Positions 1 to 64,000 of a stretch of 64,000 nt of DNA are shown one piece after another. Position numbers and translations under genes: made by a program. The stretch comes from Pseudomonadota bacterium (GTDB taxonomy: Bacteria; Pseudomonadota; Gammaproteobacteria; Burkholderiales; REEB80): assembly GCA_028873515.1 (NCBI GenBank), contig JAGWIG010000003.1, forward strand, positions 1 through 64,000, written 5' to 3'. The notes below the pieces were generated by a model that was not told where the DNA came from, searched no databases, and was given only the letters and a program-made list of their open reading frames with translations. How positions within the stretch are numbered: the first letter of the stretch is position 1; every line of letters starts with the position of its first letter.

Positions 1-76
1 CAATCTCGCAGGCATCGAAAAAATGGACGATGCCAATTCAAAATTGGCGCTTGGCCTTAAATCGCTTTATGATTGA
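1..76 (+). CDS. C-terminal end of an unidentified gene (partial)
   Basis: An open frame enters from the left edge and stops at TGA 74-76, giving 24 residues that end in SLYD. It would converge on the minus-strand AbiE operon. The tail is too short to assign to a family and no domain is visible. It may be the end of another island gene or a chance frame; I list it only because it is open to the window edge. Confidence 0.25.
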   Translation, partial: NLAGIEKMDDANSKLALGLKSLYD

Positions 77-145
77 ATTCGGTGAGCGGATTCAGAAATT
101 CGCTGACTGATGAACTCCGTGGCATTTACACAGAATCTTTTACAG

Positions 146-213
146 GCTCCCCCGAAACTGTAGACCTTACAACCTAATTGTCTGGAATACACACCAACGC
201 AGTCGTTTAGCAG
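146..213 (+). repeat. Imperfect direct repeat, copy A (left of abiE)
   Basis: This stretch resembles 2735-2805: both contain a C-rich block, then GTAGAC, then a 5'-TCTGGAAT-3' core followed by CGCAG or TGCAG, at about the same spacing. The two copies lie in the same orientation on either side of the abiE module. They may be ends of related degenerate insertion sequences. I could not identify the element, and the alignment was done by eye. Confidence 0.4.
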
Positions 214-305
214 TGCAGCACTATTTGTCCGCTTTGGCCGATTAGCGCAATCTACTTGTACTGCATTGGCCGGGCTAACACTGCCTGTGCCACCAAGCAT
301 ATCAA

Positions 306-1727
306 TCAATATTCTGTCTTCACATATGTGCCAAACACACCATAACAGGGATACCCTCGTTTATTTTTATGTGGGTTCATAGTTCCGTCATAGGTTTTTC
401 GCCTAAATAGTTTTCTGCAAACACTGCATCTGAAGACATAAGTTGGGCCGCTATTGGCAGAGGACAAAGCATTCCTCCCCGCCCTTGAGTGTGAAGTAGC
501 TGGGCGTCCTGGCAGTGAGGTATTTTGCGAGAGTGCAGGTGCATGCAATGGCCCAATCGGTGTCAGCTCGACTATGTATCGTGGAATAAATGGTGTCGTG
601 CTGACCTCCACGACTTGTATTCGATCAACCCTGTAGTGTCGTGCCTCATCGCTCTCATGTTTTACTGCATAGAGCAGCAGGTTTCCTTCCTTGCTGCGTC
701 GCAGCGAATACGGTTCAATAAGCCTCCAGCTATTCTTGTAATGAAGATTGACGCATAGTCTATTGGCTGCCGCAAATCGGATCGACTCCAACGGTATCGT
801 GGTTCGCCAGGACTGCACCATGGCGGGTGGTCGCCACGACTCATCAAGAACCTCCCTGATCTGCATTCCCCTAAGCACTGGCTTTTCAGCAACTTCATTC
901 AGCCAGTCCAGTACCTGTGGCAATTCATTCCAGAACTGGTCAAAGGATGGTAACACCGGCAACTGATGAGCAAGCATGTCATGCCATTCAGCAAGCAATT
1001 TTTCCCGTGCATCGGGCCTCATCAATGAGTTCTTGTCTGGCACAGGAATGCTCTTATAGGCGCATTTTTCCCTCAACGTATTCATTACCACAGAGCGATC
1101 CGGCCGGATTTCGTCATGACGATATAGATGTACCACGTCATAAAGATCTCTTGGGCGCTCACGCTCCGCCAACGCCCTGACCTTTTCGGCGAAAACCTCC
1201 TCGAAACAATAGCTCAGTATATGAATTCCGCCTTCTGGGCGATCCGAATATGGGTGATGAACCTCCCGCTCTTCCGGTGCCAGCACTAGCCTCTCCTTGC
1301 TCGTCAGATCGAACTTGATGCGCGCAAGGTTGCGCCGTTGTTGAATTGGGCCTACATAATAAACGCGCCCCTCGGCATATTTTCCACCAGGGATGTCGAC
1401 GACCTTGAAGCGGATTTGATCGGTGGGTATTTCGATACCGCTCGCCTCGTAAATCCATTCCGAAATTTCATGGAAGGCAGTGAGCAAAAATCCTTCATCA
1501 ATCTGCACTTCCGCAGTAATGGTGAAATCGAGGTCTTCTGAAAACCGGTAGGTCTCGAAATAGCATTTTTTGAGGCAAGTCCCACCCTTGAACACCCAAT
1601 GCTGTGCGATTGCCTCATTAGTGGAAATACCAGCCAGTAACCAGCCGAGCACATAGTCTTTCTCGACTACTTCCAGCCTGAGCGACAGCTCCCGCGCCAA
1701 CTCTACCAGTTCGTTGCGGTCTATCAC
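306..1727 (-). CDS. abiEii: AbiEii-type nucleotidyltransferase toxin with C-terminal WYL-like domain and Cys cluster
   Basis: This is the toxin of a type IV AbiE abortive-infection system. AbiEii family proteins are nucleotidyltransferases that arrest growth when phage infection perturbs the pair. The GTG start at 1727 overlaps the antitoxin stop by four bases (GTGA) and has a GAGGGG-type ribosome site upstream; an in-frame start at 1760 has no such site. The protein has 473 residues. The family motifs are visible: FKGGTCLKK near residues 46-54, SEDLD near 63-67, and ERPRDLYD near 190-197. The family usually ends near 300 residues. Here about 170 residues follow, with a WYL-like region near 310-385 (EPYSLRR, then RHYRVDRI) and a C-terminal CxxC-x15-H-x7-C cluster that could bind zinc. 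The toxin assignment is secure. The extension's role is unknown; it could sense a ligand or bind nucleic acid. Confidence 0.88.
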   Translation of the reverse strand: MIDRNELVELARELSLRLEVVEKDYVLGWLLAGISTNEAIAQHWVFKGGTCLKKCYFETYRFSEDLDFTITAEVQIDEGFLLTAFHEISEWIYEASGIEIPTDQIRFKVVDIPGGKYAEGRVYYVGPIQQRRNLARIKFDLTSKERLVLAPEEREVHHPYSDRPEGGIHILSYCFEEVFAEKVRALAERERPRDLYDVVHLYRHDEIRPDRSVVMNTLREKCAYKSIPVPDKNSLMRPDAREKLLAEWHDMLAHQLPVLPSFDQFWNELPQVLDWLNEVAEKPVLRGMQIREVLDESWRPPAMVQSWRTTIPLESIRFAAANRLCVNLHYKNSWRLIEPYSLRRSKEGNLLLYAVKHESDEARHYRVDRIQVVEVSTTPFIPRYIVELTPIGPLHAPALSQNTSLPGRPATSHSRAGRNALSSANSGPTYVFRCSVCRKLFRRKTYDGTMNPHKNKRGYPCYGVFGTYVKTEY

Positions 1728-2533
1728 GCCACACCCCTCACCCAGTCTTTCGGTACCCAAAGCCGCCAGCGTGAAATTAGCCGCTCCGCGGGCAACTTCG
1801 GATCAATGCGTGTATTTCCTTTCGTCAGGTGCTGTGTACATTTTTCAACGAAACTTTTCTCTTCCGGGGCATATTGCTCAAGCAGAAAGCCCAAGCGCTT
1901 GAAGACCGCACCGTTGCCCAGCTTCTCTGCATAGCTAATCAGCAGATCAAGATCTTTTGATCCGGAGTGCAGATAGTTCACCAGCATATCTCCCACCGAC
2001 CGGATACCACCGCCCAAGCGAGGCTCAGCCAGCATATCAAGAATAGTCCGCGTTGGGTCCGAAACCAGCACCTTTATTTGCCCGCGCCAAACTGTCTTAA
2101 GGCCGAACACCTTTTTCTCGCTGATGGTACAAAGCAGAAAGTTCGTCCCTTTGATAATAGGGTTCCGAACACGAGGAGAAAGTTGAGTCATTACCACCGT
2201 GGTACGAAATAACTGCTCTGTCAGATCCCAATGCTCGGCAGCGCTCCATCCACCAATGTAACATGGTGCATAAAGGCTTATGGCAATTTGCCACGGGTCA
2301 TCCAATGGAATATCGGCACTGGTCGCTTCTAAAGGCACAGGCACATAAAGGCCGCGCCTGACCCGTGACAGCCAGCCCTTCTTATTCCAGCGCGAGAGCA
2401 TCTTGGCCACATTGGTTGAGTTCATCTCCAAAATGGCCGACGCCCGCTCAACAGAAATCGTTCCTTTCGTTCCACGAAGAATAGCTGCCAACCGCTCTCT
2501 GTCCAGCTTACCAATTCCTGTACGTGCACTCAT
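1724..2533 (-). CDS. abiEi: AbiEi-type antitoxin / transcriptional autorepressor
   Basis: This 269-residue protein is encoded directly upstream of the AbiEii toxin, with a four-base overlap. It has the AbiEi layout: an N-terminal winged-helix region (near residues 15-60, ending in RVRRGLYVPVP) and a C-terminal domain that opens with PWQIAISLYAPCYIGGWSAA. Family members neutralise the toxin without a stable complex and also repress their own promoter through the winged helix. The ATG at 2533 gives MSARTG. Gene order, overlap and strand match known abiE operons. The inverted repeat at 2604-2652 and the extra half-site at 2553-2560 are candidate operators. Confidence 0.88.
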   Translation of the reverse strand: MSARTGIGKLDRERLAAILRGTKGTISVERASAILEMNSTNVAKMLSRWNKKGWLSRVRRGLYVPVPLEATSADIPLDDPWQIAISLYAPCYIGGWSAAEHWDLTEQLFRTTVVMTQLSPRVRNPIIKGTNFLLCTISEKKVFGLKTVWRGQIKVLVSDPTRTILDMLAEPRLGGGIRSVGDMLVNYLHSGSKDLDLLISYAEKLGNGAVFKRLGFLLEQYAPEEKSFVEKCTQHLTKGNTRIDPKLPAERLISRWRLWVPKDWVRGVA

Positions 2534-2552
2534 AAGTATATTGTATATGTTC

Positions 2553-2652
2553 TAATTCATCATATGCGTGAAATGTAACACTTTACATATAGTAATGCAA
2601 TACATTAAAAGCGTATTAATTCATATAAAAGATGAATTAATACGCTTTTAAT
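2553..2652. promoter_or_regulatory. Perfect 21-bp inverted repeat plus third half-site upstream of abiE
   Basis: The arms at 2604-2624 and 2632-2652 are perfect reverse complements of 21 bases, separated by seven bases. The inner end of each arm contains TAATTCAT or its complement ATGAATTA, and the same eight bases occur a third time at 2553-2560, close to the abiEi start. On the minus strand a possible -35 (TTGCAT, 2595-2600) lies between the palindrome and the gene. Known AbiEi proteins bind inverted repeats of about 23 bases at their own promoter, so an operator is the best guess. A cruciform or a terminator for leftward transcription is the alternative. Confidence 0.5.
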
Positions 2653-2734
2653 ATACTTCATGTTGACCAGAAAATTATCCGTTATTTTCAAAATTACACC
2701 AGATTGATTTCTTCCATATGTCAGTGCATTGAAT

Positions 2735-2805
2735 CGCCCCTGAACCAGTAGACACATTTAAACCAAAACTATCTGGAATGTATGCCGATGCAGCCAGTAA
2801 GCATC
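2735..2805 (+). repeat. Imperfect direct repeat, copy B (right of abiE)
   Basis: This is the second copy of the element described at 146-213, about 2.6 kb away and in the same orientation. It shares GTAGAC, the TCTGGAAT core and the following TGCAG. The copies bracket abiEi-abiEii. Degenerate insertion-sequence ends or footprints of mobilisation are both possible. Confidence 0.4.
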
Positions 2806-3430
2806 GGTCGATGGAGGTCATTATGTTTTAACTTTAAATGTTTAATCAGATCGAAATATTCATTACATGAGAGCTATTATTTGTAGCCACACGATATTTC
2901 TTTCCTGAATAAATCAACTAGTCTAGCATTACGCATATCTGGGGCAGCATTGATATTGAATGCCCTGAAATCAACATTTTTACCTGTCCACTGGTTTCGT
3001 GGAATTCCTGAAGCGGTTGAACGACCGCACATCCTGTAATTGTCATTCATGGTAATTACAGTTCGAAAAAGATCTGATCAAATCGGGTTAAATCCATTTT
3101 TTCGGTCGAGAAATCAACACAGCCCAGTTGGGCTTCTCCTGTAACATAACTTATTTACTTCAAGTGAGGAGCATATCATGAATAATTAATTTGGCTTGTT
3201 TCGCAGCCTTAATGAATGAAAGAAATTTACTTTCTGATCTTATATAAATTGGCATCAATCTCAACATTTTGCCCATTTGTGGGTATCATTTCGCGTGACA
3301 AAAACAAAGTGACGCACATTCAAATCTTCCCTCAGAGCTAATTCTGATCTTGATTTAGAGGAAATTTTACAATCTGACGCCTGTGTTTATTAAGGACGTT
3401 ACGGTGTTGTAAGCGAAAGGTGATGAATCG

Positions 3431-3454
3431 AAGGCCTAAAATTTTTTAGGCTTT
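3431..3454. terminator. A/T-rich hairpin, possible bidirectional terminator
   Basis: GCCTAAAA at 3434-3441 pairs with TTTTAGGC at 3444-3451 across a two-base loop, and the flanking bases extend the pairing to about eleven. A run of T follows on the plus strand but is interrupted. It could end transcription in either direction; no adjacent gene makes this certain. Confidence 0.3.
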
Positions 3455-3523
3455 AAAGAAAACACTTCGGAACACTGAAGAGACTTATGACTATTCTTAC
3501 TATATGTTTAATAAGGAGAAAAT

Positions 3524-3622
3524 ATGAAAATTGGAACACTGATTCATGCTGAAAGAATGTTTCAATTAAGAAAATGCCCATATTTGGGCTTAGGCTTTGC
3601 ACCCCACCACACTGGTTCCTGA
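3524..3622 (+). CDS. Possible 32-residue peptide with a strong ribosome binding site
   Basis: An ATG at 3524 sits five bases after a perfect AAGGAG (3513-3518), and the frame runs 32 codons to TGA at 3620-3622. The peptide begins MKIGTLIHAERM and contains CPYLGLGF. It has no signal peptide, membrane segment or known motif that I can see. The strong initiation site is the only argument for it, and the hairpin GCCCA/TGGGC falls inside the frame. It may be a small island peptide, a leader, or a chance frame. Confidence 0.3.
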   Translation: MKIGTLIHAERMFQLRKCPYLGLGFAPHHTGS

Positions 3623-4020
3623 TGAAATCCTGCCTCCGTCCACACGCACTGCGCAGGGATGGTCAGGCTAACAAGGGGTGAGCGTAACCTGACGCTTGCA
3701 TGAAATTACAGCGCACATCACTGGTCGGCGCGATACAAAAAGACCAACAGGCCATTAGCTTTGCGCTGGTGGCGGTTCCCCGAGGGGGGAATCTGAATAG
3801 ATATGACCCGTGTCTACTCAAACTGGATAATCATTCGCTAAATGATGGGTTCGTTCAGGTGTTTTACCCTTGCAATCTGCTTCAAATGCTTCAAATGTTT
3901 CATCCGTTTCAGAGTTTCAAATTGTATTTATTTTGCTGCCAGGCAGGGCTGTGATGCTCCCATGCGGGAGAGCAGGTGTTTAACTATAAATGAACAATAA
4001 TGAATAAATTGGGATAGACA

Positions 4021-4242
4021 ATGATTAATCTGGAAGAAGAGATTGAGCCTGCATTTCAGCCTGTTTATGACTTCAGGCAAGGCAAGGTCGCCTTTTACGA
4101 GGCTTTGCTAAGAATCCGGAATGATGAGAGGGATGCGAAGCATATTGAGTATATCACTTTAGGCGAGCGGTTCGGATGCCCCATGGGAATCATGATCCGA
4201 TTGCGTGGTAATCCTGAAGTGGCGCCGCTGTTTGCAGCATAG
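4021..4242 (+). pseudogene. N-terminal fragment of an EAL-domain protein, interrupted by an IS3 remnant
   Basis: The first ~52 residues match the start of an EAL domain (c-di-GMP phosphodiesterase fold): FQPVYDFRQGKVAFYEALLR, then HIEYITLGERFG. Homology ends near base 4176, where the frame continues into the opposite strand of an IS3-family transposase. The rest of the EAL domain, including every metal-binding residue after the first Glu, is missing and is not found beyond the insertion. This is a dead fragment. The intact EAL gene at 23441 belongs to a different (EAL-HDOD) subfamily, so this is not a simple duplicate of it. Confidence 0.7.
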
Positions 4243-4810
4243 GCCCATTTCCTGCCGTAACCGCACCACCCGGTCTCGTCCGGTAACAAAGCCTTCCTCT
4301 TGTAGTTCTTTGTGCAATCTTTTGGCGCCATCAATCCTCCTGGTTTTTTCCGTGCGCTGCACGAATAGCCACTTTCAGACGCTCATCTTCCTGGTGATGC
4401 TTCGACGGCGGTCGCTTCAGCCAGGCATGAAAGCCACTCCGGGAGACCTCGAACACCCTGGTCATGACCGTCAGGGGGTATGGGCTTCGTCACGCCTTCA
4501 TGAGCGACCTTGCAGCGATTCCCTGGCAAAGTACGCCGCCGCTTTTTTTACGATATCCCGCTCCATGCGTATTTGCGCCAGTTCCTTGCGGAGCTGTTTA
4601 TTTTCACCTTCCATCTCTGCCACAGTGCGCGATCCCGGGGTGCCAACCGGCTCCCTCTACGCGCATTCGCCACACTCAACCCGCCAACGTGCCCTTAAGC
4701 ACTGAAATCCGCTGGGAAGTCCCCCGCAAGGAGAATTCCTGTGCCAAAACCAGTTTGACCGCTTCGGCCCGAAACCCGACCGTATAGCTCTGCGCTTTCT
4801 TACCCATAAA
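4162..4810 (-). mobile_element. Degenerate IS3-family insertion sequence (orfA and start of orfB)
   Basis: Reading leftward from ATG 4807, orfA begins MGKKAQSYTVGFRAEAVKL and then changes frame. Its coiled-coil tail is visible in another frame as ENKQLRKELAQIRMERDIVK followed by KAAAYFARESLQG. OrfB follows with VFEVSRSGFHAWLKRPPSKH, a KRLHKELQEEGF segment and RRHFRITTQSDHD, and stops near 4162. The DDE catalytic domain is absent, so the element cannot move by itself. It disrupts the EAL gene on its left and ends about 70 bases before the cas2-3 stop. Terminal inverted repeats were not identified. Confidence 0.75.
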
Positions 4811-4880
4811 ATCCTTCTCGACCCATTATATACAATCAGGAATGTCCACGAAATTTATGGTATTTCATACCGGCCCGCCT

Positions 4881-7800
4881 CTACTTTGCACACCCAAACC
4901 TGGACATCTCATGGATTATGCTTACGTCATCGCCGTAGCTATAAACGGACACGGATAAAGATTTACATATTTTGATGTCGCACTCATCAGAAATTATTTT
5001 TAGCTCCTCAATTGGTTTGGTGAACAAACCTTTTAATCCTTTAGCGTCTATTACCCAGTTGTTGTCTATTGGCTCATCTTTCTTAAGTTTGCCATCTTTA
5101 AATACAAGCTCCTTTCGATGCCAGTTTTCTCCGTCAAAGTAATACTCCCGCATGGGGGTTTTTTCCCTAAGGGCGGTATCCGTATAGTAATCCGCGTCCA
5201 TCCATTTCGTTTCATTTTTGATGAATGGAGATGCCCAATTTTCCAGCATGTTTTTGATGGATTGAGAATCGAAACGGGCAAAGGGATGGTTATGCTTGTC
5301 AAAGCAGAGGCTTGAATCCAGTTGTTCTCTAATTATGGCTTCATTGATGAGGCTATGCATGCTGCGATCTTCACCGTGAGAGCTTTTGTTTTTATCAAAA
5401 GATTCATAGCCGGGTTTTTCAAAAATTGCTTTTTCTCCACCTTCCGCATATTTGAAATTGAAGTTCAGAATGTGGATATTTACTTCTGTGATTTCCTTTC
5501 TGCGATGCCGGTTAACACGTCCTGCCGTTTGAACAATCGAGTGCGCACTCGATGGCTCTATAATTGCCCAGTCGAAGTCATGATCTCGACCGATTTCCTC
5601 GACTGGAGTTGCCACAATAACAATACGAGTATTGCCATTCGAGTTTTGGATGCAGTCTTGGATCTCGGAATCGGAAAGCACATCATCCTGCCAGTTGTCT
5701 TTCTTGCGTTTTAAAAGGCGATCCAAACGTGTTTCTATGTAATAACGCTGGATCATGAAGTGCCGCGCATGGTAGCAGCACACAAAGGTATTGGGTTCAT
5801 TAGAGAGTTCCTTCGCTACTTTAATGGCGTGTTTTATGTTCGCAATGCGAACTAAGCCGAAGGACACGTTTTTTTTTGACCAGCAATGCGCGGCGTGAAG
5901 AGTTCCGATACTGGATTTTATCGTGTTGACGATACCTTCGATTCCGTTCCCGACATCAACGATCCTGGCTTTCTTGGTGATGGGTTTTTTCCGAATGCAT
6001 TCTTGGAGTTGATCCAGGTATTGAATGTACTGTTTGCCGAAATCATCAGATGGGTTGTCAGTTTTTATGTTTACCGGATCGACAGAGTCATTGATGATGA
6101 TGCAATCCATCATATTTGCTTTCTTTGATATTGCAGCATGGATGACATGCCCTGAACGGTAACTTTCCCATATATACTTTGCAATGGTTTCTGGAAGAGT
6201 TCCTGAGGACACGATGACGTTCCTGCCAAACATCGCAGATAGTTTTACCAGGCGCAATACCGAGGACAGAGCCTTTGGATCATAGCTGTCTATCTCGTCA
6301 AGGATTAAATCGCTATTCATGAGTCTGGCCAGTGCCAGGGCGTGGTTTCCCTGCTTTGATGGATTACCTGCCGCAATCATGTAATCCACGGTCGAGACGA
6401 GCAGGGGTGGGAGAACTATGTCTTTTGCGTGAGCATAAGGCAAGCTTCTGATCCATTCTGGGATTTCTTCGTGTTCTGAAGAAAAGATGACATCGGCCTC
6501 ATATTCGCCTACGTTGGTGCTATATGGAATATTGTCGTTTATGCTGATATCATCAGTTGCATCATCCCTTTCATATTCATGAAGTTTCCGTGTTTCCGGA
6601 CATCCAATCACTACAGAGATATCGTTTGTATTTATCCCGAGCTCATCAATGTAGGCGTCCCCGGTTTGCAAGGTTAGCGATCTTAATCCAAGCAAGGTTG
6701 TAAGGCGTAGAGGTTTGTCGCCAGCAAGCACGGCTGCAGCCCTTGCATTCATGCGGGTTTTTCCGGCACCAGTTGCGGCAATGTTCATGACCAGGGTGGG
6801 TTTTTCTGGATTAAGGCTATTTGCGGCGCGGTTTTGCCATTCATATATCCCACTTGATATTCTTTTAATGGATTCCCTCCCTGACTCAGCTATGGATCGA
6901 TAAATAGTCCCAATCATGGCCTGCGCGATAGAGGAGGCTTCGTGAGAAACCATGGAAAGATGGCTGGAAAGCTTCTGGTTATAGATTGGCCTTCCTTTGT
7001 TGTCTCTTGTCGTATTGGCAAAAAGGGTATTCTTGTCGGGGTCTTTGCCGTATGGAGTGGATGTGTTGGAAGATATCTTGTGGTCTGCAAGGATCAATGC
7101 GGCTCGTGCAATGATTGACACGCCGGTCCAGTAGTCGATTGATTCATGGGCTTCGCGTTCTTTTAAGCGGTGTATGGTTTTTTTAGTAATTTCGTAAAGT
7201 TCATGATCCGGCCTGTTGGATTTCTGGATTTGATGAGAACCTTCCATCACATGGTTTTCAGCATTCCCGTTGTTGAACAACCTATGGTGGGTAGCCACGC
7301 AAAATGCAATGGCATCTATGACATTACATATGCCATCTGAAATGATTTTTCCCCGCTGTTGTTTGCGGCCTACATTTTTTCCGGTAAGACGGTCAGTTGA
7401 GTTAAGGTAGCCTCCGTTCCAAGCTTCTTCCCATGATTTCCCTTTGATCATTTCCAAGAAGACAATCGTGGAGATTAATTCATGCCGAATTGGATCTGTA
7501 ATGGGTTCTCTGGCATTCTCTGGTTCGATTTTTTTTGCAAAATAGCTTGATGCCTTGCCAATGTCGTGAAGCAGCCCGGATTGTTTTGCCACGAACTGAA
7601 CATCACGCTTCCACTGCGGATAGTCTTCTATTCTATTGACCTTATCACTGGTGACAACGGCAATTTCCCCGTGTTTTCCAAATCTCTCCTTTGCGCCAAC
7701 AACCCATCGCAAACTCATGCGGCGCATCCCTGAATTTTGGTAGCATGCCACGGCTGTTTGACGGGTTGCGCAGCGTTTAAGGGCTTTGTGGATTTCGTTG

Positions 7801-7925
7801 AGTGCATCTTCTGTAATCGGGGTCGTCCATGTGGTTTCGCCAATTCTTATCGCATACCGATCTAGGATGGCCCTTGTTCTTCCTATCGCACGTTTTTCAC
7901 ATAATGAAACAAATGTCACGTGCAC
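4881..7925 (-). CDS. cas3: Type I-F Cas2-Cas3 fusion nuclease-helicase
   Basis: A 1014-residue fusion typical of type I-F. The Cas2 part spans residues 1 to ~95 (VSLCEKRAIGRTRAILD, TPIT, AVACYQN). The HD nuclease begins at LLHDIGKA near 120. The superfamily 2 helicase has GAGKT near 385, DEID near 543, SSGTLPE, and TAGRVNRHRR near 800. It cuts and unwinds target DNA after Cascade binding, and as Cas2 it partners Cas1 in spacer acquisition. The GTG at 7925 is preferred: GGAG lies seven bases upstream and the frame overlaps the end of the regulator gene. An in-frame ATG at 7958 would add 11 atypical residues. In canonical I-F loci this gene sits between cas1 and csy1 on one strand. Here it is on the opposite strand, behind a WYL regulator. 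Confidence 0.95.
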   Translation of the reverse strand: MHVTFVSLCEKRAIGRTRAILDRYAIRIGETTWTTPITEDALNEIHKALKRCATRQTAVACYQNSGMRRMSLRWVVGAKERFGKHGEIAVVTSDKVNRIEDYPQWKRDVQFVAKQSGLLHDIGKASSYFAKKIEPENAREPITDPIRHELISTIVFLEMIKGKSWEEAWNGGYLNSTDRLTGKNVGRKQQRGKIISDGICNVIDAIAFCVATHHRLFNNGNAENHVMEGSHQIQKSNRPDHELYEITKKTIHRLKEREAHESIDYWTGVSIIARAALILADHKISSNTSTPYGKDPDKNTLFANTTRDNKGRPIYNQKLSSHLSMVSHEASSIAQAMIGTIYRSIAESGRESIKRISSGIYEWQNRAANSLNPEKPTLVMNIAATGAGKTRMNARAAAVLAGDKPLRLTTLLGLRSLTLQTGDAYIDELGINTNDISVVIGCPETRKLHEYERDDATDDISINDNIPYSTNVGEYEADVIFSSEHEEIPEWIRSLPYAHAKDIVLPPLLVSTVDYMIAAGNPSKQGNHALALARLMNSDLILDEIDSYDPKALSSVLRLVKLSAMFGRNVIVSSGTLPETIAKYIWESYRSGHVIHAAISKKANMMDCIIINDSVDPVNIKTDNPSDDFGKQYIQYLDQLQECIRKKPITKKARIVDVGNGIEGIVNTIKSSIGTLHAAHCWSKKNVSFGLVRIANIKHAIKVAKELSNEPNTFVCCYHARHFMIQRYYIETRLDRLLKRKKDNWQDDVLSDSEIQDCIQNSNGNTRIVIVATPVEEIGRDHDFDWAIIEPSSAHSIVQTAGRVNRHRRKEITEVNIHILNFNFKYAEGGEKAIFEKPGYESFDKNKSSHGEDRSMHSLINEAIIREQLDSSLCFDKHNHPFARFDSQSIKNMLENWASPFIKNETKWMDADYYTDTALREKTPMREYYFDGENWHRKELVFKDGKLKKDEPIDNNWVIDAKGLKGLFTKPIEELKIISDECDIKICKSLSVSVYSYGDDVSIIHEMSRFGCAK

Positions 7926-8764
7926 TTTTTGTCTCCAATCTTTGTGACAATCGGCCATATTGCTTTTTCCGATGGAGGTATGGATCCATATTTTCTGAGA
8001 TATTCGAATTCCGTTCGACTGTCTGCCATGATATAGCCTTCGTCATCAATGCCCAGTTCATTTGATATCGCCGTATGCTGATCATGTGTCAATGCGGGGT
8101 TGATGTTTATCGCAAGCCTAGATTGCGTTTTGGATAGACGATCCCTCCTGAAATCAGGAGGTAGCGGATCAACGTACTTTTCAAATGCGTTAATTCGATA
8201 CAGCACATAAGTCTTGACGGGGTAGCCAGAAACATCAAGGTCATGGGCTATCAGTCTCCACTGGTCAAACGCGCAATCCAGTCCAATCGGTACAACTGTA
8301 CGCCATCTTGATTCCTCGCCGATATTCATACTGACATAGCGGATACGCATGGCGGATCGATGATTGGGGCGCCCCTTTAACGTTGGCGAGGTAAGGCAGC
8401 TTGTAATCTGGAAAAGTAGCCCCTTTATCGGGCGACCCTTTGTCCAGTGATGGAATACAACTGGGAGTTCGTTCGGGAAAAGTCCGGTATCCTTTGGGTT
8501 GGCGCCATTTACTAATGCTTCGAAAAACTGATCGTCTGTCGCAATGCTACACCAGACCGGGGGGATTTCCTTAAGAAAAATGGTTGTCTTTATTCTTTGC
8601 GTCCGTTCTCCTGATTCATCCACGACCTGATCAAGGACAGCTAAAGCGGTAGGTTTTGAACACTCTGTCGCGGCACAAATGTCTTTGCTGGAAATTTTGC
8701 CTATCCTTGTAAGCCTGTATATCGCAAACTTCCTTGCCATTTCGAATAATAAACCTTTTTTCAT
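7916..8764 (-). CDS. Winged-helix WYL-domain regulator (BrxR/CapW-like) co-transcribed with cas2-3
   Basis: A 282-residue protein. An N-terminal winged helix-turn-helix lies near residues 10-50 (RLTRIGKISSKDICAATECS). A WYL domain lies near 120-205 (IRYVSMN, RTVVPIGLD, QWRLIAHDLD, then YVLYRI). A C-terminal region of ~80 residues fits the WCX-type extension. Proteins of this layout, such as BrxR and CapW, repress phage-defence operons and are thought to be released by a nucleic-acid-like ligand bound by the WYL domain. The gene overlaps the cas2-3 start and diverges from csy1, so it is placed to control both. The ATG at 8764 was chosen over an adjacent GTG at 8767. The domain call is fairly firm; control of CRISPR is inference. 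Confidence 0.82.
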   Translation of the reverse strand: MKKGLLFEMARKFAIYRLTRIGKISSKDICAATECSKPTALAVLDQVVDESGERTQRIKTTIFLKEIPPVWCSIATDDQFFEALVNGANPKDTGLFPNELPVVFHHWTKGRPIKGLLFQITSCLTSPTLKGRPNHRSAMRIRYVSMNIGEESRWRTVVPIGLDCAFDQWRLIAHDLDVSGYPVKTYVLYRINAFEKYVDPLPPDFRRDRLSKTQSRLAININPALTHDQHTAISNELGIDDEGYIMADSRTEFEYLRKYGSIPPSEKAIWPIVTKIGDKKCT

Positions 8765-8786
8765 CACATGATTCCAAATTGATCTT

Positions 8787-8810
8787 ACTTTTATGCATTA
8801 TACAAAAGTG
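8787..8810 (-). promoter_or_regulatory. Palindrome enclosing the -10 box of the WYL-cas2-3 operon
   Basis: ACTTTT (8787-8792) and AAAAGT (8804-8809) form an inverted repeat with an 11-base centre. The centre contains a perfect minus-strand TATAAT (8802 to 8797), 33 bases before the regulator's start. The CACTTT half-site recurs on the plus strand at 8928-8933, just after the csy1 -10 box. This is where an autorepressor would be expected to bind. No convincing -35 box is visible. Operator function is inferred. Confidence 0.5.
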
Positions 8811-8891
8811 CCAAATAAAAGAAAACATTTTATATATATTGTATATTTACTTTAAAAAATAAATTATTTAACTTTTTTTTGGAAATTATTA

Positions 8892-8921
8892 TTGATTTTT
8901 CGAAATTTTGAACTTTATAAT
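8892..8921 (+). promoter_or_regulatory. Predicted sigma-70 promoter of the csy1-csy2-csy3-cas6f-cas1 operon
   Basis: TTGATT (8892-8897) and a perfect TATAAT (8916-8921) are separated by 18 bases, in a very AT-rich intergenic region. The start of csy1 is 34 bases downstream, with GGAGG at 8940-8944. A CACTTT at 8928-8933, shared with the opposing promoter, falls near the expected transcription start and could let one repressor act on both sides. Confidence 0.6.
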
Positions 8922-8954
8922 GAATGACACTTTAAGCGTGGAGGTTGAATAAAA

Positions 8955-10046
8955 ATGGCGCGTAAGGGAAAAGAGAAAATTGGAAAGAAGGAATTGCGAA
9001 AGCAATGGGAATCGTTTTCTGCAGAACGTTATAAATCCGTCATGGAAGGGCTTGTTCACCTGTCTTTCAAGGCAGTGAACAGCAACGCGACACCCGGGGG
9101 AGTCCGCCTCGTTGAAAAAATAGATTTGCCATATATTTCAGCATCATCACTAGGGCCCGATAAGGTAGGCCTAGACTACCCTGTAATGAATACTTCGGAT
9201 AGCAAGGTAGTCACCCAGATCAATGTGGTAACAGACGGAATTGAGGATGAACGTTTCCTTGATGTTCCCCGTGATGAGCGTGAATTCATACTGATAACAA
9301 GGATGGAGATGGGATATCTCGATAATACCAGTCGCCTGGATTGTCATCTAAGGCAAGTGATCTTGCCAGACATGGAAGGTGGGGATATCTGTATTACACC
9401 GGTTCATGTGGCAGGAGTCTCTTCTGTAATCAATGCCATAGAAAGAGCCATGGACAAGGCAGGGGAATTCCATAATGAATACATGCAGCGCATAAAGCAC
9501 GCAACCATGCAATTTGGAGGCGCAAACCCGCAGAATGTGGGATCAAGAATCCGCGACATGCAGTCCCCGATTTATGTGATGCCACCTCGCGAGAATCCGG
9601 TTGCCCAAAAAGTATTGAGAATTCATTTTAACGGTATCCAGATTTTATATAACCGCGGCATTGATGAATTCCTTGGGCTCATGGATGGTTTGCGTGAAAA
9701 GAAAATTGGAATGAAGGAGCGAATTCTGATCAATAAAAATTTGAGGAGGCTCACGCGGGACATTTTGGATAGATCTGCGTCTGCAATGGATCTTTTGGCT
9801 GGAAACAGGGAGTTGTTGCCAGGAGAGGAATTGCTTGACGATGAGTTAATGATGAATGAGTTGCAAGCGGGGCTTCTCATGCCTGAGAAGAGGAGTGCAT
9901 CGTGGAGAGATGTTTTTAGTGAATATGTTATGGATCGTATTCGACATAGAATCAGGAAAATGGATGGGCAGGACGTTGGTTCAGGGATCAGTATTGATGA
10001 AGCCTACAGGATGCGTTCTTTCATTGAAAGCGAGGTATTGGCATGA
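8955..10046 (+). CDS. csy1: Csy1 / Cas8f-like Cascade subunit, shorter than usual
   Basis: First gene of the Cascade operon, 363 residues against roughly 430 in well-known Csy1 proteins. Recognisable Csy1 features are HLSFKAVNSNATPGGV near residue 32, the segment FGGANPQNVGSRIRDMQ near 190 (matching the NPQN motif of the family), and PIYVMPPRENP after it. Cas8f contacts the crRNA 5' handle and the PAM as a heterodimer with Csy2. GGAGG ten bases before the ATG supports the start, and the stop overlaps csy2 by four bases (ATGA). The missing length appears to be mainly in the N-terminal and C-terminal parts, but I could not align it. Position and motifs make the call fairly safe; sequence similarity is weak. 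Confidence 0.78.
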   Translation: MARKGKEKIGKKELRKQWESFSAERYKSVMEGLVHLSFKAVNSNATPGGVRLVEKIDLPYISASSLGPDKVGLDYPVMNTSDSKVVTQINVVTDGIEDERFLDVPRDEREFILITRMEMGYLDNTSRLDCHLRQVILPDMEGGDICITPVHVAGVSSVINAIERAMDKAGEFHNEYMQRIKHATMQFGGANPQNVGSRIRDMQSPIYVMPPRENPVAQKVLRIHFNGIQILYNRGIDEFLGLMDGLREKKIGMKERILINKNLRRLTRDILDRSASAMDLLAGNRELLPGEELLDDELMMNELQAGLLMPEKRSASWRDVFSEYVMDRIRHRIRKMDGQDVGSGISIDEAYRMRSFIESEVLA

Positions 10047-10834
10047 GTTACCTGTTGTTATCCAGAGTTGAGGTTTCAGGCGCCAACGCCCAGTCCGCCT
10101 ACCCTGTCATATCCGGCATTTCTCCCCTTGCTTACCTTGGATTTGCTAGGAAACTTGCTTTGATTTATTCGAATGATATTTGCGATAGGATAGGCGTATC
10201 CATACTGCACCATGATATTGAAATGCATGGAGAAATGGGTTATCGCTTCCAGCCAGCGCAGTATCGCGGTGCAGCCTTAACGACAACAGGAAAGAGAGGA
10301 AAGTCGGACGATTATGTAGGTGGGGGGATGAGCATGTCTCTTCAGCCCACTGCGCGTTGCGATGTTTCTGTATCACTCATTTTATCTGGAATCAACAAAA
10401 AGAGCGAAGCAGAGATCAGGATGGATGTCCTCAGGATGCGCATCGCGGGAGGCCATATTGCCAGCGTTGGAAAGATCAAATGGTTTGAATCTTATGATGA
10501 GGCAGTTCAAAGGGCTGGATCCGGCTACTTTGTCGTAGAGCGTAGCGATATTCTTGGTGGGGCTGAGGACAAGGTGCGGGCAATGCTTTTGGCCTTGGCT
10601 AGCCGCAAGGTGGGGGATGGATGGATTGTTCCTGTTGGTCTGGGATATTTGCCTGTCACTGAATCATCCAAAAAAGAAGGGGTGCGGGGAGATCTTTTGC
10701 ATACCTATGCGGAACCACTGATAGGACTTGTTCAATACAGGTCTGGAAGAAATATCAGGAAATTAAAAGAACCAATCCCAGTATGGAGGTATGGTCTCAA
10801 TAAGGGTGCTTTTGTTGCAACTACGGCATTGTAA
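10043..10834 (+). CDS. csy2: Csy2 / Cas5f Cascade subunit, compact
   Basis: A 263-residue protein; typical Csy2 has about 300-330. The N-terminus LLLSRVEVSGANAQSAYPV and the following SPLAYLGFARKLAL match the Csy2 start (LL.R..V.NAN, then the FxGF-type segment). The C-terminus has TYAEPLIGLVQYRS and PVWRY, which are also family features. Csy2 is a RAMP-fold protein that binds the 8-nt crRNA 5' handle together with Csy1. It is translationally coupled to csy1 by the ATGA overlap and followed by csy3 after 25 bases. Both members of the heterodimer are shortened in this locus. Confidence 0.88.
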   Translation: MSYLLLSRVEVSGANAQSAYPVISGISPLAYLGFARKLALIYSNDICDRIGVSILHHDIEMHGEMGYRFQPAQYRGAALTTTGKRGKSDDYVGGGMSMSLQPTARCDVSVSLILSGINKKSEAEIRMDVLRMRIAGGHIASVGKIKWFESYDEAVQRAGSGYFVVERSDILGGAEDKVRAMLLALASRKVGDGWIVPVGLGYLPVTESSKKEGVRGDLLHTYAEPLIGLVQYRSGRNIRKLKEPIPVWRYGLNKGAFVATTAL

Positions 10835-10859
10835 CTCCATAAATTAAAGGAATATGACC

Positions 10860-11936
10860 ATGAAGCAATTACCGGCAATCGTATCGTTTACAAGAAGCAT
10901 TGTCATTACTGATGGAATCATGTCCAGCATCATGGCCGGTGGTTCCTCCAAGCCTGTTGAGGTAATCAGGCATGGAATACGAGGCACGCAAAACATTGTA
11001 GGAGATGAAGATAAGGTAGGTGGGGAGGCGATTAACGTCCAGGATACGGATACAGCAAAACTGGATGCGAATGCTGTTGGGCTTCGTGTCGAGTTTGAGA
11101 TGCGTATGCTCGCTCTTAAGGATTCACTGAATGCTTGTAATGACAGCGATGCATCTAAGAGCAAGGAATTTCGAGAAGGCATTGTGGATTTTATTGATCG
11201 CGCCAACCAATCCTCTGGGTTGATTGAAGTGGCAAACCGATACGCGCGAAATATTGCGAATGGACGTTGGTTATGGCGCAATCGTACCATGGCAGAGAAG
11301 ATTAATGTGACAGCCAGGATAGGTAAGGATTCAATCGAATTTTCTGCATTGGACATCCCCTTGAACAGCTTTGGCAACTACAGCAATGACGAAAAGACTC
11401 TTGGATCACATATCGCACGAGGAATGCGTGGTAATCCAGTTTCAATAGAAATTATGGCTGACGTGGATTTTGGAATAGAAGGTGCAATTGAGGTGTTCCC
11501 GAGTCAAAATTATCTTTCCGGAAAAAAGGATGACCCTCGCTTAAAGGGTTTTGCGCGGTCCCTATATAAATATGGCGCACCAGAAAAATTCATCCCTACC
11601 GACAATAATCGCGTTGGTTTTGCTGCTATACGGGATCAGAAGATCGGTAACGCACTGCGTACGATTGATACCTGGTACCCAGATACAATAAAGAACAATG
11701 GGTTGCCAATTGCGGTCGAGCCGAATGGTGCCAACATCATGGCTAATAACTTCTTTCGTAAGAACAGTGAATCTGCATTTAAGCTCTACTTGGATCTTGC
11801 AAAGATAGATCCGAACACCGAGCAGGGCATGTTCTGCATCGCAAGCCTGATTCGCGGTGGGGTGTACAGCGGAGGGGATGAAGGGAAAACCGAGTCGAAG
11901 AAAAAGGCTGGAGAAGTCGGCATTAGTGATAATTAA
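10860..11936 (+). CDS. csy3: Csy3 / Cas7f Cascade backbone subunit
   Basis: A 358-residue protein, close to the usual ~340. Family hallmarks are the start LPAIVSFTRSI, then PVEVIRHGIRGT, and especially RYARNIANGRWLWRNR near residue 120. Six Csy3 copies coat the crRNA spacer in the type I-F complex. Of two ATGs, the second (10860) is chosen because AAGGA lies eight bases before it; the first, at 10854, is only two bases from that site. It lies between csy2 and cas6f with short gaps, so one transcript is expected. Confidence 0.93.
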   Translation: MKQLPAIVSFTRSIVITDGIMSSIMAGGSSKPVEVIRHGIRGTQNIVGDEDKVGGEAINVQDTDTAKLDANAVGLRVEFEMRMLALKDSLNACNDSDASKSKEFREGIVDFIDRANQSSGLIEVANRYARNIANGRWLWRNRTMAEKINVTARIGKDSIEFSALDIPLNSFGNYSNDEKTLGSHIARGMRGNPVSIEIMADVDFGIEGAIEVFPSQNYLSGKKDDPRLKGFARSLYKYGAPEKFIPTDNNRVGFAAIRDQKIGNALRTIDTWYPDTIKNNGLPIAVEPNGANIMANNFFRKNSESAFKLYLDLAKIDPNTEQGMFCIASLIRGGVYSGGDEGKTESKKKAGEVGISDN

Positions 11937-11949
11937 ACAGGGGCTTACC

Positions 11950-12507
11950 ATGAAAGCTAAGTGCTATATCGATTTTTCTGCAATCACGATGGAAGGCATC
12001 GTACCGTATGACGTTATCGCAAAGGCCTTTCATGTCTTACATGGCGTATTTGGCGGATCAGTTGGCAAGTATGCCATCGCGTTACCTAAAGCTAGGTCAG
12101 GTTCAACTAAGCGTTCGGTCGGCAACGTCATCCGGATTTTTGCCGGGAATGCTTCTGATCTTTATGCATTGCTGGACAAGGTGCGTGGACATCACTTGAT
12201 GCGGGATTATGTTCAGACAAGCGTTATCAAGGATGTGCCCGCTGACTTTAGGGGGAGTTGGTCTGTTCACCGTCGTGCTCGCATACAAAAGAATGATGGA
12301 ATTAATCGTGATGTGACGATTCTGCGGGCAAAAGAATCCCCCTACCTTGAGATAAGGTCTAGCAAGGGAGGAGTTTTCCCTTTAAGAATCATTGTGGAAA
12401 AGGGCATGCCCCAGGCTACGGAGTTCGAGCCTAATTCCTACGGCTTAGCTGCAATTGGCAATAGGAACGGGGCACAGGCTAACTTTTTTTCCTTACCGGA
12501 TCTTTGA
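11950..12507 (+). CDS. cas6f: Cas6f / Csy4 crRNA-processing endoribonuclease
   Basis: A 185-residue protein, the normal length for Csy4 (~187), when started at ATG 11950 (MKAKCYIDF); the longer open frame from 11857 only overlaps csy3. The putative catalytic His is His31 in VLHGVF, aligned with His29 of Pseudomonas Csy4. The family C-terminal NSYGL motif is present. Cas6f cuts each repeat at the 3' base of its hairpin to give crRNAs with an 8-nt 5' handle, here predicted to be CUUAGAAA. The stop TGA overlaps the cas1 ATG by one base. Confidence 0.93.
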   Translation: MKAKCYIDFSAITMEGIVPYDVIAKAFHVLHGVFGGSVGKYAIALPKARSGSTKRSVGNVIRIFAGNASDLYALLDKVRGHHLMRDYVQTSVIKDVPADFRGSWSVHRRARIQKNDGINRDVTILRAKESPYLEIRSSKGGVFPLRIIVEKGMPQATEFEPNSYGLAAIGNRNGAQANFFSLPDL

Positions 12508-13442
12508 TGGCAATGCAGACTGTATCCCGTAAAAAACCCCTTGCTGTCATGATGTCGGCTAGGGCCAATGTGTTCTATTTACAATACGCCAAGGTCTGTC
12601 AGGACGGAGATCGAGTGGTGTACTGGGTCAATGATGATGGAACTGGCAAAGCGTTCAACATTCCCGACAAGAATACAGCTTTTGTAATGTTAGGGAAGGG
12701 AACTTCAATTACGGATGCGGCAGCCAGAAAACTTGCCGAATCTGGCGTTTTAGTTGGGTTTTGCGGGAATGGTGGGTCGCCGCTTTTTTCGACTGTGAGC
12801 CATGTTTTTCTTGAGCCCCATTCTGAATACAGGCCGACCGAATATATGCAGAGATGGGTAAAGCTTTGGTTTGATGAGTCGGCAAGGTTTGCTGCAGCAA
12901 AAATAATTCTCATTGAGCGAATCGGCATAACCAAGAATTTCTGGGTGTCGCTTCACGGAATAGAAATTCCATTGCAAATGGAAGAACGCTTCAAAAGCAG
13001 GATTGAAACAGCTTCAAATACAACTGAATTATTAACATCAGAGGCTGAATGGGCAAAAGGTGTATATGCGACTCTTGCAAGGAAGTACAAGATCTCGGAT
13101 TTTACTAGGCAAGAAGGAAAGGGGAGTGTTGCGAGTAATTCTGATGCGGTAAACGGCATGATCGATCATGGCAATTATATCGCATATGGATATGCTGCTA
13201 CTGTCCTTACGACACTGGGTATCTCCTATGCGCTCCCACTTTTGCATGGAAAGACTCGTCGGGGAGCTTTGGTCTTTGATGTGGCAGACCTGATTAAGGA
13301 TGCGGTCGTACTTCCTATGGCATTTAAATTCGCAGCGAAAGGAGAGTCGGACCAGGAATTTAGGTATGCATTAATTGATCTTTGCTGGGAGCAGCGTATT
13401 CTTGATTTGCTTTTTGAGACCATCAAAAAATTGGTGCCATAA
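12507..13442 (+). CDS. cas1: Cas1 integrase, type I-F
   Basis: A 311-residue Cas1 of the I-F branch: NVFYLQYAKV, GVLVGFCGNGGSPLF, SEYRPTEYMQRWVKLWF, IDHGNYIAYG, and the C-terminal catalytic region LLHGKTRRGALVFDVADLIK with its conserved His and Asp. It integrates prespacers at the leader end of the array together with the Cas2 part of Cas2-3. ATG 12507 overlaps the cas6f stop; a second ATG at 12513 is possible. It is the last gene before the leader. Canonical I-F loci place cas1 first, before cas2-3, so its position here is rearranged and separated from its partner by about 4.6 kb. Confidence 0.94.
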   Translation: MAMQTVSRKKPLAVMMSARANVFYLQYAKVCQDGDRVVYWVNDDGTGKAFNIPDKNTAFVMLGKGTSITDAAARKLAESGVLVGFCGNGGSPLFSTVSHVFLEPHSEYRPTEYMQRWVKLWFDESARFAAAKIILIERIGITKNFWVSLHGIEIPLQMEERFKSRIETASNTTELLTSEAEWAKGVYATLARKYKISDFTRQEGKGSVASNSDAVNGMIDHGNYIAYGYAATVLTTLGISYALPLLHGKTRRGALVFDVADLIKDAVVLPMAFKFAAKGESDQEFRYALIDLCWEQRILDLLFETIKKLVP

Positions 13443-13551
13443 AATCTTTATAAATACAGTTAGTTGTAGCTCTTTAAAAAATTGAAGGTAAGTGATTGAA
13501 TAAGAGAGGTAGCTGTCTGTTTGAGAAAAGAATTTGGATGTGTCTAGCATA
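13443..13551 (+). promoter_or_regulatory. CRISPR leader
   Basis: A 109-base AT-rich, gene-free segment lies between the cas1 stop and the first repeat. Its position next to cas1, together with duplicated spacers at the opposite end of the array, identifies this as the leader side where new spacers enter and where array transcription should begin. I could not pick out a clear promoter or an IHF site by eye. Confidence 0.7.
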
Positions 13552-16500
13552 GTATGCCGCCACATGCGCGGCTTAGAAACGAAAGAATCATTTACCCATC
13601 CGCGACTGTTTGTATGCCGCCACATGCGCGGCTTAGAAAGGGATAAGGAAACTGCACAGCCTTGGCGTGACGTATGCCGCCACATGCGCGGCTTAGAAAT
13701 GCATGTGTTATTTCTCCAAACGGCCCAGAAAGTATGCCGCCACATGCGCGGCTTAGAAACTAACGTGGAGACGCCATTGACCACATTGACCGTATGCCGC
13801 CACATGCGCGGCTTAGAAATATCTAGGCAAGCTGGAGGCTGACGATGATCCGTATGCCGCCACATGCGCGGCTTAGAAAATAAGGGGGATTCATCCAGCA
13901 ATTTCCCTCCCGTATGCCGCCACATGCGCGGCTTAGAAAGCGTTGCAAAAGCGTGTAATTAGCAGGTAAATGTATGCCGCCACATGCGCGGCTTAGAAAG
14001 TCTTGAAAAGGTCAGGGCGATTACGCTTACGGTATGCCGCCACATGCGCGGCTTAGAAAGTGCTGGATTGTGCGCTCTGCCCCAAACCAATGTATGCCGC
14101 CACATGCGCGGCTTAGAAATCGACACTGCGACCTGACCATCAAAATAAATAGTATGCCGCCACATGCGCGGCTTAGAAAATACGCTCGCAGATCATTGCG
14201 AGACAGATAAAGTATGCCGCCACATGCGCGGCTTAGAAATTTTTACCAAAGGGTATCGATAACCCAATACCGTATGCCGCCACATGCGCGGCTTAGAAAT
14301 CATATGTCATTACTCATTCAAAAAAATCAGGGTATGCCGCCACATGCGCGGCTTAGAAAACATATCGCCGCGACCGGAACCGCGCCATTCAGTATGCCGC
14401 CACATGCGCGGCTTAGAAAGGGATGGAAAGTGGAGGCCAGTTGAACCCGGCGTATGCCGCCACATGCGCGGCTTAGAAATCCAGAAAATTGAAACCGGAG
14501 ATCTTGAAACAGTATGCCGCCACATGCGCGGCTTAGAAAACAAACGGGCGTGATGCCCACACGGATATAGCGTATGCCGCCACATGCGCGGCTTAGAAAT
14601 GTCATGGAAGCGCCGCCGCAGCGCCCCGAGGGTATGCCGCCACATGCGCGGCTTAGAAAATGTACGAGAACGTCAAAAGTTTGTTCAGTCAGTATGCCGC
14701 CACATGCGCGGCTTAGAAATGAAACCCCGGTCCCCTATGCTCCTGAAGACGGTATGCCGCCACATGCGCGGCTTAGAAATCAGTTTTGTGATCATTTTTA
14801 GCTCCTTTCATGTATGCCGCCACATGCGCGGCTTAGAAAGATGGATCTAGGATACATATTGTAAACATTCCGTATGCCGCCACATGCGCGGCTTAGAAAA
14901 ACTGGGAGTTTTGGCGGCGCAATTTCTTTTGGTATGCCGCCACATGCGCGGCTTAGAAAAGCCTGTCGGTTGCCGCGAGCCTGCTGCATCAGTATGCCGC
15001 CACATGCGCGGCTTAGAAAATGAACGGTAGTAAATGTCTAATGTTTTGTTCGTATGCCGCCACATGCGCGGCTTAGAAAATTGAGCATACAACGATGCGC
15101 TCTGTTTTGCTGTATGCCGCCACATGCGCGGCTTAGAAAAAAAAATCAGGCCATGCGCTCATAAAAATAGGTATGCCGCCACATGCGCGGCTTAGAAATC
15201 ACTGAATACGTTTTATCAGACGGTTTTACAGTATGCCGCCACATGCGCGGCTTAGAAAAACTATTATCTTGATAAGTCTGCTTATATTCAGTATGCCGCC
15301 ACATGCGCGGCTTAGAAAGGTTATAGCGATTGGACATACGATTTTAAAAAGTATGCCGCCACATGCGCGGCTTAGAAAAGGCATAAATGAAGAGTAGATA
15401 CGACGCTCTGGTATGCCGCCACATGCGCGGCTTAGAAACAGCGGCACAGAAAAGGAACTGATTATCTTTTGTATGCCGCCACATGCGCGGCTTAGAAAAC
15501 AATCCAAAACCATTTATTGTTTCGTATTATGTATGCCGCCACATGCGCGGCTTAGAAATGCCAAAGATGAAAATACCTACGCATTGAGGGGTATGCCGCC
15601 ACATGCGCGGCTTAGAAAGAAAGCAAGAGTAGCCGCTACATCGGGGCGTTGTATGCCGCCACATGCGCGGCTTAGAAATGCTATTTCGACAAATGAGCCA
15701 CCGGCTCAAAGTATGCCGCCACATGCGCGGCTTAGAAACATTTGTTGACACCTTGGCACGTTTATAAATCGTATGCCGCCACATGCGCGGCTTAGAAATT
15801 GTATGCTCAATGGCAGAGTATTAAAAGTCAGTATGCCGCCACATGCGCGGCTTAGAAAAGCAGGTATTGCCGTTGCATTTGCTGCAATGGGTATGCCGCC
15901 ACATGCGCGGCTTAGAAAGTAATAATTTTTTATGGCCTCAATGGCTTCTTGTATGCCGCCACATGCGCGGCTTAGAAAGCTTCTATCGCGATTTGCCCCG
16001 GCGTCTTGTTGTATGCCGCCACATGCGCGGCTTAGAAATTCGACGCCATTGCCGCAACATGTGCAGATTCGTATGCCGCCACATGCGCGGCTTAGAAAAA
16101 TAAATGATGTGTCATGAAGCTCTGGTATTTGTATGCCGCCACATGCGCGGCTTAGAAAAATCCGGGGCGGTTTTTTTATGCGCTTCACAGGTATGCCGCC
16201 ACATGCGCGGCTTAGAAATTCATGAGATGCTGGATATTTCTCGCATAAGCGTATGCCGCCACATGCGCGGCTTAGAAATGTTCCCCCTCCTAAAAGAGCG
16301 GTGATATAGAGTATGCCGCCACATGCGCGGCTTAGAAAATGCTTAATCAGGAGACACTGGCCCAGGGATTGTATGCCGCCACATGCGCGGCTTAGAAAAT
16401 CATGAGTATGATGCAGACGATGGTGAGAACGTATGCCGCCACATGCGCGGCTTAGAAAAGTTTAAGCAAGACGCCTTGTGCATCGAGAACGTATGCCGCC

Positions 16501-18979
16501 ACATGCGCGGCTTAGAAAAGGCAGTATTATCGACAATGTCACAAAAGCATGTATGCCGCCACATGCGCGGCTTAGAAAAGAAAACTCAAGCTGATACCAA
16601 TATGACAAATGTATGCCGCCACATGCGCGGCTTAGAAAATAGTCTGCATCGTTTCGTTGTATTTTTTCCTGTATGCCGCCACATGCGCGGCTTAGAAATT
16701 GATCTTCGGATTTAAAACCATCCGCCTTATGTATGCCGCCACATGCGCGGCTTAGAAAGCACAAAATCGAAGGATGCGGTCGTCGTATGGGTATGCCGCC
16801 ACATGCGCGGCTTAGAAATGCATGGCTTTCTCCTTATAATATGGTTAACTGTATGCCGCCACATGCGCGGCTTAGAAATATGTGCCTTAAAAGTCAAGCG
16901 GGGACGCGGAGTATGCCGCCACATGCGCGGCTTAGAAAGGAATGCGGGTCAATCGAAGAGGCGATCTGGAGTATGCCGCCACATGCGCGGCTTAGAAAAG
17001 ACTGTTGTAATGCGTCTTTATGGAGGGTTCGTATGCCGCCACATGCGCGGCTTAGAAATTTTATATGTGGTTTGACTACAGTTATATATTGTATGCCGCC
17101 ACATGCGCGGCTTAGAAATTGAGGAAGCACATACGTTTTTACTAAATTGTGTATGCCGCCACATGCGCGGCTTAGAAAATTCGGGGTAAGCAGTTTGGGG
17201 TCGTCGAAGTGTATGCCGCCACATGCGCGGCTTAGAAATCTAATGGAATTAACAAGTTTTTCCGCAAAGAGTATGCCGCCACATGCGCGGCTTAGAAAGA
17301 TTCCTGACATAACGGCGTATGGGTTCAACAGTATGCCGCCACATGCGCGGCTTAGAAAATGCGAGCCAGGTTTTAAGCTGTCCTGTCATGGTATGCCGCC
17401 ACATGCGCGGCTTAGAAAATTTCAGAAGCAGCCCGGCCCATGAACTTCTTGTATGCCGCCACATGCGCGGCTTAGAAAGTGTGGAGTGGCAAATCCCACA
17501 GATTCCTACATGTATGCCGCCACATGCGCGGCTTAGAAAGTACGCATCAACCTGGCTAAACAGGAAACAGTGTATGCCGCCACATGCGCGGCTTAGAAAC
17601 TGTTGTTTAGGTAAAGAAACCGATCCAACTCGTATGCCGCCACATGCGCGGCTTAGAAACGTTGGAAACAGAAAGTCTATTGCCTGAAAGTGTATGCCGC
17701 CACATGCGCGGCTTAGAAATCAAGTTCTGGAAAGATGCCAGCCATCCGAATGTATGCCGCCACATGCGCGGCTTAGAAAGAACGATCCAGTACTATTGCG
17801 AACACGGCCTGGTATGCCGCCACATGCGCGGCTTAGAAAAGATTCATTTATCCAGACATGCATAACCTCACGTATGCCGCCACATGCGCGGCTTAGAAAC
17901 TATCATGCTCCCCCCTCCACAAAGACAGATGGTATGCCGCCACATGCGCGGCTTAGAAATTAAAAATGTGGAATGTTTTAAATGCCTTCTGGTATGCCGC
18001 CACATGCGCGGCTTAGAAAGACAAAAATCCTCATGTGCCTCAATTTCGTATGTATGCCGCCACATGCGCGGCTTAGAAATATAAGGTCTTGAATGTATGC
18101 GGATTTATCAAGTATGCCGCCACATGCGCGGCTTAGAAATTGAAATCATGCGCGTGCAGGGCACACGCCACGTATGCCGCCACATGCGCGGCTTAGAAAG
18201 ACATGCCTTGTTTCACCAAGCGGCCCGGAACGTATGCCGCCACATGCGCGGCTTAGAAAACCCAAACCCACATCGGGAAGCCCATATATTTGTATGCCGC
18301 CACATGCGCGGCTTAGAAAAATACAATCGTCAGGATCGAGAAGTGCAGAACGTATGCCGCCACATGCGCGGCTTAGAAAAGGCAGAGGTTGTAAGACAGT
18401 CGCTTTATGACGTATGCCGCCACATGCGCGGCTTAGAAAAGAAATGAACCATTTTTAAAATTTTATCTTGAGTATGCCGCCACATGCGCGGCTTAGAAAA
18501 GAAATGAACCATTTTTAAAATTTTATCTTGAGTATGCCGCCACATGCGCGGCTTAGAAAGTCTTCGAGCTTGCCACAAACGAGATCCGTACGTATGCCGC
18601 CACATGCGCGGCTTAGAAAGTCGTAATCGAGCTTTTGGGATTTTTTGAGTAGTATGCCGCCACATGCGCGGCTTAGAAAAGATCTGGCACGATCAAAAAT
18701 CAGGTTATCTGGTATGCCGCCACATGCGCGGCTTAGAAAAACAGCATAACCACCAGAAGGGGAAACCATCTGTATGCCGCCACATGCGCGGCTTAGAAAT
18801 ATATCCTTTTTCATGCCAGCCAGTATTTTTTGTATGCCGCCACATGCGCGGCTTAGAAAAGACAGGGCATGAAAGTCCATGCCATCGATTCGTATGCCGC
18901 CACATGCGCGGCTTAGAAAAGACAGGGCATGAAAGTCCATGCCATCGATTCGTATGCCGCCACATGCGCGGCTTAGAAA
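13552..18979 (+). CRISPR. Type I-F CRISPR array: 91 repeats, 90 spacers
   Basis: The 28-bp repeat begins GTATGCCGCC and ends GCTTAGAAA. Positions 13552-13579 hold the first copy and 18952-18979 the last. The period is 60 bases except for one 31-nt spacer (15140-15170) and one 33-nt spacer (17479-17511); all other spacers are 32 nt. I saw no base change in any repeat. GCCGC (repeat positions 5-9) pairs with GCGGC (17-21) around a seven-base loop, and the 3' end matches the I-F handle. Two spacers occur twice in tandem: 18440-18471 = 18500-18531, and 18860-18891 = 18920-18951. Because the period is 20 codons and the unit rarely creates stops, many false open frames cross the array on both strands. 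Confidence 0.99.
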
Positions 18980-19482
18980 ATGGTCAGAAGCGCGGCATGC
19001 GCCGCACCCCCGTATTCGATGGTGCAGTAGAGTTGGACGAAAGCTATTTTGGCGGGGTGCAAAAAAGCAAATGAGGCTGGGGTGTAGCCAGCAAGATGGC
19101 GGTGTTTGGCATTCTGAAGTGGGGCGGAAAGGTCTATACAAAGATCGCTTCCGACACCAGGACAGATACGTTGATGCCGCTAATTACCAGGAAAATTGCG
19201 CCTGACAGTATGGTGTATACGGATTGCTACCGCAGTTATAACGCATTGGACGTGAGCGATTTCTATCCTGTGAGGATCAGTCATTCGGCGTTGTTTGTGA
19301 AAGGCAAGAACCACATCAATGGCATTGAGAATTTCTGGAATCAGGCCAAGCGTGTGTTGAGAAAGTATAACGGAATCCAGAAGGGATCCTTTCCGCTATT
19401 TCTCAAGGAATGTGAATTCAGGTTTAATTACGGGACACCAAAACAACAACTGGAATTATTAAAGGAGCGGGCTGGTATTTAA
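18980..19482 (+). pseudogene. Truncated IS1595-family transposase with a nonsense mutation
   Basis: The frame that leaves the last repeat reads RGMRRTPVFDGAVELDESYFGG, which contains the first catalytic Asp region of IS1595/ISXO2-type DDE transposases. It then meets TGA at 19072-19074 and continues in the same frame as KMAVFGILKWGGKVYTK, YTDCYRSYNALDVSDF, and KNHINGIENFWNQAKR. The N-terminal zinc-ribbon/helix part (about 100 residues in the family) is missing, because homology begins exactly where the array ends. Both the array trailer and the transposon's left end seem to have been lost at one junction. The element is inactive. Confidence 0.85.
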
Positions 19483-19532
19483 CCCTTATCTACTACAGCC
19501 CCTATACTTAACTTAATTGCGATCTGGTTTAT

Positions 19533-20699
19533 TTATCCCAACATTTTTGCCAGGTCTTCTGTTTTGGGGTGGTAGTAACGCTTGAGCATTTTTAGGTCCT
19601 TATGGCCCGTGATGCTAGCTAGTGCCAAGACATTTGGTACCATTTCTGCAAGGCGGCTTGTGGCTTCATGACGAAGATCGTGGAAACGAAGATTTTCTAA
19701 AAATCCATGTTCAATTTCCTGTCCAGTGTTTTTGCAGCCGGATATATAAGCACGTTTGGCTCGCTTTATGGCTCGCACCCATGATTGACGTAATGCTGTT
19801 TGGGTAGTGGCAAACACACGGCCTTTTAATCTTCGGGTATGTTGGTCTTGTAATGATTCAAGAATTGTTATGGCACGACTGGACAAAGGAACGGATCGGT
19901 CTTCGCCATTTTTTGTATCCATCAAATACGCGGTTTGTTTATTTATGTCAATTTGTTCCCACTTTAAACTTAAGATTTCCCCTTGCCTCATGGCTGTTTC
20001 AAGAGCGAAACTAACAATGGGCGCTATGTATTTATTGTTTCTTACTCCAGCATAAATTTTAACATCTGGATTGTCTATCATGGCGGCCCTAAGATATTGT
20101 TCTTCTTTTGGATCAAGTCTCCTGCTACGTTCGTTTTTAACTTTTGGTTTTGAGATATCTGAAATAGGGTTGGTCAGATCCTTCATGCCCCATTCTTTTC
20201 TCGCAATAACATACAGATGGCTTACAATCGCTAAATAGCGTCGTACAGTTGCTGGCGCAGAGCCTTTTTGAATACGCTCATCACGCCATAAAGCGAAATT
20301 AGAGGCTCCCAATTCTATCAGAGGACGATCTGCGAGCTTGCTGTATTCAGTTAGGTCATCGCGTTGTAGTTTGCCAATTTTTGCAGCTTCTTTTTCGGCC
20401 CCCTTTTTATGAATAGTTATCGTGCTTTTGTAACGCTCTAGGGCTTCCGAGAATGTTATGGTTCTTGCATGAATTGGGTCGAACTCTGCAGTTTTCTTTT
20501 TCTGGATGAAATCCTTGCGTTGAAAATTTCCTGTATCAATTGCCTGAATAACCTTTTTTTCCCAGATCTCAACCTTGATACGAGAAGCATCGCTGTGGCA
20601 TAGGTCGTGGGCAATACCGTTTGGCCCAGTACGCTTGATTCGACAGAACCATTGATTACCTCGTTTCTTGACTCGTGATATTACCCGATCTATAGCCAT
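19533..20699 (-). CDS. int: Tyrosine site-specific recombinase (phage/island integrase)
   Basis: A 388-residue integrase with an N-terminal SAM-like core-binding domain and a C-terminal catalytic domain. The catalytic set is visible: Arg in AMRQGEILSLKW, HDLRHEATSRL (His-x-x-Arg), GHKDLKMLKRYYHP (His and the nucleophilic Tyr). It starts about 110 bases from a tRNA-Thr 3' fragment and reads into the island, the usual place for the enzyme that inserted it. It is apparently intact, so excision may still be possible if the left end is present outside the window. Confidence 0.93.
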   Translation of the reverse strand: MAIDRVISRVKKRGNQWFCRIKRTGPNGIAHDLCHSDASRIKVEIWEKKVIQAIDTGNFQRKDFIQKKKTAEFDPIHARTITFSEALERYKSTITIHKKGAEKEAAKIGKLQRDDLTEYSKLADRPLIELGASNFALWRDERIQKGSAPATVRRYLAIVSHLYVIARKEWGMKDLTNPISDISKPKVKNERSRRLDPKEEQYLRAAMIDNPDVKIYAGVRNNKYIAPIVSFALETAMRQGEILSLKWEQIDINKQTAYLMDTKNGEDRSVPLSSRAITILESLQDQHTRRLKGRVFATTQTALRQSWVRAIKRAKRAYISGCKNTGQEIEHGFLENLRFHDLRHEATSRLAEMVPNVLALASITGHKDLKMLKRYYHPKTEDLAKMLG

Positions 20700-20811
20700 A
20701 TGTGTTTTCCCTACAGTTTTTCCTCGGACACAGTTTCGGACACAGTTAATACAATTAATTGTTTGTTATATTATAACTAATTGAATTTGATAGATCAAAA
20801 TTAAGTGATAA

Positions 20812-20861
20812 GCGCATTCGTAATGCGAAGGTCGGGGGTTCGACTCCTCTTTCCGGCACCA
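20812..20861 (+). other. 3' fragment of tRNA-Thr(CGT): probable right attachment site of the island
   Basis: The sequence runs from the anticodon arm (loop TTCGTAA, anticodon CGT) through the T arm (TTCGACT loop) to the acceptor strand TTCCGGC and ACCA. The D arm and 5' acceptor strand (expected GCCGGAA) are absent upstream, where the DNA is AT-rich island sequence. Integrative elements that enter the 3' end of a tRNA gene leave an intact tRNA at one end and such a fragment at the other. The orientation puts the intact gene on the far left, beyond this window. Confidence 0.8.
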
Positions 20862-20925
20862 CGGACTATAATATTAAGGTATCAATAATTCATATTAACA
20901 TTGCATGGCTGGAAAATTGGACTAA

Positions 20926-21945
20926 TTACGCAATGTTTAGCAACCTGATTAACCAGAAACTTAGAAAACCCAATACCAGAAGGGATAGTGCAGCCGTAGT
21001 CAAGACACGAAATCCAGCTTTTGCAATTGATCTCAAATCTACTCCCAAGCCAAGGGCAGCCATGGAAATGATAGTCAAAACATTTGCGAGTGATTGAACC
21101 GGGATGATTGCAAATGAAGGTATCCATCCACACGAGCGCAGGATCATCAGCAATAAAAATCCATTAATAAACCAAGGTATAAGCTGTGATAAAGGTGGTC
21201 GCTGCTGATTGGATTTCCCATTAATCAGCGACAAAATCAAAACAACCGGGCCCAGCATTAAAACCCGAACGAGCTTAACGATAGTGCCAATGTGAACACT
21301 GGTTAATGCTACTCCCTCTGTTGCTGCAAGGACCTGTGGTACAGCATAAACTGTTAGCCCAGCAAAAATTCCATATTGAAGTGGCGAAAATCCAAAAAGA
21401 GGGATAAGTAATGGCAAAATCAGTACTATTAAAACGCCTAACACAGCAGTGAACGCAATAGACGAAGCGATATCTTCGCCGCAAGCGCCAATAACTGGGG
21501 CGGTAGCCGCGATTGCGGAGTTGCCGCATATCGAATTACCACAGGCAACCAGAATGGCTAGGCGGTGGGATAGCCTGAATATTCTTCCAATAGTGTAACT
21601 CGCTATAATGGTAATGAAAACGACGCCTGCGATACCTGAGAATAACAACAGGCCTTTGCTCATGATGGCATTTGCACTGACAGAGGCGCCAAGTAAAACT
21701 ACTGCGACTTCAAGTATCGTTTTTGCACCAAACTGGATGCCAGGGACAAATTTTCTGGAAGGCGACCAAAGTGTTCGCACGAAGCACCCCAGTAATATGG
21801 CAAGCACCAGACTTTCCAGCCATACCTTTCCAAATATCAGCTTCTCCACCCGTTCTGCCACATAGGCCCCTGCTGTAACAGATATGCTGAGCAATGCCCC
21901 TGGTATTAACTGAACAACTTTTTGTTGAATCGTCATGACCGTCAC
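20926..21945 (-). CDS. YeiH/UPF0324 family membrane protein (putative sulfate exporter family)
   Basis: A 339-residue, very hydrophobic protein with roughly nine to ten membrane segments. The family signature is seen in ILEVAVVLLGASVSANAI, in CGNSICGNSAIAATAPVIGA, and in the C-terminal ALGLGVDLRSIAKAGFR. The family is annotated as putative sulfate exporters, but a substrate has rarely been proven. It is divergent from a LysR regulator, the same arrangement as yeiH-yeiE in Escherichia coli. It lies just beyond the island's attachment site and so belongs to the backbone. Confidence 0.85.
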   Translation of the reverse strand: MTVMTIQQKVVQLIPGALLSISVTAGAYVAERVEKLIFGKVWLESLVLAILLGCFVRTLWSPSRKFVPGIQFGAKTILEVAVVLLGASVSANAIMSKGLLLFSGIAGVVFITIIASYTIGRIFRLSHRLAILVACGNSICGNSAIAATAPVIGACGEDIASSIAFTAVLGVLIVLILPLLIPLFGFSPLQYGIFAGLTVYAVPQVLAATEGVALTSVHIGTIVKLVRVLMLGPVVLILSLINGKSNQQRPPLSQLIPWFINGFLLLMILRSCGWIPSFAIIPVQSLANVLTIISMAALGLGVDLRSIAKAGFRVLTTAALSLLVLGFLSFWLIRLLNIA

Positions 21946-22019
21946 GAATTACTCGGGAAGAAAAATAGCGCAAGTATCACCTCGACTTATCGTTCTGTCT
22001 ATTTTAAAATTGTGCATTA

Positions 22020-22042
22020 ATTATTCTATATATATGAACAAT
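22020..22042 (+). promoter_or_regulatory. Palindromic LysR-type site in the yeiH/lysR intergenic region
   Basis: ATTATTC (22020-22026) and GAACAAT (22036-22042) form a near-perfect inverted repeat around TATATATAT, containing a T-N11-A LysR motif. It ends four bases before the lysR ATG, so bound regulator would block its own translation start region or promoter. Operator function is inferred. Confidence 0.45.
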
Positions 22043-22046
22043 TATT

Positions 22047-22967
22047 ATGACACTTGATCAACTTCGTATATTTGTTGAAGTGGCTGAACGTGAACATTTG
22101 ACTGAAGCAGCCAGAGTATTAAACCTGAGTCCTTCAGCTGTCAGTGCAGCTATTCACATCCTAGAAGATCGGTATGGGGTTCAGTTATTTGATCGTGTGG
22201 GACGCCGAATTAGGTTGACTTGGGCGGGGCATGTTTTTATGGATGAGGCTAAAACAACGCTTACTAGTGCAGCTGCCACAGAATTAATGCTTGCTGAGAT
22301 GGGAGGCTTGAAACGGGGCTCTCTTCGCCTTCAGGCCAGTCAGACTATTGCCAGTTACTGGTTGCCACCATTGTTGATCCAGTTTCAGTTGACACATCCT
22401 GGCATAGAAATTGAGTTAACCGTCGGCAATACGCAAAGCGTTTCTCAAGCAGTGATGGATGGTGTGGCTGATTTGGGATTTATAGAAGGGCAAATCAATG
22501 AGTCTCAATTGGAAATAGACATTATCGGTGAAGACAGGCTTATAGTTGTTGTGGCAGCAGGACATCCATGGGTTGGCAACAGGCCCTTGAAAGCCAGTGA
22601 TCTTTGTACGACCCAATGGATAATAAGAGAAGCGGGATCAGGTACGCGTTCAGCATTTGAATCTGCCCTGAAAAACTATGACATAGATCTGTCCGATCTA
22701 GATATTGCCTTGACATTACCTACTAATGAAGCAATAAGATCAGCTATTGAATCAAGCTGTTATGCCTGTGTTATGTCAGAATTTGCTGCTAAGCCATATA
22801 TTGATGCTGGTCGGCTTAGGCAAGCCAATTTTGATTTGGGTTCCCGTTTTTTTTATATACTGCGCCATAAAAAAAGGTACAGAACTAAAATAGCATTAGC
22901 AATGGAAGCGCAAATGCAGATACCTAAGTTTTCATCAGATGGGAAACGGGTTTCTAGGGTAGAGTAA
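22047..22967 (+). CDS. LysR-family transcriptional regulator (YeiE/CbbR-like)
   Basis: A 306-residue LysR protein. The N-terminal winged helix (MTLDQLRIFVEVAEREHLTE, AARVLNLSPSAVSAAI, LFDRVGRRIRLT) occupies residues 1-60. The substrate-binding domain begins near 90 (GSLRLQASQTIASYWLP) and contains IIREAGSGTRSAFE, typical of the CysB/CbbR/YeiE branch. It is divergent from the YeiH-like transporter and probably controls it. The effector is unknown. Confidence 0.88.
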   Translation: MTLDQLRIFVEVAEREHLTEAARVLNLSPSAVSAAIHILEDRYGVQLFDRVGRRIRLTWAGHVFMDEAKTTLTSAAATELMLAEMGGLKRGSLRLQASQTIASYWLPPLLIQFQLTHPGIEIELTVGNTQSVSQAVMDGVADLGFIEGQINESQLEIDIIGEDRLIVVVAAGHPWVGNRPLKASDLCTTQWIIREAGSGTRSAFESALKNYDIDLSDLDIALTLPTNEAIRSAIESSCYACVMSEFAAKPYIDAGRLRQANFDLGSRFFYILRHKKRYRTKIALAMEAQMQIPKFSSDGKRVSRVE

Positions 22968-23440
22968 AAAGGGTGTAAAACCAGGGTTCCAATGAATATG
23001 CATTTTTAAGTCTTTCAAACCACATCGTTCATTATATAACATATATTGGGTTGGGTGAATCCGGTTATGCCTATGCAACCTAAGCCCAAGTGGCCATAAG
23101 GTTCTTCTTTTGCCTTGGACAATCAATGGCCACCCTATTTTCAATTTTGAACTGACTCAATTAAGGATCATATAATTTCTCTTTAATCATTTGGGCTCTT
23201 TATCTGGACGGAAAAGCCCGGATTTAAATATTAATTATGTGAATGATAACAATAATTTTAAATTATTCATGATGTTGCCGCTGGAGCGTAATTTTTGTTT
23301 CGGGATTATTCATGGTCAGTCGTCTTTATAAAAAGGCATATTTTTATATGTAACTTTCTTTTTGCTATGCATGTATAGTGCGTAGTGGTAATTTAACGCG
23401 AGGCGAATATGCCGAAAGACGAATATACTAAATTTTAATA
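22968..23440. other. AT-rich intergenic region
   Basis: About 470 bases without a gene. A GGGCT/AGCCC inverted repeat at about 23190-23215 and a small palindrome (AATAATTT/AAATTATT near 23252-23268) are visible. The latter part should contain the promoter of the EAL-HDOD gene, but I see no strong -35/-10 pair or ribosome site. Confidence 0.4.
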
Positions 23441-24688
23441 ATGAATATATCCAATCAGATTGAACAAAAAACTTATCTAGCTCTTCAGCCCATCCTGGAC
23501 AGGAATCAGCGAACGGTTGCATATGAACTTTTGTTTCGTTCCGGTATAACCATGACCGCTGAATTCTTGGATGGAATGACAGCAAGTGCCAATGTCATTG
23601 CTCATGCATTTACACATTTTGGTTTGGACCAGATTCTTTTACGCCAGTTAGGGTTTATCAATATCAATGAAGAAATGTTGATGAGTGATCTGATTGACGT
23701 ATTGCCTCGGGATAAAATAGTTCTTGAACTGCTTGAAACTATTCCAGTTACACCCGAAGTGATTGATCGTTGTCTGGCTTTGAAGGCTAAAGGGTATATT
23801 TTGGCTCTGGATGATTTTATTTGGGATGACCGGTTTACTTCAATTATTCCTCATGTGGATATCATCAAGTTCGATCTCCAACAGATGGACAAGAATGAGC
23901 TCAGTCAGACAGTGGCCCGATTCAAAGGTTATAAAGTTTGTCTTTTAGCTGAGAAAGTGGAAACAAAAGAACAGTTTGATTTTTGTCATGATCTGGGATT
24001 TGAGCTTTTTCAGGGGTATTATTTTGCACATCCTGTCATAGTAAGCGGTCGTCGGATTGATGCCGCACGAATGGCCCTGCTTAAACTTCTGCAGCAAATT
24101 CAATCTGATGATAGCTTTCAGCAGATAGAACAGACTTTCAAGGAACACCCTGCCTTGAGTTTAAAGCTGTTAAGACTAGTAAATTCTGTCGGTGTGGCAG
24201 GGGTCATGGTCATTGATTCCATTCAGCAGGCCTTGCAGGTATTAGGTACAAAGCAACTACAAAATTGGGTACTATTGCTTCTTTATACCAGTGATGATAT
24301 GAATGCACCGGATTCGTTGATGCATTTAGCGGCCAGACGTGGAAAGCTCATGGAACTCCTGTCTGCCTCAATAGAAGGCCGTGTTCGCCATTCATCTGAT
24401 TTTTCAGGTTCTGCATTTATGGTCGGACTGCTTTCACTTGTTGATGCGTTATTTGGAATGACAATGCAGGAAGCTTTGGAAGGGTTGAGTCTTGCTGAGG
24501 ATGTAAAGCTGGCCTTGATGCAAAGAATGGGTGATTTAGGCCGGATACTGAAGCTGGTTGAATATGCTGAAAATGGTGATTTCCAGAATCTAGAGGAGGA
24601 GATGGAGCTAATGCATATCCCGGTCCAGAAGTTCATGGCTGCTCAGGTTGATGTCATGCAATGGTTAACGAGGCTCAATGTGATTTAG
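23441..24688 (+). CDS. EAL-HDOD dual-domain signalling protein (YuxH-like)
   Basis: A 415-residue protein. An EAL domain spans residues ~8-200, with ALQPILDRNQRTVAYELLFR, NINEE, LELLE in place of EAL, ALDDF, IIKFDL, AEKVE and FQGYYFAHP, so most metal-coordinating residues appear retained. An HDOD domain follows (~205-400; HPALSLKLLRLVNSVG, SIQQALQVLGTKQLQNWVLL). Members act in c-di-GMP-linked signalling, motility or quorum responses, and some only bind rather than cut c-di-GMP. It stands alone between a LysR gene and a convergent esterase gene. Confidence 0.88.
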   Translation: MNISNQIEQKTYLALQPILDRNQRTVAYELLFRSGITMTAEFLDGMTASANVIAHAFTHFGLDQILLRQLGFININEEMLMSDLIDVLPRDKIVLELLETIPVTPEVIDRCLALKAKGYILALDDFIWDDRFTSIIPHVDIIKFDLQQMDKNELSQTVARFKGYKVCLLAEKVETKEQFDFCHDLGFELFQGYYFAHPVIVSGRRIDAARMALLKLLQQIQSDDSFQQIEQTFKEHPALSLKLLRLVNSVGVAGVMVIDSIQQALQVLGTKQLQNWVLLLLYTSDDMNAPDSLMHLAARRGKLMELLSASIEGRVRHSSDFSGSAFMVGLLSLVDALFGMTMQEALEGLSLAEDVKLALMQRMGDLGRILKLVEYAENGDFQNLEEEMELMHIPVQKFMAAQVDVMQWLTRLNVI

Positions 24689-24742
24689 AACAATGCCTGT
24701 TCTATTATCTTTGTGCCTATTTGCTTCGTGATGGTTTTTTTA

Positions 24743-25408
24743 CTATGCCAGAACCAGTTGAATCCAGGCGCTAATATCGCTAATTTCTGTTTTTGAAACC
24801 GAATGGGCCATGGGGTACTCTCTCCAGTCCACAGTAAGTCCAGCAGATTTTAGTTCGTCGCAAGACTTTCTTGAAAACTCAATGTTGATGACGGGATCGT
24901 AATATCCATGTGCCATGAATATAGGAGTGGCCATGTTAGCCGGATTAAGATTATCGTGAAGGTTCGCACGTAGAGGCAAATAGGATGAGAGGACCATGAT
25001 GCCTGCAAGTTTTTCCGGATAGCCTAATCCTGTATATAGTGCAACTGCCCCGCCTTGTGAAAATCCTGCAAGAAGAACATGTGAAGGTGGGTTGCCCCGA
25101 TTATTTTCCAATTGAACCAAATTCCGGATTTCAGCAGCGCTCTGTTCGATACCCGCCCGATCTTCGTTGATTTCGCGGTCAAAACCAGAAACATCGTACC
25201 ATGCACGCATTGGCCTTCCCTGATTCAGGGTAACTGGTCGGACGGGAGCATGCGGAAAGATGAAACGGATGGCTGGATTGGATGGAAGTGCAAGTTCTGA
25301 AATGATTGGGGCAAAATCATATCCATCTGCTCCTAGACCATGCATCCAGATGATACTGGCAGTGGGGGAAGTTCCAGTTTCAATTTCATGGGTTGGCAAG
25401 GGTTTCAT
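24743..25408 (-). CDS. Carboxylesterase / phospholipase family alpha-beta hydrolase
   Basis: A 221-residue serine hydrolase of the carboxylesterase II (acyl-protein thioesterase-like) family. It begins near IIWMHGLGADGYDF with the HG oxyanion region. The nucleophile is Ser in AGFSQGGAVALY; Asp in HGYYDPVI and His in MAHSVS complete the triad. It is the last gene of a minus-strand group darP-mogA-esterase, 11 bases from mogA. The substrate is unknown. Confidence 0.9.
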   Translation of the reverse strand: MKPLPTHEIETGTSPTASIIWMHGLGADGYDFAPIISELALPSNPAIRFIFPHAPVRPVTLNQGRPMRAWYDVSGFDREINEDRAGIEQSAAEIRNLVQLENNRGNPPSHVLLAGFSQGGAVALYTGLGYPEKLAGIMVLSSYLPLRANLHDNLNPANMATPIFMAHGYYDPVINIEFSRKSCDELKSAGLTVDWREYPMAHSVSKTEISDISAWIQLVLA

Positions 25409-25419
25409 GTAGAAAACTT

Positions 25420-25986
25420 TCAGGTTCGGGGTGGGCGTGAGGCTGTTTTGGGACGAAAAACTTTCATGACTGTTTCATCGGTTTCAATATAGGGCCCGCC
25501 GATTAAATCAATACAGTAAGGCACTGCGGCAAAGACCCCGTCAAGGGTTTCCTTGATGGCTTTTGGCTGTCCAGGTAGATTAAGGATGAGGGAGTGGCCC
25601 CGGGTAACCCCTACCTGGCGAGAGAGAATGGCTGTAGGAACATATTTCAGGCTGACTGCACGCATAAGCTCTCCAAACCCTGGTAACTCACGATCAGCCA
25701 CATCTTTTGTAGCTTCGGGAGTGACGTCTCGGGGAGCAGGCCCAGTTCCTCCAGTAGTGAGCACAAGACAGCATCCTTGTTTGTCTACCAAATCAATAAG
25801 GGTTCTGGCTATAGTTTCCCTTTCATCAGGAACAATTTTTTCGTGTGCTTTCCATGGATTGATCAATACAGGTTCAAGCCATCTGCGAAGGGCTGGGATT
25901 CCTTCATCCGTATAGATACCACTCGAGGCTCGATCGCTTATGGATACGATTCCAATGTGGATCGCTTCAGCTCCCGGATCAGTCAT
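25420..25986 (-). CDS. mogA: Molybdopterin adenylyltransferase MogA
   Basis: A 188-residue MoaB/MogA-fold protein: IHIGIVSISDRASSGIYTDEG, the TTGGTGPAPRDVTPEAT motif, and GHSLILNLPGQPKAIKE. MogA adenylylates molybdopterin before molybdenum insertion in the cytoplasm. ATG 25986 is preferred because GGAAGG lies just upstream and the frame overlaps the darP stop by eight bases; an in-frame ATG at 26007 is less likely. Confidence 0.92.
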   Translation of the reverse strand: MTDPGAEAIHIGIVSISDRASSGIYTDEGIPALRRWLEPVLINPWKAHEKIVPDERETIARTLIDLVDKQGCCLVLTTGGTGPAPRDVTPEATKDVADRELPGFGELMRAVSLKYVPTAILSRQVGVTRGHSLILNLPGQPKAIKETLDGVFAAVPYCIDLIGGPYIETDETVMKVFRPKTASRPPRT

Positions 25987-26485
25987 TTTCCTTCCTTTCA
26001 GTTTCATATTTCATAATGACATCGCGAATAAAACGGAATAGCAAACGGCTATTCTTTGGAGGTTTATTATTAAGGACTTCCTGACGGCTATTTCTTATCA
26101 GGGTGCGCAACTCCTGGATGTTGGCAAAAGGATAGGACTGAATAAAGCTGTTAATTGACTCAACTTCATTGATAAGCCTATTCCGCCAATGTTCAATCCT
26201 ATGCAAACGGGCTGTTTCTGTCTGGTTTTCTCCTGACCAGGCAGCTAGTTTTTCACGTAACGGGGCGACATCAACCTGTCGCATTAGTTTTCCTATAAAT
26301 TGAAGTTGCCTGCGTTTTGCTTCGTGAGACATGTTTCGTGCAGCAGTTACAGCATCATGCAATGTTTCGGGTAATTCAAGCTGAACAAGACGTGATGGAG
26401 ATAATTCGACAAGAACTTCCCCTGTTTCCTGAAGGGCTTTCATTGATTTTTTAAGTTGCGTTTTGCTTGTTTGCACATCAGGCAT
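25979..26485 (-). CDS. darP: Ribosome-associated protein DarP (YjgA, DUF615)
   Basis: A 168-residue DUF615 protein with the family core: SKTQLKKSMKALQETGEVLV, the L/P-rich segment LVQLELPETLHDAV, and KRRQLQFIGKLMR. DarP binds the maturing 50S subunit. It is divergent from pmbA, a pairing that is very common in proteobacteria, and translationally coupled to mogA downstream. Confidence 0.92.
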   Translation of the reverse strand: MPDVQTSKTQLKKSMKALQETGEVLVELSPSRLVQLELPETLHDAVTAARNMSHEAKRRQLQFIGKLMRQVDVAPLREKLAAWSGENQTETARLHRIEHWRNRLINEVESINSFIQSYPFANIQELRTLIRNSRQEVLNNKPPKNSRLLFRFIRDVIMKYETERKEND

Positions 26486-26650
26486 GGGATAGGTTATCGA
26501 GATAAAGATGTTATTTTAGCCTTCTGTGCCCAAAGACTCCAATACCAATACAAGAAAATTGATCGGGAAGTTAAAGTAGTTTCCACGGCAAATATACAGC
26601 TGAAATTGAGATGTGGAAGCTGTTCCAGAAAGGGAAGTAAGAAAGGTTGC

Positions 26651-26732
26651 AGCAGGCAATGCCTGCTAGATTTGCCATCGACATCCTTGATCTGGATATT
26701 TTGAGCAAATACTGCTCGTGACCCGGTATAAT
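26651..26732 (+). promoter_or_regulatory. Palindrome and -10 box upstream of pmbA
   Basis: AGCAGGCA (26651-26658) and TGCCTGCT (26660-26667) form a 17-base palindrome. A perfect TATAAT lies at 26727-26732, 35 bases before the pmbA GTG. No good -35 at 16-18 bases is present, so the promoter call is tentative. The palindrome may be an operator for darP or pmbA. Confidence 0.35.
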
Positions 26733-26766
26733 GAAGGCATGATTCAGAAGATAAATTGAGGATATT

Positions 26767-28107
26767 GTGGCAGATACTGGATTTACTTACAGCTATGAGC
26801 AATTGTCGGAACTGACTTCAAGTGTGCTTGATCTTGCGAGAAAGGCAGGAGCTTCAGATGCCGAAGCTGATGTTTCGGAGGGGTTTGGTCAAACAATCAG
26901 TGTACGATTGGGCGAAGTCGAGACAATAGAATATAACCGGGACAAAGGCTTGAATGTCACCGTGTATTTTGGTCAGCGCCGTGGCCATGCAAGCACTTCA
27001 GATCTAACCTTGAATGCATTGAGGGAAACTGTTGCTGCGGCATGCGCCATTGCTAAGCATACGGCTGTTGATGATTGTGCTGGGCTTGCTGAAGCAGGTT
27101 TGCTCGCTCATGACTGGCCTGATCTGGATCTTTACCATCCATGGAGAATTACTGTGGAAGAGGCAACAGAACTAGCCCGTCAGTGTGAGCGTGCTGCGCT
27201 GGATATAGATCCTGCTCTTTCCAATTCGGAGGGTGCCGGTGTTTCTTCTGTGGAATCACAGTTTGTATACGGAAATACACATGGATTTCTAGGTGGATAT
27301 CCCAGTTCACGCCATGATCTGAGCTGTGCAGTCATTGCGGAATCCCCTGCTGGTATGCAACGTGACTATTGGTACGACTCTTCACGAAATCCGGATTCAC
27401 TTTCTGATGTTCATGAAATTGGACGAAAAGCAGGACAGCGCACCATAAGGCGGCTAAATGCCAGAAGGTTGAAGACTATTCGGGTTCCTGTCCTGTTTGA
27501 AGCTCCAGTAGCCTGTGGCCTTATTGGTCATTTGGTGGGTGCGGCTTCTGGCAGTGCACTGTACAGGCGGTCATCTTTCTTGCTTGATGGGTTGGGAGAT
27601 AAGATTTTTCCGGACTGGATGGTGATCAATGAAGATCCTTATCTTCTGCAGGGTCAGGCGAGTGCACCTTTTGATAATGAAGGGGTGAAAACTATTCCGC
27701 GTCGATTTATAGATAGAGGTATATTGGCTGGATATTTTCTTGGAAGCTATTCGGCCCGTAAGCTGGGAATGCAGACAACAGGTAATGCTGGAGGAAACCA
27801 TAATCTTATCGTTGAGAGTACTGGACAGTCTTTTGATGAACTGGTCTCACAGATGGGTCGGGGTCTGCTTGTTACGGAGCTTTTGGGACATGGTGTCAAT
27901 ATGGTTACGGGAGATTATTCCAGAGGGGCTGCAGGATTTTGGGTTGAAAATGGGAAAATCTGTTATCCCGTTGAAGAAATTACGATTGCAGGTAACTTGA
28001 AAGAGATGTTTTTGCATATCGGTGCTGTCGCAACTGATCGTCATGTCGGGGGTTCACGCCAATGTGGCTCAATACTTATTGATGAGATGACGGTTGCAGG
28101 TTCTTGA
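26767..28107 (+). CDS. pmbA: Metalloprotease-related protein PmbA/TldE
   Basis: A 446-residue member of the TldD/PmbA family, starting with GTG 26767 after a GAGG site. Typical segments are RLGEVETIEYNRDKGLNVTVYFGQRRGHAS, VLFEAPVACGLIGHLVGA and the C-terminal GAVATDRHVGGSRQCGSILID. PmbA pairs with TldD to form a protease that matures small peptides and degrades antitoxins. TldE subunits lack the zinc site found in TldD. tldD is not in the window. Confidence 0.94.
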   Translation: MADTGFTYSYEQLSELTSSVLDLARKAGASDAEADVSEGFGQTISVRLGEVETIEYNRDKGLNVTVYFGQRRGHASTSDLTLNALRETVAAACAIAKHTAVDDCAGLAEAGLLAHDWPDLDLYHPWRITVEEATELARQCERAALDIDPALSNSEGAGVSSVESQFVYGNTHGFLGGYPSSRHDLSCAVIAESPAGMQRDYWYDSSRNPDSLSDVHEIGRKAGQRTIRRLNARRLKTIRVPVLFEAPVACGLIGHLVGAASGSALYRRSSFLLDGLGDKIFPDWMVINEDPYLLQGQASAPFDNEGVKTIPRRFIDRGILAGYFLGSYSARKLGMQTTGNAGGNHNLIVESTGQSFDELVSQMGRGLLVTELLGHGVNMVTGDYSRGAAGFWVENGKICYPVEEITIAGNLKEMFLHIGAVATDRHVGGSRQCGSILIDEMTVAGS

Positions 28108-28208
28108 ATTGGGTTCTAGCCAGTATTTTTGGATAAACCCTTGTGAATATTGGCTCCAGATAGTTAAGGGCAGTGTTCTTTCAACGCCTTGTTTTGCCGG
28201 AGGTTGTA

Positions 28209-28655
28209 ATGAAATGCCCCTTTTGTGGTGCTGCGGATACACAGGTGGTCGATTCAAGAGTCAGTGAAATAGGAGATAGCGTACGTCGCAGACGCCGCTG
28301 TTCTGATTGCGGCAAGCGATTTACAACGTTTGAAACCGCTGATTTGCGTATGCCACAGGTTATTAAGCAAAATGGTATCCGTGAAGAATTTGAGCGAAGT
28401 AAACTGCATAGCAGTTTTCTTAAAGCCTTGCATAAACGGCCTGTTGCTGCGGTTAAAGTAGATGATGCCATAGATGTGATCATGCAAAAAATCCTGGCCA
28501 GAGGAGAACGGGAAATTCCTTCACGTCAGATTGGCGAGATGGTTATGGAAGAATTGCATAAGCTTGATAAGATTGGTTATATAAGGTTTGCATCAGTTTA
28601 TCGAAGTTTTCAGGATGTTGAGGATTTTCGTGATGTAATCCGGGATCTGGAATGA
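28209..28655 (+). CDS. nrdR: Transcriptional repressor NrdR
   Basis: A 148-residue protein with the zinc ribbon [17 protein letters not shown] and [15 protein letters not shown], followed by an ATP-cone. NrdR senses nucleotides and represses ribonucleotide reductase genes. ATG 28209 gives the invariant family start; the longer frame from 28173 is not needed. It overlaps ribD by four bases, the common nrdR-ribD order. Confidence 0.95.
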
Positions 28656-29767
28656 ACGAAGACATGAACTGGATGTTTCGAGCCCTCGCTTTGGCCGAGC
28701 ATGGCTTATATTCTACGACTCCTAATCCTCGTGTAGGTTGTGTCCTAGTAAAGGAAGGAATATGTGTTGGCGAAGGTTTTCATCTTCGTGCCGGACAGCC
28801 GCATGCCGAAGTAATGGCTTTAAGTGCGGCAGGCGAAGCGGCACGGGGCGCTACCGCCTACGTGACTCTTGAACCCTGTTCACATTTCGGCCGTACTCCA
28901 CCGTGTTCGGATGCATTGATCAATGCAGGCGTGATTAGGGTTGTTGTTGCCATGCGGGATCCAAACCCCCTTGTTTCTGGAGGAGGCATCAAACGTCTTG
29001 AAGCTGCGGGAATTAAAGTAGATTGCGGAGTGTTGGCAGAGAAGGCGGGGGCCCTGAATATTGGATTTGTCTGGCGACATCAGTTGGGGCGGCCATTTAT
29101 AAGGAGCAAGATTGGAGCAACTCTTGATGGGAAAACAGCTGTGTCAAATGGGGAGAGCCGCTGGATTACGGGAGAGGATGCGAGGATTGATGTACATAGA
29201 TGGCGTGCCCGATCCTGTGCGGTTCTGACGGGTATTGGCACCATACTTGAAGATAATCCGGAATTGACAGTCAGGCATGTGCCCACAACCCGTCAACCGT
29301 TACGAATAGTTGTGGATTCATCACTCAGGTTTCAGCCTGATCACAAGATGGCGTGTAGCGGGACACATGTTGTGACGCTCAATGAGAATATTGCTCTGCA
29401 TAAGCGGTTTGAAGACAGGGGTGTGATCATTAGTGTCGTTGAATCCAGATCTGGACAGGTCAGCCTGGATGCACTTATGGCCTTGATGGCCCGGATGGAA
29501 TTGAACGAAGTGCTGTTAGAAGCTGGACCAACATTAAATGGCGCATTACTTGATTCGGGATTCATTGATGAACTGATAATCTATTTTGCCCCGCTTATCC
29601 TGAAGGAACAGGCTAGGGGGATGTTTACAGGCAGGCCTGTTGTTCAGCTTGATCAGGCTGAAGCATTCAGATTTGTAAATACTACCTATATGGGTGAAGA
29701 TCTGCGGGTTATTGCCCGCCGCCAATATTCAGAATTGTTGCAGGAGTCAGGATGTTTACCGGTTTGA
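28652..29767 (+). CDS. ribD: Riboflavin biosynthesis deaminase/reductase RibD
   Basis: A 371-residue bifunctional enzyme. The N-terminal deaminase has the zinc residues HAE (QPHAEVMAL) and [16 protein letters not shown]; the C-terminal reductase begins near [20 protein letters not shown]. It performs the second and third steps from GTP to riboflavin. It lies between nrdR (4-base overlap) and ribE (16-base overlap), in one long operon. Confidence 0.96.
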
Positions 29768-30357
29768 TCGAGACACAGGGAAAAATTGTCAGTGTTACCC
29801 GTTTGGCCAGTGGTGTCAGGGTGCGAATTGAAACAGAAGGTCTGCCATTGGAAGAAGTCACTGTTGGAGATTCAATATCGGTGAATGGAGTCTGTTTAAC
29901 TGTAGTTGCCGTGGATCAGTCAGGGTTTGAAATGGACGTTTCGGAAGAGACTCTCTCCTGCAGCTACGGGCTGGATCGTTTTTCATCGGTCAACCTTGAA
30001 CGTTCCTTGCTTTTGGGCAGCAAGCTGGGAGGGCATCTTGTATCAGGACATGTTGATGCGACAGGTTCAATTGTGGCTATTGAACCGCTAAACCCTACCT
30101 GTCTGTTCAGATTCCAGGTACCTGAGCGATTGCTCCCTTTTATTGCAGCCAAGGGATCGATTGCAGTCAATGGGATAAGTTTGACGGTTAATGAAGTGGA
30201 CTCGGAGCAATTCAGCGTAATGATTATTCCGCATACTCTGAAAATGACCAATCTTGGTCTGCTTGAGGTAGGAGATTTGATTAATATTGAAGTCGACATG
30301 CTTGCTCGTTATGTTGCCCGGGTTGCGCCTTTTATCCTGAAAGGAGAGTTACTGTGA
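29752..30357 (+). CDS. ribE: Riboflavin synthase alpha chain
   Basis: A 201-residue protein of two tandem lumazine-binding halves: [15 protein letters not shown] with [10 protein letters not shown] in the first, and GHVDATGSI with [12 protein letters not shown] in the second. It dismutates two lumazines into riboflavin. The start overlaps ribD and the stop overlaps ribBA (GTGA), indicating tight translational coupling. Confidence 0.96.
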
Positions 30358-31460
30358 AAGGGATCAGCCCGATTGAGGAAATCATAGGGGAAGTTCGTGC
30401 CGGACGCATGGTTATTCTTGTGGATGAGGCGGATAGGGAAAATGAAGGAGATTTGGTACTGGCAGCAGATTGCGTGACTCCAGGCCATATTAATTTCATG
30501 GCCCGTTATGGGCGAGGCCTGATTTGTCTCACCTTGACTGAAACCCGTTGCCGGCAACTGCATCTGCCATTGATGGTTACAAACAACCGAACGCCATATG
30601 GCACGAATTTTACCTTATCCATAGAAGCTTCGGAGGGGGTGACGACCGGCATTTCCGCTGCAGATCGGGCAAAAACCATACAGGCAGCGGTCAAGCCTGA
30701 TGCCAGGCCGGAAAACATTATCCAGCCAGGCCATATTTTTCCCCTGATGGCTCATAATGGTGGTGTGCTTGTTCGGGCTGGTCATACTGAAGCAGGCTGT
30801 GACATAGCCCAGCTTGCCGGATTGAGCCCCGCTTCAGTTATTTGCGAGATACTTAAGGATGATGGAGAAATGGCCCGTCTGCCAGATTTAATTGAATTTG
30901 GCAGGCTGCACGGTTTGAAGATAGGTACGATTGCCGATCTTATTCATTACCGGAGCCTTACGGAAACTCTTGTCGAACGGCGGGCAGTGCGCGATGTCAT
31001 GACACCCCAGGGGCCGTTCAAACTATATGCCTATCATGATAAACCGGCGAATGAAACCCATCTGGCACTTGTTCATGGAAATATTGATCCTGAGGAGGAT
31101 GTGCTGGTGCGAGTGCATGAGCCCCTGTCAGTGCTTGATTTCCTTGATGAAAGTATTGGAGGGCATACTTTTGGCTTGCAAGAATCTATGGCAAGGATTC
31201 AAGCTGAGAAAGCAGGGGTTCTTGTATTGTTGCGTCGCCATGAAAGTTCTGGTGATATTTTGACCCGCCTGTCTGGTTCCGGGGATATTCATTATGTTGA
31301 TCGCCAAATGGATTTGCGCCATTTCGGTATTGGAGCCCAGATTCTCAAAGATCTGAATGTGCATCGCATGCGTCTTTTGGCGCTGCCCCGCAAGATGCCT
31401 AATATGGCCGGTTTTGATCTTGTTGTGTCTGGGTTTGTTGAATCGGAAGGGGAAATATAA
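30354..31460 (+). CDS. ribBA: DHBP synthase with a degenerate GTP cyclohydrolase II-like domain (RibBA-like)
   Basis: A 368-residue protein starting with GTG 30354. Residues ~1-200 are a full 3,4-dihydroxy-2-butanone-4-phosphate synthase: [25 protein letters not shown], and [13 protein letters not shown]. The second half is placed like GTP cyclohydrolase II but lacks the zinc cysteines (the usual SECLTGDVFGSLRCDCG) and the EGRGIGL segment; it reads [12 protein letters not shown] and RRHESSGDI instead. Such RibBX-type fusions are known in proteobacteria, so a separate ribA is expected elsewhere in the genome. Confidence 0.93.
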
Positions 31461-31942
31461 TGGGGGTTGGTGACAAAGCAGGCGGGTATCCAGATTTTAT
31501 GAATGGCAAGGATATGGATATTGGGATTGTCATGAGCCGTTTTAACCGTGAAATAAGCGAAGCAATTCTGGCTTCATGCAAGGCGGCACTTGGTGAACTG
31601 GGTGTTTTAGAAGATCATTGCAATCTTGAGACTGTTCCGGGTGCACTTGAAATACCGGTCATGCTTGATGCCATGGCCCGAATCGGACAATTTGATGCGC
31701 TTATTGCTATCGGTTCGGTTATAAGGGGTGAAACTTATCATTTTGAACTGGTATGTAATGAATCTGCACGTGGCATTTCCGAGATTGCACTGACTTACGG
31801 TATTCCGGTTGCCAATGCGGTTTTAACGACAGAAAACAGGAAACAGGCTGAAGCAAGAACCTGTGATAAAGGTCGCGATGCAGCATATGTTGCTATTGAA
31901 ATGGCTTCACGTCTTAAAGTTTACAAGGAGTTAGCAGAGTGA
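31460..31942 (+). CDS. ribH: Lumazine synthase RibH
   Basis: A 160-residue protein with the family features IGIVMSRFNREISEAIL, VPGALEIPVMLDAM, IAIGSVIRGETYHFELV and GIPVANAVLTTENRKQAEAR. It forms the icosahedral or pentameric complex that joins DHBP and the pyrimidine intermediate. The ATG overlaps the ribBA stop by one base, and nusB begins in its stop codon. Confidence 0.96.
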   Translation: MGVGDKAGGYPDFMNGKDMDIGIVMSRFNREISEAILASCKAALGELGVLEDHCNLETVPGALEIPVMLDAMARIGQFDALIAIGSVIRGETYHFELVCNESARGISEIALTYGIPVANAVLTTENRKQAEARTCDKGRDAAYVAIEMASRLKVYKELAE

Positions 31943-32388
31943 AGAGCAGTCGTCATAAAGCACGTGAATTGGCTCTGCGGGCGTTATACCAACAGCGTCT
32001 TTCTGGAAGTAATCCGAATGAGTTGATGGAAATGATTAAGACTGACCCGGAAGGTAAGAAGGCTGATGCCGGGTATTTTGAATCCCTGATCCGATCTATT
32101 GAAAAGAATGAGGCTGAACTTGAAAGGATGCTGGAATCATGCCTTGATCGTGAGATGTCTGTTGTGAGCCCAATTGAACGTGCAATACTGCTTATCGGGG
32201 CTGAAGAACTGCTTAACAATGCCCAGATACCATATAGAGTCGTGTTGAATGAAGCGATAGAACTTGCCAAACGATATGGTGGTACTGATGGGCATCGTTT
32301 TGTTAATGGTGTTCTGGATAAACTTGCCTTGTCTACACGATCAGTGGAAGTTGCTCATTGGAAAAAGGTTCAGGCCGAACGTCAATGA
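31939..32388 (+). CDS. nusB: Transcription antitermination factor NusB
   Basis: A 149-residue all-helical protein starting with GTG 31939 (overlap GTGA with ribH). The signature HKARELALRALYQQRLSG is at the N-terminus and VLNEAIELAKRYGGTDGHRFVNGVLDKLA at the C-terminus, shown here only as the family core. NusB binds boxA RNA with NusE during rRNA antitermination. The ribH-nusB-thiL-pgpA order is standard in proteobacteria. Confidence 0.95.
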   Translation: MKSSRHKARELALRALYQQRLSGSNPNELMEMIKTDPEGKKADAGYFESLIRSIEKNEAELERMLESCLDREMSVVSPIERAILLIGAEELLNNAQIPYRVVLNEAIELAKRYGGTDGHRFVNGVLDKLALSTRSVEVAHWKKVQAERQ

Positions 32389-33341
32389 CTCCGGAATTTG
32401 ATCTGATAAACAGGTATTTTACCAGACCGGCCAAGCATGCAATCCTCGGGATCGGTGATGATGCGGCACTTTTGCGTGTTTCATCAGGTACTGCGCTGGC
32501 TGTTTCTGTGGATACGCTTGTAAGCGGGCATCATTTCGAGATCTTTTCCGATGCACGTTCGATTGGTTATAAATCCCTGGCCGTTAATTTATCCGATATG
32601 GCTGCAATGGGAGCAGTACCCAGATGGGCAACGCTTGCCTTGACTTTGCCGATTATTGATTCAGGATGGCTTTCAGGTTTTGCTGAGGGGTTTTTTATGT
32701 TGGCTGACGAATCAGGCGTCGAACTGGTTGGGGGTGACACGACAGCCGGGCCTTTAGCTGTGACAGTCCAGGTTATGGGAGAAGTGTTACCTGAAATAGC
32801 ATTGCGCCGTGATGGGGCATTGCCAGGTGATGATATATGGGTCTCTGGAACGTTGGGTGATGCAGCGGCTGCATTGGCAATCCGTCAAGGCAGGTGTCGA
32901 CTTGAAGGCGCTCAGCGTCTCAAACTGGAGAGAAAGCTCGATTGGCCCCAGCCACGTTTGTTGTTGGGGTTGAAGTTACGTGGACTGGCCCATGCAGCCA
33001 TAGATATTTCTGATGGATTGCTAGCTGATGTAGGGCATATCGCTGAACGATCCTGCATTAAGGCAATTATAAATGTTGAACGATTGCCTCGTTCAACTGA
33101 GATTGATGCCCTGGGGGATGAGCAGTTGATTGAAGAATGTCAGCTATCTGGTGGAGATGATTATGAATTGTGTTTTGCGGCTTCGCCAGATTCCAGGGAT
33201 GAACTAGCCAGGCTTTCTGGTTCCCTAGGATTGATGCTAACCCTTATAGGTTCATTTGCGTCGGGAGAAGGTGTGGTGCTGATGAGAAATAATCAGGAGG
33301 TGAATCTGCCTGACTCACTGGGGTTCGACCACTTTGCCTAG
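32385..33341 (+). CDS. thiL: Thiamine-monophosphate kinase
   Basis: A 318-residue protein starting at ATG 32385, which overlaps the nusB stop (ATGA). Motifs: EFDLINRYFT at the start, GIGDDAALL, NLSDMAAMGAVPRWATLAL, VGGDTTAGPL, ISDGLLADVGHIAE and SGGDDYELCF. It phosphorylates thiamine monophosphate to the pyrophosphate cofactor. Confidence 0.95.
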   Translation: MTPEFDLINRYFTRPAKHAILGIGDDAALLRVSSGTALAVSVDTLVSGHHFEIFSDARSIGYKSLAVNLSDMAAMGAVPRWATLALTLPIIDSGWLSGFAEGFFMLADESGVELVGGDTTAGPLAVTVQVMGEVLPEIALRRDGALPGDDIWVSGTLGDAAAALAIRQGRCRLEGAQRLKLERKLDWPQPRLLLGLKLRGLAHAAIDISDGLLADVGHIAERSCIKAIINVERLPRSTEIDALGDEQLIEECQLSGGDDYELCFAASPDSRDELARLSGSLGLMLTLIGSFASGEGVVLMRNNQEVNLPDSLGFDHFA

Positions 33342-33828
33342 TGCTTCGTCCTCTTTTACAGGTCTTGTGAGAAAACCGACTGTTTTACTGGCTTCAGGAT
33401 TGGGGTTGGGTTTTATCCCCGTCGCACCGGGTACTTTCGGTACCCTTGAGGCTTTTCCCGTGTTCTGGTTGTTGCGGATGTATTTTACCTCATGGGCACT
33501 GTTTGGAATTATTGTTGTTCTTTATCTGGCTGGAATCTTTATTTGTGATCGGGCTTCAAGGCTTTCGGGAATCAAGGATCCGGCTTTTGTAATTTGGGAT
33601 GAAATAATCTGTTTCCTGTTGGTGCTTTTATGTTCTCCTGTTACCTGGTTCTGGCAGCTCTTGGCCTTTGCTCTTTTCAGGTTTTTCGATATTGTAAAAC
33701 CTGGCCCTATTGGCTATGTTGATAAAAAACTTGGCGGGGGCTTTGGAATAATGTTTGATGATTTCCTGGCATCAGTCGCGACCATACTGATTTTACAATT
33801 TCTGGCTGTTTTTATTGTCAGGATGTAA
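33334..33828 (+). CDS. pgpA: Phosphatidylglycerophosphatase A
   Basis: A 164-residue membrane protein: FIPVAPGTFGTLEAFP, then DEIICFLLVL, and a C-terminal RFFDIVKPGPIGYVDKKLGGG with FDDFLASV. It removes phosphate from phosphatidylglycerophosphate in the inner membrane. The start is uncertain: TTG 33334 overlaps the thiL stop and has GGGG upstream, while an in-frame GTG lies near 33367. Confidence 0.92.
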   Translation: MPSASSSFTGLVRKPTVLLASGLGLGFIPVAPGTFGTLEAFPVFWLLRMYFTSWALFGIIVVLYLAGIFICDRASRLSGIKDPAFVIWDEIICFLLVLLCSPVTWFWQLLAFALFRFFDIVKPGPIGYVDKKLGGGFGIMFDDFLASVATILILQFLAVFIVRM

Positions 33829-33839
33829 CAGGACAAGCA

Positions 33840-34322
33840 ATGGATACCCTGATAGCGCTTGTAGCAGAAGTGGGTAGAACCCTGCGTGGACAGAGAATGA
33901 TGCTGGCTTGTGCAGAGTCCTGTACTGGCGGACTTGTCTGTGCCACATTGACGCAACTTCCTGGAAGTTCCGAATGGTTTGATAGCGGCTATATCACCTA
34001 CAGTAATGAGGCAAAAATTCATATGCTCGGGGTAAATAAGCATTCGCTTGAAACATTTGGGCCTGTGAGTGAGGAGGTTGTTCGTCAGATGGCAGAAGGA
34101 GCTGTACGCCAAAGCCATGTCCAGGCAGGTCTTGCAGTCAGTGGAATTGCGGGCCCGGGTGGAGGCACACCAGAGAATCCTGTAGGAACGATCTGGTTTG
34201 CCTGGCATCTTGCAAATGGAAAGACCCGGAGTAAAGTAGAACGAATCGGGGGATCCCGTATTGATGTACAGAAAGGCGCTGTAATCATTGCGCTCCAAGG
34301 GTTGATTGATATCTTATCCTGA
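33840..34322 (+). CDS. pncC: Nicotinamide-nucleotide amidase (CinA C-terminal domain, PncC)
   Basis: A 160-residue stand-alone CinA C-terminal domain: LACAESCTGGLVCATLTQLPG, YITYSNEAKIHMLGV and AVSGIAGPGGGTPENPVGTIWFAW. It deamidates NMN for recycling. It lies 11 bases after pgpA and 43 bases before recA, the common cinA-recA linkage. Confidence 0.94.
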   Translation: MDTLIALVAEVGRTLRGQRMMLACAESCTGGLVCATLTQLPGSSEWFDSGYITYSNEAKIHMLGVNKHSLETFGPVSEEVVRQMAEGAVRQSHVQAGLAVSGIAGPGGGTPENPVGTIWFAWHLANGKTRSKVERIGGSRIDVQKGAVIIALQGLIDILS

Positions 34323-34365
34323 GCCTTGTTTTGTGCTATAAACAGTAACTTACTTGGAGTAAGAC

Positions 34366-35412
34366 ATGGAAGAGAGCAAAAGTAAAGCCCTGGCGGCAGC
34401 TTTGTCGCAGATTGAAAAACAGTTTGGTAAAGGCTCGATAATGCGCCTTGGAGACAAGGGGGTCATGCCTGACATAGATGTGGTGTCGACAGGATCGCTG
34501 GGTCTTGATATGGCGTTGGGGGTTGGGGGTTTGCCACGAGGTCGTGTTGTGGAAATTTATGGTCCGGAATCTTCTGGAAAGACAACTTTGACGCTTCAGG
34601 CCATAGCAGAAATGCAAAAATTAGGCGGTACAGCAGCCTTTATTGATGCCGAGCACGCACTGGATCCGCAGTATGCCCAGAAACTGGGGGTCAACGTTTC
34701 TGAATTGCTGATCTCCCAGCCCGATACGGGTGAACAGGCACTTGAAATTGCGGATATGCTTGTTCGTTCCGGTTCAGTTGATATAGTGGTGGTTGATTCC
34801 GTTGCGGCACTGGTGCCAAGGGCTGAAATTGAAGGCGAAATGGGCGACTCTCATATGGGTTTGCATGCCCGGCTAATGTCTCAGGCGCTAAGAAAATTAA
34901 CTGCAAATATCAAGCGTACCAATACCTTGGTGATTTTTATCAATCAGATTAGGATGAAGATTGGCATCATGTTTGGGAGCCCGGAAACAACGACCGGGGG
35001 TAATGCACTTAAGTTCTATGCATCTGTACGTCTGGATATCCGTCGAATCGGAACCATCAAGAAAGGTGATGATGCCATAGGTTCTGAAACCCGTGTCAAG
35101 GTTGTCAAGAACAAGGTTAGCCCCCCATTTCGCCAGGCTGAATTCGATATTTTTTATGGCGCAGGAATTTCACGTGAAGGAGAGATTATCGAATTGGGAG
35201 TCCAGCAGAAATTAATAGAAAAATCAGGTGCATGGTATAGCTACAAAGGTAATAAGATAGGCCAGGGAAAAGATAATACACGAGATTTTCTGAAGGAACA
35301 TAAAGAAATGGCGCAGGAAATTGAGCAATGTATCCGGGATAACCTGGGGATGGGCAAGATCGAGTCTGTTGCGATGCCTGAGGAATCTTCACAACCGGTC
35401 TATGAGGAATAA
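34366..35412 (+). CDS. recA: Recombinase RecA
   Basis: A 348-residue RecA with [16 protein letters not shown], the Walker [20 protein letters not shown], and the L2 loop region [26 protein letters not shown] precedes the ATG. It carries out strand exchange and triggers LexA cleavage. No clean LexA box is visible upstream: TGT (34332) and ACA (34344) are separated by only seven bases, so control may come from the preceding operon. recX overlaps its end. Confidence 0.98.
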
Positions 35413-35884
35413 GCTGACATTAAAAAGCCGCGCAATTGGATATCTCGCGAGACGCGAATATGCCGGAGCGGAGCTTTACCGTAAATTGCTGCCCTATGCT
35501 GAATCAGGAGATCAACTTGAAAGCCTGATTCGTGACCTGAAATCTGAAGGATATCTTTCTGATTTCAGGTTTGCACAGCAGCTTGTCGAAATCCGTAGCC
35601 GAAAATTTGGGATAAGACGTATCAGTCATGAATTAAAAAAGCATGGCCTGTCTGCTGAAGTTGTTGATGTTTTTTTGGTGCAGATCAAGGCTGAAGAACC
35701 CGATCATATTAAAAGTGTCTGGCAAAAAAAATTTGGCCATCCGGCTGGGGATGTCCTGGAACGAATGAAGCAGCAGCGTTTTTTGGAGAATCGTGGTTTT
35801 AGTCGTGATGCCATAAGGCAATTATTTATCAGCCTTGGTGAGAGTGAAGATTTAAATTTTCCAGTTGTTGATGAGATGGGTTGA
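35402..35884 (+). CDS. recX: RecA regulator RecX
   Basis: A 160-residue helical repeat protein: [57 protein letters not shown], and a final [17 protein letters not shown]. RecX modulates RecA filaments. ATG 35402 lies eleven bases inside the recA end; the longer frame from 35321 only reads recA in another frame. Confidence 0.93.
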
Positions 35885-35892
35885 TTTTAAAT

Positions 35893-38487
35893 ATGAAAAC
35901 AAGCGAAATTCGTAAAAGGTTCCTGAATTATTTCGAACGTAATGGACATGAGCGGGTAGCAAGTAGTTCCCTGGTCCCAGGTGATGATCCTACCCTGCTG
36001 TTTACCAATGCCGGGATGGTACAGTTTAAGGACGTGTTTCTCGGGCGTGAAACGCGATCCTACAGTCGTGCGGTATCCAGTCAACGCTGTGTTCGTGCGG
36101 GTGGGAAGCATAATGATCTGGAAAACGTGGGTTATACCGCCCGGCACCATACATTTTTTGAAATGTTGGGTAATTTTAGCTTTGGTGAATATTTCAAGTT
36201 TGAGGCAATTTCCTTTGCGTGGGAATTTCTGACCCAGGAGCTGGGGTTACCGAAAGACAAACTCTGGGTAACGGTGTTTGAGGAAGATGATGAGGCCGCA
36301 GCAATTTGGGAGAACCACATTGGCGTGGCTACAGATCGTATCGTTCGTATTGGTTCAAAAGATAACTTCTGGCAAATGGGAGATACTGGACCCTGTGGCC
36401 CATGTACAGAGATTTTTTTCGACCATGGCCCTACGGTTTCAGGAGGCCCTCCGGGTTCCAAAGAACAGGATGGTGATCGTTATATTGAGATCTGGAATCT
36501 TGTTTTTATGCAATATAACCGTGATAAAGAAGGGGTGCTGCATCCCCTGCCGAGGCCTTCTGTAGATACGGGAATGGGGCTGGAGCGTATCGCAGCTGTT
36601 CTTCAGGGTGTTCATAACAATTATGACATTGATATTTTTCAGGATTTGATTCGTGCAGCGGCCAGAAAAACAGGATGTGCTGATTTAACGTCAAGTTCTT
36701 TGAAGGTAATTGCAGATCATATTCGCGCCTGTAGTTTCCTGATTGTGGATGGTGTTATACCGGGTAATGAGGGTCGGGGTTATGTATTGCGAAGAATTAT
36801 CCGTCGTGCCAGCCGTCATGGATATAAACTTGGGCAGAAATCTCCATTTTTTCATCGCCTGGTAACTGATTTGGTGGCTGTAATGGGAGATGCATATCTG
36901 GAACTGGTTGATGCCGCCCCACGAGTGACAGAGATATTGCGACAGGAGGAGGACCGCTTTGCTGAAACGCTCGAGAATGGGATGGCCATTCTTGATACTG
37001 CAATGCAAACAGGAGACCCTATTCTCGATGGAGGAATGGTTTTTGCCCTGTACGACACTTATGGATTCCCACTAGACCTTACGGCCGATATTGCTCGGGA
37101 GAGGGGATATACTGTTGATTTTTCAGGATTTGAACGAGCTATGGCGCTTCAGCGCGAACAGTCAAGGCGCCATTCCAAGTTTTCCATGCAGGAGATAGTT
37201 TCATTTGAGGGTCAAGCCACAGTCTTCCATGGTTATGATACATTGCAATACCCAGCTATTGTTCTGGCATTGTATCGTGAAGGCGTTCTGGTAGAGAGTA
37301 TCCGTGCAGGTGATGAAGCGGTTGTGGTCCTTGATGAAACACCATTTTATGCCGAATCAGGAGGCCAGATTGGCGATTGTGGAACTTTGCACTCTGCTCA
37401 TGGTCAGTTTGAGGTTCGGGATACGCAAAAGATTCAGGCAGAGGTATTTGGTCACAGAGGGGTAGTGACAACTGGGCAACTGGCAATTGGAGAGTCTGTA
37501 GAAGCGATTGTGGATGGAACTGCCCGTCGTAGGGCAGCATATAATCATTCAGCGACACATCTGTTACATTCGGCCTTGCGTAAAGTGCTGGGTTCCCATG
37601 TGTTACAGAAAGGTTCGCTTGTTGATCCTGAACGGTTACGCTTTGATTTTGCTCATTCTCAGAGCATGACAGATGCTGAACTTCGTGAAGTTGAGAAGCT
37701 TGTCAATGATGAGATTCGAAGCAATCATTCGGTTGATGTTCGGTTGATGAAATATGATGAAGCTGTCAGGCATGGCGCGATGGCATTGTTTGGTGAGAAA
37801 TATGGTAATGAAGTGCGTGTTATTAACATGGGTGAATTTTCTACTGAACTTTGTGGTGGAACTCATGTGAGGCGAACTGGTGATATTGGTGCATTCAAGA
37901 TTATCAGTGAATCAGCAGTCGCTTCAGGAATACGCCGGATCGAAGCGGTTACCGCAGATGCAGCTGTCAGTTATGTACAGCGTCAGGAAGAAATGCTGCG
38001 TGAATTGGCTCGCAGTCTTAGGGTTCAACCCCAGGAAGCCGCCGCAAGGCTGGCACAGATGCTGGATAATGTTCGTCAAATGGAAAAAGAATTAGACCGG
38101 TTGAAGGCAAAGGTTGCCACTTCAAATGTTGCCGAGCTTGCTGCCAAGGCAGTCGAAACCAATGGGGTTAAGGTGCTGGCAACCCAAATTCAGGGCGCTG
38201 ATGCGAAAGTTCTGCGTGAGGTAATGGATTTGATCAAGGAGCGGTTCAAATCAAGCGTTGTTGTGCTTGGCAGTATAGAAGGAGATCGGGTAATCCTGAT
38301 CGCAGGAGTGAGTGACGATTTGACTGGAAAAATCAAGGCAGGTGAATTGGTTAGTTTTGTTGCTTCGGAAGTTGGGGGAAAAGGCGGGGGTCGAGCGGAC
38401 ATGGCTCAAGCCGGGGGGAACCAGCCTGACAAATTACCTTATGCACTGGAATTGGTGATTGATTGGGTTAAAAACCGGCTTGCCTGA
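35893..38487 (+). CDS. alaS: Alanyl-tRNA synthetase
   Basis: An 864-residue class II synthetase. The N-terminal catalytic core begins [20 protein letters not shown] and includes [15 protein letters not shown] and [17 protein letters not shown]. The editing domain has [16 protein letters not shown] and the CGGTHV zinc motif; the C-Ala domain ends with [19 protein letters not shown] at 35881 would add four residues; ATG 35893 matches the family. It follows recX closely. Confidence 0.97.
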
Positions 38488-38688
38488 TACAGGCCGTTTG
38501 CTGAACCAGTTCTGGCTGGCCAAATTAACCTGCCATTTTGTCAGCCTTGCCTATTCACGATTGCACAGGAACCATGCAGGCTTCCTGTTTCACCTGATGC
38601 GGACTTCGCCTTCATTTTGCGACGAGGGTCAGAACTTTTCTCTCCGCAGGTCGATATCCCTGGTTGTGAGGGTCAATCATATCCTTTA

Positions 38689-41643
38689 TCAGGTTTTTTC
38701 TGTCCGTCTCAAGCGACTCTGAAGTCTTCTGGCTATCTCTCCAAAGACTTCAGTTTGAGTTGGATGTGGATGAATTGCTTTGGCAACCTGGGTTAATGAC
38801 ATGCCTGCAGTGACCATCATGACCGCTTCGCCAATAAGGGTGTCTGCATGATCCGTAAGGAAATGCACACCGATTATGGATTGAGTAGTCTTATTGGCCA
38901 CTATTTTGATAAACCCTTTTGTTTCACCGGTAATCATGGCTTTTGCATCGATATTCATGGGCATTTTTGCTTCGATTGTCTCGATGCCTTTCGTTTTGGC
39001 CTGAGCACTGCTTAACCCAACGAAAGCCGCCTGTGGACGGGTAAATATGACGCCACAATCAAGGCCGGCATTGTAATTCATTGGCTCACCAAGAAGATTG
39101 GCGGCAGCTATCCTTCCTTGTGCCGCTGCAGTGTGGGCAAGCATATAACCACCAATCACATCTCCAACAGCATAGATATGTGGAATTGAAGTACGGCCAC
39201 TGGAATCAGTCTGGATGGCAGCGCCATTAAGAGTAATGCCAGCTTTGTCCAAATCAAGTTTTGCGGTGTCTGGTCGTTTACCTGTGGCCATGAGCACAAA
39301 ATCACATTGGAACTGGTGTCCAGTTCCATTCGCCTGATAGCTTATTTTCATTTTTCCGGGTTTGCCGGAAATTTGATTAATCATGGCCTGGGTTACGACG
39401 GAAAGTTTGGGTTCATTGTTGAGAATCTCACCGAGCTGTTTGGCAACTTCTTCCTCAACTTCCATCAATGGACGTTCATTGGCTTCAAGCAGCAGGATTT
39501 CAGTGCCGAAATCATGAAAAATCTGGGCCATTTCAACGCCTATCGCACCGGCTCCAATAATGCCGAGTTTCTTTGGAAGGGTATTAAGTGACCAGATACT
39601 GTCTGAAGTAAGTACTCCTGAGTCGAGATTTTCATGGGCTCCAGGAATAGGTGGTACATAGGGTGGAGCCCCGGTTGCAATAACTGCTGCTCCAAAAGTG
39701 ATTTCTGAAGTTTGTCCATTCGGAGAAGTAACGCTCAATCGGTGACTATCTAGGAATTTTGCAACTCCTTCTATTAATTCTATTTTTAACCCTCGATCTG
39801 TCTGTGCTGCCATTTCACCACGTTTTGCCAGGATATTTTTGCGATGGATTTCCAGTGCTTCCCATGAGATAACAGATGGTGTTGGGTTGGTGATCCCTAG
39901 CATGGCATCATGTGCCCGATCTCTTAACCGATCAGCAGCAGCACGCCATGTCTTGCTGGGAATACATCCACGCCAGAGACATTCTCCCCCAGGTAATGGC
40001 GCGTCATTTATCATGGCTACTTTGATACCGTGGTCGGCCAGGTGTCTGGCACAATCCTCCCCCCCAGGCCCCCCTCCAATGATTACAACAGGGAAATCGA
40101 AATTACCGGAAGGAATGGGGTTGCTTGTCGTGCCTAGCCATGTTCCAGGGGCTTCTATGGCCTGTTTTAAATCTTTCATGAATTCTGCGGCGTGCACCCC
40201 ATTCAATACCCGATGATCGCAGGTGATGTCCAATGCCATGCCATTTGGTCCAGATGCTGGGATAGCCAGGATGGCAGCAATGCCAGGTGTCGGGATGGCA
40301 GTAAAATGATCAACCCCGAACATGCCAAGATTAGAAATAGTAAAGGTTGGATTGGTATACTCTTCGGGAGAAAGTTTACGCGTTCGAGCACGAGGGACAA
40401 TATCGTCAAATTCTTTTTGTAATTGCGCCAGGTTTTTATCCTGGACATCGCGCAGGATAGGCACAACAAGACCACCTTGTTCAGCTGCAACTGCAATACC
40501 AAAATCATGGTTATTCCGTTCAACAATCCGATCAAGAGGCTGATAGGCATAATTAACTGCCGGGTGTTTTCGCATTACCTCAGAACAAGCTTTTGCAATT
40601 GCAATGGTAAAAGATACCCCTGAAGATCGAGCCATCTGAATTAATTTTTCTGGATGTACTTTGACACTCAGATGGAAGGTTGGAAGAGTCAGGGCAGCAG
40701 TCATGGAATGGGCAACGGCTTTTTCCATGGCCGTCATTGGGCGGCCATTTCCCGGTACCTGAACCTGAGGCAGTTGGTGTGCAACCTCTTCCATTGTAGG
40801 CTGAGAGTGAATGACATCAATGGAAGTGATTACGCCATTCGGGCCCGTAGCTGAAATAATGTTGAGGTCGACTCCTTTTTGTGCCGCAAGTTTGCGCGCG
40901 TAGGGAGAAACGTAGCGATTACTGGGTCGTGGTGCAGGTTTTACCCGGGTTTGGGGAATACCCGATCTATCAGGGTACAGTATGGATGCAGGCGCTTCTT
41001 CAATGGCGTGCAGGTCTGGAAGCTCTTCAGAATCCTCAATAATCTTGTGAGATGAAGAAATCCTGACCTGATCATGGCGGACACGTGTTTGTGCATCAAC
41101 AATGAACCCCATAGGATGACCGACACTGATAACCGACTCAACGCTTGCAAGCGGTCCCGACAGGATGCCATCCTGGAAGACTTCTACATCCATAATGGCT
41201 TTATCCGTTTCAACTGTCGCGACAATATCACCTCTGTGGACAGTATCACCGACATTTTTTTCCCAGCTGATAACTGTACCCTGTGTCATGGTGTCAGATA
41301 ACTGGGGCATCAGGATGGGCGTGCCTGCGTCATGAGGTATGATGTCACTTGAAACTTGTCGGGATACCAGTTCATCTTGGGCGATCTGGAGATCACCCGC
41401 AGTGTCAGATATATATCCCATAGGGCTACCGACACTGACTGTTGCACCAATTTCGGCCAAGGGGCCAGCCAGATAACCTTCCTTGAACACTTCCACGTCC
41501 ATAATGGCTTTGTCTGTTTCAACCGTGGCCACAATATCCCCACGGGCTACGCGATCACCAGGTTGCTTCTCCCAGGAGATAATTACGCCTTCAGTCATTG
41601 TGTCTGAAAGTTGTGGCATTGAAATGACAAAGTGTGCTGACAT
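38689..41643 (-). CDS. Fused pyruvate dehydrogenase E2 (dihydrolipoamide acetyltransferase) and E3 (dihydrolipoamide dehydrogenase)
   Basis: A 984-residue single chain. Two lipoyl domains each carry ETDKAIMDVEVF (near residues 43 and 142). A peripheral-subunit-binding domain follows (VSPYARKLAAQKGVDL), then the E2 catalytic domain (TFTISNLGMFGVDHF, CDHRVLNGVHAAEFM) to ~500. E3 begins at VVIIGGGPGGEDCARHLA with the redox pair in GGECLWRGCIPSKTW, an NAD fold at LGIIGAGAIGVEMAQ, and the C-terminal HPHPTQTE with the catalytic His/Glu. In E2 the usual HxxxDG is HRVLNG. E2 and E3 are normally separate proteins, and direct fusion is unusual. It is the last gene of the E1-alpha/E1-beta operon. Confidence 0.95.
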   Translation of the reverse strand: MSAHFVISMPQLSDTMTEGVIISWEKQPGDRVARGDIVATVETDKAIMDVEVFKEGYLAGPLAEIGATVSVGSPMGYISDTAGDLQIAQDELVSRQVSSDIIPHDAGTPILMPQLSDTMTQGTVISWEKNVGDTVHRGDIVATVETDKAIMDVEVFQDGILSGPLASVESVISVGHPMGFIVDAQTRVRHDQVRISSSHKIIEDSEELPDLHAIEEAPASILYPDRSGIPQTRVKPAPRPSNRYVSPYARKLAAQKGVDLNIISATGPNGVITSIDVIHSQPTMEEVAHQLPQVQVPGNGRPMTAMEKAVAHSMTAALTLPTFHLSVKVHPEKLIQMARSSGVSFTIAIAKACSEVMRKHPAVNYAYQPLDRIVERNNHDFGIAVAAEQGGLVVPILRDVQDKNLAQLQKEFDDIVPRARTRKLSPEEYTNPTFTISNLGMFGVDHFTAIPTPGIAAILAIPASGPNGMALDITCDHRVLNGVHAAEFMKDLKQAIEAPGTWLGTTSNPIPSGNFDFPVVIIGGGPGGEDCARHLADHGIKVAMINDAPLPGGECLWRGCIPSKTWRAAADRLRDRAHDAMLGITNPTPSVISWEALEIHRKNILAKRGEMAAQTDRGLKIELIEGVAKFLDSHRLSVTSPNGQTSEITFGAAVIATGAPPYVPPIPGAHENLDSGVLTSDSIWSLNTLPKKLGIIGAGAIGVEMAQIFHDFGTEILLLEANERPLMEVEEEVAKQLGEILNNEPKLSVVTQAMINQISGKPGKMKISYQANGTGHQFQCDFVLMATGKRPDTAKLDLDKAGITLNGAAIQTDSSGRTSIPHIYAVGDVIGGYMLAHTAAAQGRIAAANLLGEPMNYNAGLDCGVIFTRPQAAFVGLSSAQAKTKGIETIEAKMPMNIDAKAMITGETKGFIKIVANKTTQSIIGVHFLTDHADTLIGEAVMMVTAGMSLTQVAKAIHPHPTQTEVFGEIARRLQSRLRRTEKT

Positions 41644-41695
41644 GAGAGTTCCCTGCTTCTTTAATTAATGCGTTACATCTTTATGATAACCCGCC

Positions 41696-42679
41696 TTATG
41701 ATTTACCCAACAGTTTTAAGACTGTTTGGACAACATCCTCCGGATTTGGAATGGCTGCCTTTTCCAGTATATGACTGTATGGAATGGGAACATGTTTGGC
41801 ATGAACCCTTATTGGAGCAGCATCCAGTTCGTAAAAACATTCCTCATTGATGATGCTGATTATTTCTGATCCTACACCAACCGGGCCTTCATCTTCTTCA
41901 ACTATGACTGCCCGGTGAGTTTTGCTGACTGACTTGCGGATTCCGGTTCGATCAATGGGTGAGAGTGCGTAAAGGTCAATAACCTCGGCATTGATACCAT
42001 GCTGGCGAGCCAGGATGTCAGCTGCATTTAGGCACCAGAGTACGGATATGTTGTAGCCAAACAGCGTAACATCGGTACCTGATCGGGATATTTCAGAGCC
42101 TTCCAGAGGGTGTAGGTATTCTTCATCTGGCACATCTCCTTTGATATTGTACATTAGCTCATGTTCATTGATGAACACAGGATCAGGACTTCGAACTGCA
42201 GATTTGAGTAATCCATAAGCCTGTTTAGGGCTGCTGGGTGTAACAACCCTCAGTCCAGGAGTTCCCATGAAGACCCTTTCCATACGGGCAGAATGCTGGG
42301 CGCCAAGTTGATGTGCAGCTCCGCCAGGCGTACGTATGACAACAGGCGCCGTAAGCTGGCCACCAGACATGTAACGTACTTTTGCAGCGCTGTTCATAAT
42401 CTGATCCATGGCAAGCCAGGCAAAATTGACGGACATAATTTCGATAATAGGTTTTATGCCAAGAAATGATGCCCCAATTCCGAGGCCGGTATAACTGTTC
42501 TCGGAAATGGGAGTATCAATGACCCGAAGGGGCCCATATTTATTGTAGAGCCCGGTGGTTGCCTTATAGGTCCCCCCCAGTACGCCCACATCAATGCCCA
42601 TGGTAATCACCATGGGATCTCTTTCCATTTCTTCATCATGGGCACGCTGGATTGCCTGCCAGTAGGTTAATTCTGCCAT
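41696..42679 (-). CDS. pdhB: Pyruvate dehydrogenase E1 component, beta subunit
   Basis: A 327-residue transketolase-like subunit: ELTYWQAIQRAHDEEMERDP, TPISENSYTGLGIGASFLG, PVVIRTPGGAAHQLGAQHS and the C-terminal VIVEEDEGPVGVGSEI. With the alpha subunit it decarboxylates pyruvate using thiamine diphosphate. Betaproteobacteria commonly use the single-chain AceE, so the heterotetrameric type is notable. It sits 27 bases after pdhA and 52 bases before the E2-E3 gene. Confidence 0.94.
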   Translation of the reverse strand: MAELTYWQAIQRAHDEEMERDPMVITMGIDVGVLGGTYKATTGLYNKYGPLRVIDTPISENSYTGLGIGASFLGIKPIIEIMSVNFAWLAMDQIMNSAAKVRYMSGGQLTAPVVIRTPGGAAHQLGAQHSARMERVFMGTPGLRVVTPSSPKQAYGLLKSAVRSPDPVFINEHELMYNIKGDVPDEEYLHPLEGSEISRSGTDVTLFGYNISVLWCLNAADILARQHGINAEVIDLYALSPIDRTGIRKSVSKTHRAVIVEEDEGPVGVGSEIISIINEECFYELDAAPIRVHAKHVPIPYSHILEKAAIPNPEDVVQTVLKLLGKS

Positions 42680-42706
42680 GTTCTGCCTTCTATTATCTGT
42701 GTGCCG

Positions 42707-43666
42707 TCATGCCAGGACGTACTTTTCCAGATCCTCTGGAACAGGTTCTGGAGATTCATTGGCGAAAGCTACGACCTCATGGTCAATAAAGCTCATGATT
42801 TCCTGATCCATTGCAGCATACTCATCCGCAGTGAGGATTTTTTCCTGGATGAGTCTTTCATACAGAATGTTCAGGGGATCACGTTTTTTCCACGTTTCTT
42901 CTTCCGTCTTATCTCGATATGCATTGGAATCGGACATGGAGTGTCCGCGGAAACGATAGGTTTTGAGTTCAAGAAAATATGGGCCCTTGCGCCCACGGAC
43001 ATATTCCACAGCTTTTTTGGCATGTTCATAAACAATGTCAAAATCCTGACCATCACATACATCAGATTCAACATTATTTCCATTTAGCCGTTTATATTGG
43101 TCAATAACGGCAGTTGAGCGGTATATCGATGTACCAATACCATAGAGATTGTTTTCACAGATAAAAAGAACAGGTAATTTCCATAATGAACACATGTTCA
43201 TGGTTTCGTGAAAACTACCTTGATTGTTCGCGGCATCCCCAAGAAAGCAGATGACAATCTCGGCACCGCCTTTTAGCTGAATGGCTTTCGCCATGCCGGC
43301 AGCCAGGGGAAAGGGGCCGCCAACCAAAGCATATCCACCCATGAACCGATGGCTAACATCGAATATGTGCATGGAGCCCCCCCGCCCTTTGCAGCATCCT
43401 GTTTCCTTTCCATAAAGTTCGGCCATGATGATTTTTGGGTCCGTGCCACATCGAATTGCATGGACATGGTCACGATAACCGGTAATGACATAATCAAATC
43501 CGGGCCTGGCTGCTTCCATGACACCCTGGGCACAGGCTTCCTGCCCGGGATAGAGGTGCAAGAACCCACCGATTTTGCGCTGGACATAATCCTGGTAGCA
43601 GCGCTCTTCGAAACGGCGTGCAAAAAGCATGTCGCGCAGCACGCGTTTTTTTTCTGCTAATTCCAT
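42707..43666 (-). CDS. pdhA: Pyruvate dehydrogenase E1 component, alpha subunit
   Basis: A 319-residue protein with RRFEERCYQDYVQRKIGGF, LYPGQEACAQGVMEA, KGRGGSMHIFD and the thiamine diphosphate motif starting GDAANNQGSFHETMNM and ending ENN (GDA in place of the usual GDG). The phosphorylation-loop-like segment YRFRGHSMSD is present, as in all alpha subunits. It is the first gene of the minus-strand pdh operon. Confidence 0.94.
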   Translation of the reverse strand: MELAEKKRVLRDMLFARRFEERCYQDYVQRKIGGFLHLYPGQEACAQGVMEAARPGFDYVITGYRDHVHAIRCGTDPKIIMAELYGKETGCCKGRGGSMHIFDVSHRFMGGYALVGGPFPLAAGMAKAIQLKGGAEIVICFLGDAANNQGSFHETMNMCSLWKLPVLFICENNLYGIGTSIYRSTAVIDQYKRLNGNNVESDVCDGQDFDIVYEHAKKAVEYVRGRKGPYFLELKTYRFRGHSMSDSNAYRDKTEEETWKKRDPLNILYERLIQEKILTADEYAAMDQEIMSFIDHEVVAFANESPEPVPEDLEKYVLA

Positions 43667-43856
43667 TCAGGTTTCCTTATCGATAGAATGCCAGCCTCAC
43701 ATATGTATTATGCGTTTTAGCGCTGCTGGTACGGATGGCTGATTCTATTCTGGTTGCGGAGTGTATCAAACAAATTTCTAATCATTACCATTTTATATTG
43801 GCCGGTCAAGTTTCAGATTATTCTGCGCGTCATGGAAAACTGTTAAAAATCCCTCT

Positions 43857-44099
43857 TCATTTACGTTGGGTGCTGCAAAGATTAAGCCATTGCCGGATTT
43901 TTTGCCAGCAACCTGGCTTACCCGGACGGTTTTTGGATAATATTTCATCCTGTATAACACTTTCTTTCACTAATTCATGTATCTGGCGCATACTCATACC
44001 ACCTGGTCCCAGCATTTCGTCCGGATTTGTTTCATCATCCATGTCTGGTGCCTGATAAGCCTGGGCTATGGTAAACTTGGTAGGATTATAACATTTCAC
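43857..44099 (-). CDS. Hypothetical 80-residue protein upstream of pdhA
   Basis: This minus-strand frame begins [20 protein letters not shown], contains an acidic centre ([14 protein letters not shown]) and a helical segment [20 protein letters not shown], and ends basic. It has the composition of a soluble protein. It is divergent from aroC and precedes pdhA by 190 bases. I do not recognise a family. The opposite strand also carries an open frame (43735-44055), which is rich in Cys, Ser and Ile and looks less protein-like. Confidence 0.4.
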
Positions 44100-44148
44100 C
44101 TGTTACGTGTCGCGTAGCCGTAGTAGGTCCCTATATCAGGAAAGCCAC

Positions 44149-45252
44149 ATGTCAGGCAACACTTTTGGACAATTGTTTTGCGTTACCTCTTTTGGTGAGT
44201 CTCATGGACCGGCAATTGGTTGCGTGGTGGATGGCTGCCCTCCAGGGCTGGCGATTTCACCTGAAGACATCCAAAAAGACCTGGATCGGCGTAAACCCGG
44301 AACATCACGTCATGTTACCCAAAGACGTGAATCCGATCGAGTGGAAATCCTTTCTGGTGTTTTTGAGGGTCAGACCACGGGCACGCCCATTGCATTATTG
44401 ATTCGGAATGAAGACCAGCGTTCCAAGGATTATGGGAATATCAGTGAGTCATTTCGACCGGGCCACGCTGACTGGACTTATCTAAAAAAATACGGGATAC
44501 GTGATTACCGTGGCGGCGGGAGATCTTCTGCCAGGGAAACTGCCGTGAGAGTAGCGGCAGGTGCCATAGCCCGTAAATGGCTCATGAATAAATATGGGAT
44601 TCTGATTCGAGGATACCTTTCGCAATTAGGCCCCATATCAATCCCGCTGGTTGACTGGGACGAAATTGATTCTAACCCTTTTTTTTGCCCGGATGCGGGG
44701 AAAGTGGAAGAGTTGGAGGCATTTATGGACAGCCTGAGAAAATCCGGTGATTCTGTGGGTGCAAGGGTGACAATTGTCGTTAACCATGTTCCTCCCGGGT
44801 GGGGAGAGCCCGTGTATGGCAAACTGGATGCAGATCTTGCTTCTGCATTGATGGGAATTAATGCGGTTAAGGGAGTAGAGATAGGAGCTGGTTTTTCTTC
44901 TGTGATGCAGATGGGTACGGAGCATAATGATGAAATTACCCCTGAGGGATTTTTATCAAATAATGCCGGAGGCATTTTGGGAGGAATTTCAACAGGCCAG
45001 GATATTGTTGCCTCGATTGCAGTCAAGCCTACTTCAAGTACACGCCTGCCTCGCAAATCAATTAATCTTGCAGGTGAAGCGGTTATGATTGAAACCCACG
45101 GCCGTCATGATCCCTGTGTAGGAATTCGTGCAACGCCAATCGCTGAAGCGATGATGGCTCTTGTAATTATTGATCATGCATTGCGGCACAGAGCTCAAAA
45201 TGCTGATGTCATAAGTCCGGCGCCAGATATTCCAGTTTGGCCGGGCGTCTGA
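44149..45252 (+). CDS. aroC: Chorismate synthase
   Basis: A 367-residue protein starting at ATG 44149 ([20 protein letters not shown]), eight bases after AGGA. Family signatures [27 protein letters not shown] with [13 protein letters not shown], and the C-terminal [18 protein letters not shown] are present. It makes chorismate in the shikimate pathway, supplying the trp genes farther right. The upstream extension of the frame to 44107 is not needed. Confidence 0.96.
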
Positions 45253-45270
45253 ATTTCTCGGGAGCAGGAC

Positions 45271-46434
45271 GTGAACGCGAGATCGCGGCTTGCAGCCTTC
45301 TATTTTTTCTATTTTGCAAGTGTTGGCGCCATCACTCCCTATTTTGGCCTTTATTTCAAATCGTTGGGCGCTGATGCGGGTCAAGTTGGCCTGTTTATGG
45401 CGCTGCTGCAGGTCATGCGGATTTTTAGCCCCAATCTCTGGGGCCATTTGGCTGATCGTTATGGATCACGTTCTGGCCTGATTCTTTATGCTGCTCTCGG
45501 AAGCCTTATGGCCTATCTGGGATTTTTTATGTCCATAAATCTTCTCTTGCTGGTTCCTGTCATCGCACTCTTCAGTTTTTTTTGGAATGCCCCATTGCCT
45601 TTGGTCGAAGCAGCAACACTTAATTTTCTTGGCGCGAGAACTGAAGGGTATGGGCATATCCGGCTTTGGGGTTCGATTGGATTTATTCTGAGCGTAGTTT
45701 CAACAGGCCTCTTTCTCGACAGATATGCGGTAAGGGGCATCTTGTGGGTTACACTTGGCCTGCTTGCTGCTACTGCCGCTTTGTCGGGATATCTGCCGGT
45801 GTCAGGCCCGACTCCTGGAATTGTTGAAAAAGGGAAGAAAGGTTTACCTGGTAGTCCTGCAAGGATAGCCATATTTTTATCTGCCTGTTTCTTAATGTCC
45901 GCTGCACATGGCACATATTATGCGTTTTATTCCATTTATCTGGTTGAGAATGGATATTCTCGTGGGGTAGTAGGAGCATTATGGGCCTTGGGAGTGTTAT
46001 GTGAAATTGGTGCCTTTCTCATCATGCCTAGACTCTGGGCACGTTTTGGTGTGCGCAGACTCCTGCTAACGGCATTCCTTGGTGCCGCTTTGCGTTTTGC
46101 GCTGATTGGGTTTGCAATCAGGTACCCCGGGTTGATTATCTTTGCTCAAACCTTGCATGCTTTGACATTTGCTGTTTTTCATGCGTCTGCAGTAACGGTA
46201 ATATATCGATTTTTTCCGGGTCGGAGTCAAGCCAGAGGACAGGCTCTTTATACTAGTGTTGGATATGGGGCCGGAGGCAGCGTCGGGGGAGTGCTGGGGG
46301 GGGTGCTGTGGGATAGCTACGGCCCGGCCTGTATGTTTGCTGCTGCCGCTATTTCAGCATTTTTAGGATTTTTGTTGGTCAAGATTTGTTTGCAAGAGCC
46401 AGAGGCTACTGGCAGGAGCATGCTAAATATGTGA
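45271..46434 (+). CDS. Major facilitator superfamily transporter (HcaT/nucleoside-symporter-like)
   Basis: A 387-residue protein with about twelve membrane segments, starting with GTG 45271. It opens [20 protein letters not shown] and has the MFS loop [10 protein letters not shown] after helix 2. The [12 protein letters not shown] start and the paired helices resemble the MFS_1-like group that includes HcaT and LacY relatives. Substrate unknown. It sits 18 bases after aroC and just before leuC. Confidence 0.85.
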
Positions 46435-46471
46435 TAATTTCTACTTTTCCTGTTTTTTTGCTAGGTCTGGA

Positions 46472-47887
46472 ATGAGTGCACTTACCCTTTATGACAAGTT
46501 GTGGCAAAGCCATGTGGTTCGCAGTGAAAAGGACGGGACTGCGCTGTTGTATATCGATAGGCATCTTGTTCATGAAGTGACAAGCCCACAGGCATTTGAA
46601 GGCCTTCGGCTTGCTGGCAGGAAGCCTTGGAGACTGGATGCAAATTTGGCAGTGGCTGACCATAATGTTCCAACTACCAATCGGAGTGATGGGATAGCGG
46701 ATCCTGTTTCTCGTCTTCAAATTGAGACCCTGGACAAGAATTGTGCAGAATTCGGGATAACCGAGTTCCGGATGAACGATGTTCGTCAAGGAATTGTTCA
46801 TGTCATCGGACCGGAGCAAGGGGCGACGCTTCCAGGAATGACCGTTGTATGTGGGGACTCCCACACCAGTACTCATGGAGCTTTTGCGGCCCTTGCGTTT
46901 GGAATTGGTACTTCTGAAGTGGAGCATGTACTGGCCACGCAGTGTCTTTTGACAAAAAAATCCAAATCTATGCGTGTAAATGTCGAAGGCAAGCTTCATC
47001 CAGGTGTGAGTGCCAAGGATATTGCCTTGGCAGTGATCGGACGAATTGGTACGGCTGGAGGTACAGGTTTTGCCCTGGAATTTGCGGGTCAGGCCATAAG
47101 GACGCTCTCCATGGAAGGTCGAATGACACTCTGCAATATGGCAATTGAGGCGGGAGCACGTGCTGGCATGATCGGAGTGGATGAGACAACAATAGCGTAT
47201 CTGCAAAACCGGCCTTTTAGCCCCAGGGGTGCCCTGTTGGATCAGGCAGTAGAAAACTGGCGCACTTTGAAAAGTGATGTAGATGCAAGATTTGATCAAG
47301 AAGTCAGTTTTGATGCATCCCAGATTCGGCCCCATGTTTCGTGGGGGACTTCACCTGAAATGGTGGTGACGATAGATGATTGTGTGCCAGATCCAGCATT
47401 GGAAAAGGATCTCGTTCGCAGACAGGCCATGGAGAATGCTTTGGTATATATGGGGCTCGAGGCAAATCAGCCTGTCAGCAGCATCAGGATTGATAAGGTT
47501 TTTATTGGATCCTGCACTAATTCCCGTATAGAAGATTTGCGAGTTGCCGCAGCTGTCGTGAAAGGCCGGCATGTAGCAAAAAACATCAAGCAGGCCATGG
47601 TGGTGCCTGGGTCTGGACTGGTCAAGCGTCAGGCTGAGACTGAAGGGCTGGATCGTATATTTGCTGATGCGGGCTTTGAATGGAGGGAACCTGGTTGCTC
47701 CATGTGTCTTGCGATGAATGCAGATCGTCTTGAGCCTGGCGAACGCTGTGCTTCAACATCGAATCGGAATTTTGAAGGTCGCCAGGGTGCGGGAGGACGC
47801 ACCCATCTCGTCAGCCCCCAGATGGCGGCGGCGGCAGCAATAGCGGGTCATTTTACGGATCTGGATGTTTTTCAAGGGAATTTGTGA
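46472..47887 (+). CDS. leuC: 3-isopropylmalate dehydratase, large subunit
   Basis: A 471-residue aconitase-family protein: [40 protein letters not shown], and [11 protein letters not shown]. The three cysteines for the 4Fe-4S cluster are in these motifs. It isomerises 2-isopropylmalate to 3-isopropylmalate with LeuD in leucine synthesis. The stop overlaps the leuD start by one base. Confidence 0.97.
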
Positions 47888-48525
47888 TGGACAAATTTAC
47901 AGTGCTTGATGGAATTGTGGCACCGTTAGATAAACCAAATGTTGATACGGATGCAATTATCCCAAAACAATTTTTGAAATCGATCCGTCGCAGTGGGTTT
48001 GGCCCCAATCTTTTTGATGCCTGGCGTTATCTAGATCATGGTGAACCAGGCCAGGATTGTGAACCCCGACCCCTGAATCCAGGGTTTGTACTGAATCAGG
48101 AACGCTATTCAGGGGCAAGCATTCTCCTGGCACGCGAAAATTTTGGCTGCGGTTCGTCACGTGAACATGCCCCATGGGCTTTGCTTGATTACGGTTTTAA
48201 AGCCATTATTGCTCCCAGTTTTGCTGATATCTTTTTTAATAACTGTTTTAAAAATGGGATTTTGCCCATCGTGCTTGAGTCACGTGTGGTCAGTGATTTG
48301 TTTGAAAGGGTTGTGGCAGAACCGGGTTATCATTTAATGATTGATTTGCCTGCGCAGCAGGTGATTACACCTGATAGACAGGTGTACCCATTTGAGGTTG
48401 ATGCGTTTCGTAAAGAATGTCTTGTTGATGGACTGGATGATATTGATTTGACATTAAGGCATGTTGAGAGCATACGCGCATATGAAGCGCGACGCCGTCA
48501 AGAAGCTCCTTGGCTGTTTCAATGA
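47887..48525 (+). CDS. leuD: 3-isopropylmalate dehydratase, small subunit
   Basis: A 212-residue protein starting at ATG 47887 ([20 protein letters not shown]). It contains [13 protein letters not shown] and [16 protein letters not shown], the swivel-domain motifs of LeuD. It acts as a heterodimer with LeuC; the two genes are translationally coupled. Confidence 0.97.
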
Positions 48526-48567
48526 TTAATATTTTATAGAGGCGCTGGTTTCCAGTGATTGATTTTC

Positions 48568-49632
48568 ATGAAAATTGCAGTATTGGCGGGTGATGGTATT
48601 GGGCAGGAAATTGTCAAAGAGGCGGTTAAGGTTCTGGAAGTTTTTCGTTCAGAAGGCCAATCAGTTGAACTTGAATTCGCTCCAGTCGGTGGCAAGGCAT
48701 ATGATGAGGAAGGAGATCCTCTTCCTCCAGGAACATTGGCACTGGCCCGCGATGCGCAGGCCATCTTGCTGGGTGCAGTAGGAGGGATCAAATACGATAG
48801 CCTTCCCAGACCTAAGCGACCGGAGCAGGGGCTCCTACGTTTACGTAAGGAACTTAATCTTTTTGCAAATCTTCGTCCTGCCTTGCTTTATCCTGAGCTT
48901 GCTGCTGCTTCAACTTTGAAATCTGAAATTGTATCTGGCCTGGATATCATGATTGTGCGGGAGTTGACCGGAGACATTTATTTTGGGCAGCCAAGAGGGA
49001 TTCGGATTAACGCAGCAGGGGAGCGTGAAGGCTTTAATACCATGATTTACAGTGAATCCGAAATTCGCCGTGTAGCCCATGTTGCTTTTGATATTGCCAT
49101 GAAACGGAACCGGCGGCTTTGTTCTGTGGATAAGATGAATGTTCTGGAAACCACAGAACTCTGGCGAGAAATAATGATCGAAGTCTCTAGGGAATATCCC
49201 GGGGTTGTTCTTTCACATATGTATGTTGATAACGCTGCAATGCAGTTAGTACGTAATCCCAAGCAGTTCGATGTGATTGTGACAGGTAATATTTTTGGAG
49301 ATATCCTTTCTGATGAAGCCTCCATGTTGACAGGATCAATCGGAATGCTTCCTTCGGCTTCCCTGGATGCGCAGGGGAAAGGTCTTTATGAGCCAATTCA
49401 TGGTTCAGCTCCGGACATTGCCGGGCAAAATATAGCTAATCCATTGGCAACCATACTTTCATTGGCAATGATGATGCGTTATACCTTTGGCGATGACATG
49501 CTGGCTTTGCGGATTGAGAATGCTGTAAGAGGTGTGCTGGCAAAAGGGTTACGTACCAGTGACATTTTTGAAGCAGGTGCAACCCGGGTGTCAACCAGCC
49601 AGATGGGCGACGCTGTGATAGCAGCGCTCTAG
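48568..49632 (+). CDS. leuB: 3-isopropylmalate dehydrogenase
   Basis: A 354-residue enzyme starting at ATG 48568 ([20 protein letters not shown]). Motifs: [30 protein letters not shown], the Mg site segment [16 protein letters not shown] and [18 protein letters not shown]. It oxidatively decarboxylates 3-isopropylmalate. It is 42 bases after leuD in the same operon; asd follows after 59 bases. Confidence 0.97.
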
Positions 49633-49691
49633 GGTAATGTCATGCCAACTCAAGCCGGTATCCCGCCATTTTGAAATTAAGGGCAGTTCAA

Positions 49692-50720
49692 ATGAGTATA
49701 AAATACTATGATGTTGCAGTAGTCGGAGCAACGGGAGCCGTAGGTGAAACCATGCTCGATATTCTTGCTTCGCGCAATTTTCCTGTGCGTAATGTTTATC
49801 CGCTTGCTTCCAGTCGCTCTGCAGGTACAACCGTGCGGTTTAATGGTGCAGATCTTCCGGTTGAGGACCTGGCTGCTTTTGATTTTAGAAAAGTCCAGAT
49901 TGGGCTATTTTCCGCAGGAGGGAGCGTGTCAGCGGAATATGCACCCAAGGCAGCAGCAGCTGGATGCGTGGTAATTGATAATACCGCCCATTTCCGCTAT
50001 GAGGATGACATTCCCCTGGTAGTGCCTGAAGTTAACCCCTCGGATATTGCCCGATATAAAAACCGGGGAATTATTGCAAACCCGAACTGTTCAACTATCC
50101 AGATGCTAGTGGCACTCAAGCCGATTCATGACGCAGTAGGCATAGAGCGGATTAATGTAGCCACATATCAGGCCGTATCCGGTACAGGTAAAGAAGCAAT
50201 AGATGAGCTTGCTGAACAAACCCGGGCGATATTTAATGGACGTGAAGTAAAAGCTGAGGTTTATCCTAAACAGATTGCTTTTAATGTTTTGCCTCATATT
50301 GATGTGTTTCTGGAGAATGGCTATACCAAGGAAGAAATGAAAATGGTTTGGGAAACCCGCAAGATTATGGGGGATCAGGCCATTCAGGTAAATCCGACTG
50401 CTGTTCGTGTCCCCGTTTTTTATGGACATTCGGAAGCGGTGCATGTTGAAACCGTGAAAAAAATAACGGCATCCCAAGCCCGAGAACTATTGAACCAGGC
50501 TCCGGGAGTGGTTCTCTTGGATGAACGGTGCCCGGGCGGATACCCTACTGCTGTAACAGAAGGTGCAGGAACAGATGCAGTCTATGTCGGAAGAATCCGG
50601 GAGGATATTTCCCATCCCCGCGGACTTGATTTGTGGGTTGTCTCCGATAATGTACGTAAGGGAGCGGCCCTAAATAGTATCCAGATTGCTGAAATACTTA
50701 TACGTGATTACCTGGAATGA
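49692..50720 (+). CDS. asd: Aspartate-semialdehyde dehydrogenase
   Basis: A 342-residue enzyme starting at ATG 49692 (MSIKYYDVAVVGATGAVGET). The nucleophilic Cys is in NPNCSTIQM; the segment HSEAVHVET and the C-terminal SDNVRKGAALNSIQIAE are also family features. It reduces aspartyl phosphate on the way to lysine, threonine, methionine and diaminopimelate. The leuB-asd-fimV-truA order is conserved in related bacteria. Confidence 0.96.
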   Translation: MSIKYYDVAVVGATGAVGETMLDILASRNFPVRNVYPLASSRSAGTTVRFNGADLPVEDLAAFDFRKVQIGLFSAGGSVSAEYAPKAAAAGCVVIDNTAHFRYEDDIPLVVPEVNPSDIARYKNRGIIANPNCSTIQMLVALKPIHDAVGIERINVATYQAVSGTGKEAIDELAEQTRAIFNGREVKAEVYPKQIAFNVLPHIDVFLENGYTKEEMKMVWETRKIMGDQAIQVNPTAVRVPVFYGHSEAVHVETVKKITASQARELLNQAPGVVLLDERCPGGYPTAVTEGAGTDAVYVGRIREDISHPRGLDLWVVSDNVRKGAALNSIQIAEILIRDYLE

Positions 50721-50908
50721 AAGGCTTGTGGCGATAGATTGGGACCGGGGGATTTCAAGCCCAGGGTTTTGCCATGGCCGGAGAGGGCATCCAAGGGTTT
50801 TTTTGCTTTATGTCCAAAACGGATTTAGAAACTGAAATGGGTTTAGCTATTGCATGGGCTAAATGATGGTGTTATGTTGTCGGACGGGTAGAAACCAAAA
50901 GTGACATC
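50721..50908. other. Intergenic region between asd and fimV
   Basis: A gene-free stretch of 188 bases. It contains a T-run at about 50799-50805 after a weakly paired GC-rich segment that might be the asd terminator. The fimV promoter should lie in the second half, but no strong elements are visible. Confidence 0.3.
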
Positions 50909-53533
50909 ATGCGGACTAAAATAATTAACGCATTTCTGTTGTCAGCCTGTCTGTCGAGCGCATCAGTTGCCTGTTTGGCAGTCGGGCTCGGGAACATGCG
51001 TGTGGAATCCGCTCTTGGGCAACCCCTCAAGGCGCGAATTGATTTAATAGGGGCTTCGGCTGAAGGATTAGGTTCGCTGGCTGTTTCGCTGGCTTCTCCA
51101 CAGAGCTATCAACGGGTAAATGTACCTTATTCCGGTAGCCTTGGTTCCTTGGAAATGTCCATAGTTGCTTTGCCGGGCTCTGCGCCCTATGTAAGGGTCA
51201 CTTCAGTATCTCCTGTAACAGATCCTGCCCTGGATCTACTGGTTAAGCTTACTAGCCCTGATGGCAGCCTTGTTCATGAATATTCGTTATTGCTTGATCC
51301 TGTAGGTTATGACGATAATGAAACCACTCTTCCAGTTATCAATCCACAGCCTGTACCCCAGCTTTCGGCATCTCCAGTATCTCCGGCCCCGGTTACTGCT
51401 TCGACTATTCCTGTAGTTCCACCTGCAGCGACACAAAAGAAACCCCCCGCTTCATCTTTGACTGTTCCTGTTCCAAAATCATCTGCTCCTCCCCGTCAAT
51501 TGTATATGACCAAGAAGGTTAAGGTTCATAAAGGCGATAATTTGACTACGATCATCGGTCGGATTGAACCTAAAGCCATCGATCTGGATCAGGCTCTCGT
51601 TGCGGTATTTGAAGCGAACCCCCATGCATTTATGGGTGATAACATGAATCGTTTGCGTTCAGGAGTCATTCTGCGTATCCCGTCTGAACCTGAACAGCAG
51701 AAAATGGGACCGGTAAAGGCAATGCGGGAAGTTGCGGTTCAGACCCGCAGCTGGAAAATTTATCGGCAGAAACTGGCAAAAGCTGTCAGGGCTGAATCAG
51801 GAAAAATGATTCATTCCAGCCATCACGCTCAGGGGATAATAACGACAACGCAAAATGCTTCCGTTCTGGCGGGAAAGCCACATGATGTTTTGAAGCTGTC
51901 TCGAGGCGCTGCACCCGGAGATAAGGAAGTTGCTGGAACACAGGCGCTTAAAGATAAGATTGAAGCATTGCAAGAAGATGCAATTGCCCGTAAGGCAAGT
52001 CTAAAGGAAGCGAACGAACGAATATTAGAGCTTGAGAAGACCTTGAAGAACATGCAGGCCCTGATTGCCATTAAAGGGCAGCAAAATATTCAGCCTTCAG
52101 CCAAGAAAACCCCGAACGGCCAGGCAAAACCTGGTGTTTTGCCTGGCCAGCATAACGCATCCCCAGCAAATAATGAATCGACCCCGATTTCTGCATTGCC
52201 AGTACGAACCCGGGGTTTAATGTCGGCACGGACGTTGCTCAATCTGGCTGGGGTGCTGGTTCTGGTGGCACTTGCTTCTTTACTTGTTTATTTTCGAAAA
52301 CGCTCTCAAAGTCAAGCTGAAATTGAAACAGGTGATCGGATTGCTCCCTCAGTCTCATTGCAGCCAGATCCAGAGCCCGAAATACAGGACTCGATTGCAT
52401 CACATGAAACTGATCCTTTAGCCGAGGCAGAAGTGTTCATGGCTTACGAGCGTTATGATCAGGCTGAAACAATACTTACCGAGGCATTGATCCAGGAACC
52501 GGAAAGGGAGGATCTTGCTTATAAACTCCTTGAGGTTTATTCGTTGCGTCACAAGTCAGCTGAGTTTATGGATCTGGCAGGGAAGTATCAGGATAAGCAT
52601 GCTGCGCTAAACCCGGTAGCCTGGCAAACGATTTGCCAGTGGGGTTCTGTTTTATTGCCTGATGCAGAACTTTTTTCCGGGACCGAGACTACGGCAGTGG
52701 AAGATGGAAGTGAGAACGAAACATCTTTATTACACAAATCTGGTCTGGAAGAAGAAATGCCTTTGGACGATCCGCAAGCGGGATCTGTCGGGCTACAGGC
52801 TGCAGCCCCTGAACCAGCTTCTGAAAGCGATGGGCTTGGGGTGGGTTACGAGTCGCCTGCTGAGGAGGAAAAGGAAGGATCGGATACAGGCACGGCTGGA
52901 GTGTCCCTGGATACGCCTCCAGACCTGCCTGAAACCGGCGCTCCTGAAAATAGCGCTTTAGAAATCAAGCAGAAAGATCCTGTAGATCCAGTGCTTGAGA
53001 TTGATTCTGACGCATTTGCAACTGTTTCCGACTTTCCCCAGTCTGATGATTCAGGCTTGTTTTTACTGGATTTGCCAGAAAACGCATCTCAGGACTCTCC
53101 CCTGTCAGAGGAGAATGGAAAGGTTTCTGAAGCTTCCCCTCCAGAATATTTACAAGAAGGGCAAACAAGCCCTCCATCCATAGGCCAGGATGCTATAAGC
53201 TTATCTCCTTCCAAAATTGATCTGGATTATTCTTTCGAGAATAGTGGGGAACCTGAGTCACAATCTGCTGAAGTGGCTTCAGTTGACGGGCTTCTGACTT
53301 TGCCTGATTTTGATTTCGCAGGGATAGATCTGAATCTTGATCCTCTGGCTTCAGGAACTGAAGAAAAAAAATCCGGTTTTTCTGATGAGGTTGCAACTCA
53401 CCTGGATCTTGCCAGAGCTTATCTTGAAATGGGTGATCAAGAAGGAGCAAGGGAAATCCTGGCTGAAATCATGAATGCGGGAGATGCAAACCAGCAGAAG
53501 GAAATCAGTGAGCTAATTGAAAAATGCCAGTAA
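50909..53533 (+). CDS. fimV: FimV-like pilus assembly / polar hub protein
   Basis: An 874-residue protein. A signal peptide comes first (FLLSACLSSASVACLAV), then the FimV N-terminal region starting GLGNMRVESALGQPLKARID. A proline-rich linker leads to a LysM peptidoglycan-binding domain (KVHKGDNLTTIIGRI, near residue 210). A coiled coil lies near 350-390, and one membrane segment near 440-460 (LAGVLVLVALASLLVYF). A long acidic cytoplasmic region ends in the FimV C-terminal helix pair (LARAYLEMGDQEGAREIL). FimV organises the cell pole, type IV pili and c-di-GMP signalling. Confidence 0.93.
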   Translation: MRTKIINAFLLSACLSSASVACLAVGLGNMRVESALGQPLKARIDLIGASAEGLGSLAVSLASPQSYQRVNVPYSGSLGSLEMSIVALPGSAPYVRVTSVSPVTDPALDLLVKLTSPDGSLVHEYSLLLDPVGYDDNETTLPVINPQPVPQLSASPVSPAPVTASTIPVVPPAATQKKPPASSLTVPVPKSSAPPRQLYMTKKVKVHKGDNLTTIIGRIEPKAIDLDQALVAVFEANPHAFMGDNMNRLRSGVILRIPSEPEQQKMGPVKAMREVAVQTRSWKIYRQKLAKAVRAESGKMIHSSHHAQGIITTTQNASVLAGKPHDVLKLSRGAAPGDKEVAGTQALKDKIEALQEDAIARKASLKEANERILELEKTLKNMQALIAIKGQQNIQPSAKKTPNGQAKPGVLPGQHNASPANNESTPISALPVRTRGLMSARTLLNLAGVLVLVALASLLVYFRKRSQSQAEIETGDRIAPSVSLQPDPEPEIQDSIASHETDPLAEAEVFMAYERYDQAETILTEALIQEPEREDLAYKLLEVYSLRHKSAEFMDLAGKYQDKHAALNPVAWQTICQWGSVLLPDAELFSGTETTAVEDGSENETSLLHKSGLEEEMPLDDPQAGSVGLQAAAPEPASESDGLGVGYESPAEEEKEGSDTGTAGVSLDTPPDLPETGAPENSALEIKQKDPVDPVLEIDSDAFATVSDFPQSDDSGLFLLDLPENASQDSPLSEENGKVSEASPPEYLQEGQTSPPSIGQDAISLSPSKIDLDYSFENSGEPESQSAEVASVDGLLTLPDFDFAGIDLNLDPLASGTEEKKSGFSDEVATHLDLARAYLEMGDQEGAREILAEIMNAGDANQQKEISELIEKCQ

Positions 53534-53650
53534 ATTCTTTCACTGTGTAAACTCCTATTGTTCTCATTAAATGAATTTGATCCCGTTTCTAATGCCCAAT
53601 CCTTTTCCTGGACTATTTCCTAAATCAGACTGTGTCTGGGTGAGGCTGTA

Positions 53651-54454
53651 GTGACGCGTTTAGCCATTGGTATTGAATATGATGGAGCTAGCTTTGATGG
53701 GTGGCAAAGTCAGCCAGGTGGACGTACTGTCCAGGATGTAGTCGAAGCCGCTGTTGAGCGAATTGCGGGGCAGCATTCAAGGGTAAATGCTGCTGGTCGT
53801 ACAGATAGTGGCGTACATGCTGTTAATCAGGTTGCTCATTTTGAGATTAATGTAAAACGTCCATTAACTGCATGGGTTAGGGGAGTAAACAGTTTCCTGC
53901 CTGCAGGGGTGGCGGTTACCTGGGCAAAAGAGGTTGACCCCAGATTTCATGCAAGGCGATGCGCAAGACTGCGTACTTATCGTTATGTGCTGCTCAATCA
54001 TCCAGTACGGCCCGCTTTTTTTCAGGGCCATACTGGATGGTATCATGTGCCCGTAGATGTTGGCCTTATGCGTGAAGCTGCGGATTATTTGAATGGCCAG
54101 CATGATTTTTCCGCCTTTAGGGCCGCAGGTTGCCAAGCCAGATCTCCTGTCAGATCATTGACAAGGATTCGTATAGGTAGACAGGGAGATTATGTTCTTT
54201 TTGAGATGAGCGCAGACGCTTTCCTGTATCATATGGTACGAAATATTATAGGGTGTCTGGTGTATGTTGGTGATTCCAGACGTAAACCTGAATGGATAAG
54301 GGATGTTCTGGAAAGCCGAAGCAGGAAGAATGCAGCACCAACCATAGAGGCTTCGGGATTGTATTTATATGATGTCGAATATGATGGAATTTGGGATATA
54401 CCCGCTGCTAAGCAGCGTTTCCCATTTGGATGGGATAATGGAATATGGAAATAA
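53651..54454 (+). CDS. truA: tRNA pseudouridine(38-40) synthase TruA
   Basis: A 267-residue protein starting with GTG 53651. The catalytic Asp is in NAAGRTDSGVHA. Other family segments are IEYDGASFDGWQSQPGGRTVQ, FHARRCARLRTYRY and FLYHMVRNIIG. It modifies tRNA anticodon stems. Its end overlaps trpF by ten bases, a standard proteobacterial linkage. Confidence 0.96.
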   Translation: MTRLAIGIEYDGASFDGWQSQPGGRTVQDVVEAAVERIAGQHSRVNAAGRTDSGVHAVNQVAHFEINVKRPLTAWVRGVNSFLPAGVAVTWAKEVDPRFHARRCARLRTYRYVLLNHPVRPAFFQGHTGWYHVPVDVGLMREAADYLNGQHDFSAFRAAGCQARSPVRSLTRIRIGRQGDYVLFEMSADAFLYHMVRNIIGCLVYVGDSRRKPEWIRDVLESRSRKNAAPTIEASGLYLYDVEYDGIWDIPAAKQRFPFGWDNGIWK

Positions 54455-55077
54455 GCCGGGTACGTGTCAAAATCTGTGGTATTACCTCGGTTGAGGATGC
54501 AAGACTGGCAGTTAATTCAGGGGCAGATGCAATTGGTCTTGTTTTTTATGGGCCTAGCTCCCGTAATCTTGAAATTCCCCTAGCCAGAGAAATAGTTGAA
54601 TCCTTGCCTCCTTTTATAACCCCGGTTGCTTTGTTTGTTGATCCGCCCGCTGATTTTGTTATGAAAGTAATCAGGGAAGCCCATCCTCAAATGCTGCAGT
54701 TTCATGGCAGCGAAAATGAAGCCTTCTGTACTCGGTTTAACCTTCCATATATGAAAGCTATTCGGGTACGAAACGAAGTAAATTTGATACAATGTGCGAA
54801 TCTTTATCCTAGTGCATCAGCGTTGCTTGTAGACACTTATGTCGAAGGGATTGCTGGTGGCAGTGGACAGGTTTTTGACTGGACTCTTCTTCCTGGAGGG
54901 CTGCCTTGCCCATTGATTCTCTCCGGAGGTCTGGATGCTGGCAATATCATTCAGGCTATTCGCCAGGTGCACCCCTATGCCGTGGATGTAAGCAGTGGCG
55001 TTGAACGTGCCCAGGGACTTAAGGATGCGCTTAAAATCAAGGCATTCATGCAAGGAGTTGCCGATGCAGCACTATGA
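54445..55077 (+). CDS. trpF: Phosphoribosylanthranilate isomerase
   Basis: A 210-residue TIM-barrel enzyme: [25 protein letters not shown] in outline, with the catalytic Cys in [31 protein letters not shown] and AVDVSSGVE. It catalyses the third step of tryptophan synthesis. It overlaps truA upstream and trpB downstream (14 bases), so translation is coupled. Confidence 0.96.
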
Positions 55078-56263
55078 TTTGCCGGATGCATCCGGTCATT
55101 TTGGTATTTATGGTGGCATATTTGTTGCTGAAACGCTCATGCAGGCACTTGAGCGTTTACGTAGCGAGTATGCATTTTACCGGAATGATCCGGAGTTTAT
55201 GGCTGAACTCGCGTTTGATTTAAAGCATTATGTTGGTCGACCCAGCCCGATTTACCCGGCGACCCGATGGTCAGATCATTTGGGTGGGGCGAGAATTTAC
55301 CTAAAACGCGAGGATCTCAATCATACCGGCGCACACAAAATTAATAATACGGTGGGTCAGGCTTTACTTGCTAAACGTCTTGGGAAGAGCCGTATCATTG
55401 CAGAAACCGGTGCCGGTCAGCATGGGGTGGCTTCTGCAACGGTGGCAGCTCGCTTGGGCCTGGAATGCGTCGTCTATATGGGCGCTGAGGACATCAAGCG
55501 CCAGGAAAGCAATGTATATAGAATGCGTTTGCTGGGTGCAACAGTCGTTCCGGTAACCAGTGGATCAAGAACGCTTAAGGATGCCTTGAACGAAGCCATG
55601 CGGGACTGGGTTGCGAATGTAGATCAGACCTTTTACATTATCGGGACCGTTGCAGGACCCCATCCTTATCCAATGATGGTACGGGATTTTCAGGCAGTTA
55701 TTGGCAAAGAATCGAAAATACAGATGCAGGAACTTGTTGGGCGTCAGCCTGATGTACTTATTGCATGCGTTGGCGGAGGTTCAAATGCAATGGGACTCTT
55801 TTATCCTTATATCGAGAATGAGAGTGTGCGCCTGGTGGGTGTGGAAGCGGGTGGAGAAGGGATTGACTCAGGTCGTCATGCTGCGTCTATTTCTGCTGGA
55901 AGGCCGGGAGTACTGCATGGAAACCGGACTTATCTTATGCAGGATGAGGAAGGACAGATAATTGAAACCCATTCGATTTCTGCAGGCCTGGATTATCCGG
56001 GGGTAGGTCCCGAGCATGCCTGGCTGCATGATATCGGACGTGCTGAATATGTGACGGTAACGGATGATGAGGCACTTGCGGCCTTTCATGCCTTGTGCCA
56101 GTTTGAAGGTATTATTCCTGCGCTTGAATCATCCCATGCGCTTGCTTATGCAGCCCGTCTTGCACCGATGATGTCACGTGATAAGATTTTGCTAGTTAAT
56201 CTTTCTGGTCGGGGTGATAAGGATATGGCAACGGTTGCCGCACGCTCAGGAATTAAGCTTTAG
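55064..56263 (+). CDS. trpB: Tryptophan synthase beta chain
   Basis: A 399-residue PLP enzyme starting at ATG 55064 ([18 protein letters not shown]). The PLP lysine is in HTGAHKINN, and the phosphate-binding loop is [26 protein letters not shown] is also conserved. It condenses indole and serine with TrpA as partner. The longer frame from 54995 overlaps trpF and is not used. Confidence 0.97.
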
Positions 56264-56271
56264 GATCAAAT

Positions 56272-57081
56272 ATGTCAAGAATATCCGGTGTTTTTGCGTT
56301 GCTTCGAGCCCAAAAACGATGTGCCCTAATTCCTTATATTACGGCTGGGGATCCAGATCCTGAATTAACAGTACCCTTGATGCATGCTTTGGTAGATGCA
56401 GGGGCTGATATTATAGAACTGGGTGTGCCTTTTTCCGATCCGATGGCGGATGGCCCGATAATCCAGCGTGCAGGAGAACGTGCTCTGGCACAAGGTGTTG
56501 GCTTGCGTCATGTATTGCAGCTGGTGCAGACATTCCGGAAAAATGACAAAACAACCCCTGTTGTGCTTATGGGTTATGCGAATCCGATTGAAGCTTTGGG
56601 TATAGAGGCGTTTGCAAGCCTTGCAAGCGGCGCAGGTGTAGATGGTGTCATCACTGTGGATTATCCGCCTGAAGAAGCGGGACAGTTTATTCAGGCAGTC
56701 AAAAGGGTAGGGATTGATCCCGTGTTTCTATTATCTCCAACTACACCCTCAGAGCGTTGTAATCTGATTCTGAAACAGGCAAGCGGTTTTATTTACTATG
56801 TTTCCTTGCGAGGTGTAACAGGGGCTTCCAATTTTGATATTGAGGACGTTAAAACTCAGATCGGGATAATCAGGAGCCGCACAGAACTTCCAGTGGGTGT
56901 AGGTTTTGGCATTCGGGATCCTGAAGCTGCGGCTGAAGTAGCCGTATTTGCGGATGCAGTCATTATTGGCAGTCGGCTTGTCGCAGAAGTTGAGGCTGCT
57001 GGAAAAGATTCAGTCAGGCGTTTAGCCGAATTATTAAGGAAGTTTCGTCAGGCAGTGGATGCAGTAACGCGCCAGGTCTGA
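56272..57081 (+). CDS. trpA: Tryptophan synthase alpha chain
   Basis: A 269-residue TIM-barrel protein: ALIPYITAGDPDPE, IIELGVPFSDPMADGPIIQ with the catalytic Glu and Asp, PVVLMGYANPIEALG, YYVSLRGVTGAS and VGVGFGIRDPE. It releases indole to TrpB. It starts eight bases after trpB. The trpFBA set has no visible attenuator. Confidence 0.97.
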   Translation: MSRISGVFALLRAQKRCALIPYITAGDPDPELTVPLMHALVDAGADIIELGVPFSDPMADGPIIQRAGERALAQGVGLRHVLQLVQTFRKNDKTTPVVLMGYANPIEALGIEAFASLASGAGVDGVITVDYPPEEAGQFIQAVKRVGIDPVFLLSPTTPSERCNLILKQASGFIYYVSLRGVTGASNFDIEDVKTQIGIIRSRTELPVGVGFGIRDPEAAAEVAVFADAVIIGSRLVAEVEAAGKDSVRRLAELLRKFRQAVDAVTRQV

Positions 57082-57160
57082 ACGATTGCCAGGGCTTATG
57101 GCGTAGTGTCTGTGTACCCCATTTTGGCTTTAAGGCCGCAAGAATTATATGAGGTGAAGA

Positions 57161-58030
57161 ATGAGCTGGTTCCAACGTATTTTGCCACCCAAAATCAATC
57201 GACGAATTGAAGGTGCCAAGAAGTCAGTTCCTGAAGGGTTATGGAGCAAATGCCCAGTCTGTGAAACGGTGCTTTATCGTTCTGATCTGGAAAAAAATCA
57301 GCAGGTCTGTCCCCACTGTTCACATCATGTACGTATTAGTGCCCGAGAGCGCCTTGATCTGCTTTTGGATCCTCAGTCGCGACTTGAAATTGGATCGGAT
57401 ATCCAACCTATAGATAAACTTCGTTTCAAGGATAGCCGGCGATATACGGAACGCCTCAAGGAAGCCAAGGCTGTGACTGGTGAAACCGATGCCCTGGTTG
57501 TGATGCGAGGATCCATCAAGCTGATACCGGTTGTCGTTGCGGCCTTTGAGTTTAAATTCATGGGAGGTTCCATGGGTTCAGTGGTTGGGGAAAGGTTTGT
57601 GCGCGGGGTTGAGCATGCCCTGGTATCTGGAGCGCCCTTTATCTGTATATCTGCAAGTGGTGGAGCAAGGATGCAGGAAGGATTGTATTCATTGATGCAG
57701 ATGGCTAAGACGAGTGCAGCGCTGGCTCGTTTTGCCCGTGCTGGATTACCCTATATTTCTGTCTTGACCGATCCAACCATGGGCGGGGTTTCAGCGAGTT
57801 TTGCCATGCTCGGAGATGTGATTATCGCTGAACCGGGCGCATTAATTGGGTTTGCTGGTCCCAGAGTCATTGAACAGACTGTTCGTGAAAAACTGCCTGA
57901 AGGTTTTCAACACGCCGAATTTTTACTAGAACATGGAGCGATTGATTTAATCGTTGATCGACGCCAATTGGCAGCCACCCTTGCAAGGCTTCTGGGTCAG
58001 ATGCTGCATCAGCCAGTTGCTGCGAACTGA
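57161..58030 (+). CDS. accD: Acetyl-CoA carboxylase carboxyltransferase subunit beta
   Basis: A 289-residue protein. It has the zinc ribbon [20 protein letters not shown] and [10 protein letters not shown], then the crotonase-like domain with [18 protein letters not shown] and [18 protein letters not shown]. It joins AccA to transfer carbon dioxide from biotin to acetyl-CoA in fatty acid synthesis. GAGGTGAAG precedes the ATG. Confidence 0.97.
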
Positions 58031-58081
58031 TGCCTTGATTATCTGCTGAGTCATTCTGCTTGGTTTTCTATCGGAGCTTAG

Positions 58082-59359
58082 ATGGACAGGAACTCTACTG
58101 AATCCTGGCTTGAATATCTGGAAAGCCTGCACCCGGTCGCCATAGATTTGAGCCTTGATCGGGTAGCCATGGTTCGGGTTCGAGCAAAACTTGATCCAGA
58201 GTTCCCGATAATTACAGTCGGAGGTACTAACGGGAAGGGATCTACCTGCGCCATGCTTGAGTCCATGCTCCGTTCAGCAGGATATAAGGTTGGCTGTTAT
58301 ACCTCTCCTCATCTTGTCCGCTACAATGAACGGGTGCGAATTAACGGTGTGGAAGTTGGAAATTTAGCCTTGTGTCACTCATTTGCTCAAATTGATGATG
58401 CGCGTGATGGAATCGGGTTGACATATTTCGAGTTTGGTACACTTGCAGCCATGTCCTGTTTCATTAAAGAAGACGTAGATATTGCAGTTTTGGAAGTGGG
58501 ATTGGGTGGAAGGCTTGATGCAGTCAATATTTTTGATGCAGATTGTGCAGTATTGACCAGTGTTGATTTGGATCACATGGATTATCTTGGTGATAATCGA
58601 GAAGCAATAGGTTACGAAAAAGCCGGGATTTTCCGTTCTGGGCGCCCAGCCATTTATGCCGAAATGGATATTCCTTTTACTGTAATGCATCATGCTGAAG
58701 AAATCGGAGCAAATCTACAGGTGCTTGGAAGGGATTTCAGTTATGAACGAACAGATAATACATGGGCATTCAATTGCAGGGGCGAGAATATTCATGGATT
58801 ACCGCATCCTGGTATGAAGGGTGAATACCAGTTTCGAAATGCGAGCGCTGCATTAATGGCGCTTCATATGCTCAGGAATCAGCTTCAAGTCCCTTTTGAG
58901 TCACTGGTTCAGGGAATTGAACAAGCTATTGTTCCTGGCCGGTTTCAGATAAAGGGCAAGCGACCCTTGATTATTTTTGATGTTGCCCATAATCCGCATG
59001 CAGCGCATGCGTTGGCAGACAATCTTGAAAACCTGCCCTGCAAGGGGAGGACCATTGCCGTTTTTGCCATGTTGGCGGACAAGGACGTAAGTGCTGTCAT
59101 TGAGATCATGAAACCGATGATTAATACCTGGTGCATTGCCAACATAGATCATCCGCGCGGTGCCAAGGCCATTCAGTTGAAGGAGCTCCTGAATCTTAAT
59201 GCAGCTGGGTCATCAATAGAGTGTTTTGTTAATCCGGCATCAGCTTTTGCATATGCCTGTAATATTGCTGTTGAAAATGATAGAATTGTCGTTTTTGGTT
59301 CATTTCATACTGTGGCCGATTGCCTCGGCGCGCAGGAGCGCGCAGTTGTTTCAGGTTGA
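58082..59359 (+). CDS. folC: Dihydrofolate synthase / folylpolyglutamate synthase
   Basis: A 425-residue Mur-ligase-fold enzyme with the P-loop TVGGTNGKGSTCAM, YTSPHLVRYNERVRING, LEVGLGGRLDAVN and DVAHNPHAA. It adds glutamate to dihydropteroate and folates. It lies in the accD-folC-dedD-cvpA-purF cluster. Confidence 0.95.
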   Translation: MDRNSTESWLEYLESLHPVAIDLSLDRVAMVRVRAKLDPEFPIITVGGTNGKGSTCAMLESMLRSAGYKVGCYTSPHLVRYNERVRINGVEVGNLALCHSFAQIDDARDGIGLTYFEFGTLAAMSCFIKEDVDIAVLEVGLGGRLDAVNIFDADCAVLTSVDLDHMDYLGDNREAIGYEKAGIFRSGRPAIYAEMDIPFTVMHHAEEIGANLQVLGRDFSYERTDNTWAFNCRGENIHGLPHPGMKGEYQFRNASAALMALHMLRNQLQVPFESLVQGIEQAIVPGRFQIKGKRPLIIFDVAHNPHAAHALADNLENLPCKGRTIAVFAMLADKDVSAVIEIMKPMINTWCIANIDHPRGAKAIQLKELLNLNAAGSSIECFVNPASAFAYACNIAVENDRIVVFGSFHTVADCLGAQERAVVSG

Positions 59360-59389
59360 GAGCATGTCATTTTTTTGATGTGGAAAATC

Positions 59390-60058
59390 ATGGCGAACGA
59401 ACGCTTGAGCGATGAGGCAATTCAGTTTAGGGCCAAAGCCAGACGACGGTTGATTGGTGCTGTCATATTATCATTGGCTGCTGTAGTCATTTTACCCTGG
59501 GCTCTTGAGAGTCATCCGCCCACTGTTTCCCCCGGTTTGGCTGTTTATCTCTACCCAGATAAGCCAAATAAAGCGGATGTAACGGGTATCATGTCACCTG
59601 CGACAACTACAGTGGCAGGATCAGTTGCTTCTCCTGCTCCAGGATTGGCTGCACAATATCCAGAGGCTGGTTCTGCCAGTATCCGTAAAACGAAGAACAA
59701 TCCTGTTTCAGCCAAGTCTTTTGTCCAGTCGGGTAAGGTAACAGGGGAGGTCGCTAAAAAGGCAGCTACGACACAAATAAAGTCAAAATTGGATATTGCA
59801 ACATCTCAAGGGCCTTTACCTGAGTCCTATGCAGTTCAACTTGGGCTTTTTTCAGATCCTGACAATGCAAAAAAAATATCGGCAAAAATAGCTTTACTGG
59901 GATTTAAAGGAGATTTGAAAAAGGTTCATTTGCCCAGTGGAAATGCTATAAGGGTGAGAATAGGTCCCTTTGTAACCAAAACCCAGGCTGAACAGGCCAT
60001 TTCCAAGCTTGAAAAAAATAATATAAAAGGGGTGCTGGTAGCAAATAATGAATCCTAG
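59390..60058 (+). CDS. dedD: SPOR-domain protein (DedD-like)
   Basis: A 222-residue protein with a short cytoplasmic N-terminus (MANERLSDEAIQFRAKARRR), one membrane segment (LIGAVILSLAAVVILPWAL), a Pro/Ala/Thr-rich periplasmic linker and a C-terminal SPOR domain (~145-222; YAVQLGLFSDPDNAKKI, IRVRIGPFVTKTQAEQAI). SPOR domains bind denuded glycan at the septum. ATG 59390 has GGA upstream and the family-like start; ATG 59378 is possible. Confidence 0.9.
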   Translation: MANERLSDEAIQFRAKARRRLIGAVILSLAAVVILPWALESHPPTVSPGLAVYLYPDKPNKADVTGIMSPATTTVAGSVASPAPGLAAQYPEAGSASIRKTKNNPVSAKSFVQSGKVTGEVAKKAATTQIKSKLDIATSQGPLPESYAVQLGLFSDPDNAKKISAKIALLGFKGDLKKVHLPSGNAIRVRIGPFVTKTQAEQAISKLEKNNIKGVLVANNES

Positions 60059-60087
60059 ACTGGATTTGAATCGGGAGTTTGAGTGGT

Positions 60088-60579
60088 TTGACGGTATTTG
60101 ACTATAGTGCCATTTTTATTATTGTGATTTCGGTATTTATCGGGCTCGTTCGCGGTTTGACACGGGAACTCTTGTCGCTTGTAGGGTGGTTTCTGTCTAT
60201 CTGGCTGGTTATGCATGAAACGTTGACTACAGCCAGCTTATTGCCGGTAGGTATTGCATCTCAGGCTGGTCGGGATTTTTTGGCATTTTTACTATTGTTT
60301 GTTCTTGGCTTTCTGGTGGCTTGGCTGGTAAGGATCCTGTTAACGAGGTTTGTTGAAGGGATTGGCCTGGGTGGCCTGGATCGTATTCTGGGTATGGTTT
60401 TTGGTGGGATGCGAGGGGTCGCCGTATGTATGGTTTTGGTGCTTGCTGCAGGATTTACATCGCTGCCGCAGCGACCTTTCTGGTCGCAGGCGATGTTAAG
60501 CCGGCCTTTGGTGACCATGGTGAAATCCGTTTTGCCCTGGTTGCCATCTGATGTAGTCAAACGGGTTCATTACGGGTAA
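60088..60579 (+). CDS. cvpA: CvpA family membrane protein
   Basis: A 163-residue protein with about four membrane segments: [20 protein letters not shown] at the start, then [12 protein letters not shown], and [20 protein letters not shown]. This is the CvpA fold named for colicin V production. TTG 60088 is preferred, since GGGAG lies ten bases upstream; TTG 60079 is too close to that site. The gene precedes purF by four bases, the classic cvpA-purF operon. Confidence 0.9.
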
Positions 60580-60583
60580 ATCT

Positions 60584-62104
60584 ATGTGTGGAATACTGGG
60601 TATTGTGGCAAAGGATCCTGTAGGTCAATTGCTCTATGATGGTTTGCAAGTACTTCAGCATCGTGGTCAGGATGCTGCGGGAATTGTAACGAGCGAAGGT
60701 CATCGGTTTCATATGCATAAGGGTGCCGGACTAGTTCGCGACGTTTTCAGAACCCGGGATATGCGCGCCTTGACTGGAAATGCGGGAATTGGCCATGTGC
60801 GTTATCCTACCGCTGGCTCGGCTTTTTCTACACTGGAAGCCCAGCCTTTTTATGTGAATTCCCCATATGGTGTGGTACTGGCACATAATGGCAACCTGAC
60901 GAACACTGATATACTGAAGCAAGAACTGTACCTGCAAGATTTCAGGCATGTAAATACGGGTTCAGACTCTGAAGTGTTGCTTAATGTGCTTGCACATGAA
61001 CTAGAGCGATGCTCGCATCATCACAAGCTTGATGTTGCCACCATATTTGCTGCTGTGGCTGGTGTTCATAGCCGGTGTCTCGGAGCGTATGCCGTAGTTG
61101 CGATGATCGCCGGTTATGGCCTTCTTGCCTTTCGCGATCCATGTGGGATCCGTCCTTTAGTTTTTGGAAAAAGGTCTGTAGCGAGAGGAGATGAATATCT
61201 GGTTGCATCTGAAAGTGTAGCGCTGGATGTATTAGGTTTTAATCTTGAGCGCAATGTGGCACCTGGGGAAGCGGTCTTTATAGATCTGGAAGGAAATTTC
61301 TATGCCCAGCAATGTGCTGAACATTCAGTTTTATCCCCTTGCATATTTGAGTATGTCTATCTTGCGCGTCCGGATTCGGTCATTGATGGTATTTCTGTCT
61401 ATGAAACCAGGTTAAGAATGGGAGAGCGCCTGGCTAAAAAAATACGCCGGGAATGGTCGCATTTGTCAATCGATGTTGTGATACCCATACCTGATACCAG
61501 CAGGCATAGTGCCCTTCAGCTTGCCAATCTTCTGGATTTGACCTATCGAGAAGGATTTATCAAGAACCGGTATATTGGCCGTACATTTATCATGCCTGGA
61601 CAGTCTACCCGTAAAAAATCAGTTAGGCAGAAGCTTAATGCGATCGATTTTGAATTTCAGGGAAAAAATGTTCTTCTGGTTGATGATTCCATAGTCCGTG
61701 GAACTACAAGCAGGGAAATTGTTCAGATGGCACGTGATGCTGGTGCCATGAAGGTCTATTTCGCCTCAGCGGCGCCACCAGTGCGATATCCGAATGTTTA
61801 CGGGATTGACATGCCTTGTGCGAGTGAACTTTTGGCAACAGGTAAATCGGATGTGGAAATCTGCCGTGAGATTGGTGCTGATGCATTGATATATCAGGAT
61901 TTGGAGGATCTTCTTGGCGCGGCGCGTGATGGCAATCCATCTGTGCTAGCCTTTGAAGCGTCGTGCTTTAATGGTAATTATATTACTGGAGACATCACTC
62001 CGGAACTGCTCGCCCAGGTGGCGGGAAACCGTGAGTCATATGATGCGGATTGGGAAGCACAGAGGGGTCAGTTGGATCTGAGCCTGGCTGATGGAAATTC
62101 CTGA
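60584..62104 (+). CDS. purF: Amidophosphoribosyltransferase
   Basis: A 506-residue enzyme. The N-terminal glutaminase begins MCGILGIV with Cys2 as nucleophile after Met removal, and includes [11 protein letters not shown] and GHVRYPTAG. The PRPP site is in [18 protein letters not shown]. It makes phosphoribosylamine, the first committed purine step. Confidence 0.97.
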
Positions 62105-62158
62105 TTTTCCAGAATGCCTGGAGAGGACACATCAACTGATTTGACGCTGGAGACTGTA

Positions 62159-63322
62159 ATGCCAAAAAACTCTTTGCAGACTGATGCAATACGTGCTGGA
62201 AGCCACCCAAGCCAATTTCATGAGCATTCCGAGGCCTTGTACCTGACTTCAAGTTTTACATACAATAGTGCGGCTGAAGCTGCCGCAGTCTTTATTGGCG
62301 AGAAGGAAGGCTATATCTATTCACGGTTTTCCAACCCGACCGTAACGGCGATGCAGGAGCGCCTTGCTGCCATTGAAGGTGCTGAGGCATGTGTGGCCAC
62401 GGCATCGGGCATGTCAGCCATCCTGGCGACAGTAATGGCTCATTTGAGTGCAGGTGATCATATACTTGCTTCATCAAGTCTTTTTGGTTCTACAATTTCC
62501 CTGTTTAATAATATTTTGAAAAGATTCGGTATTACGGTTAGTTATGTTGCTCCGGCAGATAGGGCTGGCTGGGAGAAAGCGGTTCGCCCGGAAACCAGAA
62601 TGATTTTTGTGGAAACCCCCTCCAATCCGCTTACGGAAATTATAGATCTGGAGCATGTTTCTAGCGTTTCTAAAAAACATGGTCTGCTTTTTGTGGTTGA
62701 TAACTGTTTTTGTTCCCCTGCAGTTCAGCGCCCCCTTAAGATGGGTGCAGATCTTGTTCTCCACTCAGCAACCAAGTATCTGGATGGGCAAGGTCGAGTT
62801 TTAGGGGGTGCTGTTGCCGGATCGAAGCTTCTTATTGAACCGGTATATGCCTTTTTACGTACTGCAGGGCCGAGTATAAGCCCCTTTAATGCCTGGGTGA
62901 TTCTCAAGGGCATGGAAACCTTGAAGATCCGGATGGATGCACATGCAATCAATGCATTATTGCTGGCTCAATGGCTGTCTGATCACCCCCGGATAAATCG
63001 TGTTTATTATCCCGGACTGGCGTCTCACCCTCAGCATGAACTTGCAATGAGACAGCAAAGCAATGGTGGAGGTATTGTTGCTTTTGAAGTCAAGGGTGGG
63101 CGAGAAGGGGCATGGAAAGTTATAGATGCCTGCGAACTGATTTCCATTACAGGAAATCTCGGGGATGTGAAAAGTACGATTACCCATCCGGCCTCGACAA
63201 CCCATGCTCGCATCAGCCCTCAGGAGAGGGAGGCTGCAGGCATCAAGGAAGGGCTTGTCCGTATTAGCGTTGGACTGGAATCAATTGAGGATCTGAAGAG
63301 TGATCTTGCACGGGGTTTGTAA
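62159..63322 (+). CDS. metZ: O-succinylhomoserine sulfhydrylase
   Basis: A 387-residue Cys/Met-metabolism PLP enzyme: TSSFTYNSAAEAAAVF, YSRFSNPTVTAMQERLA, ETPSNPLTEIIDL and the PLP lysine in LHSATKYLDGQGRVLGG. The purF-metZ linkage and the GQGRVLGG segment favour MetZ over MetB or MetC. It makes homocysteine directly from sulfide. ATG 62159 has GGAG six bases upstream; ATG 62114 would add 15 residues. Confidence 0.92.
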   Translation: MPKNSLQTDAIRAGSHPSQFHEHSEALYLTSSFTYNSAAEAAAVFIGEKEGYIYSRFSNPTVTAMQERLAAIEGAEACVATASGMSAILATVMAHLSAGDHILASSSLFGSTISLFNNILKRFGITVSYVAPADRAGWEKAVRPETRMIFVETPSNPLTEIIDLEHVSSVSKKHGLLFVVDNCFCSPAVQRPLKMGADLVLHSATKYLDGQGRVLGGAVAGSKLLIEPVYAFLRTAGPSISPFNAWVILKGMETLKIRMDAHAINALLLAQWLSDHPRINRVYYPGLASHPQHELAMRQQSNGGGIVAFEVKGGREGAWKVIDACELISITGNLGDVKSTITHPASTTHARISPQEREAAGIKEGLVRISVGLESIEDLKSDLARGL

Positions 63323-63346
63323 GGGTTTATAACTGGAAAGGATATC

Positions 63347-63844
63347 ATGGTCAGGCTTCATACAAATTTTGGGATGATAACATTGGAACTTGATTCGGAG
63401 CGTGCGCCGGAAACAGTTGAGAATTTTCTTGAATATGTACGCACTGGATATTATGACAATACGATATTTCATCGTGTCATTGATGGATTTATGATTCAAG
63501 GTGGTGGGTTTACCTCGGACATGCGGCAAAAACCTACGCGTGATCCGATAGCCAATGAAGCAGGCAATGGTTTGAAAAATGAGATTTATACGGTAGCGAT
63601 GGCGAGGACAAATGAGCCTCATTCGGCTACGAGTCAGTTTTTCATTAATGTATCAAATAATGATTTTCTGAATTTTAGCGCACCAACTACCCGTCAATTC
63701 GGCTATGCAGTTTTTGGACATATTGCTGAAGGACAGGAGGTTATTGATACTATCCGCCAGGTAAAGACTGGATCGAGAGGAATGCATCAGGATGTACCGG
63801 TAGAGCCAGTTGTGATCGAGCGTGCTGAAATTATCGAAGAATAA
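63347..63844 (+). CDS. ppiB: Peptidyl-prolyl cis-trans isomerase, cyclophilin type
   Basis: A 165-residue cyclophilin without a signal peptide: [44 protein letters not shown] and [10 protein letters not shown]. It is probably a cytoplasmic folding catalyst. The typical catalytic FHRV and QFFI motifs are intact. lpxH follows three bases after its stop, a common ppiB-lpxH pair. Confidence 0.95.
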
Positions 63845-63847
63845 TTT

Positions 63848-64000
63848 ATGGACTGTACGTTTTTTATATCCGATTTGCATTTGAATGAAGGGAGCTTTAA
63901 GGCTAATGAGGCCTTGATGCGATTTCTGGAAGGTCCGGCTCCACAAGCGGATGCAATTTATATTCTGGGAGATTTGTTTGAATACTGGGTTGGCGACGAC
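63848..64000 (+). CDS. lpxH: UDP-2,3-diacylglucosamine diphosphatase (partial, runs off the right edge)
   Basis: Only the first 51 codons are present. They show the metallophosphoesterase start FFISDLHLNE and the second metal motif LGDLFEYWVGDD, both hallmarks of LpxH. The enzyme cleaves UDP-diacylglucosamine in lipid A synthesis, so the host makes lipopolysaccharide. The gene is cut by the window end. Confidence 0.93.
   Translation, partial: MDCTFFISDLHLNEGSFKANEALMRFLEGPAPQADAIYILGDLFEYWVGDD

Follow-up and report, generated by a model that had tools for sequence, protein, structure and literature searches.

The canonical order of a type I-F CRISPR-Cas locus, with cas1 directly upstream of cas2-3 on a single strand, is absent from a locus in a Burkholderiales genome (GenBank assembly GCA_028873515.1, contig JAGWIG010000003.1), of which the first 64,000 nucleotides were analysed (hereafter, the window). 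Here cas2-3 is divergent on the minus strand, and cas1 is the last gene of a plus-strand operon that is followed by the array. This raises the question of whether the split order is a local accident, a new layout or the mark of a lineage, and whether it allows the nuclease to be controlled apart from Cascade and Cas1. The features of the locus are as follows:

4881..7958, minus strand: cas2-3 (Cas3f with an N-terminal Cas2 domain), 1025 aa; TIGR02562, PF21384
7916..8764, minus strand: WYL-domain regulator (HTH-WYL); PF13280, 23.1 bits (cut-off 21.8)
8765..8954, no strand: divergent intergenic region, AT-rich, read from the sequence
8955..10046, plus strand: cas8f variant (divergent short Csy1), 363 aa; PDLC01425 (6.5e-28), hhalign and PDB profile match
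10043..10834, plus strand: csy2 / cas5f; PF09614, 57 bits
10854..11936, plus strand: csy3 / cas7f; TIGR02566, 237 bits (cut-off 158)
11950..12507, plus strand: cas6f / csy4, divergent, with the invariant His31; PF09618, 61.6 bits, and alignment
12507..13442, plus strand: cas1 (Cas1f), final gene of the operon; TIGR03637, 363 bits (cut-off 150)
13443..13551, plus strand: putative leader, 109 nt from cas1 to the first repeat, placed by position
13552..18979, plus strand: CRISPR array, 91 identical 28-nt repeats GTATGCCGCCACATGCGCGGCTTAGAAA and 90 spacers
14420..14451, plus strand: spacer 15, matching phage DNA cytosine methyltransferase genes at a conserved site

Gene content and CRISPR array

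An earlier note on this DNA had described a type I-F system in split, divergent units, with a regulator and cas2-3 on the minus strand and csy1, csy2, csy3, cas6f and cas1 on the plus strand. Gene calls and the Cas1f and Cas2-3 profiles bear this out, and profile searches found all the named genes in place on the strands claimed, except that the gene called csy1 is not an ordinary csy1 but a divergent cas8f. The locus is confirmed as real, and chance is not an issue. The Cas2-Cas3 fusion of subtype I-F is present, with TIGR02562 at 689 bits (cut-off 566) and PF21384, also over its cut-off, at 78.9 bits across residues 13-89; HD and Walker A motifs are visible in the translation. Cas1f is likewise present (TIGR03637), as are Csy2, Csy3 and Csy4, which exceed the cut-offs of the Pfam models PF09614, PF09615 and PF09618. 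Csy3 also exceeds the canonical TIGR02566 cut-off, and the NCBIfam equivalog cut-offs for Csy2 and Csy4 were not reached by the window proteins (Cas6f scored 32.7 bits against TIGR02563, slightly below 36.25). The plus-strand operon is tight: the csy2 start overlaps the cas8f end through ATGA, the cas1 start codon overlaps the cas6f stop (TGATG), and the remaining gaps are 19 and 13 nt. Rfam gave no match at gathering thresholds. An AbiEi/AbiEii type IV toxin-antitoxin pair (306-2533) adjoins the locus, its AbiEii carrying an extra C-terminal WYL domain.

The array has the 28-nt hairpin repeat and 32-nt spacers of subtype I-F, 88 of the 90 spacers being 32 nt long. The repeat hairpin (-9.1 kcal/mol) is interrupted at the top of its stem, where the closing pair is C/C and the fold takes a one-base bulge, unlike every relative examined. 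Alongside this odd hairpin, Cas6f has diverged yet kept its invariant His31. Elsewhere in the genome the repeat occurs once, on one other contig. Two spacers near the distal end of the array are duplicated, and in the adjoining 18980-20699 a transposase-like ORF starts right at the last repeat and is followed by a phage-type integrase gene.

Spacer 15 matches several phages at 31 of 32 positions. A 5'-CC stands beside the protospacer in four of the five flanks read; these flanks belong to homologous phage sites matched by a single spacer and count as one observation. CC is the PAM of Acinetobacter I-Fa, and in Acinetobacter baylyi I-Fa interference with a CC PAM lowered transformation 10^5-fold (PMC7192602). 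Against plasmids, the sole match of the array was the same methyltransferase site. Exact scans of IMG/VR with four 22-nt spacer cores gave no match, and a search for other spacer targets in five relatives found none.

The first gene of the effector operon

The 363-aa protein encoded before csy2 had no match to the Pfam and NCBIfam Csy1 models, and papers on Acinetobacter baumannii give csy1 as missing in I-Fa (PMC8825777, PMC9458022). On these grounds the locus could be assigned to type I-F2, the csy1-less type. However, the PADLOC Cas8f model PDLC01425 matches the window protein at 6.5e-28 and its A. baylyi counterpart at 919 bits, which means that the curators of that model already class the family as Cas8f. 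When 14 family members were combined in a profile, hhalign matched it to ten canonical Csy1 proteins with 98.4% probability over residues 32-360, and in a PDB profile search the family profile matched a solved Csy1 chain (9irf_J, 5.9e-7). Furthermore, Csy3 lies above the canonical cut-off. Since a Cas8f homologue is present, the absence of Cas8f that defines I-F2 does not hold, and we regard that assignment as very improbable. Type I-F3 (Tn7-like, with a Cas8-Cas5 fusion and without cas1 and cas2-3) is ruled out by separate cas8f and csy2 genes and by the presence of cas1 and cas2-3.

Structural comparison relied on the A. baylyi homologue, whose AlphaFold model has a pLDDT of 64; that of the window protein (48) was too poor for use. 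The C-terminal bundle of Csy1/Cas8f recruits Cas3, and AcrIF3 mimics this bundle. In VIA-align, the top matches of the A. baylyi model were the C-terminal helical bundles of Csy1/Cas8f, with which its own C-terminal bundle aligns, together with AcrF3 (AcrIF3), an entry that is a phage protein bound to Cas3; Z scores were modest, at most 5.5. Foldseek with this model found nothing significant in the PDB, and phmmer with the window Cas8f found no match there.

In A. baumannii p1DB053, the gene directly before csy2 belongs to the Cas8f-variant family and is annotated as 'hypothetical protein'. The csy1-less reading of I-Fa can be traced to the failure of Pfam and NCBIfam models to detect the divergent Cas8f. 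From profile and model comparisons, we conclude that csy1 in I-Fa has been overlooked and is not missing, a divergent Cas8f heading the operon. In a diverged Burkholderiales relative (L053, 10907-12421), the Cas8f frame runs for 505 codons from stop to stop; its start codon is uncertain, and the protein could be longer by about 140 residues at its N-terminus.

Lineage of the split layout

A layout search with the Cas8f-variant family recovered 15 loci from named genomes and four from plasmids. Every locus with cas1 from this search has the split order except L012, in which cas3 lies past the array and retains the opposite strand. The order of the window recurs in L003-L005, L009-L011, L013-L022, L053, L066 and L067, and the split layout is common to Acinetobacter, Allochromatium, Parachitinimonas, Sphaerotilus and other Burkholderiales. 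Among 399 Burkholderiales genomes there were six matches, of which five carry the Cas8f variant with the split order and one is canonical.

A phylum-wide survey was made without Cas8f. Gene positions were compared in the 35 genomes with both cas1 and cas3; in 34, cas1 immediately preceded cas3 on the same strand, and no split layout besides the window was found. The gene-order table that the earlier note had proposed for I-F cas1 thus shows 34 adjacent, same-strand loci against one split locus. Such isolation, with a transposase fragment and an integrase just beyond the array, might suggest a local rearrangement of the genome or the assembly with no lineage behind it. This is scarcely credible, because at least 19 other loci, spread over several families, have this order and the split loci form one clade in two trees. 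In the Cas1 tree a 100/100 branch separates 19 split from 26 canonical loci, and in the Cas3 tree a branch with SH-aLRT 100 separates 23 from 26; the split set in both was gathered through its own Cas8f, and other split I-F layouts may exist. The proposal that Cas1 and Cas3 trees would unite the split layout in one clade is upheld, and the reading as a local rearrangement is refuted.

The novelty suggested for the layout did not survive comparison with the literature, in which the arrangement is already described, as a minority lineage, under the name I-Fa. In Acinetobacter, I-Fa has cas1 last (PMC7192602), its cluster has been listed as Cas1, Cas6, Csy3, Csy2 and Cas3-Cas2 (PMC8825777), and it was described originally by Touchon et al. 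(2014), as relayed in PMC7192602. The Acinetobacter systems (A. baylyi ADP1, PMC7192602, PMC3978071; A. baumannii ATCC 19606, PMC8825777) share with the window the terminal cas1, the divergent cas2-3, a Cas8f of the PDLC01425 family, the 28-nt repeat and 32-nt spacers, and the Cas1 and Cas3 of the window fall within their clade (the 100/100 and 100 branches). In contrast, the window Cas8f has only about 27% identity to the Acinetobacter proteins, the window repeat has an interrupted stem, and in the window a WYL gene accompanies cas3; the Acinetobacter loci instead carry a small ORF, KilA-C-like or cysteine-rich, ahead of cas8f. With canonical I-F1 of the Pseudomonas/Yersinia type, the window shares the six Cas activities, the Cas2-Cas3 fusion, Cas1f and a Csy3 over the cut-off, but it differs in gene order and strands, in a Cas8f that Csy1 models fail to detect and in its separate branch in both trees.

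Also among the nearest known systems are the I-F loci of two further genomes, G048 (L053) and G751 (L067), which are split and have a WYL gene directly before cas2-3, overlapping or adjoining it; however, their proteins have strongly diverged from those of the window (the L053 Cas8f is about 21% identical). No published description of these two loci was found in the literature. The locus is thus mostly known in kind, a betaproteobacterial member of the I-Fa-type split lineage with a lineage-specific regulator. As far as the literature consulted shows, three things are new: a member outside the Acinetobacter literature in which a WYL gene and cas2-3 form an operon, the tree test of the clade, and the correction to the view of I-Fa as lacking csy1.

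Two Pseudomonas plasmids (L006, 7635-15535; L008, 5769-13519) carry a split system without cas1, in which Cas3 has no Cas2 domain. Between cas3 and cas8f lie 13-16 degenerate repeat units (GTTCnCCACCnnnnnGGTGGTTTTGAAA, with a free loop) with irregular spacers, mostly 13-48 nt, and parts of this region are conserved across the two species. The system has the appearance of an effector with no adaptation module and a fixed set of guides. Among 299 genomes of the genus of L008, only L008 matched.

Control of the two arms

The WYL gene stops 43 nt inside cas2-3, an overlap that makes co-transcription and translational coupling of the two genes probable. A WYL homologue stands directly before cas2-3 in L053 (TGATG junction) and at the same place in L067, where its frame is disrupted in the assembled sequence. 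The gene is thereby joined to cas3 in three of the five Burkholderiales loci, an arrangement apparently unreported; it is absent from the other two and from all Acinetobacter loci (L066, L010 and L014 are among those without it). Regulators of the BrxR/CapW type have an HTH-WYL-WCX fold and repress their defence operon; the window protein contains the WYL domain, and its hit to CapW reached only E 1.2. In Synechocystis, WYL proteins repress a type I-D CRISPR locus, and regulators of the BrxR type occur alongside CRISPR systems (PMC9122601). Several Acinetobacter loci have a small ORF on the effector side instead: that of L005 is annotated as KilA-C-like and resembles those of L015 and L016, and a conserved 72-aa cysteine-rich ORF occurs in L009, L011, L013 and L019.

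The AT-rich region between the arms likely holds both promoters, as judged from its sequence. A sigma-70-like scan had its best match on the plus strand at 8892-8921 (10 of 12 positions) and performed at chance level overall, with 18 matches found and 15.9 expected. In A. baumannii p1DB053 (L004, 5391-8198), the divergent intergenic region contains a 40-repeat array oriented with cas3.

We propose that the plus-strand operon would supply a crRNA-guided complex (the Cas8f variant, Csy2, Csy3 and Cas6f) together with Cas1, and the divergent operon the WYL regulator and the Cas2-3 nuclease. The WYL protein would act on the shared intergenic region and set the supply of nuclease, while effector and Cas1 would be produced together from the opposite promoter. 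Effector and Cas1 are reportedly opposing regulators of Cas2/3 activity, in published work that reference lists attribute to Rollins et al. We consider this explanation as a whole to be highly likely; within it, the function of the WYL protein, and the expectation that the window locus would behave like its A. baylyi relative, are inferred.

The earlier note had suggested that nuclease levels could be set independently of Cascade and Cas1, which published RNA-seq of the homologous A. baylyi ADP1 locus, the kind of test that the note had asked for, favours. After mitomycin C, ACIAD2479-2484 rose 2.8- to 8.5-fold; these genes are two conserved hypotheticals, csy2, csy3, cas6 and cas1 (PMC3978071), and ACIAD2480 is by position the presumed Cas8f variant. 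The cas3/cas2 gene ACIAD2477 is named in the locus and missing from the induced table, which may mean only a change below 2-fold (PMC3978071). Induction of the Cascade-cas1 arm with cas3/cas2 unlisted favours separate control. Conversely, both arms of the window start in a single region of about 190 bp, comparably short in L003, L010 and L017, so that the two might be regulated as one from a shared bidirectional promoter and the split have no regulatory meaning. That is unlikely, in view of the apparently selective induction in A. baylyi and of regulators that differ by lineage and arm (WYL on the cas3 arm, KilA-C-like on the Cascade arm).

A broader form of separate control can be put forward tentatively. 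Across the split lineage, the intergenic region may serve as a regulatory socket, through which the effector-Cas1 and Cas2-3 arms would be controlled apart by lineage-specific regulators, a WYL protein for the nuclease arm in Burkholderiales and a KilA-C-like one for the effector arm in Acinetobacter, effector and Cas1 being loaded after DNA damage without extra nuclease.

The split layout is therefore one old lineage and not a curiosity, and the statement that I-Fa lacks csy1 in the A. baumannii literature is a failure of annotation. With the split and the existing RNA-seq, A. baylyi offers a laboratory strain in which to test directly whether nuclease and effector are controlled separately.
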